Shown here: positions 1-64,000 of the stretch, piece after piece
How the letters are laid out: every line of letters begins with the position of its first letter
How positions within the stretch are numbered: the first letter of the stretch is position 1
Assembly (NCBI RefSeq): GCF_006874465.1
Contig: NZ_VIRL01000006.1
Location: forward strand, 124,001 to 188,000
Reading direction: 5' to 3'
Origin: Microbispora bryophytorum
Lineage (GTDB): Bacteria > Actinomycetota > Actinomycetes > Streptosporangiales > Streptosporangiaceae
DNA length: 64,000 nucleotides
The notes under the pieces: generated by a model
Told to the model about the DNA's origin: nothing
The model's input: only the letters and a program-made list of their open reading frames with translations
The model's database searches: none
Program-made: the position numbers and the translations under genes

Positions 1-2
1 GG

Positions 3-158
3 CCCGCGCTCCGGGTCGACCAGAAGGACGTGGACCTGCTGTTCGGGCTGACGGTGCGCCGCGGCGGGCAGGTGCGCCTCCTGCCCGCCGGGGCGTCGCC
101 GCAGGCCCCCTCACTGCTGCGGCGCATCGTCGTCCGCGTCCTGCGCGAGCGCCGCTGA
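3..158 (+). CDS. C-terminal fragment of an unidentified protein (cut by window edge)
   Basis: An open frame entering from the left edge ends at TGA 156-158. It encodes about 51 residues finishing in an Arg-rich tail (LRRIVVRVLRERR). The frame has strong GC3 bias, as expected for a real gene here. I recognise no domain in this piece. It converges with the alpha/beta hydrolase gene 17 bp downstream. The rest of the gene lies outside the window, so its function cannot be stated. Confidence 0.4.
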   Translation, partial: PALRVDQKDVDLLFGLTVRRGGQVRLLPAGASPQAPSLLRRIVVRVLRERR

Positions 159-175
159 CCTCCGGATCGCGCTGG

Positions 176-1210
176 TTATCCGCGCAGGTGCGAGAGCAGC
201 GCCGCGCGGAACTCCGCCGGCCTGTCGAGGTGCGGGCCGTGGCCGGCGCCCGCGACGACGACCTCCCGATAGGCGCCGTAGCGGTCCAGCGCGGTCCGCG
301 TCTGGGTCACCATGGGCTGGGCGGGCGTGCCGTCCCAGCCGGGTACGGCGCCGATCGCCCCCAGGTGCGCGAGGTCGAACAGCGACGTGTCCGAGACGAT
401 CATGTCCTGGTCGCCCCTGATCCACAGGATGGGCGGCTTCGGGTCGATCTCGTGCAGGTCGTCGATCCGGAAGTTCGTCGGCGCGATCGTGTTGAGCACG
501 CCCCGCTTGCCGGGGGCCACGCCCGGCCAGGCCCCCGAGGGGAGGAAGTCGCCCGGGTAGTGGTCCTCGCCGATCCGGGTGGACAGCATCGACTGCACGA
601 ACGCGTCCTCCTCCTCGCCCAGGTCGGTTCCGGCGGCGACGTACGTGGCGCGCAGCACGGTCCGTGGCGAGACGGGGGAGTCGGCCGACCGGTCGCCCGC
701 CCGGAGCGCCGCCACGAACTCGGGGTTGGCCGCGCCGCCGCCGGAGCCAACGCCGTCGGGGCCGGTGAGCACGCCGTCCGGGCCCGTGGTGCCGCCGAAG
801 CCGTACGGCGAGACGGGGTTGACCAGCGTGGCGCTGCGGACGGCCGCGGGCCGGTCGCGCATGGCCTGCATGACGACTCCGCCGCCGAGGCTCCAGCCCA
901 CCAGGTGCACGGGCCCGAGATCTTCGAACGACGGGTGATCGAGCAGCGCGAGCAGGTCGTCGGAGTAGTCGCGCACGCCCCGGCTCGCGTCCACCGGCTC
1001 GGGGTCGGAGTCGCCGAAGCCGCGCAGGTCGAGCGCGTACGGCCGGAACCCCTCGGCCGCGATCGCGATCATCGTCGCGTGCCAGAACGCGCTGGAGGAG
1101 ACGTTGCCGTGCACGAACACCACCGCGTCGCCCGCCGAGCCGGGCACCGACAGGACGTTGAGGGTCAGACGGGGAGTGCTGACACGCTCGGCGGATATGG
1201 GCAGGGTCAT
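176..1210 (-). CDS. alpha/beta hydrolase, last gene of the 3-hydroxybutyrate-type operon
   Basis: Encodes 344 aa with an alpha/beta-hydrolase fold: oxyanion-region VFVHGN near residue 32, nucleophile elbow GWSLGG (Ser about 107), acid region GDQDMI about 275, and a C-terminal GAGHGPH holding the likely catalytic His. No signal peptide is seen, so it is probably cytoplasmic. Its ATG overlaps the stop of the secreted esterase by 4 bp (ATGA), so translation is probably coupled. By context it may hydrolyse a small ester made or imported by the operon, but the sequence does not give the substrate. It could equally be a haloperoxidase- or epoxide-hydrolase-like enzyme. Confidence 0.85.
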   Translation of the reverse strand: MTLPISAERVSTPRLTLNVLSVPGSAGDAVVFVHGNVSSSAFWHATMIAIAAEGFRPYALDLRGFGDSDPEPVDASRGVRDYSDDLLALLDHPSFEDLGPVHLVGWSLGGGVVMQAMRDRPAAVRSATLVNPVSPYGFGGTTGPDGVLTGPDGVGSGGGAANPEFVAALRAGDRSADSPVSPRTVLRATYVAAGTDLGEEEDAFVQSMLSTRIGEDHYPGDFLPSGAWPGVAPGKRGVLNTIAPTNFRIDDLHEIDPKPPILWIRGDQDMIVSDTSLFDLAHLGAIGAVPGWDGTPAQPMVTQTRTALDRYGAYREVVVAGAGHGPHLDRPAEFRAALLSHLRG

Positions 1211-2574
1211 GGTGTTGCTCCCAAGGTGCAGGTGTTCTCGAGGTCGCCCGTGGCCGGGCGAGGCAGAGTGGCGTTCGGCGGCGGCGGCGTGCCCGTGGCG
1301 ATCCACGCCTCCAGCGCGGTGAACGCGCTGCGGAAGCAGGGCAGCAGGGGCCGCAGCCGGTCGGGGAAGGCCGGGTAGAGGCTGTCGACGTGGTTGCCGC
1401 CCTCGACGCGGTAGTAGCGCAGCAGCCGGTCGCGGTGCCGGTCGGCGATCATCGTGGCGTAGACGTCGGAATCCTCGCGGATCGGCAGCAGCGTGTCCAG
1501 GGTGCCGTGGACGATGACCAGCGGCCGCTTGATCTTCCCGCTGAGGCTCACGCGCGCGACCGCCTGCTTCACCGCCGCGGGCCTGGAGGCGTAGTCGTAG
1601 TCGGTGTCGCAGCCGGGCGTGCCGGAGGCGCAGAACGGCGTGCCCGCCTCGGCGTCGCCGTCGTAGCCGGGGTCGAACTCCTCGCGGTAGAGGCGCTGGG
1701 TGAGATCCCAGTAGTACTGGTAGTGGAACGGCCACAGGAAGTCGGACTCCGGCGCGAAGCCCGCCGCCGCGACCCCGGCCGTGTCGCCCTTCGCGTACGC
1801 GCGCAGCGCGGGCGGCAGGACCGTCAGCAGGTTGGGTCCGTCGGCGGTGAAGAGCGTGCCCTCCCAGTCGACGCCGCCGTCGAACAGGTCGGGACGGTTC
1901 TCGATCTGCCAGCGGACCAGGTAGCCGCCGTTGGACTGACCGGCCGCGATCGTCGTGCGGGCCGGCCTGCCGTACCGCTGCCGGACGACCGTCTTGGCGG
2001 CGACCGCCAGCTCGCTGACCCGGCGGTTCCACTCGGCCACCGCGTCGCCGGGCCGTACGCCGTCGCGGTAGAACTCGGCGCCGGTGTTGCCCTTGTCGGT
2101 CGCGGCGTACGCGTAGCCCTTGGCCAGCGCCCAGTCGGAGATCGTGAAGTCGTTGGCGTAGGTCTCCCGGTTGCCGGGCGACCCGGCGACGACAAGGCCG
2201 CCGTTCCAGTGCTGGGGCAGCCGGATGACGAACTGCGCGTCGTGGTTCCAGCCGTGGTTGGTGTTCCCGGTGGAGGTGTCGGGGAAGTAGCCGTCGATCT
2301 GCAGGCCGGGCACGCCGCCGGGGTTCACGGCTCCGGGGGAGTTGAGGCCCGACCAGTCCGACGGGTCGGTGTGGCCGGAGGCCTGCGTGCCCCTGGTGGT
2401 GAGGTCGTCGAGGCAGGCGGCCACCTGCTTCTGCGCGCCCGGCACGGTCACCTTCGGGCACGTGCCCGCCTGTGCTGTGCCGGCCTGTACTGTGCTGGCC
2501 TGTGCTGTGCTGGCCTGTGCTGGGGCGGCGACGGCCAGGGGGAGCGCCAGCGCGAGGACGGCGAGAGCCCTCAT
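1207..2574 (-). CDS. secreted tannase / 3-hydroxybutyrate-oligomer hydrolase-like esterase
   Basis: Encodes 455 aa with an N-terminal signal peptide (MRALAVLALALPLAVAAPAQA) followed by an Ala/Thr/Gln repeat. The catalytic triad is readable: AGQSNGG with Ser 204, HGTLD with Asp about 350, and EGGNH with His about 385. This resembles the tannase / feruloyl esterase / 3HB-oligomer hydrolase group. Known PHB-oligomer hydrolases are usually longer (about 690 aa), so the exact substrate is inferred from neighbours: a transporter and a 3-hydroxybutyrate dehydrogenase in the same operon. The start overlaps the transporter stop by one base (TGATG). Feruloyl esterase activity is the main alternative. 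Confidence 0.75.
   Translation of the reverse strand: MRALAVLALALPLAVAAPAQASTAQASTVQAGTAQAGTCPKVTVPGAQKQVAACLDDLTTRGTQASGHTDPSDWSGLNSPGAVNPGGVPGLQIDGYFPDTSTGNTNHGWNHDAQFVIRLPQHWNGGLVVAGSPGNRETYANDFTISDWALAKGYAYAATDKGNTGAEFYRDGVRPGDAVAEWNRRVSELAVAAKTVVRQRYGRPARTTIAAGQSNGGYLVRWQIENRPDLFDGGVDWEGTLFTADGPNLLTVLPPALRAYAKGDTAGVAAAGFAPESDFLWPFHYQYYWDLTQRLYREEFDPGYDGDAEAGTPFCASGTPGCDTDYDYASRPAAVKQAVARVSLSGKIKRPLVIVHGTLDTLLPIREDSDVYATMIADRHRDRLLRYYRVEGGNHVDSLYPAFPDRLRPLLPCFRSAFTALEAWIATGTPPPPNATLPRPATGDLENTCTLGATP
2469..2523. repeat. 15-bp tandem repeat in the esterase signal-peptide junction
   Basis: Three full units plus a partial of CCTGTGCTGTGCYGG occur in register with codons. They encode repeated five-residue STAQA-like units just after the predicted signal peptide of the esterase. 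Because the unit is a multiple of three, copy-number change would lengthen or shorten the linker without shifting the frame. Confidence 0.85.
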
Positions 2575-3911
2575 CAGGCCTCCTTCACGATCGCGGCGGC
2601 CCGGGTGGCGCCCGAGGTCGGCTCGATGGCCGACAGGTCGCGGTCGCGGGTCTCTCTGGAGGCGATCACCGCGATCACCGTGAGGATCGCCGCCGCCACC
2701 ACGTAGACGGAGATCGGCACGCTCGACCCGTACGCGTCGAGCAGCGCGACGGCGATCAGCGGGGCCACGCCGCCGGCCGCGATCGAGGCGAGCTGGTAGC
2801 CGATCGACACACCCGAGTAGCGCATCCGGGTGGCGAACAGCTCGGAGAAGAACGCCGCCTGCGGGCCGTACATCGCGCCGTGGAGCAGCAGGCCGACCGT
2901 CACCGCCACGGTGACCAGGGCGAAGTTCCCCGTGTCGATCAGCGGGAAGAACGCGAAGGCCCACAGGCCGACGCCGGCAGCGCCGAGAAGGTAGACGGGC
3001 CTGCGGCCGATCCGGTCCGACAGCGCGCCCCACAGCGGGATCGTGACGAAGTGGAACGCCGAGCCGATCAGCACGGCGTTGAGCACGGTGCCCTTGGGCA
3101 GTCCCGCCGCGGTCGTGCCGTACACGAGGACGAACGCGGTGATCACGTAGTAGGAGACGTTCTCCGCCATCCGGGCGCCCATCGCCACCAGGACGTCACG
3201 CCAGTGGTGGCGCAGCACGCCGGCGATGGGGGCCTTCGGCGCGGGCTCCTGCCGCTCCAGCGCCTCCTGGAACAGCGGCGACTCGGCGACCGTCAGCCTG
3301 ATCCACAGGCCGATCAGCACGAGCACCCCGGACAGCAGGAACGCGATCCGCCAGCCCCAGGCGAGGAAGGCGTCGTCGGGCTGCACCGCGGCCAGCAGCG
3401 CCAGCACGCCGGTGGCGATCAGGTTGCCGCCGGGAGCGCCGGCCTGCGGCCAGGACGCCCAGAAGCCGCGGTGGCGGGGGTCGCCGTGCTCGGAGACCAG
3501 CAGCACCGCGCCGCCCCACTCGCCGCCGAGGGCGAACCCCTGCACCAGGCGGAGCACGGTCAGCAGCAGCGGCGCGCCGGCGCCGAGGGTGGCGTACGTC
3601 GGCAGCAGGCCGATCAGGAACGTCGCGCCGCCCATCATGAGCAGGCTGACGACCAGCAGCCGCTTGCGGCCGAGCCGGTCGCCGTAGTGGCCGAAGACCA
3701 GGCCGCCGAGGGGACGGGCGACGAAGCCGACGGCGTAGGTGAGGAACGCCAGCAGCGTGCCGGTCAGCTCGTCCTCGGTGGGGAAGAACAGCTTGTTGAA
3801 CACCAGGGCGGCGGCCGAGCCGTACAGGAAGAAGTCGTACCACTCGATGGTGGTGCCGATCAGGCTGGCCCCGACGACCTTTCCGATCCGGGCAGGTGGA
3901 GTGTTTGCCAT
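2574..3911 (-). CDS. MHS-family MFS transporter (likely 3-hydroxybutyrate/organic acid uptake)
   Basis: Encodes 445 aa with about 12 membrane segments. It has the MHS (metabolite:H+ symporter) hallmarks: IEWYDFFLYG in the first helix, GDRLGRK between helices 2 and 3, and GGEWGGA in helix 4. Family members import dicarboxylates, shikimate, proline/betaine and similar acids with protons. Its place between a 3-hydroxybutyrate dehydrogenase/regulator pair and a secreted esterase suggests uptake of 3-hydroxybutyrate or its dimer; this is inference. It lies 76 bp after the regulator gene, and that gap holds a palindrome (3949-3964) that may carry its own control. Confidence 0.85.
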   Translation of the reverse strand: MANTPPARIGKVVGASLIGTTIEWYDFFLYGSAAALVFNKLFFPTEDELTGTLLAFLTYAVGFVARPLGGLVFGHYGDRLGRKRLLVVSLLMMGGATFLIGLLPTYATLGAGAPLLLTVLRLVQGFALGGEWGGAVLLVSEHGDPRHRGFWASWPQAGAPGGNLIATGVLALLAAVQPDDAFLAWGWRIAFLLSGVLVLIGLWIRLTVAESPLFQEALERQEPAPKAPIAGVLRHHWRDVLVAMGARMAENVSYYVITAFVLVYGTTAAGLPKGTVLNAVLIGSAFHFVTIPLWGALSDRIGRRPVYLLGAAGVGLWAFAFFPLIDTGNFALVTVAVTVGLLLHGAMYGPQAAFFSELFATRMRYSGVSIGYQLASIAAGGVAPLIAVALLDAYGSSVPISVYVVAAAILTVIAVIASRETRDRDLSAIEPTSGATRAAAIVKEA

Positions 3912-3948
3912 GGGAACTCCTCCGATGGGGGGTTCCGCAACGGTATGC

Positions 3949-3964
3949 AGTGACCGAGGTCACT
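3949..3964. promoter_or_regulatory. palindromic operator candidate upstream of the MHS transporter
   Basis: AGTGACCGAGGTCACT is an inverted repeat with 7-bp arms and a 2-bp centre. It also fits the GTG-N6-GNCAC form described for actinobacterial Crp-type sites. A near-identical site lies at 54222-54237 upstream of sdh1. It sits 38 bp before the transporter start, in the gap after the PucR gene. Confidence 0.5.
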
Positions 3965-3987
3965 CCTATGGGGTGCCGCCACACACC

Positions 3988-5916
3988 TCAGGTGTCCGGC
4001 ATGTGGGTGCGCAGCCGGTGCAGCCGCAGGGCGAGCTGGATCTCCAGGGCGCGCCCGGGCTCCTGCCAGTCTTCGCCGAGCAACTGCCCCACGCGGTCGA
4101 GCCGCTGGGTCACCGTGTTGACGTGGATGTGCAGGGCCTCGGCCGTGCGCGACAGCGAGCCGCCCGTGCCGAAGTAGGCGTTCAGCGTCTTGACCAGGGC
4201 GGTTCCCCGGCGCGCGTCATAGTCGAGCACCGGCCCGATGGCGCCGGACAGGAAGCCGGACACCTCGCGCCGTTCGCCCACGAGCAGGCCGACGAAGCCC
4301 AGCTCCTCGGCGCTCGCGCCGTCCCCCGTACGGCCCAGGGCCACCAGCGCCCCGGCGCATCGCCTGGCCTCGGAGTAGGCGGACGCCACCGCAGCCACCG
4401 GCCCGGAGGCGGGTCCGGAGGCCGGCGCGGCCCCCGCCGTCGCGGGGCGGCCGAGCGATGCGCTCAGCTCGGCCGCGACGCGCCGGGCCAGCGCGCCGGG
4501 CCGGTCGCCGGGCAGCAGCAGCACGACCTCGTCGCCCCGGGCGGTGGCCAGGCCGTGCGCCAGCGTCGCCTGCGACGACGCCCAGAAGGCGGCGCGCTCC
4601 CGCTGCCCGTCGTGCCGCGCCACGACCAGCACGTGCGGCGCGTCGAGATCGACGCCGAGCCGCCGCGCCCGGTCGTCCAGCCCGCGCAGCTCGGGGCGGG
4701 AGACCAGGTCGTCGAGCAGCTCGCCGCGCACCCGCCCCTCCGCCTCGGCCACGCTCCGGCGAAACAGCAGCAGCAGCGCCGTGACGATCGCGGCACGCTC
4801 CAGGATCCGCTGGTCGGTGTCGGACACCGGGTCGTCGGTCCGCAGGACCAGCGTGCACAGCGGCGCCGCACCGACGTCCACGGACGCGACGTACGCGTCC
4901 CCCCGCTTGACCGTGCGGCCCAGCGCCCGCGAGGACTGGGCGGCGTCGAAGACCCCCGTGTCCAGGTCGCCGGACTCGCCCACAAGGGGGCGGCCCTCGT
5001 CGTCCAGCACGGTCAGGCGGCCGCCCAGCACCTCGGTGACGACGGCGGCGACGTCCTCGACCCCGCCTCCACGCAGGCCGCCGCGCAGCACGAGGCCGGT
5101 CATCCGGTCGTGCGCGTCGGCGGCCCGCTCGATCGACTCGCTGTGCGCCCTGATCAGCGTGTTCGCCTCGCTCAGCTCGGTCAGCGCGGCCCGGGTCTCC
5201 TGCAGCAGCCGGGCGGTGTCGATGGCCACGGCGGCGTGCGCCGCCAGCGAGCACAGCAGCGCCACCTCCTCCTGCGCGAACGGCCTGGCGCTGCGGTTGG
5301 CCGCGAACAGCACGCCGATGACCTGCGTGCCGAGCCGCAGCGGCACGCCGAGGATCGCCACCAGGCCCTCCTCGTGGACGGCCACGTCGATCGTGTTCGT
5401 GTGCCGGAACCTGGGGTCGGCGAAGTAGTCCGCCGTGTTGTACGGCGTGCCGCTCTGCGCCACCAGCCCGCCCAGCCCGGCGCCCATGGGCAGCCGCAGC
5501 CGCCGGAAGCTGGCCGAGATCGACCCGTCGGTCACCCGCATGTAGGTGTCGCCGCGCTCGGGGTCGTTCAGCGTCATGTACGCGATGTCGGTCGCGAGCA
5601 ACTGCCTGGCCCGGTGCACGATGGCCTCGAGTACCGCGTCGAGGTCGCGCAGCCCGGCCAGGTCGCTGGCGGTGTCGAACAGCGCCGACAGCTCCGCCTC
5701 CCGCTTGGCCCGCCGGCGCAGCACGGCCCGCACCTGCAGCGCCGCGACCTTGGCCCGCTCCAGCTCCTCCAGCGTCGCCGAGTCGGCCCCGGCCGCCCTG
5801 GCCTGCAGGATCGGCCCCTCGAACTCGACCGCGGACGCCTCCCGGGCGAGCAGGTCGAGGTACGCGTACGCGCCGTCCGTCTTTCTCGTGGCCTTCGGAG
5901 TCAGCGCGCGCTCCAT
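3988..5916 (-). CDS. GAF-domain PucR/CdaR-family transcriptional regulator
   Basis: Encodes 642 aa. An N-terminal coiled region (about 40-75) precedes a GAF sensory domain (about 80-235), a CdaR/GGDEF-like middle region, and a C-terminal PucR HTH (LSRTAEALHIHVNTVTQRLDRV) that binds DNA. Such proteins regulate catabolic operons in response to a small ligand. The chosen ATG at 5916 overlaps the 3' end of the dehydrogenase gene by 16 bp, so the two are probably co-translated. It is encoded inside the operon it most likely controls. The ligand may be 3-hydroxybutyrate, which is inference from neighbours. Confidence 0.85.
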   Translation of the reverse strand: MERALTPKATRKTDGAYAYLDLLAREASAVEFEGPILQARAAGADSATLEELERAKVAALQVRAVLRRRAKREAELSALFDTASDLAGLRDLDAVLEAIVHRARQLLATDIAYMTLNDPERGDTYMRVTDGSISASFRRLRLPMGAGLGGLVAQSGTPYNTADYFADPRFRHTNTIDVAVHEEGLVAILGVPLRLGTQVIGVLFAANRSARPFAQEEVALLCSLAAHAAVAIDTARLLQETRAALTELSEANTLIRAHSESIERAADAHDRMTGLVLRGGLRGGGVEDVAAVVTEVLGGRLTVLDDEGRPLVGESGDLDTGVFDAAQSSRALGRTVKRGDAYVASVDVGAAPLCTLVLRTDDPVSDTDQRILERAAIVTALLLLFRRSVAEAEGRVRGELLDDLVSRPELRGLDDRARRLGVDLDAPHVLVVARHDGQRERAAFWASSQATLAHGLATARGDEVVLLLPGDRPGALARRVAAELSASLGRPATAGAAPASGPASGPVAAVASAYSEARRCAGALVALGRTGDGASAEELGFVGLLVGERREVSGFLSGAIGPVLDYDARRGTALVKTLNAYFGTGGSLSRTAEALHIHVNTVTQRLDRVGQLLGEDWQEPGRALEIQLALRLHRLRTHMPDT

Positions 5917-6686
5917 CCTCCGTCGATGGGGATCGAGACGCCGGTGACGAACGATCCCCGCGGGCCGCACAGGTAGGCGACCATCTCGGCCACCTCGTCC
6001 GGCTCGATCAGCCGCTTGACCGCCGCGGGGGCGAGCATGATCTGCTCCACCACCTCGTCCTCGCTGATCCCGTGGGTGCGCGCCTGGTCGGCGATCTGGT
6101 TCTCCACCAGCGGCGTCCGGACGTAGGCGGGGTTGACGCAGTTGGAGGTCACGCCGTGCGGCGCGCCTTCGAGGGCGATCACCTTCGACAGGCCCTCCAG
6201 CGCGTGCTTGGCCGTCACGTAGGCCGCCTTGAACGGCGAGGCGCGCAGGCCGTGCACCGAGGAGATGTTGACGACGCGGCCCCAGCCGCGCTCGTACATG
6301 CCGGGCAGCACGTCCCGCACGAGCAGGAACGGCGCCTCGACCATCACCCGCATGATCCTGCTGAAGATCTCGGGTGGGAAGTCCTCGATCGGGGCGACGT
6401 GCTGGAAGCCCGCGTTGTTGACCACGATGTCGGCCTGGAGGCGGGTGTCCGGCGAGGACGGGAGCCGGCCCCGCCAGGTCACCAGGAAATCCGGATCGGA
6501 CAGGTCGACGGCCACCGGCGTGCCGCCGATCTCGGCCGCCACCGTGCCCGCGGCCTCGGCGTTGATGTCGGCGACGACGACGTGCGCGCCCTCGGCGGCC
6601 AGGCGCCGGGCACACGCCCGTCCGATGCCGCTCCCCGCGCCGGTGACGAGGGCCGTGCGCCCTTCAAGACGCCCTTCAAGGCTCAT
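5901..6686 (-). CDS. bdhA: 3-hydroxybutyrate dehydrogenase (SDR family)
   Basis: Encodes a 261-aa classical short-chain dehydrogenase: cofactor loop GAGSGIG (16-22), NNAG (90-93), catalytic Ser 142/143, Tyr 156 and Lys 160. The segment NPAYVRTPLVENQIADQA and the ending DGGWSAR are characteristic of D-3-hydroxybutyrate dehydrogenases rather than generic SDRs. The enzyme oxidises 3-hydroxybutyrate to acetoacetate with NAD. It is the first gene of the five-gene operon. A TATCGT hexamer lies 8 nt before the ATG, suggesting a leaderless start. It may instead accept a related hydroxy acid, but the family match is good. Confidence 0.85.
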   Translation of the reverse strand: MSLEGRLEGRTALVTGAGSGIGRACARRLAAEGAHVVVADINAEAAGTVAAEIGGTPVAVDLSDPDFLVTWRGRLPSSPDTRLQADIVVNNAGFQHVAPIEDFPPEIFSRIMRVMVEAPFLLVRDVLPGMYERGWGRVVNISSVHGLRASPFKAAYVTAKHALEGLSKVIALEGAPHGVTSNCVNPAYVRTPLVENQIADQARTHGISEDEVVEQIMLAPAAVKRLIEPDEVAEMVAYLCGPRGSFVTGVSIPIDGGWSAR

Positions 6687-6753
6687 GCTGCCTCACGATA
6701 GGAACCACGCCCTCACCGGCACATGGCGGCCGGAGACATAGATGCCCGCCGTC

Positions 6754-8145
6754 CTATGTGGGGCGGGCCATGGACAGCACGTCCAGCGCCTGGTCGAGCT
6801 GCTCCTCGGTCAGCGCCCCGCTCGCCACGTGGCCGCGCTCGATGACGACCTCCCGGATCGTCTTGCGCTCCTTCAGCGCCTGTTTGGCGATCCTGGCGGC
6901 CTCCTCGTACCCCACGTATCGGTTGAGCGGGGTGACGATCGAGGGCGACGACTCGGCGTACTCGCGCAGGCGCTCCACGTTGGCGGTGATCCCGCCGACG
7001 CACCGGTCGGCGAGCAGCCGCGACACGTTGGCCAGCAGCCGGATCGACTCCAGCACGTTGCGGGCCATCACCGGCAGCATCACGTTGAGCTCGAACGACC
7101 CGGAGGCCCCGGCCATCGTGATCGCGGCGTCGTTGCCCACGACCTGCGCGGCCACCATCGTGACGGCCTCCGGGATCACCGGGTTGACCTTCCCCGGCAT
7201 GATCGAGGAACCCGGCTGCAGGTCGGGCAGGTTGATCTCACCCAGCCCCGCGCGCGGCCCCGACCCCATCCAGCGCAGGTCGTTGGCGATCTTGTTGAGT
7301 GAGACGGCGATCACTTTGAGCATGCCCGACAGCTCGACCAGGCCGTCACGCGCGCCCTGTGCCTCGAAGTGGTCCCTGGCCTCGGTGAACGGCAGGCCGG
7401 TCGTCCGGCTCAGCTCGGCGATCACGGCCTGCGCCCAGGCGGGACCCGGCACGTTCACGCCGGTGCCCACGGCCGTCCCGCCCAGCGGCAGCTCGGCCAG
7501 GCGTGGCAGCGCCGCCTGAAGCCGTTCGAGCGCCAGCTCGACCTGGGTGGAGTAGCCGCCGAACTCCTGGCCGAGCGTGACCGGCGTCGCGTCCATCAGA
7601 TGGGTGCGGCCCGACTTCACCACGTCGGCGAACTCGGTCGCCTTCTCCTCCAGCGCGGTCGCCAGGTGCTCCAGCGCGGGCGTCAGCTCGTGCACCACGG
7701 CGAACGTCGCCGCGACGTGGATGGAGGACGGGAAGACGTCGTTGGACGACTGGGCGGCGTTGACGTGGTCGTTGGGATGGACGGGCTGCCCGAGCCGCTC
7801 CTGGGCGAGCGTGGCCACGACCTCGTTCATGTTCATGTTGGACGAGGTGCCCGACCCGGTCTGGAACACGTCCACGGGGAACTGCTCGTCCCATCCGCCG
7901 TCGGCCACCTCGCTCGCGGCCTCCTGGATCGCCTGCGCCATGTCCTTGTCGATCACGCCGTACTCGGCGTTGACCTTCGCGCAGGCGGCCTTGATCCTGG
8001 CGAGCGCCGCGATGTGGGCCGGCTCAAGCCCCCGGCCGGACACCGGGAAGTTCTCCACCGCCCGCTGCGTCTGGGCCCGCCACTTGGCACGGGCGGGCAC
8101 CCGGACCTCGCCCATGGAGTCGTGCTCGATGCGGAATTCGTCCAT
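6754..8145 (-). CDS. fumC: class II fumarate hydratase
   Basis: Encodes 463 aa of the fumarase C/aspartase superfamily, with the signature [11 protein letters not shown] and the substrate-site segments SGTSSNMN and [10 protein letters not shown]. It converts fumarate to L-malate in the TCA cycle, needs no iron, and acts as a cytoplasmic homotetramer. Its length is normal for the family. A class I fumarase is encoded about 3.3 kb away on the same strand (11411-13084), so the step is duplicated by an unrelated enzyme. It follows a Ser/Thr kinase gene after 161 bp. Confidence 0.97.
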
Positions 8146-8156
8146 GCCTCAGTCCT

Positions 8157-8306
8157 TCAGGGTCTTCCTACGGCACGTTCCTGCCCGGTTGCGCGCCATC
8201 TGAACGGTGAGCATCGGCCACCGCCCTCGATCAGGGCGCCGGCGAGGGCCTTCGCGACCTTGCTCTCCTGTCCGGGCAGGCGGTCGGCATCGGCGTAGCT
8301 GATCCC
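8157..8306 (-). other. intergenic stretch with coding-like bias, possible remnant
   Basis: Between the kinase stop and fumC the minus strand stays open for about 50 codons in the kinase frame. It reads ISYADADRLPGQESKVAKAL... with high GC3, then ends at TGA 8157-8159. A 7-bp inverted repeat (GCCCTCG/CGAGGGC, 8223-8249) also lies here. I see no ribosome-binding site or start. It may be a decayed small gene or simply kinase 3'-untranslated sequence. Confidence 0.3.
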
Positions 8307-9713
8307 TCATTTGGCGAAGATGAAGACAGCCAGGAGGATCAGCGCGAGGACGCCGACGAGCGCGATTCCCATCGTCACGAGCACCCGGACCTGCGTCTTG
8401 GCGTCCGGACCGGCCGGGTCGCGCATCGCGAACAGGTCGGTGCCCAGGCTGGGCGGCCTTCCCGGCACGTGGTCGCCGGGCGGGAGGGAGCCGGGGTGAG
8501 GTGGGGCGGCGGGGTGCGGTGGGGCACCGGGGTGCGGCGGGGCGGCCGGAGGCCCCGGCATGACGGGCGGGGGACGGTCGCCGGCGACGGGGCCGGGTGG
8601 CGGGGGCGCCGCCGGTCCCCGTCCGGGCAGTCTGCCGGGCACCGTGGTGCTGTGCCTGTCCGCGGCTTCGGAGACGTGCTCGGGCCGGCCTGGAGCGCCG
8701 TTCCGGGAGCCACCAGGGGGCGGGGACGGCAGGCGGAGGCCGCCCGCGGGGCGGGGGACGATCATGGTGCGGTTCGCGTCGTCCTCGTCGTCTCCGGCCA
8801 TGTTCCGTCCGGCCATGTTCCCTCCAGGAGCCGGGGCGGGCGGGGGTGGGGGCGGCGCCGGTGCCGGGGGCACCACGGGAATGGAGCCCGTGGGGGTGTC
8901 GGCGATCAGGCGTAGCATCGCGGCGGCGCGCTCCGGCGTGAGGCGCGCGGTGTGGTCCTTCACCAGGAGCCCGTCCAGGACCTGCCGCAACGGCCCGGCC
9001 TGGGTGGGCGGGTCGGCCTCCTCCGTCATCAACGCGGCCAGCGTCTCGCCGACGGTCGAGCGCTCATAGGCCGGTCGCCCCTCGACGGCGAAGTACAGCG
9101 TCGCGCCGAGCGACCACAGGTCGGACTCGGGGCCGGTGTATTCGCCCCGGGCCCGCTCCGGAGCGGTGTATCCCGGCGAGCCGATCACCATGCCGGTCTG
9201 GGTGAGCGCGTGGTCGCCCAGCGCCTTGGCGATGCCGAAGTCGGTCAGCACCACTCTGCCCGTCTCGGTCAGCAGCACGTTCGCCGGTTTGACGTCGCGG
9301 TGCAGGATGTCCCGGGCGTGGGCCGCCCGCAGCGCGCCGAGCAGGTCGTAGCCGATCTCCGCGACCAGGCGCGGCGGCAGCGGCCCCTCCTCGTCGATCA
9401 CCTGTTCCAGCGAGCGGCCTTCGACGAGCTCCATGACGATCCACGGGATGCCGTCGGACACGATCACGTCGTGGATGGTGGCGACGGAGGGATGGCTGAC
9501 GCGCGCCGCCATGCGGCCCTCGCGCATCATGCGTTCGCGCAGCTCCTGGCGTTGCCGGGGGCTGAGCGAGGGGTCCTGGCGAATCTCCTTGACCGCGATC
9601 TCGCGGCCCAGCGACCGGTCGTACGCCCGCCAGACGGTGCCCATGGTTCCCCGGCCGATGCGGGTGCGCAGCTCGTAGCGGTCGGCGAGCGGCCGAGGGT
9701 GCTGTTCCGGCAT
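8307..9713 (-). CDS. membrane-anchored Ser/Thr protein kinase
   Basis: Encodes 468 aa with a Hanks-type kinase domain (about 10-270): Gly-rich loop GRGTMG, ATP-binding Lys 42, catalytic HRDVKPAN (Asp 140), DFG 158-160, and activation segment ending GYTAPER. A long Pro-rich linker (about 275-440) full of PPHPG/PPPP runs into one hydrophobic C-terminal segment (about 441-466) ending FIFAK. The kinase therefore faces the cytoplasm with essentially no extracellular sensor (no PASTA). It may phosphorylate neighbouring metabolic enzymes; that is speculation from position. It follows a paralogous kinase after 42 bp. Confidence 0.92.
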   Translation of the reverse strand: MPEQHPRPLADRYELRTRIGRGTMGTVWRAYDRSLGREIAVKEIRQDPSLSPRQRQELRERMMREGRMAARVSHPSVATIHDVIVSDGIPWIVMELVEGRSLEQVIDEEGPLPPRLVAEIGYDLLGALRAAHARDILHRDVKPANVLLTETGRVVLTDFGIAKALGDHALTQTGMVIGSPGYTAPERARGEYTGPESDLWSLGATLYFAVEGRPAYERSTVGETLAALMTEEADPPTQAGPLRQVLDGLLVKDHTARLTPERAAAMLRLIADTPTGSIPVVPPAPAPPPPPPAPAPGGNMAGRNMAGDDEDDANRTMIVPRPAGGLRLPSPPPGGSRNGAPGRPEHVSEAADRHSTTVPGRLPGRGPAAPPPPGPVAGDRPPPVMPGPPAAPPHPGAPPHPAAPPHPGSLPPGDHVPGRPPSLGTDLFAMRDPAGPDAKTQVRVLVTMGIALVGVLALILLAVFIFAK

Positions 9714-9726
9714 ATATAGAAAGATA

Positions 9727-9748
9727 GCGATTCCAGCTTGGAAATCGC
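9727..9748 (-). terminator. small hairpin between the two kinase genes
   Basis: GCGATT...AATCGC arms (with CC/GG continuing inward) form a short bulged hairpin just after the second kinase's stop. It is followed on the minus strand by a T-rich run (TATCTTTCTATAT). It could be a weak terminator. The same T-rich run contains TATCTT, 7 nt before the next ATG, which could be a -10 box. Confidence 0.4.
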
Positions 9749-9755
9749 TTTCTGG

Positions 9756-11225
9756 TCACTTGATGAAGATTCTCGGCCAATACCGGCGCGGGAGCAGCAT
9801 CTTGATCATCTTTGCCACGTGCCGCATCACGGGGATGCGCGCGACCTGGTGAAGAGCGGGCTCCGGCGGCTTGCGGTGCAGGCCCTCGCTCGGCCGCCGC
9901 CGCTGGGACGGCACGGCCGGCGTCTCCCGCGCGTAGTCGAAGTCGCGCGGATAGCCGTGGTGGTGGCCGGACTGCCCCGGCTGCCCGGACTGCCCCGGCT
10001 GCTGGTGCGGGCCGCTGAAGAAGCTGCTGTGCGGCCCGCTGTGGGATCCGCTGTACGGCCCACTGTATGGCCCGCTGTGTGGGCTGTGCCGCAGCTGACC
10101 GCTCTGGCCGAACTGTCCATACTGTCCGGACTGCCCGTGCGAGCCGTACAGGTCGTACCGCGCCGGGACGTACGGGTCGTACGCCTGGGGCTGGCCATGT
10201 CCGTACGGCCCCTGCTGGCGGTGGGGCCCGGAGTCGCGGTCGCGCGGGGTCACCTTGGGTGTGGGCCGCGAGTCGGCCCGGTGCTGTCCCCGCTGGCCGC
10301 GCTGCGGCGGCTTGCGGGGTTCGGGCGCGGTGGGCTGCGAGGCCGTGGGCGGCGGCGTGGGCCGGCCGCCCCGGGACGGGGACGTGAACGGGTCCTCGGC
10401 CATGCCTCCGGCGGCGATCCTGGACAGCGCGTGCGCCGCGCGCACGCCGTCGAGCCTGACCGCGGGGTCGATCTTGAGCAGGCCGCGAAGGACCGGGGCG
10501 AGCGGACCCGCCTTGTCCATGGGGATCGGAGCGCCGCTGGTCAGCGCCGCGAGCGCGGCCGCCGCCGTGCGGCGGCCGTGCAGGCCGCGGCCCTCGACGG
10601 CGGTGTAGAGGGTGGCGCCCAGCGACCACAGGTCGGCCGCCGGGCTCGCCTTGTCGCCGAGGACGCGTTCCGGAGCGATGTAGCCGGCGGAGCCGAGGAC
10701 GATCCCGGCCTGTGTGATGGAGGCGTCGCCCTCCAGGGCGGCCAGCCCGAAGTCGGTCAGCACCGTCCGGTCGTCGTCGGTCACCAGCACGTTGCTGGGC
10801 TTCACGTCCCGGTGCAGGATGCCCTTGGCGTGGACGGCGCGCAGCGCGCCGAGCACCTGCCGGCCGATGTCGGCCACCCGGCGCGGTGGCAGCGGGCCCT
10901 CCTGGCGGATGACCTCCTCCAGCGAGCGCGCCCTGAGCAGCTCCATCACGATCCAGGGCCGGTCGTCCTCGGTGATGACGTCGAAGACCGTGATGACCGC
11001 GGGGTGGGCGACCATGGCGGTCGCCCGGCCCTCGCGTTCGGTGCGCGCGCACAACTCCGCCCGCAGGTCCTCGTCGAGGACCAGGGGGAGCCGCACCTCC
11101 TTGACAGCCACTTCGCGGTCGAGCAGCTCGTCATGCGCGCGCCACACAGTGCCCATCCCGCCGCGCCCGACCGGCTCGATGAGCCGATAGCGCGCGGCTA
11201 GCAGGTATCCGGACGGGGCACGCAT
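9756..11225 (-). CDS. Ser/Thr protein kinase with Gln/Gly/Ser-rich tail
   Basis: Encodes 489 aa. The kinase domain (about 12-270) keeps Lys 42, HRDVKPSN (Asp 140), DFG (158-160) and GYIAPER. The rest is low complexity: a Pro/Arg-rich part, then repeats such as GQSGQ, SGPYSG and GQPGQSG. It ends in a basic amphipathic segment (VAKMIKMLLPRRYWPRIF), with no clear transmembrane helix. It may associate with membrane through that tail. The kinase domain is closely similar to its neighbour's, suggesting duplication with tail replacement. A TAAGCT hexamer 7 nt before the ATG suggests a leaderless transcript. Confidence 0.9.
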   Translation of the reverse strand: MRAPSGYLLAARYRLIEPVGRGGMGTVWRAHDELLDREVAVKEVRLPLVLDEDLRAELCARTEREGRATAMVAHPAVITVFDVITEDDRPWIVMELLRARSLEEVIRQEGPLPPRRVADIGRQVLGALRAVHAKGILHRDVKPSNVLVTDDDRTVLTDFGLAALEGDASITQAGIVLGSAGYIAPERVLGDKASPAADLWSLGATLYTAVEGRGLHGRRTAAAALAALTSGAPIPMDKAGPLAPVLRGLLKIDPAVRLDGVRAAHALSRIAAGGMAEDPFTSPSRGGRPTPPPTASQPTAPEPRKPPQRGQRGQHRADSRPTPKVTPRDRDSGPHRQQGPYGHGQPQAYDPYVPARYDLYGSHGQSGQYGQFGQSGQLRHSPHSGPYSGPYSGSHSGPHSSFFSGPHQQPGQSGQPGQSGHHHGYPRDFDYARETPAVPSQRRRPSEGLHRKPPEPALHQVARIPVMRHVAKMIKMLLPRRYWPRIFIK

Positions 11226-11410
11226 GGGTGGCAGCTTACCGATTTGTGTAGTGCGACCTGTAGAGACCATGCCGGGAAATTGTTGAGATCTTCTGTCAAA
11301 GTTCCTGACAACCTCTCTGCAGATCAGCGGCGCCCGGTGGTAAGGACGGGACCGGCCGTGTAAACGCCTGAATCCCGGCCATGCGCCGGTTTCGCCTTGA
11401 CGGTTTTGAT

Positions 11411-13084
<1,674 letters not shown>

Positions 13085-13276
13085 CGTCCTCGGTTCCTCG
13101 TGGTCTGCCCGGTCGGGCGCGCCCGCCGCGCGGACCGCCCATGGTCTTTGCACAGCGTACGGCGCGCGGGGGGTGGTCATCATGCCCGGGCCGTGCGTAG
13201 CTTTTGGATAACTTAAAACTGAATATTCGACCGCAAAGAGGGATAATTAGGACAGAAGGCAGAGAGGGGAGGGGAC

Positions 13277-13540
13277 ATGGACGGCGAAGTATGGGTAATG
13301 GTCATTTTCGCGCTCGGCATTCTCGTGGGCCTGGCGGTGTCGCTGCTCACGGTCGTGCTGCGGCAGGTCAAGGAAGGCGACATCACCTGGTGGTCCCCTT
13401 CCGGGATGCGAGCGAGGCCCCGCGAGGAGCCCCGGCCGGCCGAGCACCCTGACGAGCGGCCAGGCGAGCGGCCAGGCGAGCGCCCTGCCGAGCGGGCAGG
13501 CGGGGTGAGGGCGAGCGGAGCCCGAGGGCGATCCCGCTGA
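13277..13540 (+). CDS. small single-pass membrane protein
   Basis: Encodes 87 aa with one N-terminal hydrophobic helix (about 5-28, VWVMVIFALGILVGLAVSLL) and a basic, Pro/Arg/Glu-rich cytoplasmic tail containing ERPG repeats. A purine-rich ribosome site (GAGAGGGGAGGGG) precedes the ATG. A GATAAT hexamer occurs about 30 bp upstream in an AT-rich patch. Its 3' half overlaps the antisense end of the EamA transporter gene. I recognise no family. The helix and ribosome site favour a real gene, but the tail could be only the repeat array read in this frame. Confidence 0.5.
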   Translation: MDGEVWVMVIFALGILVGLAVSLLTVVLRQVKEGDITWWSPSGMRARPREEPRPAEHPDERPGERPGERPAERAGGVRASGARGRSR

Positions 13541-14357
13541 TCACGAGGGCCGCTCCCGCCAGGTCGGCGGCGGAGGGGGTGGCAACCCCCACAAGGGCGG
13601 CCGTGGCGAGCGCGCCGACGGGGATCATCCCGGCGAACAGCCCGGCACGGTCGGCGCCCAGGTGGGGCAGCGAGCGGTACCACAGGAAGAACGCCACGGT
13701 CGTCACCACCAGGGCGAGGTAGGCGAGGCCGCCCGCCTCCGCGGCGGTCGGCGCGCGCAGCACGTGACGACCGTCCAGGGCGACTCCGGCGACCAGCAGG
13801 AACGGCACCGCCAGCGCGGACGTCCAGGCCGACAGCCTGACGGGACCGATCAGCGGCAGCAGCGGCAGCGCCAGTAGCGAGAAGCAGAGCTCGCAGACCA
13901 GGGCGCCCAGGGACCACAGCAGCCCGGCCGGGTTGCCGCTGCCGGCGCCGGTCGCCAGCGTGGCTCCGGCGGCCACCACCAGGCCCGCGGCCACGACGCG
14001 CGGGGACGGCCGGGCACCCGTGAGGATCGGGCCGACCAGGGCGAGCGCCAGCGGCACGGTGCCGAGGACGATGCCGGGCAGCGCGGGCCCGGCCGCACGG
14101 GCCGCCTCGATCACGCAGACGTTGAACAGCACGAGCCCCGTCACCGACAGCGCGGCGAGCAGTGCCCATTGCCGTGGCCGGAGCCGTACGAGGCCGAGGC
14201 CGCGCCCTCGGGCGACGGCGAGCAGGATCACGGCGGCGAGCGCGTAGCGGAGCGCCTGACCCCCGTAGACCGGATAGTCCGCGATGACGCCGGAGACCGC
14301 CGCCAGCGTCCCCACGAGGAACATCGCACCCGCCGCTCCGGCCGCATGACTGTTCAT
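13383..14357 (-). CDS. EamA/DMT-family transporter
   Basis: Encodes 324 aa with ten hydrophobic segments in two five-helix halves, typical of drug/metabolite (EamA) exporters such as amino-acid or metabolite efflux proteins. Start chosen at ATG 14357 (MNSHAAGAAGAMF). The last 35-40 residues are an Ala/Arg/Gln repeat created by the tandem array at 13454-13501. It is divergent from the MocR regulator with 67 bp between, containing TGG(T/G)CC repeats, so it is probably the regulator's target. Substrate unknown. Confidence 0.85.
   Translation of the reverse strand: MNSHAAGAAGAMFLVGTLAAVSGVIADYPVYGGQALRYALAAVILLAVARGRGLGLVRLRPRQWALLAALSVTGLVLFNVCVIEAARAAGPALPGIVLGTVPLALALVGPILTGARPSPRVVAAGLVVAAGATLATGAGSGNPAGLLWSLGALVCELCFSLLALPLLPLIGPVRLSAWTSALAVPFLLVAGVALDGRHVLRAPTAAEAGGLAYLALVVTTVAFFLWYRSLPHLGADRAGLFAGMIPVGALATAALVGVATPSAADLAGAALVISGIALGLRSPSPRLPARQGARLAARLAARQGARPAGAPRGASLASRKGTTR
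13454..13501. repeat. 12-bp tandem array (4 units) at a convergent gene end
   Basis: Four adjacent 12-bp units: GAGCGGCCAGGC twice, then GAGCGCCCTGCC and GAGCGGGCAGGC. They lie where the small membrane-protein gene and the EamA gene overlap tail to tail. They encode ERPG/ERPA units on one strand and Ala/Arg/Gln-rich sequence on the other. Confidence 0.85.
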
Positions 14358-14380
14358 GCCAGGTGATGCTAGGAAGGGTT

Positions 14381-14426
14381 TGGTCCTGGCACATGGTCCA
14401 ATCACCCGCCGTTAGAGTGGGCCAAT
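14381..14426. promoter_or_regulatory. direct repeats between the EamA and MocR genes
   Basis: TGGTCC occurs at 14381-14386, TGGTCCAAT at 14394-14402 and TGGGCCAAT at 14418-14426. MocR-type regulators commonly bind directly repeated half-sites between themselves and a divergent target. TAGAGT (14413-14418) lies 6 nt before the MocR ATG and could be its -10 box, so the third repeat would overlap the transcript start and suit autorepression. Confidence 0.5.
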
Positions 14427-15810
14427 GGCCGATCTTCATCTCGTGGTCGACAGGGCCGCGGGCGGGCTCGCCGGGCAGATCGCCCGCGAGGTGCGCGAGG
14501 CCGTCCGGTCCGGGCGGCTCGTTCCCGGGGCCCGCCTGCCCGCGACCCGCGACCTCGCCCGCGATCTCGGCCTGTCGCGCGGCGTGGTGGTCGAGGCGTA
14601 CGAGCAGCTTGTGGCCGAGGGGCTGCTCGAATCCAGGACGGGCGCGGGCACGAGGGTCGCCGCAAGGGTCGCGGCGGGGGCCGGGCGGCAGCCCGCCCCC
14701 GGGCGCCCCGGGGACGAGCGGGAGGGCTCCTGGCCCCACTACGGCCATCGGCCCACGTCGCCGGACCTCGGCCTGTTCCCCCGGCAGGCATGGCTCGCCG
14801 CCGTCCGTCACGTCCTGGCCACGCTGCCCAACGACGCGCTCGACTACGGCGACCCCGGCGGTGTGCCGGCCCTGCGCCGCGAACTCGCCGCGTACCTCGG
14901 CAGGGTGCGCGCGGCCGACGTGTCACCGGACGACGTCGTGGTCGTGACCGGGGTGGCTCAGGGGCTCAGCCTCGTCGTCCAGGCCCTGGTGCGGGACCGG
15001 GGCCGCCGCATCGTCCTGGCCGCCGAGGACCCGACGAGCGCGCGTCAGCTTCCGCTGTTCCGCCGGGCCGGGGCGGACGTCGTCCCCGTGCCCGTCGACG
15101 GCGAGGGGATCGTCGTCGAGGGCCTGCCGGGCGACGCCGACGCCGTGGTGGTCACTCCCGCGCACCAGTACCCGACCGGCGTCGTCCTGTCCCCGGCCCG
15201 CCGCGCCGCGCTGGTCGACTGGGCGGCCCGCACGGGCGCCCTCGTGCTTGAGGACGACTACGACGCGGAGTTGCGCTTCGACCGCGACCCCGTCGGGTGC
15301 CTGCAGGGCCTCGCGCCCGACCGGGTCGTGCTCGCCGGCAGCGTGAGCAAGGCCCTCGCCCCGGGGCTGCGGCTCGGCTGGATCGCGGCGCCCCCGCGCG
15401 TCGCCCGTGCCGTACGGCTCGCGCGCGGGGAGCTCGACCTCGGCTCGCCGGTCGTCGACCAGTACGTGCTCGCCCACCTCATCGACGGCGGGGGCTACGA
15501 CCGGCATCTGCGCAGAATGCGCCGGGAGTATCGGCGGCGCAGGGACGCCCTCGTTGACGCACTGGCCGAGGATCTGCCCTGGATGACCGTCCGCGGCATC
15601 TCGGCCGGCCTGCACCTGTACGCCGAGGGGACGGGTGACCTGTCCGGCCTGGTCGAGGCCGCCCGCGCCGCGGGCCTGTCCGCGGAGACCGTGACGTCGG
15701 CCCACGGATCGCCGGGGCTGGTGCTCGGCTTCGCCCGCCTGCCCGCTCACCGCGTCGCCGAGGCCGTACGCGTTCTGGCGGGGAAGGCCGGCAGGGACGT
15801 CAGGGGGTGA
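14425..15810 (+). CDS. MocR-type GntR/aminotransferase regulator
   Basis: Encodes 461 aa: an N-terminal winged helix of the GntR family (about 5-75, LPATRDLARDLGLSRGVVVEAYEQL) fused to a fold-type I aminotransferase domain (about 110-455). PLP contacts are visible: EDDYDAEL and the Schiff-base Lys in SVSKALAPGLRLGW. MocR proteins use PLP or a PLP-amino acid adduct as effector, for example in vitamin B6, GABA or taurine control. It is divergent from an EamA transporter and overlaps the tail of an MFS gene by 11 bp, so both are candidate targets. Effector not deducible. Confidence 0.9.
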   Translation: MADLHLVVDRAAGGLAGQIAREVREAVRSGRLVPGARLPATRDLARDLGLSRGVVVEAYEQLVAEGLLESRTGAGTRVAARVAAGAGRQPAPGRPGDEREGSWPHYGHRPTSPDLGLFPRQAWLAAVRHVLATLPNDALDYGDPGGVPALRRELAAYLGRVRAADVSPDDVVVVTGVAQGLSLVVQALVRDRGRRIVLAAEDPTSARQLPLFRRAGADVVPVPVDGEGIVVEGLPGDADAVVVTPAHQYPTGVVLSPARRAALVDWAARTGALVLEDDYDAELRFDRDPVGCLQGLAPDRVVLAGSVSKALAPGLRLGWIAAPPRVARAVRLARGELDLGSPVVDQYVLAHLIDGGGYDRHLRRMRREYRRRRDALVDALAEDLPWMTVRGISAGLHLYAEGTGDLSGLVEAARAAGLSAETVTSAHGSPGLVLGFARLPAHRVAEAVRVLAGKAGRDVRG

Positions 15811-17047
15811 CGACGGTGGTCGCGGTGGCCGGATCGGCCGTACGCGGCTGGAAGCCGCGCGCGAGCAGGATGATCGCGGCGGCGAGGACGAGCGGCGCGG
15901 CGAACGCGACGCGGAAGCCGGAGGCGTCCGCGAGGCCGCCGACGAGCGCGGCTCCGACGATGAACCCCACGTAGTTGAACATGTTGACCCGGGCGATCGC
16001 CACGCCCGTGCCCGCGGGGTCGAGGCGGCCGGCCGCCGAGAACGACTGAGGGGCGACGACGGACAGGCCGATCCCGGTGAGGGCGAAGCCCGCGATCGCC
16101 AGCGGCACGGTCGGGGCGGCCACGACCGCGACGAAGCCCAGCGTCGCGACGGCGCCCCCCGCGCGCACGATGGCCGCCGGGCCCCACCTGCGCACCGCCA
16201 GGTCGCCGCCGACGCGCACCAGGAACGTCGTGAGCTGGTAGGCCCCGAGGGCCAGTGGGATCACGGTCGCCGAAGCGTGCAGGACCTTGTCCATGAAGAC
16301 GGTCCCGAAGTTGGAGACCGACGAGTCGCCCACGTAGAGGAACGCCATCGCGAGGCAGAGAGGGATGATCGGGCGCCACGCGACCCCGGCCGGCCTGCCC
16401 GCGCCCGCACCCGCGCCCTCGGCCCGGACCGCGGCTGCGCGGTGCTCCTCCTCCGGCCGGTAGAGCCAGAGCGAGGAGAAAACGGCGACGGCGGCGGCCG
16501 GGACGAGGGCGACCGCGAACGTGACGGGAAGGCCGAGCCCGAGCGTGGCCGCCGCGGAGGCCCACAGCGACCCGACGACCGCCGCCACGCTCCACAGCGC
16601 GTGGAACCCGGTGAGCACCGCCCGGCCGTACTCGCGCTCGACCGCGACGCCCTGCATGTTCATGCCCGCGTCCACCCCGCCCAGGCCGAGGCCGAACAGG
16701 ACGTTGGCCGCCACCAGCATGGGGACGTTGGGGGCGAGGCCCGCGAGCACGACGGCGGCGCAGGCGAGCGGCTGCACCAGGCGCAGGATCAGGCGGCTGC
16801 CCCACCGGGACGCGGCGGCGCCGGCGAGCGCGCTTCCGGCCCCCGCGATGAGCGGGACGACGAGGAGCAGGATGGTCAGCTCGCCGTCCGACAGGCCGTG
16901 CTTCTTCTGCAGCGCCGCCACCTGGGTGAGCAGCGTGGCGAAGGTGAGGCCCTGGACGAAGAACACCGCGAACGTGGCGAGCCGCGCCTGCCGGTCACGA
17001 GAAGTGGGCGCCGCGTTCTCTACTGGCGCCGCGTCCTCCAGGGGCAT
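15800..17047 (-). CDS. MFS transporter
   Basis: Encodes 415 aa with about 12 hydrophobic helices split by a charged loop near 200-225 (RPEEEHRAAAVRAEG...). It includes GLGLGGVDAGMNMQGVAVE in the first half, a motif seen in a sub-group of actinobacterial MFS proteins of poorly known substrate. It probably exports or imports a small molecule. Its 3' end overlaps the MocR gene 3' end by 11 bp, a convergent arrangement. Substrate unknown. Confidence 0.85.
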   Translation of the reverse strand: MPLEDAAPVENAAPTSRDRQARLATFAVFFVQGLTFATLLTQVAALQKKHGLSDGELTILLLVVPLIAGAGSALAGAAASRWGSRLILRLVQPLACAAVVLAGLAPNVPMLVAANVLFGLGLGGVDAGMNMQGVAVEREYGRAVLTGFHALWSVAAVVGSLWASAAATLGLGLPVTFAVALVPAAAVAVFSSLWLYRPEEEHRAAAVRAEGAGAGAGRPAGVAWRPIIPLCLAMAFLYVGDSSVSNFGTVFMDKVLHASATVIPLALGAYQLTTFLVRVGGDLAVRRWGPAAIVRAGGAVATLGFVAVVAAPTVPLAIAGFALTGIGLSVVAPQSFSAAGRLDPAGTGVAIARVNMFNYVGFIVGAALVGGLADASGFRVAFAAPLVLAAAIILLARGFQPRTADPATATTVVTP

Positions 17048-17130
17048 CGTGGGCCTCCACGAACATGAGGGGGGTTCAAGTTTTCGCCAGCGTAGGAGCC
17101 GCCACCCGCCCGGTCAATGGGGTGAGCCGG

Positions 17131-19518
17131 TCAGGACCGGCCACCCGCCTGGCGTGCGGCCATCCAGGCGGCGATCTGGGCCCGGGAGGCGAAACCGAGT
17201 TTGTCCAGGGTGTGCTCGACGTGGCCCTCCACGGTGCGCTGCGAGATGACGAGGGCGGAGGCGATCTCCTTGTTGCTCCGTCCCTGGGCGATCAGCTCGG
17301 CGATCTCCTGCTCACGCCGGGTGAGAGGGGACGGCTCGACCGCCGAGACCGCCGTCGCGGGGCCACCGGGCGGCGTGGGCCAGGCCTCCGCGACCGCCTC
17401 GTCCGCGTGCGCGGGCCCGCCCTCGGCCCGCTCGCCGAGTGCCTCCTCGATCGCCTCGTCCGTCGTCAGCCGGTTGCCCCTGCGGAGCTCGCGGCTCAGG
17501 GCCCGGTCGCCCAGGCTCGCACGGAGACTGGCGAGGCACCGCTCGTGGAACTCGGCGAACCGCTTGTCGCGGCACGGCGCCATGCCCACAGAACGGCCGA
17601 TCTCCTCCGATACCGCGAGCAGCCGGGCGGCGCAGGGGTGACGGCCTTCGCACGTCTCCACCCAGGCGATCACCTCCAGATTCGTCGCGATGTTCATCCG
17701 GTCGCCCAGGTCCCGGGCGAGCAGGAGGGATCCGCGTGCCATCTCCAGCGCGCGGGCGTTCTCCCCGCCCTGCCACAGATGGATGGCGAAGATCGTGTGC
17801 ACCCAGGCCCGGCCGGAGCACTCGCCGTGGGCCTCGGTCAGCGCGAGAGCGCGCTCGAACAACTCCGTGGCGCGGGGCCGGTCGCCGAGGTAGCCGACGC
17901 TGGCCGCCAGCGTGATGAGGGCGATCAGCAGGCCGCTCAGGTTGCCGACGGCCTCCTCCTCCACGACCGCCCGTTCCAGCAGCGGGGTCGCCTTGGCGTA
18001 GTCGCCGCAGTAGTGCTCCGCCATCCCGGCGATCAGGGACGTCTGGGCGAGGGCTCCCGGGTCGCCCAGCCTCTCGGCGAGCGCCCGGCTCTCGGCCAGC
18101 AGGTGCCGGCCCCTGTCGGTGTCGCCCTGTGTGAAGACCAGCTCCGCGTCGGCGCACAGCGCCAGCGCCCGCAGGACGGTGGGCTCGGGCGCCGCCCACA
18201 GCATGCGGTCCAGCCAGTGGCGGCCCTCGTTGTAGTACGCGTTGGCCAGCCAGCAGGGGTCGGTCAGGCAGAGGGCCATCAGCAGCCCGGCCTCCGTCTC
18301 GCAGGGCTCCTGCAGGCAGAAGTCCATCGCGGCGCGCAGGTGCGCCTGCTCCAGATCGAGCCGCCTGGACCAGAGGAACTGGTGGGGGCCGAACCACTCG
18401 GCGGCGGCCTGCCGCGCCAGCAGGAGATAGTGATCCCGGTGCCTGCGCTGGAGCGACCGGCGCTCCGGCCCGCCGAGCCGCTTGCGGCCGAACTCGCGCA
18501 GGGTGTCGAGCATGCGGTAGCGGACCGTGCCGGAGAGCTCCTCGCGCAGCAGCAGCGACTTGTCCAGCAGCGCGTCGAGCAGGTCGAGCACGTCGTCCCG
18601 TTCGATGCCGCCGCCGGTGCACACCGCCTCGACGGCGTCGAGGTCGAAGTGAGAGGGGAAGATCGACATCCGGGTCCACAGCGTCCGCTCGGCGCCGGGC
18701 AGCAACTGGAAGCTCCAGTCGACCAGCGCGTGCAGGGTCTGCTGACGCGGCACCGCCGCACTGCTGCCCCCGGTGAGCATGCGGTAGCGGTCGCGCAGGC
18801 GCTCGACAAGCGCGTTCACCGACAGGACCCGCAGCCGCACCGCGGCGAGCTCGATGGCCAGGGGGATGCCGTCGAGCTGGCGGCACAGCTCGACGACGGC
18901 CTCCTGGTTGTCCTCCGTGACGGTGAAGCCGGGCAGGACCGCCGCCGCCCGCTCCGTCAGCAGACTGATGCCGTCGTACAGCTCCAGTGACCTGCGGCTG
19001 AGCGGCCGGTCGGGCTCCGGGACGGGCAGCGGGCAGATCTTCATCTGGTGCTCGCCCGTGATGCCGAGAGACTGTCGGCTCGTCGCGAGGATGCGCAGCT
19101 CGGGAGCCGCGCGCAGGAGCCGGTCGGCGAGCACGGCACAGGCGTCACGCAGGTGCTCGCAGTTGTCCAGCACGAGCAGGGTCCGCTGTGAGGACAGCAC
19201 CTGCTCCAGCGCGTCCATCGGGCAGGGCGCCGACTCGTCCCGCACGCCCATGGTCGCCGTCACCGTCTCCGCGACGAGCGCGGGATCGGTGACGGTGCTG
19301 AGGTCCACCAGCCAGACGCTGTCGAACGCGCGGCGCTGCTCGGCGGCCGCCCGCAGGGCCAGCCGGGTCTTGCCGACACCGCCCACGCCCGTGAGCGTCA
19401 CCAGGCGCGAGGCCGAAAGCAGCCGCCTGATCTCGGCCAGCTCACGCCTGCGGCCGACGAAACTCGTCAAGTCGGCAGGAAGATTGCCGACCTGTCGTGT
19501 CACCGCCCCCGCGACCAC
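17131..19518 (-). CDS. ATPase-TPR-LuxR transcriptional regulator
   Basis: Encodes 795 aa. It starts with the family phrase NLPADLTSFVGR, then an NB-ARC-like STAND ATPase: Walker A GVGGVGKTR (about 44-52), Walker B LLVLDNCEHL, and sensor TSRQSLGITGE. A winged helix/TPR-like helical region (about 300-700) follows, then a C-terminal LuxR HTH (LTRREQEIAELIAQGRSNKEIA). Such STAND regulators switch on target promoters when ATP and a ligand drive assembly. The GTG at 19518 follows TAGCGT after 6 nt, with TTGACC 18 bp further up, so a leaderless transcript is likely. Targets unknown. Confidence 0.9.
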   Translation of the reverse strand: MVAGAVTRQVGNLPADLTSFVGRRRELAEIRRLLSASRLVTLTGVGGVGKTRLALRAAAEQRRAFDSVWLVDLSTVTDPALVAETVTATMGVRDESAPCPMDALEQVLSSQRTLLVLDNCEHLRDACAVLADRLLRAAPELRILATSRQSLGITGEHQMKICPLPVPEPDRPLSRRSLELYDGISLLTERAAAVLPGFTVTEDNQEAVVELCRQLDGIPLAIELAAVRLRVLSVNALVERLRDRYRMLTGGSSAAVPRQQTLHALVDWSFQLLPGAERTLWTRMSIFPSHFDLDAVEAVCTGGGIERDDVLDLLDALLDKSLLLREELSGTVRYRMLDTLREFGRKRLGGPERRSLQRRHRDHYLLLARQAAAEWFGPHQFLWSRRLDLEQAHLRAAMDFCLQEPCETEAGLLMALCLTDPCWLANAYYNEGRHWLDRMLWAAPEPTVLRALALCADAELVFTQGDTDRGRHLLAESRALAERLGDPGALAQTSLIAGMAEHYCGDYAKATPLLERAVVEEEAVGNLSGLLIALITLAASVGYLGDRPRATELFERALALTEAHGECSGRAWVHTIFAIHLWQGGENARALEMARGSLLLARDLGDRMNIATNLEVIAWVETCEGRHPCAARLLAVSEEIGRSVGMAPCRDKRFAEFHERCLASLRASLGDRALSRELRRGNRLTTDEAIEEALGERAEGGPAHADEAVAEAWPTPPGGPATAVSAVEPSPLTRREQEIAELIAQGRSNKEIASALVISQRTVEGHVEHTLDKLGFASRAQIAAWMAARQAGGRS

Positions 19519-19524
19519 CTCCTC

Positions 19525-19554
19525 ACGCTAAGCGGCCACGAAGTCCCCGGTCAA
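19525..19554 (-). promoter_or_regulatory. promoter of the ATPase-LuxR gene
   Basis: On the minus strand TTGACC (19554-19549) is followed after 18 bp by TAGCGT (19530-19525) and after 6 nt by the GTG start. This matches a housekeeping-type actinobacterial promoter with a leaderless start. Confidence 0.55.
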
Positions 19555-19587
19555 TTCCGCGTTCGACGCGGGGCGCCGCGTCGTATG

Positions 19588-19616
19588 GTGACCGACGCGC
19601 GTGGAGCGCCTACTCT
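19588..19616 (+). promoter_or_regulatory. promoter of the DUF1707 gene
   Basis: GTGACC (19588-19593), a 17-bp spacer, TACTCT (19611-19616), then 7 nt to the GTG at 19624. It diverges from the LuxR-gene promoter within about 60 bp, so the two may be co-regulated. Confidence 0.5.
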
Positions 19617-19623
19617 CGATGGT

Positions 19624-20271
19624 GTGAGCAGCAGCGAGTCCTCAGCCGTGAAGTGGATCTCCGCCTTCCTCTCGCCGCGCACCCCGGACACGCCCGACCC
19701 CTCCTCACTGCGGGCCTCGGACGCCGATCGGGAGCGCATCGTCACGGTGCTCGTGGACGCCGTCACCGACGGGCGGCTCACGCCGCTGGAGCACGAGGAA
19801 CGCGTGGAGCGCGTCTGGGCCGCGCGTACCCTCGGCGAGCTGGCCGAGCTGACCGTGGACCTGCTGCCGCCCGAGAGCCAGCCCTTCCGGGTGGACAGCC
19901 GTCCCGTCACCGCCTTCTTCCGTACGGAGACCCGCGGCGGCCGGTGGGTCGTGCCCTCCGAGGTGCCGGTGACGTCCCTGGGCGGCACGGTCACGATGGA
20001 CCTGTGCGAGGCGCTGCTCCAGTCGCGGCACGTGGTGGTGCAGCTCGCCGTCATGGCCGGCACGGTCAACCTCACGGTTCCCGAGGGCGTGCGGATCGTG
20101 ACCGCCCCCGACGCCCGCGTCCGGTCGCTCAGGAACGAGGTGCGGCTCCCGCCGGGCGCGACCGGCTTCGCGCCGGACGCGCCCGTCATCGAGCTCGCCG
20201 GGTTCGTCTTCGGCGGCAAGGTCGTCGCCCGCTCGCCGAAGCGACCCCGCCGCCGCCTGTTCGGGCGCTAG
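19624..20271 (+). CDS. DUF1707 (SHOCT-like) domain protein
   Basis: Encodes 215 aa from the GTG start. The DUF1707 domain (LRASDADRERIVTVLVDAV...LTPLEHEERVERVWAARTLGEL, about 20-75) is followed by a beta-rich C-terminal part with hydrophobic and Val/Gly-rich strands, like DUF2154/LiaF-type cell-wall-active proteins. I chose GTG 19624 over ATG 19585 because a promoter (GTGACC-17-TACTCT) lies between them and gives a leaderless start. DUF1707 proteins are common in actinomycetes, but I know of no established biochemical function. Confidence 0.8.
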   Translation: MSSSESSAVKWISAFLSPRTPDTPDPSSLRASDADRERIVTVLVDAVTDGRLTPLEHEERVERVWAARTLGELAELTVDLLPPESQPFRVDSRPVTAFFRTETRGGRWVVPSEVPVTSLGGTVTMDLCEALLQSRHVVVQLAVMAGTVNLTVPEGVRIVTAPDARVRSLRNEVRLPPGATGFAPDAPVIELAGFVFGGKVVARSPKRPRRRLFGR

Positions 20272-20289
20272 ACAGCGGTCTGATCGTCG

Positions 20290-21318
20290 CTACACCGCCG
20301 TGTCGAAGTTGATGGCGCTGTAGGCGCCGAGCTTCCAGAGCTGATGCTCGCTCTCGATCTTGCGGATCGTGCCCGACCGTCCCCGCATGACAAGGGAGTG
20401 CGTGACCGCCGCCCCGCCCTGGAACCGCACGCCGTGCATCAGTTCGCCGTCGGTGATGCCGGTCGCGGCGAAGAACACGTCGTCGGAGCGTACGAGGTCG
20501 TCGATGGTGAGCACCTGGCCGAGGTCGAGCCCGGCGTCGAGGGCCTTGAGGCGCTCCTCCTCGTCTCGCGGCCAGAGCCTGCCCTGGATGACGCCGCCCA
20601 TGCACTTGAGCGCGCAGGCGGCGACGATGCCCTCGGGCGTGCCGCCGATGCCGAGCATCAGATCGACACCGGTGCCGTTGCGCGCCGCCATGATCGCGCC
20701 GGCCACGTCGCCGTCGGTGATGAAACGGATCCGGGCGCCCGTCTCCCGGATCTCCTTGACGATCCGCTCGTGCCGGGGCCGGTCGAGGATCACCACGGTG
20801 ACGTCGGACGGCTTGGCGCCCTTGGCCCGCGCCACGGCGCGGACGTTGTCGGCCACCGGGGCGTTGATATCCACATGGTCGGCCGCCTGCGGGCCCGTGA
20901 CGAGCTTCTCCATGTAGAAGACCGCGGACGGGTCGTACATCGAGCCCCGCTCGCCGACCGCGATCACGGAGATCGCGTTGTTCATGCCGAGAGCGCACAG
21001 CCGGGTGCCGTCGATCGGGTCCACGGCCACGTCGCATCCGGGGCCGGTCCCGTCGCCGACCTCCTCGCCGTTGTAGAGCATCGGGGCGTTGTCCTTCTCG
21101 CCCTCGCCGATCACCACGACGCCCTTCATCGAGACCGTGTTGATCAGTTGGCGCATGGCGTTCACGGCGGCGCCGTCCGCCCCGTTCTTGTCGCCGCGTC
21201 CCACCCAGCGCGCGGCCGCCATCGCCGCCGCCTCGGTCACCCTGACCAGTTCCAGGGCCAGGTTGCGGTCGGGTGCGCGTTCCCCCGTCGCCAGAGCGGC
21301 CGGTACGTGATCAGCCAT
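20290..21318 (-). CDS. glpX: class II fructose-1,6-bisphosphatase
   Basis: Encodes 342 aa of the GlpX family: metal/phosphate motifs [21 protein letters not shown], and GIGGTPEG. It hydrolyses fructose-1,6-bisphosphate to fructose-6-phosphate in gluconeogenesis, which would be needed for growth on 3-hydroxybutyrate or TCA acids. Actinomycetes rely on this class as their main FBPase. A ribosome site AAAAGGGG precedes the ATG and is part of a repeated CCTAAAAGGG element. A DUF4245 gene lies nearby on the other strand, a common actinobacterial neighbour. Confidence 0.96.
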
Positions 21319-21323
21319 TGGTC

Positions 21324-21349
21324 CCCTTTTAGGTAGGCGCCCTTTTAGG
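21324..21349. promoter_or_regulatory. repeated CCTAAAAGGG element over the glpX ribosome site
   Basis: CCCTTTTAGG occurs at 21324-21333 and again at 21340-21349, 16 bp apart. The distal copy extends to a perfect CCCTAAAAGGG inverted repeat. The proximal copy contains the glpX ribosome-binding site, so a bound protein or RNA fold here could block translation or transcription. Confidence 0.5.
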
Positions 21350-21464
21350 GATCGTAGTTCGAGAAGCCGTTCTTGTCCGATTGGTCTGAACCTGTTGGAC
21401 CAGGTGGGAGGCCATTTGTGAGCGTGGACCCCCGGAACGGACGGGTCGGAGATATCGTCGCCGC

Positions 21465-22058
21465 ATGAGCGGCGACACCGAACGACCAGTGACGACGCGT
21501 ACGTCGGAGCGCGGCGCGGCGACCCGGGGAGCTCTCCTGAACGCCGCCAAGGAGACGTTCATCACGAGCGGCTTCGCCGAGGCGGGCGTCACCGACGTCG
21601 TGGCCAGGGCCGGCGCCAGCGTCGGCAGCCTGTACCACCACTTCTCCGGCAAGGCCGATCTCTACCTGACGCTGTTCGAGGAGTTCCAGAAGCGGCAGAC
21701 CCAGCGCACCCGGCAGGCCGTGCAGGATGCCCGGGCGGAGGGCGAGACCGACCCGATGCCCCAGTTCCTCGCCGCCGCGCGGGCCTACCTGGAGGGCTGC
21801 CTCGCCGAGCGCGATCTCGCCGCGCTCTTCCTGCGCGGCGACGCCCCGCCCGGGTTCGAGGTCATCATGCGCGACCGCCTCCGCCAGTGGGCCCGGCGCA
21901 CCGCCGCGCTGTTCGAGCACGAGGACGCCCTGGTCGTCGTCGTCACCGGCGCCCTGGCGGCCGTCGTGCAGGAGGTCACGCTGTCCGACGACCCGGAGCA
22001 GGCCCGGAAGATGGCCGAGGACGCTCTTCGCATCATCGGCGATATTCGGCACCGGTGA
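21465..22058 (+). CDS. TetR-family transcriptional regulator
   Basis: Encodes 197 aa. The N-terminal TetR HTH (about 18-64) includes [27 protein letters not shown]. The C-terminal ligand/dimer domain is unassigned. It is divergent from glpX across 146 bp that contain ACCTG...CAGGT (about 21387-21402) and CCTAAAAGGG repeats, any of which might be its operator. TATCGT lies 6 nt before the ATG, suggesting a leaderless start. Ligand unknown. Confidence 0.9.
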
Positions 22059-22104
22059 CGGCCGGTACGGCCACCGCCCGCTCCACCGACTAATCTCGGA
22101 TCAC

Positions 22105-22653
22105 GTGGGACGATTCACCCAGGGCTTCTACGGCTACGCGTTCGCGCTCTTCGTCTGCCTCGCCGCCGTCGGAGTGTTCCTGCTCATCACGCCGCAGAGC
22201 CGCACCGAGCACATCCCGCGGGTGGACTTCTCGATCGACAAGGTCAACACGGCGCGTGCGGCGCCGTACGATGTCGTCGCCCCGAGCCGGGTGCTGCCCG
22301 ATTGGGTGCCCAACAGCTCGTCGCTGACCCAGAAGAACGACGCCGTGACGTGGCGGCTGGGGTTCGCGACCGCCAAGCGGCAGCACGCCATGCTCGCCCA
22401 GAGCGACGAGAGGCCGGCCGCGGACTTCGTCAACCGCATGGCCAACACCGACAAGCCCGGCGGGAGCCGCCAGATCGACGGCGTGACCTGGGAGGAGCGG
22501 TTCCGCCAGGACAAGAACCAGCGGACTCTGGTCCGGGTCTTCCCCGACCACGCGGTGGTCGTCACCGGAACGGCCGGCTGGGACGAGCTGACCGCCCTCG
22601 CCCGGACTCTCGCGCCGCAGCCCAAGCCCTCGCCGATGCCGTCATCGGGCTGA
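22105..22653 (+). CDS. DUF4245 membrane-anchored protein
   Basis: Encodes 182 aa from GTG 22105. It has a short cytoplasmic N-terminus, one transmembrane helix (about 10-30, FALFVCLAAVGVFLLI), then an extracytoplasmic domain of DUF4245 type (DWVPNSSSLT, WRLGFAT). TAATCT lies 8 nt before the GTG, suggesting a leaderless start. DUF4245 genes commonly sit beside glpX and the exonuclease VII genes in actinobacteria, as here. Function unknown. Its 3' end overlaps the LysR gene by 12 bp, tail to tail. Confidence 0.85.
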   Translation: MGRFTQGFYGYAFALFVCLAAVGVFLLITPQSRTEHIPRVDFSIDKVNTARAAPYDVVAPSRVLPDWVPNSSSLTQKNDAVTWRLGFATAKRQHAMLAQSDERPAADFVNRMANTDKPGGSRQIDGVTWEERFRQDKNQRTLVRVFPDHAVVVTGTAGWDELTALARTLAPQPKPSPMPSSG

Positions 22654-23556
22654 GTCCGGATCGCGGCCGACGGTCTCCAGCAGGTGCGCGACCAGGGGGC
22701 TCGGGTCGTCCGCGCGCCAGCCGACGGCGACCCGGGTGCGTGCGTTGGGCTCGATCGCGCGGAAGGCGACGCCCTTGAGCCGGATGCGCCGGATGCTCGC
22801 CGGGGCCAGACAGACGCCCAGGCCGGTCTCCACGAGTGCGCACGCGGTCTGCCACTCCACCGCGCGCTGCGTGACCCGGGGGGTGAAACCCGCGGCCTCA
22901 CACAGGCCGATGATCTGGTCGTGGAGTCGCGGGCCGGCGTCACGGGGCAGGAGCACGAACGGCTCGTCCGCCAGCCGCACGAGCCGTACGGTCCGCAGGG
23001 CGGCCAGCGGATGGGCGGACGGCAGCACGGCCACGAAGGGCTCGGTGAGCACCGTCCTGAAGGCGAGTCCCGCCCCGTCGGCGTCGTCAGCAGGGGGCTC
23101 GCGCAGCAGGCCGACGTCGATGGCCTTGTCGCGCAGGGCGGCGATCTGCGGCGCCGTGGTCATCTCGCGGATGTCCAGGCGGACACCGGGGAAACGCTCC
23201 CGGAAGCCGCGAAGCAGACCGGGCAGGACGGTCAGGGCGAGGGAGGCGGCGAAGCCGATCCGCAGGCGCCCGGTCCTGCCACTGCCGACGGCCCGCGCGG
23301 CGGCCAGCCCGTCGGCGAGATCGGTGAAGGCGCGCCGGGCGGCGGGCAGCAGTTCGCGGCCCGCCCCGGTCAGGGCGACACGTCCCGGCTCGCGGGTGAA
23401 CAGCGCGTGACCCACCTTGTCCTCCAGGCGGCGGATCTGCTGGCTGAGCGGCGGCTGGGCGATGCCCAGGCGCGCGGCGGCGTGGCCGAAGTGCAGCTCC
23501 TCGGCGAGCACGACGAAGGCGTGCAACTGCGCCAGGGGGAGTTCGGGGCGGTCCAT
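22642..23556 (-). CDS. LysR-family transcriptional regulator
   Basis: Encodes 304 aa: winged HTH (about 8-66, HFGHAAARLGIAQPPLSQQIRRLE) and a periplasmic-binding-like effector domain. Start at ATG 23556 (MDRPELPLAQL), which gives the family's usual length. It is divergent from a RidA-family gene with 73 bp between, the classic LysR layout, so that gene is its most likely target. The gap contains an AT-rich stretch (ATTAGACGTATCGAT) compatible with a T-N11-A LysR box. Effector unknown. Confidence 0.92.
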   Translation of the reverse strand: MDRPELPLAQLHAFVVLAEELHFGHAAARLGIAQPPLSQQIRRLEDKVGHALFTREPGRVALTGAGRELLPAARRAFTDLADGLAAARAVGSGRTGRLRIGFAASLALTVLPGLLRGFRERFPGVRLDIREMTTAPQIAALRDKAIDVGLLREPPADDADGAGLAFRTVLTEPFVAVLPSAHPLAALRTVRLVRLADEPFVLLPRDAGPRLHDQIIGLCEAAGFTPRVTQRAVEWQTACALVETGLGVCLAPASIRRIRLKGVAFRAIEPNARTRVAVGWRADDPSPLVAHLLETVGRDPDSAR

Positions 23557-23591
23557 ACGCACAGAGATATCAGGCCATGCCGGAAGATGTA

Positions 23592-23622
23592 TTAGACGTA
23601 TCGATGGGCGTCGGCCTAGCGT
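23592..23622 (+). promoter_or_regulatory. promoter of the RidA-family gene
   Basis: TTAGAC (23592-23597), a 19-bp spacer, TAGCGT (23617-23622), then 7 nt to the ATG. The -10 hexamer is the same as that of the ATPase-LuxR and sdhC2 genes. The -35 overlaps the candidate LysR box. Confidence 0.45.
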
Positions 23623-23629
23623 TCGGCGC

Positions 23630-24019
23630 ATGACGGAGCGACGCGCGATCCTCGGCGGTTCGACGTTCGAGGAGCAGATCGGCTATGCCCGGGCCGTGGT
23701 GGACGGTGACCGGGTGCACGTTTCCGGGACGACCGGTTTCGACTACACCACCATGACGATCTCGGAGAACGTGGTGGAGCAGGCCGAGCAGTGTCTGCGC
23801 ACCATCGAGGCCGCGCTGGCCGAGGCGGGGTGCGGCTTCGCCGACGTGGTGCGGGTGCGCTACCTGCTGCCCGACCGGGCCGACTTCGAGCCGTGCTGGC
23901 CGATCCTGCGCCGCCGCTTCGGCGACGTGCGGCCGGCGGCCACGATGATGGAGTGCGGTCTGGCCGACCCCCGCATGAAGATCGAGATCGAGGTCGACGC
24001 GCGGCGGCCCGGCGTCTGA
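23630..24019 (+). CDS. RidA-family protein
   Basis: Encodes a 129-aa YjgF/YER057c/UK114 (RidA) domain protein: VSGTTGFDY, QCLRTIEAALAEAG, DVVRVRYLL, and a C-terminal MKIEIEVDA strand. Archetypal RidA hydrolyses reactive enamine/imine intermediates. The usual Arg of the active site (xRxxVEV) is not obvious here, the local sequence being ATMMECGLADPRMKIEIEV, so this may be a non-archetypal member. It is probably controlled by the divergent LysR protein. The stop codon opens a 15-bp tandem array. Confidence 0.88.
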   Translation: MTERRAILGGSTFEEQIGYARAVVDGDRVHVSGTTGFDYTTMTISENVVEQAEQCLRTIEAALAEAGCGFADVVRVRYLLPDRADFEPCWPILRRRFGDVRPAATMMECGLADPRMKIEIEVDARRPGV

Positions 24020-24060
24020 CGACCCGTGCGCTGACGGCCCGTGCGTTGACGGTCCGTGCG
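24016..24060. repeat. 15-bp tandem array (3 units) starting at the ridA stop codon
   Basis: CTGACGACCCGTGCG, CTGACGGCCCGTGCG and TTGACGGTCCGTGCG are directly adjacent. The first contains the RidA stop. The array lies in the convergent gap between ridA and xseB. Confidence 0.9.
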
Positions 24061-24071
24061 GTCCCGCTGGC

Positions 24072-24119
24072 CACCCGGCAGCTCGCCGCCCTCTGGCACG
24101 CCTGGCCGCCTGCCGGGTG
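24072..24119. terminator. hairpin between ridA and xseB
   Basis: CACCCGGCAG (24072-24081) pairs perfectly with CTGCCGGGTG (24110-24119). The 28-nt interior is GC-rich. It abuts the xseB stop and could terminate transcription from both converging genes. There is no T-tract. Confidence 0.5.
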
Positions 24120-24413
24120 TCAGAAGGGCGCCTCCTCGGGGCCGTTCGGCTGGGGCTCCTGGCGCTGGGCCATCGCGGCCGCCAGCTTCGCGCGGGCGCC
24201 CTGGAGCCACTCCTCGCAGATCGCCGCCAGCCGCTCTCCCCGCTCCCACAGCTCTATCGACTGCTCCAGCGTGAGCCCGCCTGTCTCCAGACGACGCACC
24301 ACGTCGGTCAGCTCCTCGCGGGCCTGCTCGTACGACGGGGTCTGCCCGTCCGGCGGGGCCTGCCTGTCCGGCGGGGTCTTCTTGCCCCGCGGGGTCTGCC
24401 TGTCCTCAGCCAC
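24120..24413 (-). CDS. xseB: exodeoxyribonuclease VII small subunit
   Basis: Encodes 97 aa from GTG 24413. The conserved XseB core (SYEQAREELTDVVRRLETGGLTLEQSIELWERGERLA) is a helical hairpin that binds XseA to form exonuclease VII, which degrades single-stranded DNA to oligonucleotides. The N-terminal 25 residues are a Pro/Gln/Lys repeat (PPDRQAPPDGQ). Normally the gene directly follows xseA. Here asnB lies between them on the opposite strand, about 2 kb away, so the subunits are probably not co-transcribed. Confidence 0.93.
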   Translation of the reverse strand: MAEDRQTPRGKKTPPDRQAPPDGQTPSYEQAREELTDVVRRLETGGLTLEQSIELWERGERLAAICEEWLQGARAKLAAAMAQRQEPQPNGPEEAPF

Positions 24414-24547
24414 GTCCCCACCTTAGAGGCCGGAACCGACACTCTGCGGCCTCTTAGGCGTGTCCTGTTTGGGCATAAAACTGAGGCTTTGTCCGTTACT
24501 TAGAGGTACTAACCATATTCGGGGGCGATGATCGGGGGGTCATCCTT

Positions 24548-26389
24548 ATGTGTGGAATCAGCGGCTGGGTGGACTACGGGCGCGATCTTCGTGGCGAGCG
24601 GGAGACCGTGCAGGCCATGACGGACACGATGGTGTGCCGCGGCCCTGACGCCGAGGGGATGTGGCTCGCTCCGCACGCCGCGTTCGGCCACCGGCGGCTG
24701 GCCATCATCGACATCGAGGGCGGGCGCCAGCCGATGGTCGCCGACGCCGGTGGCGACGACGTGGCCGCGCTCACCTACAGCGGCGAGGTCTACAACTTCA
24801 GGGAACTGCGCGCCGAGCTCACCCGGCGCGGGCGCCGGTTCCGGACCCAGAGCGACACCGAGGTCGTCCTGGAGGCCTACCTCGAATGGGGCGAGGACTT
24901 CGTCTCCCGCCTCAACGGCATGTACGCCTTCGCCATCTGGGACGCGCGCCGCGAGGAACTGCTGCTCGTACGCGACCGCATGGGAATCAAGCCCCTGTAC
25001 TACTACCCGACGCGGGGCGGGGTGCTGTTCGGCTCCGAGCCCAAGGCCATCCTGGTCAACCCGCTCGCCGAGCGGGTGATCGACGCCGACGGCCTGCGCG
25101 AGATCCTGGCCTTCGTCAAGACGCCCGAGAACGGCGTCTTCCGGGGGATGCACGAGGTGCGTCCCGGCCAGGTGGTGAAGGTGCGGCGCGAGGGTCTGAG
25201 CAAGCGCCGCTACTGGCAGCTGGAGGCCCGCGAGCACACCGACGACCTGCAGACCACCATCAGGACCGTGCGGGAGCTGCTCGACGACATCATCGAACGG
25301 CAGCTCATCTCCGACGTGCCGCTGTGCACGCTGCTGTCCGGCGGGCTCGACTCCAGCGCGGTCACCGCGCTCGCGGCCCGCGCGCTGGCCGACGAGGGAG
25401 GGGTGCGCTCGTTCTCGGTCGACTTCGCCGGCTACAGCGAGAACTTCCAGGCCGACGACATGCGCGACACCCCGGACACGCCGTACGTCCACGACGTCGT
25501 GCGGCACGTCGGCTCCGACCACACGGACATCGTGCTGGACTCGGCCGACCTCATGGACCCCGCAGTGCGTGCGGCCGTCCTGCGGGCGAGGGACCTCCCG
25601 CTCGGCATCGGCGACATGGACACCTCGCTCTACCTGCTCTTCAAGGCGATCAGGGGACACTCGACGGTGGCGCTGTCGGGGGAGTCCGCCGACGAGGTGT
25701 TCGGCGGCTACCGGTGGTTCCACGATCCCGAGGCGGTCAACTCCGGCACCTTCCCGTGGCTCGCCATGCGGGGCCAGGCGGGCCTGTCCACCCGGGGCGA
25801 GTTCCTGAACGAGGAACTGCTGCGCAAGCTCGACATCCCCGCCTACCGCGCGGACAGCTACCAGCGGGCGCTGGCCGAGGTGCCCCGGGTGCCGGGGGAG
25901 ACCGGGCTGCAGCAGCGGATGCGGGAGATCAGCTACCTGCACCTGACCCGGTTCGTCCAGATCCTGCTCGACCGCAAGGACCGCATGAGCATGGCCGTCG
26001 GCCTGGAGGTCCGGGTGCCGTTCTGCGACCACCGCCTGGTCGAGTACGTCTTCAACGCGCCCTGGGCCATGAAGACCTTCGACGGGCACGAGAAGAGCCT
26101 GCTGCGCGCGGCGACGGCCGACGTGCTGCCCCGGTCGGTGGTCGAGCGCCGCAAGGTGCCGTACCCCTCGACGCAGGACCCGGCGTACGAGCGCGCGCTG
26201 CGTGCCGAGGTGACCCGCGTGCTCGCCGGAGACTCGGCCATCGGCTGCCTGGTGGACGCGGACAAGGTGCGCACCATGCTCGACCAGCCCATGGGCGCGG
26301 TCAGCCTGCAGGGCGCCCGGACGTCGCTGGAGGGCATCCTGCAGATCAACGCCTGGCTCGGCGACTACGACGTGCGTCTCGCGATCTGA
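24548..26389 (+). CDS. asnB: asparagine synthase (glutamine-hydrolysing)
   Basis: Encodes 613 aa. The N-terminal glutaminase domain has nucleophile Cys 2 (MCGISGW), RGPD and YSGEVYNF. The C-terminal synthetase has the PP-loop LSGGLDSS (263-270), SGESADEVFGGY, and VPFCDHRLVEY. It makes asparagine from aspartate, glutamine and ATP. A run of G (GGGGGG) about 10 nt upstream serves as ribosome site, and the 100 bp before it are AT-richer than the surroundings. It sits between xseB and xseA and is read against both, so it looks inserted into the exonuclease VII locus. Some homologues act in secondary metabolism, but no such genes are nearby. Confidence 0.95.
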   Translation: MCGISGWVDYGRDLRGERETVQAMTDTMVCRGPDAEGMWLAPHAAFGHRRLAIIDIEGGRQPMVADAGGDDVAALTYSGEVYNFRELRAELTRRGRRFRTQSDTEVVLEAYLEWGEDFVSRLNGMYAFAIWDARREELLLVRDRMGIKPLYYYPTRGGVLFGSEPKAILVNPLAERVIDADGLREILAFVKTPENGVFRGMHEVRPGQVVKVRREGLSKRRYWQLEAREHTDDLQTTIRTVRELLDDIIERQLISDVPLCTLLSGGLDSSAVTALAARALADEGGVRSFSVDFAGYSENFQADDMRDTPDTPYVHDVVRHVGSDHTDIVLDSADLMDPAVRAAVLRARDLPLGIGDMDTSLYLLFKAIRGHSTVALSGESADEVFGGYRWFHDPEAVNSGTFPWLAMRGQAGLSTRGEFLNEELLRKLDIPAYRADSYQRALAEVPRVPGETGLQQRMREISYLHLTRFVQILLDRKDRMSMAVGLEVRVPFCDHRLVEYVFNAPWAMKTFDGHEKSLLRAATADVLPRSVVERRKVPYPSTQDPAYERALRAEVTRVLAGDSAIGCLVDADKVRTMLDQPMGAVSLQGARTSLEGILQINAWLGDYDVRLAI

Positions 26390-26408
26390 CCCGCCGCGGC
26401 CCGCGGCC

Positions 26409-26451
26409 CACGACCCGGGTCACGCGGCCCGGGTCACGCGTCCTGGGCGGT
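26409..26451. repeat. 12-17 bp tandem units at the asnB/xseA convergent junction
   Basis: CACGACCCGGGT, CACGCGGCCCGGGT and CACGCGTCCTGGGCGGT follow one another and run across the xseA stop codon. They are preceded by a doubled CCGCGGC. Confidence 0.7.
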
Positions 26452-27639
26452 CACCGTCACGCGGTCGTCGGAGAAGCGGATCGTGAGCTCGTCACCCGGT
26501 TTGACGTCCCCGGCCAGGCGGACGACCTCTCCGGAAGGACGCTGCGCGATGGCGTAACCCCGCTCCAGGGTCGCCGCGGGGGAAAGGGCCACGAGCCGGG
26601 CCCCGAGATGTTCCAGCGAGTCGGCCGAGCGGTCCAGGGACGCCGAAAGGCAGCGCCTGGACCGCTCGCGCAGCGCGTCGACCTGCTCGGCCCGCCGGTC
26701 GAGCTCCCGGACGGGATCGGCGAGCGACGGCCGGGAGCGCACGGACTCCAGCCAGGACATCTCACGCTCGACCCAGCCCCGCAGCACCCGGCGACCCCGG
26801 TCTCTGAGCTGATGGACGAGCGTGAGCTGCTCGCCCACGTCGGGCACGACCTTCTTGGCCGCGTCCGTCGGGGTCGAGGCGCGCACGTCGGCCACGAGAT
26901 CGAGCAGCGGGCTGTCCTGCTCGTGGCCGATCGCGCTCACCACCGGCGTACGGCAGGCAGCGACGGCCCGCACCAGCGACTCGTCGGAGAACGGCAGCAG
27001 ATCCTCAAGGGAGCCGCCGCCCCTGGCGATGATGATCACGTCGACCTCGCGGTCGGCGTCGAGCCTGCGCAGCGCCTCGGTCACCTCGCCCACGGCGTAC
27101 GACCCCTGGACGGCGACCTGCTCCACCTTGAAACGGACGGCGGGCCAGCGGCGGCGGGAGTTCTCCAGCACGTCACGCTCGGCCGCCGAGTCACGCCCGC
27201 AGACGAGCCCGACGGTGCCCGGCAGGAACGGCAGCCGTCTCTTCCTGTCGACGTTGAACAGGCCCTCGCCCGCGAGCACCTGGCGGAGCCGTTCCAGCCG
27301 GGCCAGCAGCTCGCCGATGCCGACCGGACGGATCTCCAGGGCCGTGAACGCGAACGAACCCTTGTTGACCCAAAAGTCCGGCTTGACGTGCATCACGACG
27401 CGCGCGCCGTCGACGGGACGCGGCACGCTGGCCTCGTAGACCGCCCGCGCGCAGGTGATCCGGGCCGAGACGTTGGCCACGGGATCGCGCAGCGTCAGGA
27501 AGACGGTGCCGCCCCGGGCGGTCAGCTCGGTGATCTGCCCTTCGACCCAGACGGTGCCCAGCTTGCCGATCCACTGGGCGACCATCTGCAGCACCGACCT
27601 GATCGGCAGCGGCGCCTCCGGGGACGTCTTCGCGCTCAA
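26434..27639 (-). CDS. xseA: exodeoxyribonuclease VII large subunit
   Basis: Encodes 401 aa. The N-terminal OB-fold ([10 protein letters not shown]...VFLTLRDP) is followed by the catalytic domain ([39 protein letters not shown]) and a C-terminal coiled coil. With XseB it degrades single-stranded DNA in both directions. I chose TTG 27639 because family proteins begin near TSPEAPLP and AGGAGG lies 4 nt upstream. An in-frame ATG 60 bp further up lacks similarity. XseB is encoded beyond asnB rather than next to this gene. Confidence 0.93.
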
Positions 27640-27770
27640 ATGCCCTCCTCGCCTCGCCTGATCCGGTCGCACCTGCAGGCTAGCCGTACCTGCCGACATT
27701 CCACAGGCGACCAGGCGGAGGACGCCTCACGTGCCCGTCCCGCGTACGGCCGGGCGGGCGCGGCCCGCGA

Positions 27771-28859
27771 TCAGGCCTCGGACTGGAGCTTGGACATCCG
27801 GTTCTGGAACATCCGGACGACTTCGGGGCGGTTCAGGTGCGCCTGCTCGTAGTCCAGCAGCGCCTGCACCTGCTCGGCCGACGTGCCACGCATCCGCGCC
27901 CGCAGCGACGCCACGGAGAGGTTCGCGTAGCCCGGCAGCGGCTCCGCCGTCTCGGCGGCTGCCGCGACGGGCTGCTCCGCCGGCGCCTCGGCAGGGCTCT
28001 CCGGCGCCTTCTCCGGCGCCTTCTCCGGCGTCTTCGCGGCGGCGGGCTTCTTGCGGGTCCTGGTGGCCTTCGGCGCGGCGGTGGTCGTGCTTTCGGCGCT
28101 GCTCCCGGCCTCGGTGCCGGTCGTGGCCTCGGCGCCCTCGGGGGCTTCGGCCGTGGCCTTACGGCGCGTGCGCGGCTTCTTGGCCTCGGCGGGCGGGGCC
28201 TCTTCCGTTGCCTCCGAGGTTCCGGCGGTCTCAGCGGTTGCGGCCGTCTCGGCGGTTGCGGCGGTGGCCTTGCGGCGCGTGCGCGGCTTCTTGGGGGCGG
28301 CGGTCGCGTCCGGGACCTCGGCGACGGCCGGGGCCTCGGCCTCGACGGGTGCGGCGGGCAGGTCGAGCGTGTCGGCCTCGGCAGGGGCGGTCTCGGCGGC
28401 GGGGGCGGCCTCGGGCTTCGGCTCGGCCGCGGCCTCCACAGGCTCCGCAGGCGCGGCGGTCTCGGCGGTCGGGGCCTCGGCGGTCAGGGTCTCAGCGGTC
28501 GGGGCCTCGGCGGGCGCCGCCTCGGCCTTCTCGGCCTGCTGAGCCTGCTCAGGCTTCTCGGCCTGCTCAGGCCTGTCGGTCTTGCTCGGGCGGGGGGCGA
28601 AGATGACGGGCTCCCGGCGCGCGGGCCGCTCCCCGGCGGCCTGCTCGGCGGTCTGCGCGGTGGCTTGCCCTGTGGCTTGCCCGGTGGCCTCCCCGGTCCG
28701 CGGGGTCTCGGCGGTCTCGGGGCGTTCGCCGTCCTGCGCCTCGCCACCGGCGAAGCGCTCCTTGACGCTGGTCTTGAACTTGTCGCCGGCCAGCAGCGCC
28801 TGTCCGACCCCGTTCAGAGCGGTCTGTAGCACTGTCGTTATTGCTCTAAGGACGGACAT
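27771..28859 (-). CDS. lipid-droplet-associated-type protein with basic repeats
   Basis: Encodes 362 aa. The N-terminus (VLRAITTVLQTALNGVGQALLAGDKF) could form an amphipathic helix. The centre is a long Ala/Glu/Pro/Thr-rich region carrying two copies of KKPRTRRKAT and a related TRTRKKPAA, like histone-H1-type tails. The C-terminal 55 residues (LPGYANLSVASLRARMRGTSAEQ...) form a SAP-like helical unit. Position next to ispH and xseA matches the actinobacterial Rv1109c-type family annotated as lipid-droplet-associated. The basic repeats suggest DNA or RNA contact, which is inference. GGGAG 7 nt before the ATG fixes the start. Confidence 0.75.
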   Translation of the reverse strand: MSVLRAITTVLQTALNGVGQALLAGDKFKTSVKERFAGGEAQDGERPETAETPRTGEATGQATGQATAQTAEQAAGERPARREPVIFAPRPSKTDRPEQAEKPEQAQQAEKAEAAPAEAPTAETLTAEAPTAETAAPAEPVEAAAEPKPEAAPAAETAPAEADTLDLPAAPVEAEAPAVAEVPDATAAPKKPRTRRKATAATAETAATAETAGTSEATEEAPPAEAKKPRTRRKATAEAPEGAEATTGTEAGSSAESTTTAAPKATRTRKKPAAAKTPEKAPEKAPESPAEAPAEQPVAAAAETAEPLPGYANLSVASLRARMRGTSAEQVQALLDYEQAHLNRPEVVRMFQNRMSKLQSEA

Positions 28860-28948
28860 TTCTGCTCCCGGGGAGATACGTATCTGGTACACCCAGTCTT
28901 GCAAGACCAGGGTCAAGAGGCGGCGCGCGTTCCACATAGCATAGGAAC

Positions 28949-29914
28949 ATGGACGTGCAGACCTCAGCGACCCGTCGTGTCCTGGTCGCCAAGCCCCGCG
29001 GTTACTGCGCGGGTGTCGACCGTGCGGTGCAGGCGGTCGAACGGGCGCTGGAGCAGTATGGCGCGCCAATCTACGTGCGCAAGCAGATCGTGCACAACAC
29101 CCACGTCGTGAAGACGCTGGAGGAGCGCGGCGCCGTTTTCGTCGAGGAGACCGAGGAGGTCCCCGAGGGCGCCATCGTCGTCTTCTCCGCCCACGGCGTC
29201 GCGCCCGCCGTGCACGAGGAGGCCGCGGGCCGCAGTCTCCGGACGATCGACGCGACGTGCCCGCTGGTGACCAAGGTGCACAACGAGGCCAAGAGGTTCG
29301 CGGCCAAGGACTACGACATCCTGCTCATCGGGCACGAGGGGCACGAGGAGGTCGAGGGCACCGCGGGCGAGGCGCCCGAGCACATCCAGCTCGTGGACGG
29401 GCTCGACGGCGTCGAGGGCGTGTCCGTACGGGACCCGGAGAGGGTGGTCTGGCTCTCCCAGACGACCCTGTCGGTCGACGAGACCACCGAGACGGTCGCC
29501 CGGCTGCGGACGCGGTTCCCCAACCTCATCGACCCGCCGAGCGACGACATCTGCTACGCCACCTCCAACAGGCAGACCGCCGTCAAGCAGATCGCCGCCG
29601 AGTCGGACCTGGTCATCGTCGTCGGCTCGACCAACTCCTCCAACTCCAAGCGACTGGTCGAGGTCGCCAAGGACTACGGCGCCGCCGCGTCCTACCTGGT
29701 GGACGACGCCTCGTTCGTACGGGACGAGTGGCTGGAGGGCGTGCGCACCGTCGGCCTGACCAGCGGCGCCTCCGTTCCGGAGGAACTCGTGCGGGGAGTG
29801 CTCGCCAAGCTGGCCGGCCACGGTTTCACCGATGTGGAGGAGGTCGAGTCGGTGGAGGAGAGCATGCGGTTCGCCCTGCCCCACGAACTGCGCAAGGACC
29901 TGCGCACCCTCTAG
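28949..29914 (+). CDS. ispH: 4-hydroxy-3-methylbut-2-enyl diphosphate reductase
   Basis: Encodes 321 aa of IspH/LytB. The three cluster-ligand Cys are visible in [23 protein letters not shown] and [20 protein letters not shown] and [10 protein letters not shown] contribute the substrate pocket. The enzyme makes IPP and DMAPP in the last step of the MEP pathway, using a [4Fe-4S] cluster. TAGCAT lies 6 nt before the ATG, consistent with a leaderless start. It is divergent from the lipid-droplet-type gene. Its stop codon opens a tandem repeat array. Confidence 0.97.
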
Positions 29915-29973
29915 CGCACAGGTCTGGCGCACAGGTCTGGCGCACGGTCTAACGCAAGGGTCTAGCGGCCGGT
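29911..29973. repeat. 12-13 bp tandem array (5 units) starting at the ispH stop codon
   Basis: Units CTAGCGCACAGGT, CTGGCGCACAGGT, CTGGCGCACGGT, CTAACGCAAGGGT and CTAGCGGCCGGT are contiguous. The first holds the ispH TAG. The array fills the convergent gap before the DUF6542 gene stop. Confidence 0.9.
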
Positions 29974-29981
29974 CCGGCGGT

Positions 29982-30476
29982 TCACTCGTCGGCGGCCTTG
30001 CCGTACACCCGCGGCTCGAAGTAGCCCTCCGGCTCCGGGTCGAACGTGCGGACGCGGCCACGGCGTGAGCGGGAGGCCGGCGTCGGTGTGGGCGCGGGCG
30101 CGCCCCGCAGCTCCCTCAGGCTGTCGGGCAGGCCGCGCACCCACCCGACGCCCAGCGCCAGCGCGGACCCGAGGAACAGCCACGGCGCGCCGGACGACAA
30201 CGCGGTGAACATCCCGAGCCCGAACGTCTGGAGCATCGAACCCGAGCTGAGCGCCCGCATGAGCTCCACCAGCAGCGCCGCGACGAAGAAGACCAGCGGA
30301 GGCGTCACCACCAGCGGCAGCAGGTCCCGGGGACGCACCAGCAGGACCGCCGCGATGCAACCTGCCACGAACGCGGGCCCGGGCAGGAACGGCATGCCCA
30401 CCAGAGTGATCACGAAGAGCATGACGATCGCCCCCCGAGCGGTCAGCCGCACCCCCGCTCGACCGGTGCCTGTCAT
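29982..30476 (-). CDS. DUF6542-type membrane protein
   Basis: Encodes 164 aa with about four hydrophobic segments between residues 12 and 112 (for example AIVMLFVITLVGMPFL and LVFFVAALLVELMRAL) and a basic cytoplasmic tail (SRSRRGRVRTFDPEPEGYF). The pattern and its place beside ispH and rmuC fit the actinobacterial DUF6542 family. Function unknown. It converges on ispH across the tandem array and lies 9 bp downstream of rmuC on the same strand, so the two are probably co-transcribed. Confidence 0.75.
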   Translation of the reverse strand: MTGTGRAGVRLTARGAIVMLFVITLVGMPFLPGPAFVAGCIAAVLLVRPRDLLPLVVTPPLVFFVAALLVELMRALSSGSMLQTFGLGMFTALSSGAPWLFLGSALALGVGWVRGLPDSLRELRGAPAPTPTPASRSRRGRVRTFDPEPEGYFEPRVYGKAADE

Positions 30477-30485
30477 CGGGCCCCC

Positions 30486-31808
30486 TTACGACAAGTCTCG
30501 CGTCAATTTACCGTTCTGACGATGCGGGGGAGGGGGGCTTACCCGCTCTTCACCTTCGAGCTCGGGGATGGCGACCGGCCGGGGGACCTCCTCCACCGCC
30601 GACGGGGCGTCGAGGGAGTAGTCCACCAGACCGAGGTCGTTCATTCTCCGCGCGCTGACCAGGACCCTGCTCTCCAGCGAGCCGACCGTCTGGTTGTAGG
30701 CGGTGACCGCTCTCGTGAGCGCCTTGCCCAGGCCGTCCACGTGCCGTCCGAGGCCGCCGAGCCGCTCGTACAGTTCCTTGCCCAGATCGAAGACGGCCTT
30801 GGCGTTCTCACTGACCGCGGTCTGCTGCCAGGCGTACTGCGCGGTGCGGAGCATCGTGACGAGCGTCGTGGGAGTGGCGATGTGGACGCGCCTGCGCATC
30901 GCGTGCTCCAGCAGCCCCGGGTCGCGCTCCAACGCCGGCGCGAGGAACGCCTCGCCGGGGATGAACAGGACCACGAACTCGGGCGACGGGTTGAAGGCCT
31001 GCCAGTAGGACTTGGCGGCTAACCGGTCCACGTGCTCGCGCACGTGCCGCGCGTGGGCGTCCAGCCGGGCCGAGGCGAACTCGGGGTCGGTGGCCTCGGC
31101 CGCCTCCAGGTAGGCCGCGAGCGAGACCTTCGCGTCCACGATGACGTTCTTGCCGCCGCTGAGCCGTACGACCATGTCGGGCCGGACCACGCCGTCGCGG
31201 GTGACGGCGCTCACCTGCTCGTCGAAGTCGCAGAACCGGGCCATGCCGGCGATCTCCGCCACCCGGCGCAGCTGCAGCTCACCCCACCGTCCCCGGGCCT
31301 CCGGCCGCTGGAGCGCCCGCACCAGCGCGTCCGTCTGGGCCTTGAGCCGATCGGAGCTCTCCCGTACGAACTCCATCTGCTTGCTCAGCTCGGCGCGGGC
31401 GGCGCGGGTGCCCGACTCGCTCTCCCTGAGCTGGCTCTCCACCTTGGCGAGCGTCTCGCGCAGCGGCGCGACCAGGTTCTCGACCGCCTGCCTGCGCTGG
31501 TCGAGGTCGCCGGCCGCCTCGGCCCTCGTGGTGTTCAGCCGGTTTTCGGCGAGTTCGAGGAAACGCAGGTTGGCCACGTCGAGGGAGTGTGCGGAGATGG
31601 CCTGGAACCGCTCGGTGAGCTGGTTTTCCACGTAGGCGACCTTGTCCTCGGCCGCCCGCGTCCGCGCCTCGGCCTCGGCCACCCTGGCGGCCGCCTGCGC
31701 GGCACGGCCCGCGGTCCGCATCCCGGCCAGGGCCGCACCCACCACGACGCCGATCACCAGTCCCAGTGCGAGAGCCACGACATCCACGGTCTGGATGATT
31801 TCAGGCAT
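30486..31808 (-). CDS. rmuC: RmuC-family DNA recombination protein
   Basis: Encodes 440 aa: an N-terminal membrane helix (VDVVALALGLVIGVVVGAALAG), a long coiled coil (about 35-165, Ala/Glu/Arg-rich), and the RmuC nuclease-like domain (RGRWGELQLRRVAEIAGM, VDAKVSLAAYLEA, FVVLFIPGEAF, IATPTTLVTMLRT). E. coli RmuC limits recombination at inverted repeats; the mechanism is unsettled. Start at ATG 31808 (MPEIIQ), since upstream codons only mirror the divergent ychF region. Confidence 0.92.
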   Translation of the reverse strand: MPEIIQTVDVVALALGLVIGVVVGAALAGMRTAGRAAQAAARVAEAEARTRAAEDKVAYVENQLTERFQAISAHSLDVANLRFLELAENRLNTTRAEAAGDLDQRRQAVENLVAPLRETLAKVESQLRESESGTRAARAELSKQMEFVRESSDRLKAQTDALVRALQRPEARGRWGELQLRRVAEIAGMARFCDFDEQVSAVTRDGVVRPDMVVRLSGGKNVIVDAKVSLAAYLEAAEATDPEFASARLDAHARHVREHVDRLAAKSYWQAFNPSPEFVVLFIPGEAFLAPALERDPGLLEHAMRRRVHIATPTTLVTMLRTAQYAWQQTAVSENAKAVFDLGKELYERLGGLGRHVDGLGKALTRAVTAYNQTVGSLESRVLVSARRMNDLGLVDYSLDAPSAVEEVPRPVAIPELEGEERVSPPPPHRQNGKLTRDLS

Positions 31809-31896
31809 TGGCGTGCCAAACAGGGAGGCGCGCCTGGGAGCGGGCCGAGGCCGTCGATGTCCGGCGCACCCTCCGAGGCCCCTAAACTCGTGGTAC

Positions 31897-32985
<1,089 letters not shown>

Positions 32986-33021
32986 ACCTGCCGGTCACCT
33001 CCGCTCCGGCGGACGACGGAA

Positions 33022-33070
33022 CGGCCGGCCGGATCGGCGCCGCGGGCTGCGGCGCCGACCCGGCCGGCCG
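33022..33070. terminator. very strong bidirectional hairpin between ychF and the GH59 gene
   Basis: Arms 33022-33043 and 33049-33070 pair over 22 positions with a single A-C mismatch, around the 5-nt loop GGGCT. It lies between convergent genes and would terminate both. There is no T-tract, as is common in high-GC actinomycetes. Confidence 0.8.
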
Positions 33071-33084
33071 GTGTCATCGTCGGC

Positions 33085-35502
33085 TCAGCTGCGCGACCAC
33101 CTCTGGTTCGCGCCGCCGTTGCACGTCCAGATCACCAGCTGCGTGCCGTTGGCGGTGCCGCCGCCATAGGCGTCCAGGCACTTGTTCGAGCCGACTCCGA
33201 CGATCGTGCCGTCGGAGTTGAGCGTCCACTGCTGGTTGGTGCCGCCGTTGCAGTCGTAGATGTCGACCCGGGTCCCGTCCGCCGTGCCCTGTCCGTAGGC
33301 GTCCAGGCACTTGGTGCCGTAGACCATCAGCTGCTTGGACGGCGTGAGGGTCCAGGTCTGGTTGGCGCCGCTGTTGCAGTCCCAGAGCGCGACCTGGGTG
33401 CCGTTGGTCTGGGACTGGCTGGGGACGTCGACGCAGCGGCCGGAGGCCTGGCCCCTGATGGGGCCGACGCTGGTGCCGCCGTTTCCGCCGCCGATCGGGG
33501 TGATGGAGAGGTTGTCGAACATGTCGGTCTGGTATCCGACCACTCCGAGCCCGACCTGTCCGGTGAAGTAGGAGTTGTCGGTCACCGAGCCGAGCGCGGC
33601 GCCGTCGAGGGTGGCGCTGATCTGGTTGCCCGAGAAGCTGAGCGAGATCGTGTGCCAGGTGTTGGTCCCGAGCGAGCTCCGGGAGCCCGAGGTGAGGGTG
33701 CTCACCGTGCCGGACGTGGTGCTCTTGGCGATCGACCAGGCGCCGGAGTTGTTCAGCCGCAACTGGTAGGCGGCCTGGTGGCTCTGCGGGCGTGACTGCG
33801 TGTTCGCCCGCCCGAGCAGCGTGATGGTGCCGCCCTGCTGGAAGTTGACGTCCACGCTGACCTTGTAGTTGCTCCAGGACGGGTCGCCGACCAGGCCGAA
33901 GGCGTCGCTGTCGTCCTGCCACTCGATCGGACGCACGGGGGTCACCTGCTGCAGGCACTGACCGGACCGGCCGCCGGCGCAGGGCCGGACCTCGAAGGAT
34001 CCCTGCATGTCGGAGAAGTACTTGGCCTCGGTGCGGGAGGCGTAGGCGTCGAAGTCGTCGGAGTACGGCAGAGACAGCGGCGCACTCGCCGGTCCGGCCG
34101 CCGTGCCCTTGCCCTGGCCGGTGGTCGTGGTCAGCGAGTAGATCCGGTTCGGCTGCATGGTGAGCGAGTAGGAGCCGTTGCTGGGGGTGATGTCCGGCTG
34201 CCTGACGAACCAGTCGGCGGGGTTGTTCGAGCCGAGGTTGGTGGACCACACGTGCACGGTCCCGGTGCTCAGCCCGCCTGTCACGTTGACGTTCACGGTC
34301 TGCGTGCTCGTCGACGTGCTGGTCTCGTAGATGGTCGAGTAGTCGGTGTTGTTCGTGGACTTCAGGGAGATGTAGCTGCCGTTGCTCCGGTTCCCGCCGA
34401 GGTATCCGCTCGCGGAGCCGGTGAGGAAGCGCCAGCCCGGCTGGGTGAACTGGGCGACCTGGGCGTTCGCCCACAGGCTGCGGCCCAGCTGGTAGGCGCC
34501 CGACCACGGCGAGTTGGCGACCGCCAGGGCGGTGGTGTTGAAGGGCAGGTTCGGGTAGAGCGCGGCCACCAGCGGCCAGTTGACGAAGCCCGTCATCTGG
34601 CCGTCGAGGTATCCGCGGGTGACGCTGCGGATGTAGGGGGCCGAGCCGCTGATGTAGTCCTGCGATCCGAACTCGCTGTTCCAGATCGGCTTGCCGGTGG
34701 CCACGGCGTTCGCGCTGGAGGGACACGAGGTGGCGTCGCCCAGGTAGCCGCACAGGTAGTGCGACCCGACCACGCCGACCGCGGCCTTGAACGCCGGGTC
34801 GCTCAGCATGTCGTCCGCGGTCGACAGGCCGAAGCTGTCGTCCCCGACGATCTGCACGTTGCCGTAGCCGTTGGAGTCGAGGGCCGACCGGAGGTTCTTG
34901 TACCAGGTCTTGTTGTGCCCGCGCTCGTTCCATCCGCCGATGTAGCTGACCGTCAGGCCGTGCTGCTTGGCGCAGTTGAGCCAGGAGATGTCGTAGTCGA
35001 TCATGTCCTGGGACCAGAAGTTCCCGCCGCCGATCCAGCCCGGCGCGGTCCACGGCAGCGCGATCAGCTTGATGTTCGGGTTGCGCGCCACCGCCTGCTC
35101 GCCCAGCCAGAACTCGTAGCCGACGTTGCAGTTGATGTCACCGCGGGTGTGCTGGATGCTGGGCTCGGAGCCGTCGGTGGAGTTGGCGTCACCGCCGATC
35201 TCCAGTTTCAGCAACTGCACCGCCGCGCCGTACCCGGGCTTGAAGAGGTAGTCCAGGATCTGGGAGCGCTGCGTCTCCGGGTAGTCGATGAGCAGCCGGG
35301 AGTTGCCGCCGCCGCCGCTGATCGCCCCCACCCCGTCGAACGTGCGTCCCGTCGAGCCGCCGTTCACCGTGATGGTCGTCGTGGCCGCCTGGGCCGCCGG
35401 CGCGGTGACCACGACGGCGCCGGCGCCGGTCACGGCCGCTGCGACCGTGGCCATCAGGATGCGGACCCATTTTCTGTCGCCGACTGGTCGACGTCTGCGC
35501 AT
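33085..35502 (-). CDS. secreted GH59 galactocerebrosidase-like glycosidase with ricin-type lectin domain
   Basis: Encodes 805 aa. A signal peptide (about 1-40, ending APAAQA) precedes a GH59 catalytic domain that tracks animal galactosylceramidase closely: TFDGVGAISGGGGNSRLL, SQILDYLFKPGYGA, LEIGGD, then WNERG (acid/base Glu 193) and WNSEFGS (nucleophile Glu 277). A GALC-like beta-sandwich follows. A C-terminal ricin B/CBM13 trefoil (about 680-805) has three QxW signatures (NQTWTL, NQQWTL, NQRWSR). It probably releases galactose from extracellular galactosides or galactolipids while the lectin domain holds the polymer; the exact substrate is inference. GGAGGT lies just upstream of the ATG. 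Confidence 0.9.
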   Translation of the reverse strand: MRRRRPVGDRKWVRILMATVAAAVTGAGAVVVTAPAAQAATTTITVNGGSTGRTFDGVGAISGGGGNSRLLIDYPETQRSQILDYLFKPGYGAAVQLLKLEIGGDANSTDGSEPSIQHTRGDINCNVGYEFWLGEQAVARNPNIKLIALPWTAPGWIGGGNFWSQDMIDYDISWLNCAKQHGLTVSYIGGWNERGHNKTWYKNLRSALDSNGYGNVQIVGDDSFGLSTADDMLSDPAFKAAVGVVGSHYLCGYLGDATSCPSSANAVATGKPIWNSEFGSQDYISGSAPYIRSVTRGYLDGQMTGFVNWPLVAALYPNLPFNTTALAVANSPWSGAYQLGRSLWANAQVAQFTQPGWRFLTGSASGYLGGNRSNGSYISLKSTNNTDYSTIYETSTSTSTQTVNVNVTGGLSTGTVHVWSTNLGSNNPADWFVRQPDITPSNGSYSLTMQPNRIYSLTTTTGQGKGTAAGPASAPLSLPYSDDFDAYASRTEAKYFSDMQGSFEVRPCAGGRSGQCLQQVTPVRPIEWQDDSDAFGLVGDPSWSNYKVSVDVNFQQGGTITLLGRANTQSRPQSHQAAYQLRLNNSGAWSIAKSTTSGTVSTLTSGSRSSLGTNTWHTISLSFSGNQISATLDGAALGSVTDNSYFTGQVGLGVVGYQTDMFDNLSITPIGGGNGGTSVGPIRGQASGRCVDVPSQSQTNGTQVALWDCNSGANQTWTLTPSKQLMVYGTKCLDAYGQGTADGTRVDIYDCNGGTNQQWTLNSDGTIVGVGSNKCLDAYGGGTANGTQLVIWTCNGGANQRWSRS

Positions 35503-35858
35503 GCCGGACCTCCGGAGTGCCCGTGGGGGGATGAGTGACGGGCGGTTCACCGGCCCTGCCGGATCCAGAGCGGTTGGCCCCAGCACGCTGGCTCGATACC
35601 GTCCGTCATGTTTTCTGTTGAAAGCCGTTTGAAAATGTCAGAGCAGTTGGGGCATGTCAAGACATGGTCAGACGGGAAAGATGGCGTGTGAACACGGCTG
35701 AACTGGCGGGCAGCGGAAACGTGCGTGCCGGCCGTCGCCTGCCATGAAAGTTTCAGGCGTGCGCGTACGTTCGGTTGCGCTCGGTTATGGCAGAGATTGT
35801 TGGAACGCGAGCCGTCGAGGTTGCCGCTGACGATCGGCGGACCTTCGTCCGGCCGTTC
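35503..35858. promoter_or_regulatory. regulatory gap upstream of the GH59 gene
   Basis: A gene-free stretch of 356 bp, AT-richer than its surroundings. Near the GH59 start it holds a pseudo-palindrome TTGAAAGCCGTTTGAAA (about 35618) and the inverted repeat CATGTC-AA-GACATG (35653-35666), both possible operators for sugar-responsive control. At the far end CGGAC-CTTC-GTCCG (35838-35851) could terminate the acetyltransferase gene. I see no gene. Confidence 0.4.
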
Positions 35859-36335
35859 TCAGACGAGGTCGCGGTAGTAGTAGAACATCGGTTCGGGCGC
35901 CCCGGGCTCGCTGTTCGCGAAGCCGTGCGCCTCATAGAAGCGGCGGGCGTCGGTGTCCTCGCCGTCGACGTTGATTTCGAGCGTCTCCGCGCCGCGTTCC
36001 CGCGCGAGGCGGCACGCCGCTTCCAGCAGGGCGAGGCCGAACCGCTGTCCGCGCATGCCGGGCCGCACGTACAGCTCGTCCAGGATCGCGGCCGGACCTT
36101 CCTGCCAGACGTTGGGCCGGAAGGACAGAACCGCGACGCCGACGGCCGGTTCCCCGGTGAGAAGCACGACGAGGTGGTCCCCGGGGATCATTCGGCGCAG
36201 GCGCGCGGTGAGCACGTGCGGTCCCGGCGACGGCGTGTCGAACTCGCGGTTGAAGGCGTCCAGCAACCCGGCGACGACAGCGGCGTCGGCCGCCGTCGCC
36301 TGCCGTACCAGGTGCTCGTGCAGAGGTGTGGCCAC
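35859..36335 (-). CDS. GNAT-family N-acetyltransferase
   Basis: Encodes 158 aa from GTG 36335, the usual GNAT size. The acetyl-CoA loop is readable as VRPGMRGQRFGLALL (Q/RxxGxG/A), followed by RRFYEAHGF near the C-terminus and AAILDELYVRPG for beta-4. It would acetylate a small molecule or protein N-terminus; the substrate is unknown. An ATG 72 bp upstream (36407) would add 24 residues outside the domain; AAGGG before the GTG slightly favours the shorter form. No operon partner. Confidence 0.8.
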   Translation of the reverse strand: MATPLHEHLVRQATAADAAVVAGLLDAFNREFDTPSPGPHVLTARLRRMIPGDHLVVLLTGEPAVGVAVLSFRPNVWQEGPAAILDELYVRPGMRGQRFGLALLEAACRLARERGAETLEINVDGEDTDARRFYEAHGFANSEPGAPEPMFYYYRDLV

Positions 36336-36451
36336 CTCCGCACCCTTCCTGCTCGGCCTGGCGGACCACAAGGTATTTTCTCGGTCGCGGAAGAGGCGGG
36401 TGACCATTTCCGCCCCGATCGCGTCTGGTCTGTTGTGACAGACACGAAGAC

Positions 36452-36505
36452 GCGGAGGGCGCCATCATCGAGGAGCTGTATCGCGAGCACTGGGCGCTCG
36501 TGTGC
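36452..36505 (+). pseudogene. possible remnant of an ECF sigma factor N-terminus
   Basis: In one frame this stretch reads EGAIIEELYREHWALVCG, resembling the start of ECF sigma factors (LYREHW-type region 2). It has no start codon of its own. The similarity stops and the frame then runs into TGA at 36566-36568. It overlaps the start of the next small frame in a different phase. This fits a decayed gene, but the match is short. Confidence 0.25.
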
Positions 36506-36723
36506 GGGTCCGTTGGGTCGGCATCCTCAAGGACTACGACGACGACAACCTGCACGACTTCGATCTGAGCCTGGCGCGGCTGCGCAAAGCCGCCGACGAC
36601 GGCCTGGTCTACGCCTACGTGGACTCGTTGGTCACGATCGGGGAGCTGCGCAAGATCATCGAGGATCCGCTGGTGAGGACGGTCCGCGTGGCGGACGTCG
36701 CCTACGATCTCGAACGGCCCTGA
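36502..36723 (+). CDS. small hypothetical protein
   Basis: Encodes 73 aa from GTG 36502, acidic and helical (KDYDDDNLHDFDLSLARLRKAADDG...ELRKIIEDP). I recognise no family. Codon bias is gene-like and no antisense gene explains it, so it may be real. There is no convincing ribosome site, and it begins inside the sigma-like remnant in another frame. It might therefore be the intact tail of a larger, damaged gene. Confidence 0.4.
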   Translation: MRVRWVGILKDYDDDNLHDFDLSLARLRKAADDGLVYAYVDSLVTIGELRKIIEDPLVRTVRVADVAYDLERP

Positions 36724-37031
36724 GACGGCCGGTTCGCGCAAAAGCGGTGGTCATGGCGTGAGCGGCATCACCCGCCACACCTCTCCCTCTGGTCAGATCC
36801 TCCATGTCCGGCGGAAACGCTTGGGCCAACTGCCCTAGACGCATTCATGAGGCTCGGTGAAGCATCGAAATGAGGCCGTTTGGCGCATAATCGCCGTTCG
36901 AATCCCTTTTCGCGACAATCTCATCAGTGCCGTCATACGGCACGGCGGACGGGAAGGCGGCCGAAATCGGGCACCGGGAAAAGCCCAGGTGACCTGACCT
37001 GGTGAGGCCCGATCGGGCCCAAGGGGGAACC
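36724..37031. promoter_or_regulatory. leader region of the Gln/Ser-rich secreted protein gene
   Basis: 308 bp without a gene. It contains GTGCCG-TCATA-CGGCAC (36927-36943), CCAGGT-GACCTG-ACCTGG (36985-37002) and the perfect 14-bp palindrome GGCCCGATCGGGCC (37006-37019) just before the ribosome site. The last two could be operators or an RNA fold controlling the next gene. The stretch around 36860-36920 is relatively AT-rich and may hold the promoter. Confidence 0.4.
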
Positions 37032-37739
37032 ATGCATCGGAAATCCAGACAGCTGGCTCTCGCGGCGATTTTCGCCTCGACGCTCACGGCCGGCGGAATC
37101 GCGCTGCTCGGCGGCACCGCCTCCGCGGCCACGATCGAGCCCGGCGGTTCGGTGCGGGCGACGTCGTACACCACCACCGTCAGCGAGCCGCTGCTGGTGA
37201 CCGAGTCCGCACCCGTGGCCGGGACGGTGTCGATCGGCGCGCCGACGATCACTGTCGCGCAGTTCCCGGCGCAGTGGTCCGCCGCGCAGTACGCCGGTTC
37301 GAGTCTGCCCAGCGGTTCGATTCTGCGGAGCGAGGCGTTCCCGGGCATGGGCGCGTCGATGGAGCAGACGGCGGAGGAGGTCCGGCAGAGCATCCGGGAC
37401 GAGGCGAGCAGCGCCAGCCAGCAGATCATGCAGGAGGCCGCGGGCGCGCAGCAGCGCATCGAGCAGATGTCCCAGCGCGCGCAGCAGCAGGTGTCGGAGC
37501 AGGAGCAGTCCCAGTCGCAGTCACAGTCACCGTCACAGTCACAGTCGTCGGCGGGCGAGTCGCAGACCTCCTCGCTGCCGGAGAGCGCTCCGGGCAGCGC
37601 TCTGGGCAGTGCTCCGGAGAACGTCCCGCCCGAGATCTCGGGTCCGGAGAGCGCCCCGCCGGAGGGCATCCCGCCGGCGTCGACTGAGTCGTCCTTCTCG
37701 TCCTCCTCCGAGTCGTCCTCCTCGGGGGAGTGCCAGTGA
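37032..37739 (+). CDS. secreted Gln/Ser/Pro-rich protein
   Basis: Encodes 235 aa. AAGGGGGAA precedes the ATG. A signal peptide (about 1-33, ending GGTASAA) is followed by a Val/Thr-rich part, a Gln/Glu-rich helical segment (about 115-160, QQIMQEAAGAQQRIEQMSQ), then QSQSQSPSQSQS and Ser/Pro/Glu-rich repeats ending in a lone Cys (SSGECQ). No lipobox or sorting signal is seen. I recognise no family. It sits alone between terminators, 350 bp before the secretion-like operon, so it could be a cell-surface partner; this is speculation. Confidence 0.7.
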   Translation: MHRKSRQLALAAIFASTLTAGGIALLGGTASAATIEPGGSVRATSYTTTVSEPLLVTESAPVAGTVSIGAPTITVAQFPAQWSAAQYAGSSLPSGSILRSEAFPGMGASMEQTAEEVRQSIRDEASSASQQIMQEAAGAQQRIEQMSQRAQQQVSEQEQSQSQSQSPSQSQSSAGESQTSSLPESAPGSALGSAPENVPPEISGPESAPPEGIPPASTESSFSSSSESSSSGECQ

Positions 37740-37760
37740 GGGCGCGGGCGTAGTTCGCGG

Positions 37761-37793
37761 CACGACGGCTCCGCTCCGCGCGGGGCCGTCGTG
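37761..37793 (+). terminator. terminator after the Gln/Ser-rich protein gene
   Basis: CACGACGGCTCCG (37761-37773) pairs with CGGGGCCGTCGTG (37781-37793) over 13 positions with one G-U pair and a 7-nt loop. It lies 21 bp after the stop codon. Confidence 0.7.
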
Positions 37794-38091
37794 GCGTGCA
37801 CGGTCGCTTTCGTTATGCCTGCGAGCTGCGAAGACAGCAATAGGTGGCGGTTAGGTAATCGATGCCCCCGCTGGCCAGGCGTAACGTGCTTTTCCACGGA
37901 GTGGATAGATGTGGGGCGCCTCTGCGGGATGTAGACCTGGTTTGCTCGGTCGCGGCGATGCTTGCACCATGGGCGTGGCTTACCTGGAAGAATTGGTGAG
38001 ACCGCTAGGGTGAATACATCAATGCGGTTAACCGGATCGAGAGCAAGAGGAAACCGCGCCAGCCGGAGGGATCGGCGCGAGCGGAGGCGTG
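37794..38091. promoter_or_regulatory. leader region of the secretion/conjugation-like operon
   Basis: About 300 bp without a gene before the first operon gene, AT-richer than average. It has the perfect palindrome CGGTTAACCG (38025-38034) 57 bp before the ATG, and a TAGGGT hexamer (about 38006-38011) that could be a -10 box. No clear -35, origin or att-like repeat is seen. Confidence 0.35.
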
Positions 38092-39102
38092 ATGGCTCGC
38101 AGGTCAGACGTCCAGCAGGATCCGCGGATCGCTGGCGACCCTGACCCGTACCCATTGGAAGGCTTCGAGGCGACGAGCGCCGCGCACGGCACTGCCCCCC
38201 GCCGCAGAGGCTGGAGTGGCGGTGGAGGCCGCTGGCTCGTCTGGACCGGGCGGGTCATCCTCTGGGCACTGATCGTCGTCATCCTGGTCAACGGCATACG
38301 CGCCCCGTTGGAACGGCTGGCGGGAGACGATCAGCCCACCACGACGCCGACCGGCACGGTCACCTCCGGATTCCCGGCGACGCAGGCGGCGGCCTTCGCC
38401 AACCAGTTCGCGGCGGTCTACCTCAACTACGACGCGGCCACCCCCCAGCAGCGCGCGGAACGGCTGAAGTCGTTCCTGCCGGAAGGCGCCGACGAGCAGT
38501 TCGGCTGGAACGGGTACGGGCGGATGTCGGCGGGGGCCTTCCAGTTCGCCGGGATCGACCTGATCGACGACCACAACGCCCGGGTGACCGTGACGTACCA
38601 GTCGGGGGGCAGCCGCGGTCTGCTGTCCGTGCCGGTCTATTACGACAACGGCGGGTTCGTGGTCTCGGCCCAGCCGGCTCTGCTGCCCGCCCCGGGCCCG
38701 GCGGGCCTGCCGCAGCTCCCGGACCCCGACCGCGACTCCGCCACCGAAGCCGAACTGCGTCCCCAGCTCGAAGGCTTCTTCAAGGCGTACGCCGCGGGCA
38801 ACCAAGTGGACCTGCAGCGCTACGTCGCGAGCGGGGTGACCGTCAACGGGTTCAACGGGGAGTTCACCCTCGCCGAACTGAAGGACGTCGTGGTGCCGCC
38901 GGACGGCGCCGACAGCAGGAAGGTCACGGCGGTGGTCGTGTGGGCGGTGGCGTCCGGACAGTCGACGGCGGTGGCGAGCCCGTCGCAGGATCCGGCGGCG
39001 CAGCCCGCCGGTCTTGAGCAGGCCTACCAGTTAACGATTGAAAAGCAGGGCGGCAAGTGGTTCGTCAGGGACATCCAAGGTGCGAACCGGTCCGTGGGGT
39101 AG
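38092..39102 (+). CDS. TcpC/VirB8-like conjugal transfer protein 1
   Basis: Encodes 336 aa: a short basic cytoplasmic N-terminus, one transmembrane helix (about 47-68, WTGRVILWALIVVILVNGI), then two NTF2-like extracytoplasmic domains (about 95-190 and 215-330), the layout of TcpC/VirB8 assembly-factor proteins. ATG 38092 follows GGAGG; a GTG one codon earlier is too close to it. It heads a tight co-oriented operon. A second protein of this type is encoded at 47242. In Gram-positive conjugation systems TcpC localises at the membrane and contacts the channel and ATPase. Confidence 0.8.
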   Translation: MARRSDVQQDPRIAGDPDPYPLEGFEATSAAHGTAPRRRGWSGGGGRWLVWTGRVILWALIVVILVNGIRAPLERLAGDDQPTTTPTGTVTSGFPATQAAAFANQFAAVYLNYDAATPQQRAERLKSFLPEGADEQFGWNGYGRMSAGAFQFAGIDLIDDHNARVTVTYQSGGSRGLLSVPVYYDNGGFVVSAQPALLPAPGPAGLPQLPDPDRDSATEAELRPQLEGFFKAYAAGNQVDLQRYVASGVTVNGFNGEFTLAELKDVVVPPDGADSRKVTAVVVWAVASGQSTAVASPSQDPAAQPAGLEQAYQLTIEKQGGKWFVRDIQGANRSVG

Positions 39103-39152
39103 CGCATGCCCGGCAAAGACATCGCTGATCCATACCCCCGGGAGGGCGAGAG

Positions 39153-39440
39153 TTGATACTGAAGACCATCGCGGACCACGTCCTTGATCTTGCCGCGCCG
39201 TCACCGGCGCCGACGACGGGCATCAACACCGAAGGTCTCGCCGACTTCCTCCGAAAGTTCTTCGCTCCGCTCTTCCTCGCGGTCGTCTCCGTCGTGGCGA
39301 TCTTCTTCCTCTTCACCCGCGAGATCACCAGGTTCGTGCAGTTCATCATCCTGGCGATCGCGATCGGCGTGATCTTCTACGTTCCCAACATCATCGAGGT
39401 GACGGCGAAGGCGATCGCGGGCGCACTTGGCATCAAGTGA
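39153..39440 (+). CDS. small TcpD-like membrane protein
   Basis: Encodes 95 aa from TTG 39153, preceded by GGAGGGCGAG. Two hydrophobic helices (about 36-58 and 61-85) flank a short charged turn (TREITRF). The position, between a TcpC-like and a TcpE-like gene, is where small TcpD/ORF-type membrane subunits occur in Tn916/pCW3-like transfer modules. The assignment rests on size, topology and position. Confidence 0.65.
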   Translation: MILKTIADHVLDLAAPSPAPTTGINTEGLADFLRKFFAPLFLAVVSVVAIFFLFTREITRFVQFIILAIAIGVIFYVPNIIEVTAKAIAGALGIK

Positions 39441-39462
39441 TCGGGCGGAGAGGAGGTTCGGG

Positions 39463-42225
39463 GTGGATCTGCCCACATATACCAATATCTGGCGTATTGA
39501 GAAGCGGCTGTACAAGCTGTACGACCTACGACTGCCAATGCCGCTTCCGGTCGTCTGGATCGGTGTGTTCGTGGGTGTCTCCGTGCCGTGGTGGGTCTTC
39601 CTCTACCTGATCGGACTGCCGTTCGCGGCACCCTGGCACGTCATCTACCTCGTTCCTCCGGGCGTGCTCACCTGGCTCTCCACCCGTCCCGTCATCGAGA
39701 GCAAGCGCCTCACCGAACTGCTCCAGTCGCAGCTCCGCTACATGAGCGAGCCGCGGACATGGTGCCGCATGGCCCCGTTCGACGAGCCGGACGAGGTCGC
39801 CTTGACGGCGCGTGTCTGGCGGACCACGCCACCGGCCGCGGCGGCGCACGCCAGAGCGACGCGCAGGGCGCGCCGCGCGGTCTCGGTCAAGGTGCCCGTC
39901 CCGAAGGTCTCCAGGACCGGCGCACGGGCGGTCTCGCCCGCCGCCGCGCGGGTGGGCGCGCACCAGGTGGACCCCTCGCGAGTCGTACGCCCGGCCGTGG
40001 CGGCCGCGGCGGCGGCCGCCGCACCGGTCACCGCACCGCTCACCGACACACCCCCCGCCACTGCCTCCCGCAGCGGTGCCGCCGCCCGGGCCGGCGCCAC
40101 CGGTGAGCGTGTCTTCCGCCTCGCGGAACCGCCGGCAGCGCCCGCGCCGCCGGCACCGCCCGCACCGCTCGCACTGTCGCTGCCGCCCGCGCACGCGGCG
40201 GAGCCGCAGACCGGTCTCGGCACCGGCCCGGATCGCGAACACGAGCCGCACGAGGGACACGGCGAGGGACACAGCGGGGGACATGACGCCCACGAGAAGA
40301 GCCATGAGAGCCCTGTGCAGGTCCCGGTGCAGGTCCCTGTGCGGCAGGAGCCCCCGGCCGCTCCCTCCGAGGCTTCGGAGGATGCCGCGGTCCCGCCCAT
40401 CGGCACCGAGACGCTGCGCCGCCTGCGCCGGCTCGCCGCTTCGGCCGAACCCCACGCCGTACGGCCGTCCGATGTCGTCTCCTCCATCGATCCGACCACG
40501 GTAGAGCCCGCGCACGAGGAGCGTCCTCGCGACGAGCGTGCGCGCGACGCCGAGCCCGGCGGGGAGAGCGCAGACACCGCAGAGAACGCAGGCACCACGG
40601 AGAACGCAGGCACCACGGAGAACGCAGGGGCGCCGCAGGGGTCCGAGGCGGAGTCCGCGCCCGGGGAGCCCGCCGACGACGTGGACCGGGAGAACACGGC
40701 GCAGCGGGACGCCGCGGCCCTTGAGCAGCATCGCAAGGGCCGCCCGCCGAGGCTCGTGCGCCCCCGCCTGCCGGGCGGCACAGGGGACGAGCCGGCGGCC
40801 TGGGCGGCCTCGGAGGACACGGAGCCGGACGAGGACGCACGGGCCGGACGCGCCGGACGGGCCGCGACGGACGTCACCACCGAGCACGCACCGGCGGCCA
40901 CCGCCTCGGTCACCCCCGCCTCGGTCGCCCCCGCAGCTTCCGATGCTTCCGCGCAGGACACGCCCACCTGGATCAGGCCGTCCCGCGCGCCGCAGGAGGT
41001 GCCGGACGACGCCGCTTCCGCTGCGTCCCCTGCCCCGCACCCTGCTGAGCCCCCTGCCCCGCACCCCGCCATCCACCCTGTTGCGCCCCTTGCCGCGTAT
41101 CCCGCGCGCGAGGGGACGCATGCGCCCGGGTCCAGGCCGTACGAGAGCGCCAGGGGCAAGGGGGACGTGACGCCGCCCCCGGCCGGTCCGGCGGGAGTGT
41201 CGATCCGAGCCGTGCCCTCGGGGCCCCGCGCGACCGGCCCGGCCGGTCCGGCCCGGCCGTCGCTGCCCGCTCCGGGAACGGCAGTCCCCGGCAGGCCGGC
41301 GCACGAGGAGCCGCCGCGGCTGCGCCGCGTCGAGGCCGTGGTCGGGCGCGACACCTCGGGCGGCTGGCGGCGCCTGGCGCAGGTCGTCGTGGGCGGCAGC
41401 CGTACGGACGGCATGGAGGTCGACGAGGCCCGGACCCGCATCCCGCTCACCACGAGCAGGCGGATCATGGTGCTCGGCTGCACGGGGGGCGCCGGGCAGA
41501 CCACCACGGCGTTAATGCTGGGCCACACGCTGGCCCGTCACCGCGATGACCGTGTGCTCGCGCTCGACGCGAACACCGGAGAGGACACGCTCACGACGAG
41601 GATCGCCGCCGAATCCCCCGAGACGCTGAGCTCGCTGATCGAGAGCGCGGAAGAGGTGACCGGCTACCTCGGCATGCGGGCGTACACCACGCGCTGCGAA
41701 TCAGGACTGGAGGTCGTCGGGGCGGACACCGACGACCGGGTGACGCAGCGCCTGGCGGAACGCGCGTTCCTGGCCGACTGGCGCAGGACCCTCGCCGCGC
41801 TCGACCGGCACTACCGGCTTACCGTGATCGACCCCGCGGCTGCGCTGGCGGCCCGGCTCCTGCCGTACGCCGACCAGCTCGTGCTGGTCGCCCCCGCGAG
41901 CGAGGACGCCTCCGAGGCGGTGGCGATGACCTACGAGTGGCTCGACGGGCACGGCTGCTCCGACCTGCGACGCCGCGCCGTGATGGTGATCAACGGCGTG
42001 AGCCGTCGCAGCCTCCCCGACGTGGAGCAGGCCGAGGCGGTGGCCAGCGGCCGCTGCCGGGCGATCGTCCGGGTGCCCTGGGAGGACGAGCTGGCCCCCG
42101 GGCGGCCGGGACCGGTCGACGTCAATCACCTCCGAATGGGCGGCCGCAGGGCGTACGTTGCGCTTGCGGGAGTGATCGTGAGCGGCCTGGCGGCTGTCCA
42201 GGCCAAGCAGGAGGTGGCCAGATGA
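39463..42225 (+). CDS. TcpE-like membrane protein fused to a MinD/ParA-like domain
   Basis: Encodes 920 aa from GTG 39463 (AGGAGG upstream). Residues 1-110 form a TcpE domain (DLPTYTNIWRIEKRLYKLYD, two helices, then ESKRLTELLQSQLRYM). About 110-650 is a low-complexity Ala/Pro/Glu region with His-rich (GHGEGHSGGHDAHEK) and ENAGTT repeats. About 665-915 is a MinD/ParA-like domain: TGGAGQTTTA in the P-loop position, LALDAN, TVIDPA, VMVINGVSR. Both lysines of a deviant Walker A (KGGxGKTT) are replaced, so ATP hydrolysis is doubtful. It may link the membrane channel to a cytosolic partner. Confidence 0.85.
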   Translation: MDLPTYTNIWRIEKRLYKLYDLRLPMPLPVVWIGVFVGVSVPWWVFLYLIGLPFAAPWHVIYLVPPGVLTWLSTRPVIESKRLTELLQSQLRYMSEPRTWCRMAPFDEPDEVALTARVWRTTPPAAAAHARATRRARRAVSVKVPVPKVSRTGARAVSPAAARVGAHQVDPSRVVRPAVAAAAAAAAPVTAPLTDTPPATASRSGAAARAGATGERVFRLAEPPAAPAPPAPPAPLALSLPPAHAAEPQTGLGTGPDREHEPHEGHGEGHSGGHDAHEKSHESPVQVPVQVPVRQEPPAAPSEASEDAAVPPIGTETLRRLRRLAASAEPHAVRPSDVVSSIDPTTVEPAHEERPRDERARDAEPGGESADTAENAGTTENAGTTENAGAPQGSEAESAPGEPADDVDRENTAQRDAAALEQHRKGRPPRLVRPRLPGGTGDEPAAWAASEDTEPDEDARAGRAGRAATDVTTEHAPAATASVTPASVAPAASDASAQDTPTWIRPSRAPQEVPDDAASAASPAPHPAEPPAPHPAIHPVAPLAAYPAREGTHAPGSRPYESARGKGDVTPPPAGPAGVSIRAVPSGPRATGPAGPARPSLPAPGTAVPGRPAHEEPPRLRRVEAVVGRDTSGGWRRLAQVVVGGSRTDGMEVDEARTRIPLTTSRRIMVLGCTGGAGQTTTALMLGHTLARHRDDRVLALDANTGEDTLTTRIAAESPETLSSLIESAEEVTGYLGMRAYTTRCESGLEVVGADTDDRVTQRLAERAFLADWRRTLAALDRHYRLTVIDPAAALAARLLPYADQLVLVAPASEDASEAVAMTYEWLDGHGCSDLRRRAVMVINGVSRRSLPDVEQAEAVASGRCRAIVRVPWEDELAPGRPGPVDVNHLRMGGRRAYVALAGVIVSGLAAVQAKQEVAR

Positions 42226-42255
42226 GGGGCGAGCGAGGAAGCTGGTGAGAGGTCG

Positions 42256-44733
42256 ATGAGCAGGGCGCGCAGTCGCCTCGCGGTGCGTTACTTCGACGAT
42301 CGCGTTCTCCTCACCGACTCGGCGGCGTGGGCCTACTTCCGGCTGCCGACGGTGAGCTACGAGTTCCTCACCCCCGAGGAGCGCGAGGCGCTGGCCACCA
42401 ACGTCACGATCGCGCTGGCGGCGATCAGGATGCCGGACGCCGAGGTGCACCTGCGGATCGCGCACCGGGCCTACCCGGCGGCGGAGTGGGCGATGGCGCT
42501 CAACTCGACCTCCGACGAGGGCCAGGGCTGGCGGGAGTACCTGGAGGAGATGTACCGCCACGTCTGGGCCAAGGACTTCTGGAGCAAGGAGATCTACCTC
42601 GGCGTACGGCTCGGGCCGCGCGGCGCACAGCTCGGCACCGGCGTGCTGGCCCAGCTCTTCGGCTTCTACCAGCGCAGCGAGAAGGCCCTCGGCATCGAGG
42701 ACGACCACGTGCCGGACAAGGAGATCACCCGGTGGACCGAGGCCGCCGAGCGGCTCGGCCGGGCCCTGGCCTCCAGCGCGTTGTACGCCCGCCACGCCAC
42801 CTCTTCGGAGATCGCCTGGCTGTTCCAGCACGCGGCGGCGGGCGGCCTCGGCGAGCCGCTGGCCTCGGCCACGCCGCGCCGCAGGTGGGGCAAGGGCGAG
42901 ATCGAGGCGCTGGTCGAGGGGCAGATCCACAACGGCCGGTCCCTGCTGAGGATCGAGCAGCCGGCCGGAGACTCCTACACCGCGCACCTGTCGTTCGCCC
43001 GGTTCCCCGATCTCATGCCGTTCCCCGACGGCGAGCCGTGGCTGCACTTCGCCGACCAGTTGCCGTTCCCGGTGGAGATTTCCAGCCGGATGCGGCTGAT
43101 CCCCCCGGTCAGGGCGAGCAAGGATGTGGCGCGCAAGCTGGCCCACGCCCGCGACATGGACATCCACATCCGTGAGGCGGGCGCGGAGGCGCCGCTCGCG
43201 CTGGCCGAGCAGATCGACGCCGCCCGCATGCTGGAGCACGGCATCACCAAGGAACGGCTGCCGTTCGTGTACGGCTGGCATCGGCTGAGCGTCAGCGCGC
43301 CGACCGAGGAGATGTGCGTCCAGCGGGTCGAGGCCGTCGTGGAGCACTACCGCGACCTCGGCATCGACGTCGTCAACTCCACCGGCGACCAGTTCTCGCT
43401 GTTCTGCGAGGCCCTGCCGGGGGAGCGGCTGCGGGTCAACGCGTACGCCCAGCGGCAGCCGCTGCGCACGATCGCGGGCGGCATGGCCACCGCGACCGTC
43501 GAGCTCGGCGACCGGGTGGACGAGTCGAACGCCGGATGGATCGGGCCGTACGTCGGGGAGACGCTGGGGCGGGCGCGCAGCATCGTGCACTTCGACCCGC
43601 TCGTCGCGGCGGCGCGCAACCGCCCGACCGCCATCGCCATCACCGGAGAGCCGGGCGGCGGCAAGACCACGCTCGCGCTGCTGCTGATCTACCAGATGGC
43701 GCTGCGCGGCGTCACGATCGCGGTCATCGACCCCAAGGGCGACGCCGAGTCGCTCGTACGGCTGCTGCGCAACCGGGGCCGCAAGGCCAGGATCATCCCG
43801 CTGGGGTCGGCCGCGCCGGGCCTGCTCGATCCGTTCTCGTTCGGCGACGACATCGCGACGAAGAAGACGATGGCGACCGAGACCCTGCGGCTGCTGCTGC
43901 CGAGGATGTCGGAGGAGCGCGAGTCCGCCATGATCCAGGCGGTCGCCGCGGTCTCCAACGAGCCCGACCCCTCGCTGGGCAAGGTGGTGGACCACCTGGA
44001 GCAGTCCACCGACCCGGCGTCCAAGAACCTCGGCGCCGTGCTGCGGTCGATGTCGGAGATGCACCTGGCCAGGCTGTGCTTCGACGCCTCGGGCGGCGAG
44101 CAGATCGACACCGAGGGCTGGACGACCGTGTTCACGCTGGGCGGCCTCACGCTGCCCGATGTAATGACGGTCAGGGACGACTACTCCTACGAGCAGCGGC
44201 TGTCGGTCGCGCTGCTCTATCTGGTGTCGCAGTTCGCGCGCCGCCTGATGAACGGGCTCGACCGGCGCACGCCGAAGGCGATCTTCCTCGACGAGGCGTG
44301 GGCGATCACGTCCACCCCCGAGGGCGCCAAGCTCGTGCCGGAGGTCTCCCGGATGGGCCGCTCGCGCAACACGGCGCTCGTCCTGGTATCGCAGAACGCC
44401 GGTGACCTGCTCAACGAGCAGGTGACCAACTGTCTGTCGTCGGTCTTCGCGTTCCGTTCGACGGAACGCGTGGAGGTCGGGCACGTGATGGAGCTCCTCG
44501 GCGTGGATCCGTCGGAGGAGCACAAGGCGGTGCTGCGCTCCCTGGGCAACGGGGAGTGCGTCTTCCGGGATCTGGACGGCCGGGCCGGCCGTATCGGGGT
44601 GGACCTTATCTCGGAGGAACTGCTGCGCTGGCTTGACACCAATCCGACACACGACAAACCAAACGAGAACGTGCATGATCTTCTTGATGGGGGCTCCGGT
44701 CGGTCGGGGGTCGCGCAGGAGGTGCGATCGTGA
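42256..44733 (+). CDS. VirB4/ConE-like secretion ATPase
   Basis: Encodes 825 aa. An N-terminal VirB4-type region (about 1-420) leads to a RecA-like motor: Walker A GEPGGGKTT (about 464-472), VIDPKGDAESL, Walker B IFLDEAW (about 675), and SQNAGDLLNEQVTN (motor motif). VirB4 proteins energise assembly and transport in type IV secretion. All catalytic motifs are intact, unlike the MinD-like domain encoded just upstream. It overlaps the next gene by 4 bp (GTGA). No VirD4/TcpA coupling protein lies nearby, so this would be the operon's only functional motor. Confidence 0.92.
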   Translation: MSRARSRLAVRYFDDRVLLTDSAAWAYFRLPTVSYEFLTPEEREALATNVTIALAAIRMPDAEVHLRIAHRAYPAAEWAMALNSTSDEGQGWREYLEEMYRHVWAKDFWSKEIYLGVRLGPRGAQLGTGVLAQLFGFYQRSEKALGIEDDHVPDKEITRWTEAAERLGRALASSALYARHATSSEIAWLFQHAAAGGLGEPLASATPRRRWGKGEIEALVEGQIHNGRSLLRIEQPAGDSYTAHLSFARFPDLMPFPDGEPWLHFADQLPFPVEISSRMRLIPPVRASKDVARKLAHARDMDIHIREAGAEAPLALAEQIDAARMLEHGITKERLPFVYGWHRLSVSAPTEEMCVQRVEAVVEHYRDLGIDVVNSTGDQFSLFCEALPGERLRVNAYAQRQPLRTIAGGMATATVELGDRVDESNAGWIGPYVGETLGRARSIVHFDPLVAAARNRPTAIAITGEPGGGKTTLALLLIYQMALRGVTIAVIDPKGDAESLVRLLRNRGRKARIIPLGSAAPGLLDPFSFGDDIATKKTMATETLRLLLPRMSEERESAMIQAVAAVSNEPDPSLGKVVDHLEQSTDPASKNLGAVLRSMSEMHLARLCFDASGGEQIDTEGWTTVFTLGGLTLPDVMTVRDDYSYEQRLSVALLYLVSQFARRLMNGLDRRTPKAIFLDEAWAITSTPEGAKLVPEVSRMGRSRNTALVLVSQNAGDLLNEQVTNCLSSVFAFRSTERVEVGHVMELLGVDPSEEHKAVLRSLGNGECVFRDLDGRAGRIGVDLISEELLRWLDTNPTHDKPNENVHDLLDGGSGRSGVAQEVRS

Positions 44734-47222
44734 GCGTGCGCAGGAACGGTCCGAGGGGCCGCGCCAAGGAGGGTGCCAGACGCGGCAGGAGGATACGCCG
44801 GACTCTGGCGCTGCTGTTCGTCGCGTTCGCGGCGTTCGTGACGCTGCCGCTGATCTTCCCGTCGGATACGGCGAGCGCGGTCGGGCCGTGTGACCTGTCG
44901 CCGGCCCTCGCCCCGGAGATCGTGGGCGGCGGCGTCGACGGGCTGGTCCAGCCGCCGGCCGCGGACGTGACCGCGACCGCGGGCCAGAACACCGAGCAGG
45001 CGCCGAAGCCGCCGGTGACCAACTACGAGCGGTACGGCATGGCCGGCCAGTTCTGGCACACCTACGACCTCGGGTGTTCCGACGTCACGGCCGTGCTCGG
45101 CAACGCGTGGGCCAACACGGTCTTCTCGTGGGCCAAGGCCGTCGACCGGCTGACGATCAGCACCTACCAGGCGGCGGCCACCGAGGGCCCGCTGCAGCCC
45201 ATCAAGGACGTCGCCGACGAGGTCGTCACCAACCTCGCCAACGCGATGTACTGGCCGTACCTGCGGCCGATCGTCATCCTCGGCGCGATCTGGCTGGCGT
45301 GGTACGGACTGATCCGCAAGCGCGCGACGACGACCACCGAGGGCGTCATCTGGATGGTCCTCGCCGTCACGGTCGCCATCTGGTTCTTCAGCCGGCCGGG
45401 TGACTTCACCGGCCTCGGCAAGACCGTGACCGACAAGACCGGCGAGATCGTGAACTCGGCGTTCTCCGGGCTGCCGGGGGCGGGCGGCGCGTCCTGCCTG
45501 CCGATGAAGGAGACCGCGCCGGGCGAGGTGCCGAGCGCGCCCACCGCGGGCGGCTACGGCCGCCAGGGCACGCCCGGCGTGGAGCAGAACGCGGACGCGC
45601 TGTGGTCGGTCCTGGTCTGCAAGCCGTGGCTGATGGGTGAGTTCGGCACGGCCGACCCCGACGCCGGTCTCGTGAAGGGTCTGGGCGCCAAGCTGCTCAA
45701 CCTCCAGGCCATCGACGCCGCCGAGCAGGCCGCCGATCAGACACCGGCCTCCGACTCCCACCAGCAGCGGTTCGAGGAGGAGGTCGCCAAGCCGATGCAG
45801 AGCACCCCGGCGTACTTCCTGTTCCAGGGCAAGGACTGGACCAGCCGCCTGGGCATCTCGATCGGCGCGTTCATCGCGGCGATGGTCGCGGGTCTGCTCA
45901 TCTTCCTCGTCGCGGTGTCGCTGCTCGTCCTGAAGGTCGGTTTCCTGCTGCTGCTGATGCTCGGGCCGGTCTTCCTGCTGATCGGCGTGCATCCGGGCTC
46001 CGGCCGCATCATCGCCATGCGCTGGGTGGAGATGCTGGTCGGCACCCTGCTGCGCCAGGCGGTGCTGGCCCTGGTGCTGGGCATCCTCGTGTACGGCTAC
46101 GCGCTGATCATTTCGACCAGCCTGCCCTGGGGCATGCAGATCCTGTTCATGGCGCTGCTGACGATCGCGGTCTTCTTCTACAGACGGCCGTTCCAGCACC
46201 TGTTCGCCTCGATGGACGGGCACACGCTCACCACCCGGATGCTCGGCGAGGCCGCCAGCGCGCCGACCCTGTCGCGCGCGGCCAACGCGCTGCCGCCGGT
46301 CGCGGCGGCCCGGGCGGCCCGGTGGGGCCTGCGCAAGGCCGAGCCGGTCATCAGCGCGGCCGCGATGGCGACGGGCGCGGGCACGGCGGCCGCCGCGGCG
46401 GGGGTGGCACAGGGCCGCGTGCGCGGCGAGGAGGGCGCGGGCGGCGTGCCGGCCCAGGCCGGAGCGCGTGCGGGGGCCCAACCCGCGCCGCTCGACGCCG
46501 ACGCGCAGGGGGCCGGCCGCCGCAAGGCCGGGGTCACCGCGTCACGTCCCGGATCGGCCCCGCCGCTCAACCTGTCGGGGGTGCGGCCGGCCGGACCCGT
46601 ACGGGCGTCCACGCCGTCCGGCCCTGGCTCGCCCTCGCCGGCCCAGGTCGCGTCCGCCGCGGCGTCGTCGGGGAGCCCGGCGGGCCCGCCGCAGCGGGTC
46701 ACCGGCGCTTCGGCCGTGCCCGCGCCGTCCGCGGCATCGTCCGCCGCGCCGGCTGCCGCATCGTCCGGAGCGCCGTCCCGCGGCCGCGTGTCCGGGGGCG
46801 GCGGTTCCGGCGGCGGCTGGTTCAGCGGCAGGTCCGGCGGCTGGGCCTCCCGGCCGTCGTCCCCCAGGCCGTCCGGCGGAAGCTCCGGTGGGAGCTCGGG
46901 CGGCAGCTCGGGCGGGTTCTTCGGCGGTTCGCGCGGCTCCTCCGGCGGGTCCTCGAACAGGTCGTCCCGTGGTTCTTCAGGTGGCTCTTCGGGTGGTTCG
47001 TCCGGTGGCCTGTTCGGCGGATCGTCCCGGCGGGGCGACGGCGGCCGTTCCCGGCCCGCCCCGCCGCGTGACTCCGGGTCGTCCGGCGGCTCGTCGTCCA
47101 GCCGTCCGCGTTCGGAGCCGCCTCCGCTCTGGCTGCCGAGCAGGGGAGAGGGCACGCGCCGCGGCGGCGACGCGCCCACCCCGTTCTGGGCCAAGCCCGC
47201 CGACCGCGACTCCGGCGACTGA
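44730..47222 (+). CDS. VirB6/TrbL-like polytopic channel protein
   Basis: Encodes 830 aa. A basic N-terminus and signal-like helix (about 26-48) precede an extracytoplasmic part, then several helices (two near 180-225 and five to six between 370 and 490), as in VirB6/TrbL channel components. The cytoplasmic C-terminal 330 residues are low complexity: Ala/Pro-rich, then many SGGSSGG and SSRGSSGG repeats, ending in a Pro/Arg-rich tail. The family forms the inner-membrane pore. GTG start overlaps the VirB4 stop by 4 bp. Confidence 0.85.
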   Translation: MSVRRNGPRGRAKEGARRGRRIRRTLALLFVAFAAFVTLPLIFPSDTASAVGPCDLSPALAPEIVGGGVDGLVQPPAADVTATAGQNTEQAPKPPVTNYERYGMAGQFWHTYDLGCSDVTAVLGNAWANTVFSWAKAVDRLTISTYQAAATEGPLQPIKDVADEVVTNLANAMYWPYLRPIVILGAIWLAWYGLIRKRATTTTEGVIWMVLAVTVAIWFFSRPGDFTGLGKTVTDKTGEIVNSAFSGLPGAGGASCLPMKETAPGEVPSAPTAGGYGRQGTPGVEQNADALWSVLVCKPWLMGEFGTADPDAGLVKGLGAKLLNLQAIDAAEQAADQTPASDSHQQRFEEEVAKPMQSTPAYFLFQGKDWTSRLGISIGAFIAAMVAGLLIFLVAVSLLVLKVGFLLLLMLGPVFLLIGVHPGSGRIIAMRWVEMLVGTLLRQAVLALVLGILVYGYALIISTSLPWGMQILFMALLTIAVFFYRRPFQHLFASMDGHTLTTRMLGEAASAPTLSRAANALPPVAAARAARWGLRKAEPVISAAAMATGAGTAAAAAGVAQGRVRGEEGAGGVPAQAGARAGAQPAPLDADAQGAGRRKAGVTASRPGSAPPLNLSGVRPAGPVRASTPSGPGSPSPAQVASAAASSGSPAGPPQRVTGASAVPAPSAASSAAPAAASSGAPSRGRVSGGGGSGGGWFSGRSGGWASRPSSPRPSGGSSGGSSGGSSGGFFGGSRGSSGGSSNRSSRGSSGGSSGGSSGGLFGGSSRRGDGGRSRPAPPRDSGSSGGSSSSRPRSEPPPLWLPSRGEGTRRGGDAPTPFWAKPADRDSGD

Positions 47223-47241
47223 CGGGAATCTCCGCGCTGTC

Positions 47242-47892
47242 ATGAGAAGCCGAAACAGTGACCGGGGGAAGGGCCTCGCCTTCGCGGTGGCCGTCGTGGT
47301 GCTCGCCGCCGTCGGCGTCTACCTCACGATGAGCCCGCCGTCGAGCTCCTCCGCCGGGAGCGACGAGCAGACGAGGGAGCAGTCCGTCGTGGCCACCCCG
47401 CGGGCGACGGCCGCCGTCCGGGAGCCCAGCCCGGTGGCCACGACCCCCGGCGCCTTCGACGTGTACGCGTACCTGCCGCTGTCGAAGGAGGAGATCGGCG
47501 CGGCGGCCGACCTGGCGCGCCGGTTCACCGAGGCGTACGGCACCTTCTCCCCCGGCGAGGAGCCGGCGGCGCGGGCCGACCGGCTGAAGCGGTTCGCGAC
47601 CGACGAGTTCGCCGGCCAGCTCACCAGGACCGTCACCGATCCCGCGGTGGTGGAGCAGAACGAGACCGACCAGGTGACCTCCAAGGGGTCGGCGAAGGTG
47701 GCGACGATCCGCGACATGACGGCCGCCCAGGTGGTGTTCGTCGTCGACTCGGTTCGTCACGTGACCGACAGGAACGGCCAGAAGGACGTGCCCGAGCAGT
47801 TCGCGGTGACCGTGATCAAGGCGGGGACCGACTGGCGGGTGTACGACCTGCAGCTGGCCGACGCCGGTCAGGACGGGGACAGCTCGCCGTGA
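47242..47892 (+). CDS. TcpC/VirB8-like conjugal transfer protein 2
   Basis: Encodes 216 aa: one N-terminal helix (about 11-30, GLAFAVAVVVLAAVGVYL), a Ser/Thr/Pro linker, and a single NTF2-like domain (about 75-205, AADLARRFTEAYGTFSPGEEP...). It is shorter than the first TcpC-like protein and has only one such domain. The operon thus carries two unequal VirB8-like subunits. It overlaps the following hydrolase gene by 4 bp. Confidence 0.75.
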   Translation: MRSRNSDRGKGLAFAVAVVVLAAVGVYLTMSPPSSSSAGSDEQTREQSVVATPRATAAVREPSPVATTPGAFDVYAYLPLSKEEIGAAADLARRFTEAYGTFSPGEEPAARADRLKRFATDEFAGQLTRTVTDPAVVEQNETDQVTSKGSAKVATIRDMTAAQVVFVVDSVRHVTDRNGQKDVPEQFAVTVIKAGTDWRVYDLQLADAGQDGDSSP

Positions 47893-49040
47893 CCGCCCCG
47901 CCGCGCTTCACTTCGTCCGGCGCCTCGACGCGCGTCGTACGCAGGCTCGCGTCGGCGGGGCGGGACTGGCGGACGATCGCCGTGGTCCTCATCGTGATCG
48001 TTCCGGCCACGCTGTTCGGCTCGATCATCCTGATGACCCCCAGCCCGTCGATCCTCTTCGGCGGCGGCGCCGCCGAGAACTGCGCCGAGGCGGCCACGGG
48101 GGAGGCCGCGGCCGACGTCTCGCAGACGGCCGAGGGGGACATCCCGGACGACTACCTGGAGCTCTACAAGAAGGTCGGCAAGCAGATCGGCGTGCAGTGG
48201 AACGTGCTGGCCGCCATCGGCAAGCGGGAGACCAACCACGGCCGCTCGACGCTGCCGGGGGTGCGCAGCGGCACCAACTACGCGGGGGCCGCGGGGCCGA
48301 TGCAGTTCCTCATCAGCACCTGGGGCGGCCAGGCCAAGATGCGGATCGAGCCGGGCGTCAACGGCTACGCCTCCGACGGCGACGGGGACGGCTACGGCGA
48401 CGTCTACAACCCCGCGGACGCCATCCTCGGCGCGGCCAAGATGCTCAAGCGCAACGGCGCGCCCGACGACCTCAGAAGGGCGATCTTCGTCTACAACCGG
48501 GCCACCTGGTACGTCGACCAGGTGCTGGAGATCGCCAAGCGTTACGCGGCGACCGGGGACATCGCGGTGCCGGCCGAGGCCGACCCGGCCTGCGACTCCG
48601 GCTACGTCGACAGCGCCCCCGACGAGGTCGTACGCAAGATCATCGAGTACGCTCTGGCGCAGCGGGGCAAGCCGTACCGGTGGGGTGGCACGGGCCCCGA
48701 CGCCTTCGACTGCTCGGGGATCATCTACATGGCCTACCGCAACGCGGGGCTGACCATTCCCCGCACGACCTTCGGCCAGTGGCCCTTCGGCGCGAAGATC
48801 GAGGAGGGCCGGGAACAGCCCGGCGACCTCGTCTTCTTCAACGCCGGTCCGGGCACGGCCAAGGACAGTCCGGGGCATGTCGGGATGGTCGTGTCGCCCG
48901 GCAAGATGATCGAGGCACGCTGCACGCTGTGCGGGCCCATCAAAATCTCGACGTACCGCGACCGGCCCAACATCGTCGGTTTCACCCGGCCGCTGGAGAA
49001 CGAGACCGTCGTCGCGCAACTGAAGCGGGCGCAGACGTGA
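47889..49040 (+). CDS. bifunctional SLT lytic transglycosylase / NlpC-P60 endopeptidase
   Basis: Encodes 383 aa: one N-terminal membrane helix (about 27-50), a soluble lytic transglycosylase domain (about 85-215, catalytic Glu in GKRETNHG near 115, then GAAGPMQFL), and a C-terminal NlpC/P60 domain (about 255-365, Cys in DCSGII near 274, His in GHVGMV near 330). It resembles CwlT/Orf14 of Gram-positive conjugative elements, which open the wall locally for the transfer channel. Catalytic residues look intact. It overlaps both neighbours by 4 bp. Confidence 0.92.
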   Translation: MTAPPRFTSSGASTRVVRRLASAGRDWRTIAVVLIVIVPATLFGSIILMTPSPSILFGGGAAENCAEAATGEAAADVSQTAEGDIPDDYLELYKKVGKQIGVQWNVLAAIGKRETNHGRSTLPGVRSGTNYAGAAGPMQFLISTWGGQAKMRIEPGVNGYASDGDGDGYGDVYNPADAILGAAKMLKRNGAPDDLRRAIFVYNRATWYVDQVLEIAKRYAATGDIAVPAEADPACDSGYVDSAPDEVVRKIIEYALAQRGKPYRWGGTGPDAFDCSGIIYMAYRNAGLTIPRTTFGQWPFGAKIEEGREQPGDLVFFNAGPGTAKDSPGHVGMVVSPGKMIEARCTLCGPIKISTYRDRPNIVGFTRPLENETVVAQLKRAQT

Positions 49041-49438
49041 CGGGCACGCGGCTCGTCGTCGGGGCCGCGATCGTCGAGGGCGGCCGCCTCCTGGCCGCCC
49101 AGCGGTCCGGACCCCCGGCGCTGCGCGGCGGCTGGGAGTTCCCCGGCGGGAAGGTCGACCCGGGGGAGGACGAGCATGCGGCGCTGGTGCGCGAGTGCGC
49201 CGAGGAGCTCGGGGTCCAGGTCGTCCTCGGACGCCGCGTCGGCGGGGACTGGCCGCTGGACAACGGCTTTCTGATGCACGTGTGGCTCGCCACCGTCGTC
49301 ACGGGCGTGCCCCGCCCACTGGAGCATCTCGCGCTGCGCTGGCTGGAGCCGCACGAGTTGTACGACGTCCCCTGGCTTCCGGCGGATCTGCCGGTCGTCG
49401 CCGCGATCGAGAAGCTGCTGCCAGGTCAAGGGGCATAG
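49037..49438 (+). CDS. NUDIX (MutT-like) hydrolase
   Basis: Encodes 133 aa with a complete Nudix box GGKVDPGEDEHAALVRECAEELGV (GX5EX7REUXEEXGU, about 37-60) and a MutT-like C-terminal LRWLEPHEL...WLPADLPV. It probably sanitises oxidised nucleotides such as 8-oxo-dGTP. GTG 49037 overlaps the stop of the SLT-NlpC gene by 4 bp, so it is translationally part of the secretion-like operon, which is unexpected for a housekeeping enzyme. It might act on a nucleotide signal instead; nothing in the sequence decides this. Confidence 0.9.
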   Translation: MTGTRLVVGAAIVEGGRLLAAQRSGPPALRGGWEFPGGKVDPGEDEHAALVRECAEELGVQVVLGRRVGGDWPLDNGFLMHVWLATVVTGVPRPLEHLALRWLEPHELYDVPWLPADLPVVAAIEKLLPGQGA

Positions 49439-49531
49439 TCGCCGAATCGTTCGCAAGATCCGGCTTTGCTCCTGCTTTTACCGAACTACAATCGGTCCTG
49501 ACCTCGAAGCCGGGCCGACAGGAGGCGAACG

Positions 49532-50584
49532 GTGATTGGACGCGTGTACATGAGAGCCGCGTCCTCGGCTGTCGCCTCGGTGGCCATCGCCACGCTGGCG
49601 ATCGTGGCCGTGGGTCCGGTGATCGGCGCCAACGCCGATCCGGTGGAGCCGTGCGACCCCGCTGTGGACCCCCAGTGTGCCGTGGTCACGGTCACCGTCA
49701 CCCAGACGCCGCCGGCCACCGCCTCGGCGAACGCGAGCCCCACGGCCGAGCCGGTGGTGACCAAGACCGTCACCATCACGCCGACGCCGACGCAGACCAA
49801 GACCAAGACCCCCAAGCCGGTCACGACGACGACCGCTCCCCCCGCGGCCACCTCGGAGCAGAACCCGCCGCAGTCGACGCAGACGTTCCCCACGCCGTCT
49901 GACATGTCCATCCCGAGTCCGACCCCGAGCCCGGCGGACGACGGGCAGGTGAGCCTGCCCCCCGCGTCGGCCGAGCCGACGCCGGACACGGCGCAGCAGA
50001 CCCCCAGCACGGGCGTGACGTTCGAGCAGCCCGATCCCGAGACGGTGCCGATCGAGATCCGCAACGCGTCTCCCGAGTACGACAAACCGACGCTGGCCCA
50101 CCGGCTCGCCATCCCCGCCGGGGTGCTCGTGGGCATCGCGCTGATCGCCTGGCTGATCTTCGAAGGCCGGCTGCGCAGGATGGCGCACGCCGCCGCGGTG
50201 CGGCGGGGCGGCCCGGCCGCGGCGCGGACGCCGGCTCCCGAGGCGGCGGCCTACCCGGCGGCGACCCCCGGCTACGCCCCGATGATGGGTTTCGTGCCCG
50301 TCCAGCCCTACACCGTGGGCTATCCGCAGCAGCCCTACGGCTACCCGGTGCCGTACGGCTACGCCCAGCCGTACGGGTATCCGGTGGCCGACCCCGCCCA
50401 GCTGCAGGCGCAGCAGCAGGCGCAGGCCCAGCAGTACCCGGGCCAGGCCCCGGCGCCCCAGGGCGCGGCCGATCCCTGGAGCCAGGCGGTCGGTGAGGCC
50501 CAGGCCGGGGTATGGAGCGAGGCCACCCGGCCCGGCCATCTTCCGCAGCCGCCCCAGGGCGAGGACCCGACCACCCAGCGCTGA
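49532..50584 (+). CDS. single-pass membrane protein with Thr/Pro-rich ectodomain and Tyr/Pro/Gln-rich tail
   Basis: Encodes 350 aa. A signal peptide (about 1-36) is followed by a Thr/Pro/Ser-rich extracellular region (about 37-190, TVTQTPP, TPTPTQTKTKTPKP), a transmembrane helix (about 192-212, AGVLVGIALIAWLIFEG) and a cytoplasmic tail with YGYPVPYGYAQPYGYPV repeats and Gln-rich runs. I recognise no family. The ectodomain resembles mucin-like wall spacers. It follows the NUDIX gene by 93 bp and ends at a strong terminator, so it may close the secretion-like operon. Confidence 0.75.
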   Translation: MIGRVYMRAASSAVASVAIATLAIVAVGPVIGANADPVEPCDPAVDPQCAVVTVTVTQTPPATASANASPTAEPVVTKTVTITPTPTQTKTKTPKPVTTTTAPPAATSEQNPPQSTQTFPTPSDMSIPSPTPSPADDGQVSLPPASAEPTPDTAQQTPSTGVTFEQPDPETVPIEIRNASPEYDKPTLAHRLAIPAGVLVGIALIAWLIFEGRLRRMAHAAAVRRGGPAAARTPAPEAAAYPAATPGYAPMMGFVPVQPYTVGYPQQPYGYPVPYGYAQPYGYPVADPAQLQAQQQAQAQQYPGQAPAPQGAADPWSQAVGEAQAGVWSEATRPGHLPQPPQGEDPTTQR

Positions 50585-50591
50585 CGAACAG

Positions 50592-50626
50592 AAAGGCGCC
50601 GATCGGACGGACCGATCGGCGCCTTT
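50592..50626. terminator. strong bidirectional terminator
   Basis: AAAGGCGCCGATCGG (50592-50606) pairs perfectly with CCGATCGGCGCCTTT (50612-50626) around ACGGA. It separates the end of the secretion-like operon from the convergent sdhB1 gene. Confidence 0.9.
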
Positions 50627-50650
50627 GTCGGGTACTCAGCTGTCAGAGGC

Positions 50651-51403
50651 TCAGCGCTGACGCTTGAAGATCTTCGAGCCCAGCCAGACCAGCGGGTCGT
50701 ACTTCCGGTCGACGACGCGTTCCTTCATCGGGATGATCGCGTTGTCGGTGATCTTGATGTGCTCGGGGCAGACCTCGGTGCAGCACTTGGTGATGTTGCA
50801 GTAGCCGAGGCCGTGCTCCTCCTGCGCCGGCTCCTTGCGCTCCGCCACGTCGTACGGGTGCATGTCGAGCTCCGCGATCCGGATGAAGTACCGCGGGCCG
50901 GAGAAGTTCGGCTTGTTCTCCTCATGGTCGCGGATCACGTGGCAGACGTTCTGGCACATGAAGCATTCGATGCACTTGCGGAACTCCTGCGAGCGCTCGA
51001 CGTCGACCTGCTGCATGCGGTACTCGCCCGGCTTCACGTCCGCGGGCGGCGTGAACGACGGGACCTCGCGGGCCTTCTGGTAGTTGAACGACACGTCCGT
51101 CACCAGGTCCTTGATGACCGGGAACGTCCGCAGCGGCGTGACCGTGATGGTCTCGCTCTCCTCGAAGGTGGACATCCGGGTCATGCAGCCCAGCCGGGGC
51201 CTGCCGTTGATCTCCATCGAGCACGAGCCGCACTTGCCGGCCTTGCAGTTCCAGCGGACCGCGAGGTCGGGGGTCTGCGTGGCCTGGAGCCGGTGGATGA
51301 CGTCGAGGACGACCTCGCCCTCGTTCACCTCGACGGTGAAGTCCTCCAGGCGGCCCTCGCCGCCCTCGCCGCGCCAGATGCGGAACTTCGCCTTGTATCC
51401 CAT
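50651..51403 (-). CDS. sdhB: succinate dehydrogenase iron-sulfur subunit (Sdh1 type)
   Basis: Encodes 250 aa. The N-terminal [2Fe-2S] ligands are in CKAGKCGSC plus LGC. The C-terminal clusters are in CIECFMCQNVC and CTEVCPEH, supplying the [4Fe-4S] and [3Fe-4S] sites. It passes electrons from the flavoprotein to quinone through the membrane subunit. Its ATG overlaps the sdhA1 stop by one base (TGATG). The operon order here is membrane subunit, flavoprotein, iron-sulfur, as in mycobacterial Sdh1. Confidence 0.95.
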   Translation of the reverse strand: MGYKAKFRIWRGEGGEGRLEDFTVEVNEGEVVLDVIHRLQATQTPDLAVRWNCKAGKCGSCSMEINGRPRLGCMTRMSTFEESETITVTPLRTFPVIKDLVTDVSFNYQKAREVPSFTPPADVKPGEYRMQQVDVERSQEFRKCIECFMCQNVCHVIRDHEENKPNFSGPRYFIRIAELDMHPYDVAERKEPAQEEHGLGYCNITKCCTEVCPEHIKITDNAIIPMKERVVDRKYDPLVWLGSKIFKRQR

Positions 51404-53289
51404 CACGACTCCTTGACCGCGGCGTCGTATTCCGCCAGCTCTTCCTCGGTGAGGTACTTCTCCAGCTCGGAGCGCTCGAACAGACCGATGAGGTCGCCCC
51501 GCATGGACGGCTGGGCCCTCTCCTCGACCGTGACGGACGTGCCGTCCGGCTTCGCGGAGCAGACCAGCAGCTTGCGCCGCCAGCCGGCCGACATGCCGGG
51601 GAAGTCGTCGCGGGTGTGACCGCCGCGGCTCTCCTCCCGCAGCAGCGCGGCCTTCGCCACGCACTCGCTGACCAGCAGCATGTTGCGCAGGTCGAGCGCG
51701 AGGTGCCAGCCGGGGTTGTAGATCCTGCTGCCCGAGGAGGCGGCGTTCTTGGCCCGCTCCTTGAGCTTCTCGACGACCTGGAGGGCCTCGCTGATCTCCT
51801 CGGACTTGCGGATGATGCCGACCAGGTCGTTCATCGTGCGCTGCAGCTCGTGGTGGACCTCGTACGGGTTCTCCCCGCCGGTCCGCTCCAGCGGGGCCAG
51901 GGCCTCGGCCTTGGCCTCCTCGACGCCGGTCACGGACGGCCGCTTGGCCAGCCCGTCCACGTATCCCGCGGCTCCCGCGCCGGCCCGGCGGCCGAACACC
52001 AGCAGGTCGGACAGCGAGTTGCCGCCGAGGCGGTTGGAGCCGTGCATGCCGCCGGAGACCTCGCCGGCCGCGAACAGGCCCGGGACCGACGCCGCGCCGG
52101 TGTCGGCGTCCACCTCGACGCCGCCCATGATGTAGTGGCAGGTCGGGCCGACCTGCATGGGCTCCTTGGTGATGTCGACGTCCGCCAGCTCCTTGAACTG
52201 GTGGTGCATCGACGGCAGCCGCCTGGTGATTTCAGCGGCGGGCAGGCGGGTGGACACGTCGAGGAACACGCCGCCCTGCGGTGACCCGCGCCCGGCCTTC
52301 ACCTCGGCGTTGATCGCCCTGGCCACCTCGTCACGGGGCAGCAGCTCCGGCGGACGGCGGTTGTTGGCCTGGTCGTCGTACCAGCGGTCCGCCTCCTCCT
52401 CGGTCGTGGCGTACTTGTCCTTGAACACGTCCGGGATGTAGTCGAACATGAAGCGGCGGCCCTCGGAGTTGCGCAGGACGCCGCCGTCGCCGCGCACCGA
52501 CTCGGTCACCAGGATGCCGCGCACCGACGGGGGCCAGACCATGCCGGTCGGGTGGAACTGGATGAACTCCATGTTGATGAGCTTCGCGCCGGCGAGCAGG
52601 GCCAGCGCGTGACCGTCACCGGTGTACTCCCAGGAGTTCGACGTGACGACGTACGACTTGCCGATGCCGCCGGTGGCCAGCACCACGGCGGGGGCGTCGA
52701 AGAGGATGAAGTCGCCCGTCTCCCGCCAGTAGCCGAAGGCCCCGGAGATCGCGTCCCCATCCTTCAGCAGCCGGGTGATCGTGCACTCGGCGAAGACCTT
52801 GATGTACGCCTCGGGGTCGCCGTGCAGCTTCTCGTCCTCCTGCTGCAGGGCGACGACGCGCTGCTGGAGGGTGCGGATCAGCTCCAGGCCGGTGCGGTCG
52901 CCGACGTGGGCGAGGCGCGGGTACTCGTGGCCGCCGAAGTTGCGCTGGCTGATCTTGCCGTCCTTGGTGCGGTCGAACAGCGCGCCCCAGGCCTCCAGCT
53001 CCCAGACCCGGTCCGGGGCCTCCTTGGCGTGCAGCTCCGCCATGCGCCAGTTGTTGAGGAACTTGCCTCCGCGCATGGTGTCGCGGAAGTGCACCATCCA
53101 GTTGTCGCTGCTGTTGACGTTGCCCATCGCGGCGGCGGCGCCGCCCTCGGCCATGACCGTGTGGGCCTTGCCGAACAGCGACTTGCAGACGATCGCCGTC
53201 CGCTTGCCCTGCTGCCGCGCCTCGATCGCCGCGCGGAGGCCCGCTCCACCGGCCCCGATGACGACGACGTCGTATTCGTGACGCTCCAC
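51403..53289 (-). CDS. sdhA: succinate dehydrogenase flavoprotein subunit (Sdh1 type)
   Basis: Encodes 628 aa. FAD-binding GAGGAGLRAA (about 12-21), the flavin-attachment region KAHTVMAEGGAAAAMG with the covalent His, substrate-site FIQFHPTG, and GEVSGGMHGSNRLGGNSL are all present. It oxidises succinate to fumarate, feeding either fumarase in this window. It lies 10 bp after the membrane-subunit gene. A second, clearly different flavoprotein is encoded at 59513. Confidence 0.96.
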   Translation of the reverse strand: MERHEYDVVVIGAGGAGLRAAIEARQQGKRTAIVCKSLFGKAHTVMAEGGAAAAMGNVNSSDNWMVHFRDTMRGGKFLNNWRMAELHAKEAPDRVWELEAWGALFDRTKDGKISQRNFGGHEYPRLAHVGDRTGLELIRTLQQRVVALQQEDEKLHGDPEAYIKVFAECTITRLLKDGDAISGAFGYWRETGDFILFDAPAVVLATGGIGKSYVVTSNSWEYTGDGHALALLAGAKLINMEFIQFHPTGMVWPPSVRGILVTESVRGDGGVLRNSEGRRFMFDYIPDVFKDKYATTEEEADRWYDDQANNRRPPELLPRDEVARAINAEVKAGRGSPQGGVFLDVSTRLPAAEITRRLPSMHHQFKELADVDITKEPMQVGPTCHYIMGGVEVDADTGAASVPGLFAAGEVSGGMHGSNRLGGNSLSDLLVFGRRAGAGAAGYVDGLAKRPSVTGVEEAKAEALAPLERTGGENPYEVHHELQRTMNDLVGIIRKSEEISEALQVVEKLKERAKNAASSGSRIYNPGWHLALDLRNMLLVSECVAKAALLREESRGGHTRDDFPGMSAGWRRKLLVCSAKPDGTSVTVEERAQPSMRGDLIGLFERSELEKYLTEEELAEYDAAVKES

Positions 53290-53299
53290 TTGAAAATCC

Positions 53300-54085
53300 T
53301 TATGCGAACGGGAAGTTGATGACGCCCATGGCGACGAGCCGCACGTACAGGTCGGCGATCATGACCGAGAACAGCGAGGCCCAGGCGAACTTCTGGTGCC
53401 TGGCGTTGAGCTTCGAGACCAGGGTCCACGCCTTGTAGCGCAGCGGGTGCCTGGAGAAGTGGGTCAGGCGCCCGGCGGTGATGTGACGGCACGAGTGGCA
53501 GCCGAACGTGTAGCAGAGAATCAGGGCCGCGTTCACGAGCAGGATCCAGCTGCCCAGCCCGGCGGGCTTGTGCACCAGCGCGAGCACCGCGTCGTACGTC
53601 AGGATCAGGCCGATGACGATGGCCAGGTAGAAGAAGTAGCGGTGGATGTTCTGCAGGATCAGCGGCAGACGCGTCTCACCGGTGTACTTCCCGTGCGGCT
53701 CGGCCACGGCGCACGCCGGCGGCGACAGCCAGAACGACCGGTAGTAGGCCTTGCGGTAGTAGTAGCAGGTGAGCCGGAAACCGCCCGGCAGGCCGAGGAT
53801 CAGTATCCCGGGCGGCAACGTGTACCAGTCGCCGAACGGGGCGAGCCCGAACAGCCGGGCCCCCTCGGGGCAGGACGTCGCCAGACACGGCGACGAGAAG
53901 GGCGCAATGTACGGATCGACGAAGTAGCTCTTGTCGAAGATCGCCCAAAATCCGTAAATCAAGAACAACAGGAGTCCGGCGAACGTGAACGCCGGAGCCA
54001 GCCACCATCGGTCGGTTCTTAGAGTGCGCACCCTGATCTGGGCGCGTTGTTTCCTTGCCGCGCTCTCGGCCGTTGTCTGGGTCAT
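53300..54085 (-). CDS. sdhC: succinate dehydrogenase membrane anchor (Sdh1 type)
   Basis: Encodes 261 aa with about five helices (for example LAPAFTFAGLLLFLIYGFW and ILLVNAALILCYTFGCH). The conserved pattern FVDPYIAPFSSPC, GDWYTLPPG, RLTCYYYRKAYYR and CHSCRH matches the unusual membrane subunit of mycobacterial Sdh1 (Rv0249c-like) rather than SdhC/D pairs. It anchors SdhAB and carries electrons to menaquinone. AAGGT precedes ATG 54085. Two TGTGA-N6-TCACT palindromes lie 110-150 bp upstream. Confidence 0.9.
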   Translation of the reverse strand: MTQTTAESAARKQRAQIRVRTLRTDRWWLAPAFTFAGLLLFLIYGFWAIFDKSYFVDPYIAPFSSPCLATSCPEGARLFGLAPFGDWYTLPPGILILGLPGGFRLTCYYYRKAYYRSFWLSPPACAVAEPHGKYTGETRLPLILQNIHRYFFYLAIVIGLILTYDAVLALVHKPAGLGSWILLVNAALILCYTFGCHSCRHITAGRLTHFSRHPLRYKAWTLVSKLNARHQKFAWASLFSVMIADLYVRLVAMGVINFPFA

Positions 54086-54196
54086 CGGAGACCTTCCACC
54101 CTCACTGACTCCGCGCACGCCGGAGCGACCGCGCCGTACTGCTCAGGCCGTGCGCGTTATTGGTGGGGCACACATTACGACGAGCACATCACGAAG

Positions 54197-54237
54197 TGTG
54201 AGGAGGGTCACTCCTCCCCTCTGTGATCTCGGTCACT
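54197..54237. promoter_or_regulatory. two Crp-like palindromes upstream of sdh1
   Basis: TGTGAGGAGGGTCACT (54197-54212) and TGTGATCTCGGTCACT (54222-54237), 25 bp apart, both fit TGTGA-N6-TCACW, the form bound by actinobacterial Crp proteins. The second, read on the sdh1 strand, differs by one base from the palindrome core at 3949-3964. It overlaps the stop codon of the response-regulator gene. Confidence 0.6.
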
Positions 54238-54670
54238 TCCCCGGCAGTTTGACCACGGTCACGAAGAACTCGTCGATCTGCCGTACTACCCGGGTGAACT
54301 GGTCGAAATCTACGGGTTTTGTGATGTACGCGTTAGCGTGCAGGTTGTATCCCCGCAGGATATCCTGCTCGGCCTCCGACGTGGTGAGGATCACAACGGG
54401 GATGCTCCGCAGCGAGGGGTCCTTCTTGACCTCCTCCAGCACCTCGAAACCGTTCACGCGCGGCAGGTTGAGGTCGAGCAGCACCAGATCGGGCCGGGGC
54501 ACCGAGTCGTACTTCCCCTCCGAGCGCAGGAAGGCCAGCGCCTGCTCGCCGTCGTTGACCACGTGGAGGTTGTTGCCGACCTTGTTGTAGGAGAACGCCT
54601 CCTGGCAGAGCAGGACGTCGCCCGGGTCGTCCTCGACCAGGAGGACCTCGATCGGGCGGAACTCACTCAT
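54233..54670 (-). CDS. single-domain response regulator (Rcp1-like)
   Basis: Encodes 145 aa of receiver domain only: acidic pocket LLVEDDPGD, phospho-acceptor Asp in [14 protein letters not shown] (about 63-68), Thr in [12 protein letters not shown], Lys in YITKPVD. The extended [13 protein letters not shown] and LLDLNLPR pattern is typical of regulators paired with phytochrome-like or CHASE3 kinases. Without an output domain it may relay phosphate or feed back on the kinase. It is preceded by two coupled mini-ORFs and by the kinase gene. Confidence 0.92.
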
Positions 54671-54698
54671 CGGCGCTCACTCATCGGCGTTCACTCAT
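54664..54698 (-). repeat. 14-bp tandem repeat forming two five-codon mini-ORFs
   Basis: On the minus strand the unit GATGAGTGARCGCC is tandemly repeated across the kinase stop and regulator start. It creates two short frames, ATG AGT GAR CGC CGA TGA (MSERR-stop), at 54681-54698 and 54667-54684. The first overlaps the kinase stop by 8 nt. Each mini-ORF overlaps the next start by 4 nt (ATGA), the last being the regulator ATG at 54670. Confidence 0.8.
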
Positions 54699-56292
54699 CA
54701 GGGTCTCCCAAGGCCGGCAGGGTCCAGCGGAACGTGGCTCCGGTGCCCTCGCTCGTGTCGAGCCAGATCCGGCCGCCATGATATTCGACGATCTTGCGGC
54801 ACAGGGCCAGTCCGATGCCCGTCCCGGGATAGACGTCCCTCGGGTGCAGACGCTGGAAGATCAGGAAGATGCGGTCGGCGTACTTCGGCTCGACGCCGAT
54901 CCCGTTGTCCGAGCAGCTGAACTCCCACACGTCGCCGTCCCGCCGTACGCCGACGTGGACGCGGGGCGGCTCCTCGGAGCGGAACTTGAGCGCGTTGCCG
55001 ACGAGGTTCTGGAAGAGCTGGGTCAGCAGCGTGCGGTTGCCGACGACCTTGGGCATGTCGTCGTGGGTGACGGTCGCGCCGGTCTCCGAAAGCCGGGTGT
55101 CGAGGTTGCGCAGGGCATGGGCCAGCGCGTCGCCGGTGTCCAGCTCCTCCCGCTCGTCGCCGACCCGGCCCACCCGCGAGAAGTCGAGCAGGTCGTTGAT
55201 GAGCAACTGCATGCGGTGGGCGCCGTCGACCGCGAAGGCGATGTACTGCCGGGCGCGGTCGTCGAGCCGGTCGGCGTAGCGCTGCTCCAGCATCTGGGTG
55301 AAGCTCGCCACCTTGCGCAGCGGCTCCTGCAGGTCGTGGCTGGCCACGTAGGCGAACTGCTCCAGCTCGCGGTTGGACCGCTTGAGCTCCTCGGCCTGCT
55401 CGGCGATCTGCCGGCGGGCCTCGACGGACGACTGCCACTCGGTCATGATCCGGTGGCGCATTCCGTCGATGTGCCCCGACAGCTCCCACAGCTCGGCCGG
55501 CCGCTCGACCCCGAGCTCGTGGTCGAAGTCGCCCGCCGCCACCGCCCGGACCTGCCGGGTCAGCCGCGCGACAGGGCCGGTGACCGCCCGGCGCACGATC
55601 AGCGCGCAGAACACGATCGCCAGCACCATCGCGCAGACCAGCGCGGCGACCGCCGCATAAATGGTGTTCCAGCCGGAGTAGAGCCGATCTCTGGCGGTGT
55701 CGTGCAGCCGTCCCAGCAGTGCCTGCTGCGTGTCGAGCGCGCTCCTGACCGCCGAGAAGCGCTGGAGGTTGTCCTTGGCCAGGTCGGTGAGCCGGCCAGG
55801 ACCGCTCTCGTCGGTCCGCGCGACCACGGGCTCGGCGTAGTCGCGCCGCCACGCGCCCGTGGCGTCGGTGATCTCGCGGATCTGGCGGCGTACGCCGTAT
55901 CCCTGGGGTAACTGCGGGGCGAGCCTGGCGATCTCGTCGGTCGCCGAGCGCTCCTCGGCGATCCCCCGGTGGTAGGTGTCGAGGTACTGCCGCTCGCCGG
56001 TGAGCCCGTACCCGCGGATCGCGCCCTCCTGTGTCTGCACGGCCCGGGCGACGCGCAGCGTCTGCAGGGCGGCGGGGTCGACCGCGTCCACGAGGGTCCG
56101 CCGGGCCTCCTGCGTCGTGATGAGCGCGAGCAGGATGGCGCTGACCGCGATCACGAAGATGAGCAGGACGCCCGCTCCGGCGAGCACGAACCACCGGCTG
56201 ACCGGCAGGCGCGCGCCCCGCGCGGACGGCGTCAGCGGGGGCAGCGGGTCCGGCGCCGACTGCGGCTTTCCCGTGGGCTCCGGCGCGCTCAT
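54691..56292 (-). CDS. CHASE3-HAMP sensor histidine kinase
   Basis: Encodes 533 aa: TM1 (about 34-57), an extracytoplasmic CHASE3-like helical domain (about 60-205, TQEGAIRGYGLTGERQYLDTY), TM2 (about 212-234), HAMP (about 235-290), coiled coil, HisKA (ASHDLQEPLRKVASF, His-phosphorylation site) and HATPase (QNLVGNALKFR, DNGIGVEP, GTGIGLAL). It phosphorylates one or both response regulators encoded alongside. It overlaps the PP2C/receiver gene by 4 bp. The stimulus is unknown. Confidence 0.95.
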   Translation of the reverse strand: MSAPEPTGKPQSAPDPLPPLTPSARGARLPVSRWFVLAGAGVLLIFVIAVSAILLALITTQEARRTLVDAVDPAALQTLRVARAVQTQEGAIRGYGLTGERQYLDTYHRGIAEERSATDEIARLAPQLPQGYGVRRQIREITDATGAWRRDYAEPVVARTDESGPGRLTDLAKDNLQRFSAVRSALDTQQALLGRLHDTARDRLYSGWNTIYAAVAALVCAMVLAIVFCALIVRRAVTGPVARLTRQVRAVAAGDFDHELGVERPAELWELSGHIDGMRHRIMTEWQSSVEARRQIAEQAEELKRSNRELEQFAYVASHDLQEPLRKVASFTQMLEQRYADRLDDRARQYIAFAVDGAHRMQLLINDLLDFSRVGRVGDEREELDTGDALAHALRNLDTRLSETGATVTHDDMPKVVGNRTLLTQLFQNLVGNALKFRSEEPPRVHVGVRRDGDVWEFSCSDNGIGVEPKYADRIFLIFQRLHPRDVYPGTGIGLALCRKIVEYHGGRIWLDTSEGTGATFRWTLPALGDPDE

Positions 56293-57464
56293 GCCCTGCT
56301 CTCCCGTACGTCCTGCTTGTCATGGCCGCGGGAGACGAGGACGGCCGCGACGTCGTCGTGCATGGCGCCGTCGAGACTGGCGATGATGCGGTCGAGGTCG
56401 ATTCCCGCCTGGGCGCGGATCAGGTTCGCGAGCCCCTCGGTGCCGAGCAGGTCGCGGTTCTCGCCGACCGTCGCCTCGATCAGTCCGTCGGTGTAGAGCA
56501 GCAGCGACCACCGCTCGCCCAGGGCGACGTCGATGGGCGTCCACACGATGTCCCGGAAGATCCCGAGTGGCGGGCCGGACGGCGTCTCGGTGACCACGCC
56601 GAGCACGCCGTCGCGCAGCAGCAGCGGCGGCGGGTGACCGATCACGTGCAGGCGGGCGGTGGTCAGGTCGGGGGCGATGGTCGCGGTGCACATCGTGGTG
56701 AAGATCTCCGGCGACTTGCGCTCGTGCCGCAGCAGCGTGTCGAGCGTGCGCAGCACGTCGTTGCCGGTCTGCCCGGCCAGCACGAGCGTGCGCCAGGCGA
56801 TGCGGAGCGCCGTGCCGAGGGCGGCCTCGTCGGGCCCGTGCCCGCACACGTCGCCGATCAGCACGTGCACCGCCCCGTCGGGCGTCTGCACGGTGTCCCA
56901 GAAGTCGCCGGCCAGCAGCCCGCCCGTACGTCCGGGCAGGTAGCGGGTCTGGTGATGGAGGAGCTGGGGATCGAGCAGGGGGACGGGCAGCAGGCCGCGT
57001 TCGAGCCGGGAGTTCTCCTTGCTGACGATGCGTTCCTGCAGGAGTTCGCGCATGGCGAGGTCGGCGCGCTTGCGCTCGATGGCGTAGCGGATGGCACGGA
57101 TCAGCAGCCGGGCGTCGATGTCCTGTTTGACCAGGAAATCCTGTGCTCCGGCGGCGACCGCCTCGATGCCGACGTGCGCGTCGCCGAGCCCCGTGAGGAC
57201 GAGCACCGCCGTGTCCGGGGCCATGGCGAGGACCTGCTGCAGCGCCTCGAGCCCGGACGCGTCCGGAAGGGAGAGGTCGACGAGCACGCACTGCACGTCG
57301 TCGGTGAGCCGCGCGCGTCCCTCGGCCAGCGTCCGCGCCCAGGTGATCTTCGGCGGCCTCTCGGCGCCCGCCAGCAACTCCTCGACGAGAAACGCGTCAC
57401 CGGCGTCGTCCTCGACCAGCAGGAGGGTGAGCGGATCGGGCAGATCAGGGGAGACCGGGGTCAC
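56289..57464 (-). CDS. receiver domain - PP2C (SpoIIE/RsbU) phosphatase
   Basis: Encodes 391 aa. An N-terminal receiver (LLVEDDAGDAF, acceptor Asp in CVLVDLSLPDASG, QDFLVKQD) is joined by a helical linker (about 125-160) to a PP2C domain (about 175-385) with metal-binding motifs GGLLAGDFWD, VLIGDVCGHGPDEA, LYTDGLIEAT. Such proteins dephosphorylate STAS anti-anti-sigma factors in response to a histidine kinase, and two STAS genes lie about 5 kb away. First gene of the kinase operon. Confidence 0.95.
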   Translation of the reverse strand: MTPVSPDLPDPLTLLLVEDDAGDAFLVEELLAGAERPPKITWARTLAEGRARLTDDVQCVLVDLSLPDASGLEALQQVLAMAPDTAVLVLTGLGDAHVGIEAVAAGAQDFLVKQDIDARLLIRAIRYAIERKRADLAMRELLQERIVSKENSRLERGLLPVPLLDPQLLHHQTRYLPGRTGGLLAGDFWDTVQTPDGAVHVLIGDVCGHGPDEAALGTALRIAWRTLVLAGQTGNDVLRTLDTLLRHERKSPEIFTTMCTATIAPDLTTARLHVIGHPPPLLLRDGVLGVVTETPSGPPLGIFRDIVWTPIDVALGERWSLLLYTDGLIEATVGENRDLLGTEGLANLIRAQAGIDLDRIIASLDGAMHDDVAAVLVSRGHDKQDVRESRA

Positions 57465-57550
57465 GAACGCCTCTCGTCAGCGTCAGCAGCATCATCGTTG
57501 TGCAGCATCTGTGGACAGAACCTATCGTCTGGGGACCGCTCGGTCGGGGC

Positions 57551-58477
57551 TCACTCGTCAACGAGCGCCTCTATTCCCTGGGGAAGGGTTCCCTCACGCG
57601 CGGCCTCGCCGAGGAACGACAACAGCGTCCCGCGGAAGGCCTGCGCCGCCCGGGTCGGCTCCACGTCCTTGCGGTGGGCGAGGGCCACCGTACGGCGCAG
57701 CCCGGGCAGCAACGGCGTGCCCGTCAGCGCCGGGCGGTTCTCCAGCACCATCGAGGGCACCACGGCGATGCCCAGCCCCGCCTCGACGAACCGCAGCACC
57801 GCGTCCATCTCCCCGCCCTCCACCGAGAAGCGCGGCTCGAACCCCGCCTGCCGGCAGGCCGCCAGCGTCGCCTCGCGCACGTCGTAGCCCCTGCGGAACA
57901 TGACCATGGGCCGCCCGCGCAGGTCCTCGATCCGCATGTACGACCTGCGCCCCGGCGCCGACGCGGAGGCCACGACGAGGTTCTCGCTCAGGATCTCCCG
58001 GGTCACGAGGGACGGGTCGCTGCTCTGCAGCGGCAGGATGATCAGGGCCAGGTCGAGCTGGCCCCGGGCGAGGTCGCGGACGAGGTCGCGGGACCCGCCC
58101 TCCTCGACCTTCAGCTCCACGCCCGGGTAGTCGCGGTGGAAGCGGGCCAGCGCGTCGGCCAGCAGCCCGGCGCACAGCGAGGGGGTCGCGCCGAGGCGCA
58201 CCCGCCCCCGCCGCAGCCCGGCGAGCTCGGCGACCTCGCGCCGCGCGGTGTCCGCGTCGGCGAGCATCCGGCGCGCGAGCGGGAGCAGCGCCTCACCCGC
58301 CGCGGTGAGCGTGACGTTGCCCCGGGCCCGGCTGAACAGGGGAGCCCCCAGCTCGGTCTCGAGACTCTTGATCTGCTTGCTCAGCGATGGCTGGGCGACG
58401 CGCATCCGTTCCGCGGCCTGGGTGAAGTGCCGCGTCTCGGCCACGGCCAGGAAGTAGGCCAGTTGCTGGAGCTGCAC
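57551..58477 (-). CDS. LysR-family regulator upstream of sdh2
   Basis: Encodes 308 aa: winged HTH (about 2-60, HFTQAAERMRVAQPSLSKQIKSLE) and an effector domain (GEMDAVLRFVEAGLGIAVVPS). It is divergent from the second succinate dehydrogenase operon, with 196 bp between, so it is the likely regulator of that operon. The gap includes the symmetric 20-mer GGTGTGAGATTGGTCGCACC. Ligand could be a TCA acid, which is inference. Confidence 0.92.
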   Translation of the reverse strand: MQLQQLAYFLAVAETRHFTQAAERMRVAQPSLSKQIKSLETELGAPLFSRARGNVTLTAAGEALLPLARRMLADADTARREVAELAGLRRGRVRLGATPSLCAGLLADALARFHRDYPGVELKVEEGGSRDLVRDLARGQLDLALIILPLQSSDPSLVTREILSENLVVASASAPGRRSYMRIEDLRGRPMVMFRRGYDVREATLAACRQAGFEPRFSVEGGEMDAVLRFVEAGLGIAVVPSMVLENRPALTGTPLLPGLRRTVALAHRKDVEPTRAAQAFRGTLLSFLGEAAREGTLPQGIEALVDE

Positions 58478-58535
58478 ATCAATAGGCTACGGCTATCGCC
58501 GAAGCCGGCTCGATGCGCCCCCGTCGTGGGGACAA

Positions 58536-58555
58536 GGTGTGAGATTGGTCGCACC
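58536..58555. promoter_or_regulatory. palindrome between LysR and sdhC2
   Basis: GGTGTGAGATTGGTCGCACC has 7-bp arms with one mismatch. It lies about 100 bp before the sdhC2 -35 box and resembles a degenerate TGTGA-N6-TCACA site, but it could equally be the LysR operator. Confidence 0.45.
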
Positions 58556-58635
58556 CCCACGGGACCTTCGGCTCTGGGAAACCGCGTGGGACAGAGCGCA
58601 TAGCCGCGGGCTATCGAAACCAGGCCTGCCATGAC

Positions 58636-58665
58636 TTGGACGTCTGAAAGTGGCAAACCTAGCGT
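58636..58665 (+). promoter_or_regulatory. promoter of sdhC2
   Basis: TTGGAC (58636-58641), 18-bp spacer, TAGCGT (58660-58665), then 8 nt to the GTG at 58674, indicating a leaderless message. Confidence 0.5.
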
Positions 58666-58673
58666 GTGGATTC

Positions 58674-59477
58674 GTGACAGCCACTGTTGACCATTCTGTG
58701 GACTCCGCATCCGTGGATCGCGGGTCGGCGACCGCTCCGGTTCCCACGCACAACGCACCTCGCAAGCCCGCGGGGCCCGCGCCGCGTACGCCCGCCCGGC
58801 GCGGTCTGCTCGGCACCTCGGCCGGCAGGAAGGCCGTCATGGCCGTCACCGGCGCGGTTCTCGTGCTCTTTTTGATCGGCCACATGCTGGGCAACCTCAA
58901 GATCTTCTTGGGTGCCGACTCCTTCAACCACTATGCCGACTGGTTGCGCACCGTGGGCTCGCCCGCGCTGCCGAACCGGACTCTGTTGACGATCACCGAG
59001 ATCGTGCTCGTGGTCTGCGTCGTGCTGCACATGTGGGCGGCGGTGTCGCTCGCCCGCCGGGCGGCCAAGGCGCGGCCCGTGAAGTACGCGGCCAAGCGGA
59101 AGTCGCAGGCCAACGGGTATGCCGCGCAGACCATGCGGTACGGCGGCGTGATCATCGTGCTGTTCGTGGTCTGGCACCTGCTGGACATGACCTTCGGCAC
59201 CGTGAACCCCAAGGGTGGCGACGCCACGCCGTACGACCGCATGATCGCCGGCTTCCAGCCCGACCGCTGGTGGGTGGCGCTGTTCTACCTCGTCGCCATG
59301 GTGATGATCGGCCTGCACCTGCGCCACGGCCTGTGGAGCGCGTTCCAGTCGCTCGGCCTGACCCGCCGCCCCCGCGTCCGCGGCTTGCTGCAGAAGACCG
59401 CCGTCGCGGTCTCCGCGGTGCTGGTGCTCGGGTTCGTCGCCGCGCCCGTCTGCATTCTGATCGGAGTGGTCAAGTGA
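58674..59477 (+). CDS. sdhC: succinate dehydrogenase cytochrome b subunit (Bacillus type)
   Basis: Encodes 267 aa. After a Pro/Ala/Thr-rich N-terminus it has five helices, with haem-ligand His candidates in [30 protein letters not shown] and [16 protein letters not shown], the pattern of B. subtilis-type cytochrome b558 (di-haem). It anchors the flavoprotein and iron-sulfur subunits. GTG 58674 is chosen because TAGCGT ends 8 nt before it; an earlier GTG (58650) would lie within the promoter. The stop overlaps a GTG of the flavoprotein frame. Confidence 0.92.
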
Positions 59478-59512
59478 AGTTCCGCCGCCGCGCCCAGCAG
59501 CAGGAGGAGCAC

Positions 59513-61446
<1,934 letters not shown>

Positions 61447-61450
<4 letters not shown>

Positions 61451-62187
61451 ACCTGACCCTCAAGATCTGGCGGCAGAACGGCTCGTCGGACAAGGGACGG
61501 ATGGTGACCTACCGGGTCGAAGACGTCTCTCCGGACATGTCGTTCCTGGAAATGCTCGACGTCCTCAACGAGCGGCTGATCCTGGAGGGCGACGACCCGG
61601 TCGCCTTCGACCACGACTGCCGCGAGGGCATCTGCGGCATGTGCGGCATGGTCATCAACGGCGTCGCGCACGGCGAGCAGAAGCTCACCACGACCTGCCA
61701 GCTGCACATGCGGCACTTCAAGGACGGCGACGTCGTCACCATCGAGCCGTGGCGGGCCGCGGCGTTCCCGGTGGTCAAGGACCTCGTCGTGGACAGGTCG
61801 GCGTTCGACCGGATCATCCAGGCGGGCGGCTTCATCTCCGTTCCCGCCGGGTCCGCCCCGGAGGCGCACTCCGTCCCGGTGCCGAAGGCCGCCGCCGACG
61901 CCGCCTTCGACGCCGCCACCTGCATCGGCTGCGGCGCGTGTGTCGCGGCCTGCCCGAACGGCTCGGCCTCGCTGTTCACCGCGGCGAAGATCACGCACCT
62001 GAGCCTGCTGCCGCAGGGCCAGCCGGAGCGCGAGTCGCGGGCCAGGGCGATGGTCGAGCAGATGGACGCCGAGGGCTTCGGCGGCTGCACCAACACCGGC
62101 GAGTGCACGGCGGTGTGCCCCAAGGGCATCCCGCTCGACACGATCGCTCAGATGAACGCCGACTACCTCAAGGCCGCCTCGAAGTAG
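61447..62187 (+). CDS. sdhB: succinate dehydrogenase iron-sulfur subunit (Bacillus type)
   Basis: Encodes 246 aa. [2Fe-2S] ligands in [10 protein letters not shown] and TTTCQ, then [15 protein letters not shown] and [15 protein letters not shown] for the other two clusters. It completes the second succinate dehydrogenase. GTG 61447 overlaps the flavoprotein stop by 4 bp (GTGA). Confidence 0.95.
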
Positions 62188-62216
62188 TCACGCGACAAGT
62201 AGTATCCGAGCGAACG

Positions 62217-62247
62217 CACGGCCGGCGCACGCATCACGCCGGCCGTG
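62217..62247 (+). terminator. terminator after sdh2
   Basis: CACGGCCGGCG (62217-62227) pairs perfectly with CGCCGGCCGTG (62237-62247) around a 9-nt loop, 30 bp after the sdhB2 stop. Confidence 0.75.
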
Positions 62248-62346
62248 TCGTCGCCGCCGGAAACATAATCACGCCTCCTCCCGGGTAACGTGTGATTTGC
62301 GTTGGCGTAACGCGCCTGCCGTGTCCCCGCAGGCGAGGGAGTGAGC

Positions 62347-62817
62347 ATGCCCGTGTCAGGTCCACGTTCGACCTTGAAGGTCGCGTCCGCAGTCCACGGC
62401 GCGGCCGTCGTCGTGCGTGTGGAAGGCGATCTGGACGCCGGCACCGTTCACCTGCTCCACGGCGAGTTGGACCGGGTCTGGGAGTCGCCGGGGACGTCCG
62501 TCCTCGTGATCGACGTCGCCGAGCTGGAGTTCTGCGACTCGCGCGGGCTGAGCGAGCTGATCTCCGCGTTGCAGCGCGGCCAGGCCATGAACGTCCGGTT
62601 GATCCTGAGCGGCGTGCAGGGCGTGCTGCGCCGGGTGCTGACGATCACCGGTCTGCGCAACGTGTTCGAACAGCACCCGTCGGTCGCCGAGGCGCTCCGC
62701 CTCGCGGCGGACGCCGGGCCGCGCCACTCCCGGTCCGGCGGCGACCCCGGCTCGGGCTCCGACCCCGGCTCGGGCTCTGATCCCGGCGGGTTGTACGAGA
62801 CCGCCGGCGACCGCTGA
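62347..62817 (+). CDS. STAS-domain anti-anti-sigma factor 1
   Basis: Encodes 156 aa. The STAS domain (about 8-115) has the phospho-Ser context FCDSRGLSELI (about 60-70), typical of RsbV/SpoIIAA-type proteins that bind an anti-sigma kinase when dephosphorylated. The C-terminal 30 residues add GSGSDPGSGSDPGG repeats. GAGGGA before ATG 62347 supports this start over GTG 62341. A second STAS gene follows 118 bp on. No RsbW-type kinase gene is in the window. The PP2C at 56289-57464 is a possible phosphatase for it. Confidence 0.9.
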   Translation: MPVSGPRSTLKVASAVHGAAVVVRVEGDLDAGTVHLLHGELDRVWESPGTSVLVIDVAELEFCDSRGLSELISALQRGQAMNVRLILSGVQGVLRRVLTITGLRNVFEQHPSVAEALRLAADAGPRHSRSGGDPGSGSDPGSGSDPGGLYETAGDR

Positions 62818-62935
62818 GCGCTGCCGGCCCCTGCCGTACCGTCCTCCTTGCCTCCTTCCGCCTGGCGGGGTAAGTAGGGGTGTAACTTCTCTGTAGATCT
62901 CCAAAGAGGAAGATCTTTCGGGATGAGGACAGGCG

Positions 62936-63286
62936 ATGACGACGAGACTTGGCGTCACGGTGAGCCATGAGGCGACGCACACTCTCGTCACTCTGACCGG
63001 TGAGCTGGACGTGATCTCCGGCGAGCGGCTGAGCACCGTGTTCGGCAAGTTGTCGGAGGAGGGCGGCACCCGGCTGGTCGTGGACGCCTCCGAGCTGACC
63101 TTCTGCGACTCCATGGGCCTGCGGCTTCTGCTGGAGGCGCACGACCGTGCCGTGGAGGCGGGCGGGTTCATGAAGCTCGCCGGCGTTCGGGGCGTCTTCC
63201 GCAGGATCCTCACGGTGACCGGGCTGCACGCGGCGTTCCCCATCTACGAGACCCTCGCGGACGCCCTGGAAACCCTGGACGACTGA
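62936..63286 (+). CDS. STAS-domain anti-anti-sigma factor 2
   Basis: Encodes a 116-aa single STAS domain with the phosphorylation context FCDSMGLRLLLEAH (about 59-72) and GVRGVFRRILTVTGL near the end. It is clearly paralogous to the preceding protein (both end ...GVxGVxRRxLTxTGLxxxF) but lacks its repeat tail. It likely takes part in partner switching with an unlinked anti-sigma kinase. Confidence 0.92.
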   Translation: MTTRLGVTVSHEATHTLVTLTGELDVISGERLSTVFGKLSEEGGTRLVVDASELTFCDSMGLRLLLEAHDRAVEAGGFMKLAGVRGVFRRILTVTGLHAAFPIYETLADALETLDD

Positions 63287-63292
63287 CGCCGG

Positions 63293-63850
63293 TCACAGGC
63301 CGCTCCTGATCTCCGCCCGGAGCTCGGACAGGTCGACCGCGGCGTCGGTCAGGATGCGGACGCCGAGGCCCTCGCCCTCCCGGATGACGCCGAGGAGGAT
63401 GTGCCCGTCGCGGATGTCCTTGCTCTTGAGCGCGATGGCCTCGCGCAGCGCGAGTTCGAGCGTCTTCCTGGCCCGGGGGCTGAACGGGGCCCGGCGCCCG
63501 CTGAGGAGACCGCCCCGACGGCCGCGGCGCGGGTCCCGGTCGAGAGCGCCGACGCCGAAGACCTCCTCGATCTTCTCCCGGACGGCCGACAGGTCGATGC
63601 CGATCGTCTCCAGAGCCTCGGCGTCGATGTCCCCGCCCGTCGCGTTGCCGACGATCCGGACGACCTCCGCCCGCACCCGCGCGTGATCGACGCCCCGCGC
63701 CGCGAGGAGCCGGGCGGACAGCGTCTCCGGGCGGCTCAGCAGGCCGAGCAGCAGGTGCTCGGTGCCCACCTGCCCGTGCCGGAGTTCCCTGGCCTGCTCC
63801 TCGGCGTGTACGACGACCTGCCGGGTGTCTTCGGTGAACCTCTCAAGCAT
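63293..63850 (-). CDS. Clp N-terminal-domain protein
   Basis: Encodes 185 aa holding two Clp-N repeats (MLERFTEDTRQVVVHAEEQAREL...GTEHLLLGLL, and FSPRARKTLELALREAIALKSKDIRDGHILLGVI), as in ClpC, but no AAA+ module. Such orphan ClpN proteins might deliver or sequester substrates of ClpC; this is inference from the domain. Its ATG directly follows the stop of an HTH gene (TAGATG), so the two are co-transcribed. Confidence 0.92.
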   Translation of the reverse strand: MLERFTEDTRQVVVHAEEQARELRHGQVGTEHLLLGLLSRPETLSARLLAARGVDHARVRAEVVRIVGNATGGDIDAEALETIGIDLSAVREKIEEVFGVGALDRDPRRGRRGGLLSGRRAPFSPRARKTLELALREAIALKSKDIRDGHILLGVIREGEGLGVRILTDAAVDLSELRAEIRSGL

Positions 63851-64000
63851 CTACTTCTCCCGTCTCAGCAGTCCTCGTCCGCCCGCGTACTTCTTGTGCA
63901 CCGCCTGCCGGGACACCCCGAGCAGGAGCGCGATGTCCTGCCACGACCACCCCGCGGTGCGGGCGTTGTCGACCTGCAGCGCTTCGAGCCGTTCCACCAG
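63851..64000 (-). CDS. C-terminal part of a helix-turn-helix protein (cut by window edge)
   Basis: The last 49 codons of a gene entering from the right edge. They include a clear HTH (GWSWQDIALLLGVSRQAVHKKY) followed by a basic tail (GRGLLRREK). This form is common for small HTH proteins encoded directly before Clp-N-domain proteins in actinomycetes. It is transcribed with the Clp-N gene, with no gap between stop and start. Confidence 0.85.
   Translation of the reverse strand: MVERLEALQVDNARTAGWSWQDIALLLGVSRQAVHKKYAGGRGLLRREK

Follow-up and report, generated by a model that had tools for sequence, protein, structure and literature searches.

A gene cluster of the actinobacterium Microbispora bryophytorum rather probably encodes a conjugation-type machine that is fixed in the chromosome and inherited vertically, and in which a VirB3-like TcpE is tethered to a MinD/ParA-fold pseudo-ATPase acting as a nucleotide-independent docking domain. 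Judged by its sequence, the fused MinD-fold domain is best read as a pseudo-ATPase. Because residues for ATP binding and splitting are missing, it is probably a docking piece and not an enzyme. The cluster was found in the window, i.e. the whole stretch of 64,000 nucleotides that was analyzed.

The TcpE fusion and its reading frame

The fusion gene (39463..42225, + strand) is a single frame of 920 amino acids with a GTG start codon and no internal stop, and the purine-rich sequence AGAGGAGG lies immediately 5' of the start codon. The VirB3-like TcpE domain (39463..39792, +) was delimited by the homologue alignment and by Pfam TcpE (PF12648), which covers residues 5-103 with 76.1 bits, against a curated cut-off of 29.9, and with E 3.2e-21. 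The initial annotation had named TcpE a channel protein; the fusion was confirmed, but TcpE is better named a probable homologue of VirB3, as which it is described for Gram-positive type IV secretion (MPF-FA) (PMC12857230). An Ala/Pro-rich linker follows (39793..41364, +). It evolves fast, and its length varied from 339 to 1731 residues among the 54 linkers compared. Instead of the previously proposed 550 or so low-complexity residues with repeats, the linker as cut here has 524 residues (22% Ala, 16% Pro); the His-rich stretch is present, and the ENAGTT repeat, which is confined to the M. bryophytorum sequence, consists of two copies followed by a third that ends in AP.

The last part (41365..42222, +) is the MinD/ParA-fold domain. 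Matches to CbiA and AAA_31 at about residues 667-726 were both below the Pfam cut-off, and therefore the domain is degenerate by sequence. A domain profile gave weak matches to solved structures (VpsO at 4e-6, then BceF and McdA-type chains). The P-loop fold is kept with high confidence in the AlphaFold model (pLDDT 87.3, pTM 0.90), which matched the solved structures of Soj, FleN and MinD at Z 22-23 (VIA-align Z 23.4 over 233 residues for Soj, 2bek) and terminates in a long helix, 258-285. The region N-terminal to the MinD-fold domain is low-complexity linker, and a receiver domain had no match in the fusion with Pfam at E up to 0.1, a search that an atypical receiver could escape. For TcpE itself the AlphaFold model is of low confidence (pLDDT 48), so that its membrane topology is predicted from the amino acid sequence, and no solved relative was found by sequence.

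A frame error that artificially joins or separates the two halves had been considered initially. Such an error is excluded for 39463-42225, because the frame is open here as well as in 58 of the 59 fetched copies showing both halves, which came from 60 loci mostly chosen for long frames. Separate genes do exist in close relatives, on two Nocardiopsis plasmids, which encode a short TcpE and a separate MinD with an intact KGGVGKTT, but there the separation is not due to a frame error. Among the copies recruited by TcpE alone, 59 of 62 were single frames and three had a frame break in the linker. Ten short frames were fetched deliberately; eight stop at a contig end and two are broken in the linker.

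The nucleotide site of the fused domain

Both lysines had been reported missing from an otherwise MinD-like layout. The loop at residues 670-682 is indeed V-L-G-C-T-G-G-A-G-Q-T-T-T, where Thr674 and Gln679 take the place of the KGGxGKT lysines. LALDAN and TVIDPA are present as claimed, but switch I and Walker B are altered in comparison with intact relatives. In the degenerate P-loop GCTGGAGQ (residues 672-679; 41476..41499, +), Gln occupies the lysine position in 60/60 fused copies and Lys in 36/36 intact relatives, and the signature-lysine site of the fused copies holds Thr, Ala or Ser. Thus, both lysines are absent from 60/60 fused copies versus 0/36 intact relatives. The fifth residue of the altered switch I, D-A-N-T-G (residues 702-706; 41566..41580, +), is Gly in 59 and Ser in one of the 60 fused copies, and Asp in all 36 intact relatives. 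The third residue of the altered Walker B/switch II, D-P-A-A-A (residues 790-794; 41830..41844, +), is Ala in 60/60 fused and Gly in 36/36 intact sequences; Gly-x-Gly is found in all 36 of the latter, and the Gly-Thr-Gly of the nearest intact relatives is replaced by Ala-Ala-x in the fused copies (60 versus 36). These counts leave out one locus with too short a stretch (L075) and loci cut at contig ends, and the frames of L006 and L007, which are among the 36 intact rows, were located by KGGVGKTT. A further 80 of 80 named loci with the altered loop were left uncounted because they had been recruited partly by the GGAGQ pattern.

Recruitment by TcpE alone gave the same picture. Gln stands at the position of the P-loop lysine in 62 of 62 such copies, and lysine at either P-loop site in none of them. 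Both lysines were replaced in 39/39 copies of one set and in 59/59 of the TcpE-recruited set, the two sets overlapping; their loss is thus conserved and no peculiarity of the M. bryophytorum copy. An intact GKTT loop in most homologues, which would have contradicted the initial annotation, is ruled out for the copies examined.

Several features of the site are retained. The Asp of Walker B and the first Asp of switch I are present in 60/60 fused copies, and most loop glycines in at least 59 of the 60. The domain might, accordingly, bind nucleotide in an unusual, Gln-type P-loop and be an atypical ATPase, working as a slow switch or sensor, and the confidently modelled P-loop fold fits this view. 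McdA retains the P-loop lysine. It has no signature lysine and is nevertheless described as having unusually high ATPase activity (PMC6328274), and TadZ is reported to have an atypical ATPase domain that binds ATP (PMC13170226). Unlike in McdA, however, both lysines are gone from every fused copy, and so are the Asp of switch I and the Gly-x-Gly of Walker B that all 36 intact relatives have. In addition, a Lys to Gln exchange at the nucleotide site of the related MipZ is reported to lower nucleotide affinity (PMC6315104). By analogy, Gln in place of Lys may lower nucleotide binding also in the fused domain, though perhaps without abolishing it. Overall, an atypical ATPase seems unlikely to us.

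The degenerate domain is under strong purifying selection. Over nine pairs, dN/dS was 0.05-0.19 for the pseudo-MinD domain, 0.06-0.11 for VirB4, and 0.46-0.67 for the linker. Conserved positions are spread over the whole domain, core and loop positions are invariant, and Cys673 and NGVS (844-847) are invariant residues peculiar to it (60/60). This degree of conservation exceeds the need of an inert spacer, and thus argues against the idea that the MinD half is only a tether or anchor, with the C-terminal helix as a membrane patch and the remainder without function. The long helix at the end of the model and the linker lengths of 339-1731 residues would agree with a tether, which we nevertheless regard as improbable.

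MinD and ParA proteins act as dimers. The dead domain could therefore serve as the fixed partner in a mixed dimer with an intact MinD-like paralogue of the same cell, whose ATP cycle would control or place the machine; as one particular form of docking, this idea is not fully distinct from the docking reading. The M. bryophytorum genome encodes paralogues with an intact KGGVGKTT (C48, C49), and 8 of 8 family genomes have at least one match scoring above the fused copy (loops were checked for some). However, C48 and C49 are on contigs other than that of the operon, and the presence of paralogues is not specific because they are common also outside the family (48/98 genomes overall), where the fusion was not found. 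We consider a mixed dimer somewhat doubtful.

The operon and its chromosomal site

The fusion gene is part of a cluster on the + strand. Upstream lie genes for a TcpC/VirB8-like protein (38089..39102; PF12642, E 5.4e-18, above the cut-off), found at the same position in 11/11 loci, and for a TcpD-like small membrane protein of 95 amino acids (39153..39440), homologues of which, 67-95% identical, lie 5' of the fusion in 11/11 loci. The name TcpD was assigned by position, the Pfam match (LptF/LptG) being below the cut-off; a 67% identical homologue adjoins the separate MinD on the two Nocardiopsis plasmids. Downstream follow the VirB4/TcpF motor (42256..44733; PF12846, E 4.1e-68; NF052333, E 2.9e-72, yet short of its own cut-off), which has an intact Walker A, GEPGGGKT, at residue 464, and a VirB6/TrbL-like membrane protein (44730..47222; PF04610, E 5.1e-9, above the cut-off; NF046089 below it). 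A second TcpC/VirB8-like protein (47242..47892) matched PF12642 below the cut-off (E 0.0011); its position is conserved, its start codon is unsure, and no solved structures were found for it. The last gene encodes a VirB1-like cell-wall hydrolase with SLT and NlpC/P60 domains (47889..49040; PF00877, E 2.1e-20; PF13406, E 2.8e-6). Taken together, VirB3-, VirB4-, VirB6-, VirB8- and VirB1-like parts are all present within one gene cluster. A promoter scan found none, and five terminator-like sites were observed where shuffled sequences had 2.7 on average.

In the proteins of the window that were submitted to Pfam (sets of 8, 10 and 10), and in 17 ORFs chosen from four downstream flanks in relatives and including two of the operon itself, neither a relaxase nor a coupling protein or integrase was recognized; unrecognized types could escape Pfam. 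TrwC, the only relaxase family sought genome-wide, is present in 17 of 61 family genomes and absent from that of M. bryophytorum. Coupling proteins of the FtsK type are known to be universal among actinobacteria, and one encoded at another place in the genome could work with the machine.

Of the 250 Streptosporangiaceae genomes searched, 241 encode the TcpE domain; in the genome taxonomy this family also includes Nocardiopsis and Thermobifida. The other nine gave no match, although one of them (G003) has VirB4, and there was likewise no match in about 348 genomes outside the family (class sample, E 1e-10). A close VirB4 was present in 25/25 family genomes of another sample. The ychF gene is situated upstream of the locus on the same strand in 11/11 and a further 12/12 genomes, and thus in all 23 checked, and no relatives were found on viral contigs. 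A mobile element was therefore rejected as explanation, since the ychF setting is constant and the distribution in the family is near-universal rather than patchy. For the same reasons the locus is very improbably a remnant or resident conjugative element with a decaying ATPase half. It is true that the recognized parts are of the conjugation type and that plasmid relatives exist, but the Walker A of VirB4 is intact, VirB4 and the dead domain are both under strong purifying selection, and no integrase or relaxase was recognized among the scanned proteins.

Plasmid relatives

In the phylogenetic tree the plasmid VirB4 clusters with genus g47, presumably Nocardiopsis, with support 97/100. For ychF, a tree with g47 as sister to the remaining family was rejected (p-AU 0.01), yet the rooted alternative for the VirB4 tree stands (p-AU 0.075). 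In view of these results, the plasmid form was not accepted as the simple ancestor, and the change between chromosomal and plasmid form may have run either way. Tentatively, and with less than even confidence, we propose that the Nocardiopsis plasmids re-emerged from a family-domesticated machine with a welded, switched-off MinD, whereby the dead domain was dropped and an intact, separate MinD was carried instead. If true, the activity of the MinD partner tracks mobility, which would be a natural experiment on the role of ParA-type proteins for type IV secretion systems (T4SSs). A general role of the intact MinD as T4SS partner was considered and rejected, as T4SS genes were nearby in only three of the eight plasmid contexts inspected (L002, L097 and L098, versus L003, L004, L303, L304 and L305 without), judged by annotation within about 9 kb, or 11-16 kb for the two Nocardiopsis plasmids.

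Comparison with known systems and proposed function

The Microbispora locus shares the domain, the adjoining virB4 and an MPF-FA-type operon with the TcpE/ConC/OrfE family (PF12648) of pCW3, ICEBs1 and ICESt3. Elsewhere VirB3 is described as a protein of its own and of small size, 10-15 kDa (PMC12857230), whereas the Microbispora TcpE has a fused C-terminal pseudo-ATPase and a fixed chromosomal locus. The fused domain shares its fold with ParA/MinD ATPases (Soj, FleN/FlhG, MinD, VirC1; Z 22-23), which are defined by a deviant Walker A with two lysines (PMC6328274). In contrast, it lacks both lysines (60/60) as well as the switch I Asp and Walker B Gly of its relatives, and is covalently joined to VirB3. 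VirC1- and ParA-like proteins are reported to accompany other T4SSs (PMC9905601). In Tad pili, the MinD-family CpaE has been modelled as a ring around the motor CpaF and is needed for secretin localization, and TadZ has an atypical receiver domain (PMC13170226). TadZ/CpaE, with which the fused domain shares the MinD fold but not a recognized receiver or a loop lysine, is a precedent for a modelled MinD-family ring beside a secretion motor.

The Ced/Ted systems of hyperthermophilic archaea are domesticated chromosomal conjugation machines, for which a dedicated relaxosome is not proposed, and Ted loci often include a MinD/ParA gene (PMC9905601). They differ from the Microbispora machine in being archaeal and in having the MinD-family member described as a gene of its own; the Microbispora machine may or may not move DNA. 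The chromosomal cmdABCDEF cluster (SCO4126-4131) of Streptomyces coelicolor encodes a motor resembling VirB4 along with membrane proteins, some of which are similar to conjugation genes of SLP2, and both normal sporulation and segregation of the chromosome are described as depending on it (PMC2782261). The likeness to Microbispora, a chromosomal VirB4-like cluster, is one of description, and the class samples gave no TcpE match beyond the family.

We propose that TcpE would sit in the membrane with both termini inside, so that the pseudo-MinD domain would hang in the cytoplasm beside VirB4. As the domain presumably cannot cycle with ATP, it would offer a constant docking surface, which may recruit or hold a partner at every copy of the channel, be it VirB4, an intact MinD-like paralogue, or a polar or septal protein. 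A putative positioning of VirB4 by the domain is plausible. The machine would be a domesticated T4SS that has taken on a task for the cell. By analogy with the cmd cluster, this task may lie in the development of hyphae or in sporulation; alternatively, the machine may translocate DNA or protein with no relaxosome dedicated to it.

Conjugation machines normally belong to mobile elements. In a 2023 paper, the authors stated that they knew of no domestication for DNA transfer outside the archaeal Ced/Ted systems (PMC9905601), and no description of a locus like the present one was found in the open-licence literature. The docking that may occur between MinD-family partners and secretion motors can be viewed here independently of nucleotide, and the inactive MinD of the chromosome versus the active one of the plasmids is a clean comparison. 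A conjugation-type apparatus whose VirB3 includes a conserved pseudo-ATPase thus appears to be fixed in the chromosomes of nearly all members of a large actinobacterial family, and possibly this domesticated machine is a core organelle of the whole family with a developmental role.

The fusion protein and conservation of its nucleotide loop

The initial annotation described a TcpE domain fused to a MinD-like domain without P-loop lysine, and this description was borne out. The gene (39463-42225, + strand) is a single open frame of 920 residues, and its GTG start is preceded by AGAGGAGG. The TcpE domain (residues 1-110; PF12648, E 3.2e-21) is followed by a linker of 524 residues, high in Ala and Pro, and by the MinD-fold domain, for which Pfam yielded CbiA and AAA_31 matches, both below the cut-off. 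The nucleotide loop reads GCTGGAGQ (residues 672-679).

Homologues were recruited by the TcpE half alone, so that the loop had no influence on their choice. The Gln of the loop was invariant in an alignment of the window protein with 38 loci (39/39). In an overlapping set of 60 loci of the family Streptosporangiaceae, the C-terminal domain was in view in 59, and Gln was present in 59/59. Both halves shared a single frame in 58 of 59 family loci with the C-terminal domain in view, a fraction skewed upward because mostly loci with long frames had been picked; two extra copies of apparently short frame kept the loop and had a broken linker. Together, the alignment of homologues at the P-loop lysine, proposed with the initial annotation, revealed Gln in all 62 copies recruited through TcpE, the window included, and 59 of these were single-frame. 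Additional named copies were concordant (80/80), but were excluded from the loop evidence because they had partly been recruited by the GGAGQ pattern. In three of the 62 copies (loci L060, L336 and L339) the linker frame was broken and both end domains were retained, which may stem from an error in sequencing, from decay or from splitting of the gene.

Comparison of fused and intact MinD-like domains

Intact relatives were collected by a search with a paralogue from the same genome and by a whole-protein search of plasmids, both of which yielded MinD-like proteins that were separate or otherwise extended. When 60 fused and 36 intact sequences were aligned together, the two sets did not overlap at four sites. 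The signature lysine was Lys in 36/36 intact and Thr, Ala or Ser in 60/60 fused sequences, the P-loop lysine was Lys in 36/36 and Gln in 60/60, and the fifth position of switch I was Asp in 36/36 and Gly or Ser in 60/60. Walker B was D-x-G-T-G in 35/36 intact sequences (the remaining one had Pro for Thr) and D-x-A-A/P-x in the fused set. The Walker B Asp and the first switch I Asp were retained in 96/96 sequences. Cys673 and Asn-Gly-Val-Ser 844-847 were invariant and peculiar to the fused set; Trp873 was also invariant there, yet present in 6/36 intact sequences. In the tree, the fused domains formed one clade with a long stem (support 100/100). For the related MipZ, a Lys to Gln exchange at the nucleotide site is reported to lower nucleotide affinity (PMC6315104).

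The genome itself encodes two intact KGGVGKTT MinD-like proteins on other contigs (C48 and C49; L221 9146-10126 and L222 9220-11739). One of them has 839 amino acids with a long N-terminal extension, a selB-like gene lies near one of the two genes, and relatives occur in 48/98 genomes of the class sample.

An AlphaFold model of the fused domain (pLDDT 87.3, pTM 0.90) matched Soj best among solved structures (2bek, Z 23.4, rmsd 2.8, 233 residues); FleN and MinD were the other best matches, all three within about one Z unit. dN/dS, obtained by simple Nei-Gojobori counting for nine pairings with named loci of Microbispora and Planotetraspora, was 0-0.22 in TcpE, 0.05-0.19 in the MinD-fold domain, 0.06-0.11 in VirB4 and 0.46-0.67 in the linker. 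The MinD-fold domain is strongly constrained, somewhat less than the VirB4 motor, and the linker is not.

Some members of the family have a linker that goes beyond mere filler. The motif LDHGTG(E) occurred in two to six copies in 26/54 linkers (among L058-L076 and L201-L212), whereas in shuffled linkers comparable six-residue words were common to 3 linkers at most. A genome pattern search in 22 genomes yielded 56 matches, 42 within the fusion gene by position and 14 elsewhere, versus 5 for the reversed pattern. The motif is absent from the window's linker. LNYFGF and HAAPWDL were also found in linkers, as single motifs.

A chromosomal operon downstream of ychF

The fusion is the third gene of the operon (38089-49040, + strand). 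TcpC and a small TcpD-like membrane protein are encoded before it; VirB4, whose Walker A is intact, a VirB6/TrbL-like protein, another TcpC-like protein with a weak match and a wall hydrolase of SLT plus NlpC/P60 type follow in this order. The operon is flanked on the left by the housekeeping genes glpX, xseA, ispH, rmuC and ychF and on the right by flavoprotein and signalling genes. Among the window proteins compared with Pfam, and among 17 ORFs selected from downstream flanks in four relatives (including two ORFs of the operon proper), none was recognised as a relaxase, coupling protein or integrase. No tRNA genes were found within the window. Between ychF and the operon lies a gene (33085-35586, - strand) whose product resembles a GH59 galactocerebrosidase and carries a ricin-type lectin domain; a counterpart was not found at the 11 compared loci (10 family genomes and Nonomuraea gerenzanensis).

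The TcpE domain was present in 241/250 family genomes and 66/68 genera, with a single match in all but a few. In a class-wide sample (E 1e-10) it was found in 44/393 genomes, every one in the family; there was no match in family genome G003 nor in the other 348, of which 329 were taken as outside the family from the ordering of the list by kinship. The Pfam model (E 1e-4) detected 18/196 genomes, all in the family, and, among 14 control genomes, matched in Bacillus subtilis. A third sample, searched at E 1e-60, had VirB4 in 25/25 family genomes, including G003, and in two genomes outside the family (31% identity). The order ychF then operon recurred in the same setting in 10/10 family genomes and in Nonomuraea gerenzanensis, and in 12/12 further genomes ychF was located upstream in the same orientation, at a distance of 1.6 to 33 kb. 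The nearest named copies of the fusion locus were from Microbispora. By all signs the operon is a vertically inherited chromosomal locus, and the machine is very probably vertically fixed.

Unfused versions on Nocardiopsis plasmids

The same machine was found unfused on two Nocardiopsis plasmids (L097 10534-21039 and L098 14559-25054; VirB4 identity 74% and 71%). TcpE is a separate product of 169 and 158 residues, and both plasmids carry a separate MinD-like gene with an intact KGGVGKTT loop. The plasmid VirB4 clustered (97/100) with chromosomal VirB4 of genus g47, presumably Nocardiopsis. In the ychF tree this genus is nested deep within the family, and the alternative placement is rejected (p-AU 0.01). 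TcpE of the N. exhalans plasmid was nearest to g47 (74-75%), and that of the strain MT53 plasmid to a different genus (70%). The plasmid VirB4 seems to have originated inside the family. These comparisons suggest that the machine moved from the chromosome to the plasmids, lost its dead domain and acquired a live MinD, but a rooted alternative for the VirB4 tree is not rejected (p-AU 0.075).

Possible function and significance

In this fixed machine of T4SS type, the VirB3-like subunit has a conserved MinD fold with a crippled catalytic site attached to it. Both ends of TcpE would be inside the cell, which would place the MinD-fold domain beside VirB4, and without a nucleotide cycle it could offer a constant docking surface. 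The domain very probably does not work as an ATPase; the chances that it is a docking or scaffold piece are about even, and that it positions the machine is doubtful. The nearest working analogy is the CpaE rings around the CpaF motor of Tad pili (PMC13170226). The machine itself can be likened to the archaeal Ced/Ted systems (PMC9905601) and to the Streptomyces cmd cluster, whose loss reportedly disturbed sporulation and chromosome segregation and did not significantly affect transfer of an SLP2-derived plasmid (PMC2782261).

The components are individually of known kind; the literature searches brought up no fusion of VirB3 to a conserved pseudo-ParA/MinD within a conjugation-type machine domesticated across a whole family. 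The TcpC-to-NlpC cluster at its conserved site after ychF, in the window and 23 further genomes, is probably a domesticated conjugation-type machine, and its presence across the family is a larger finding than the pseudo-ATPase fusion.
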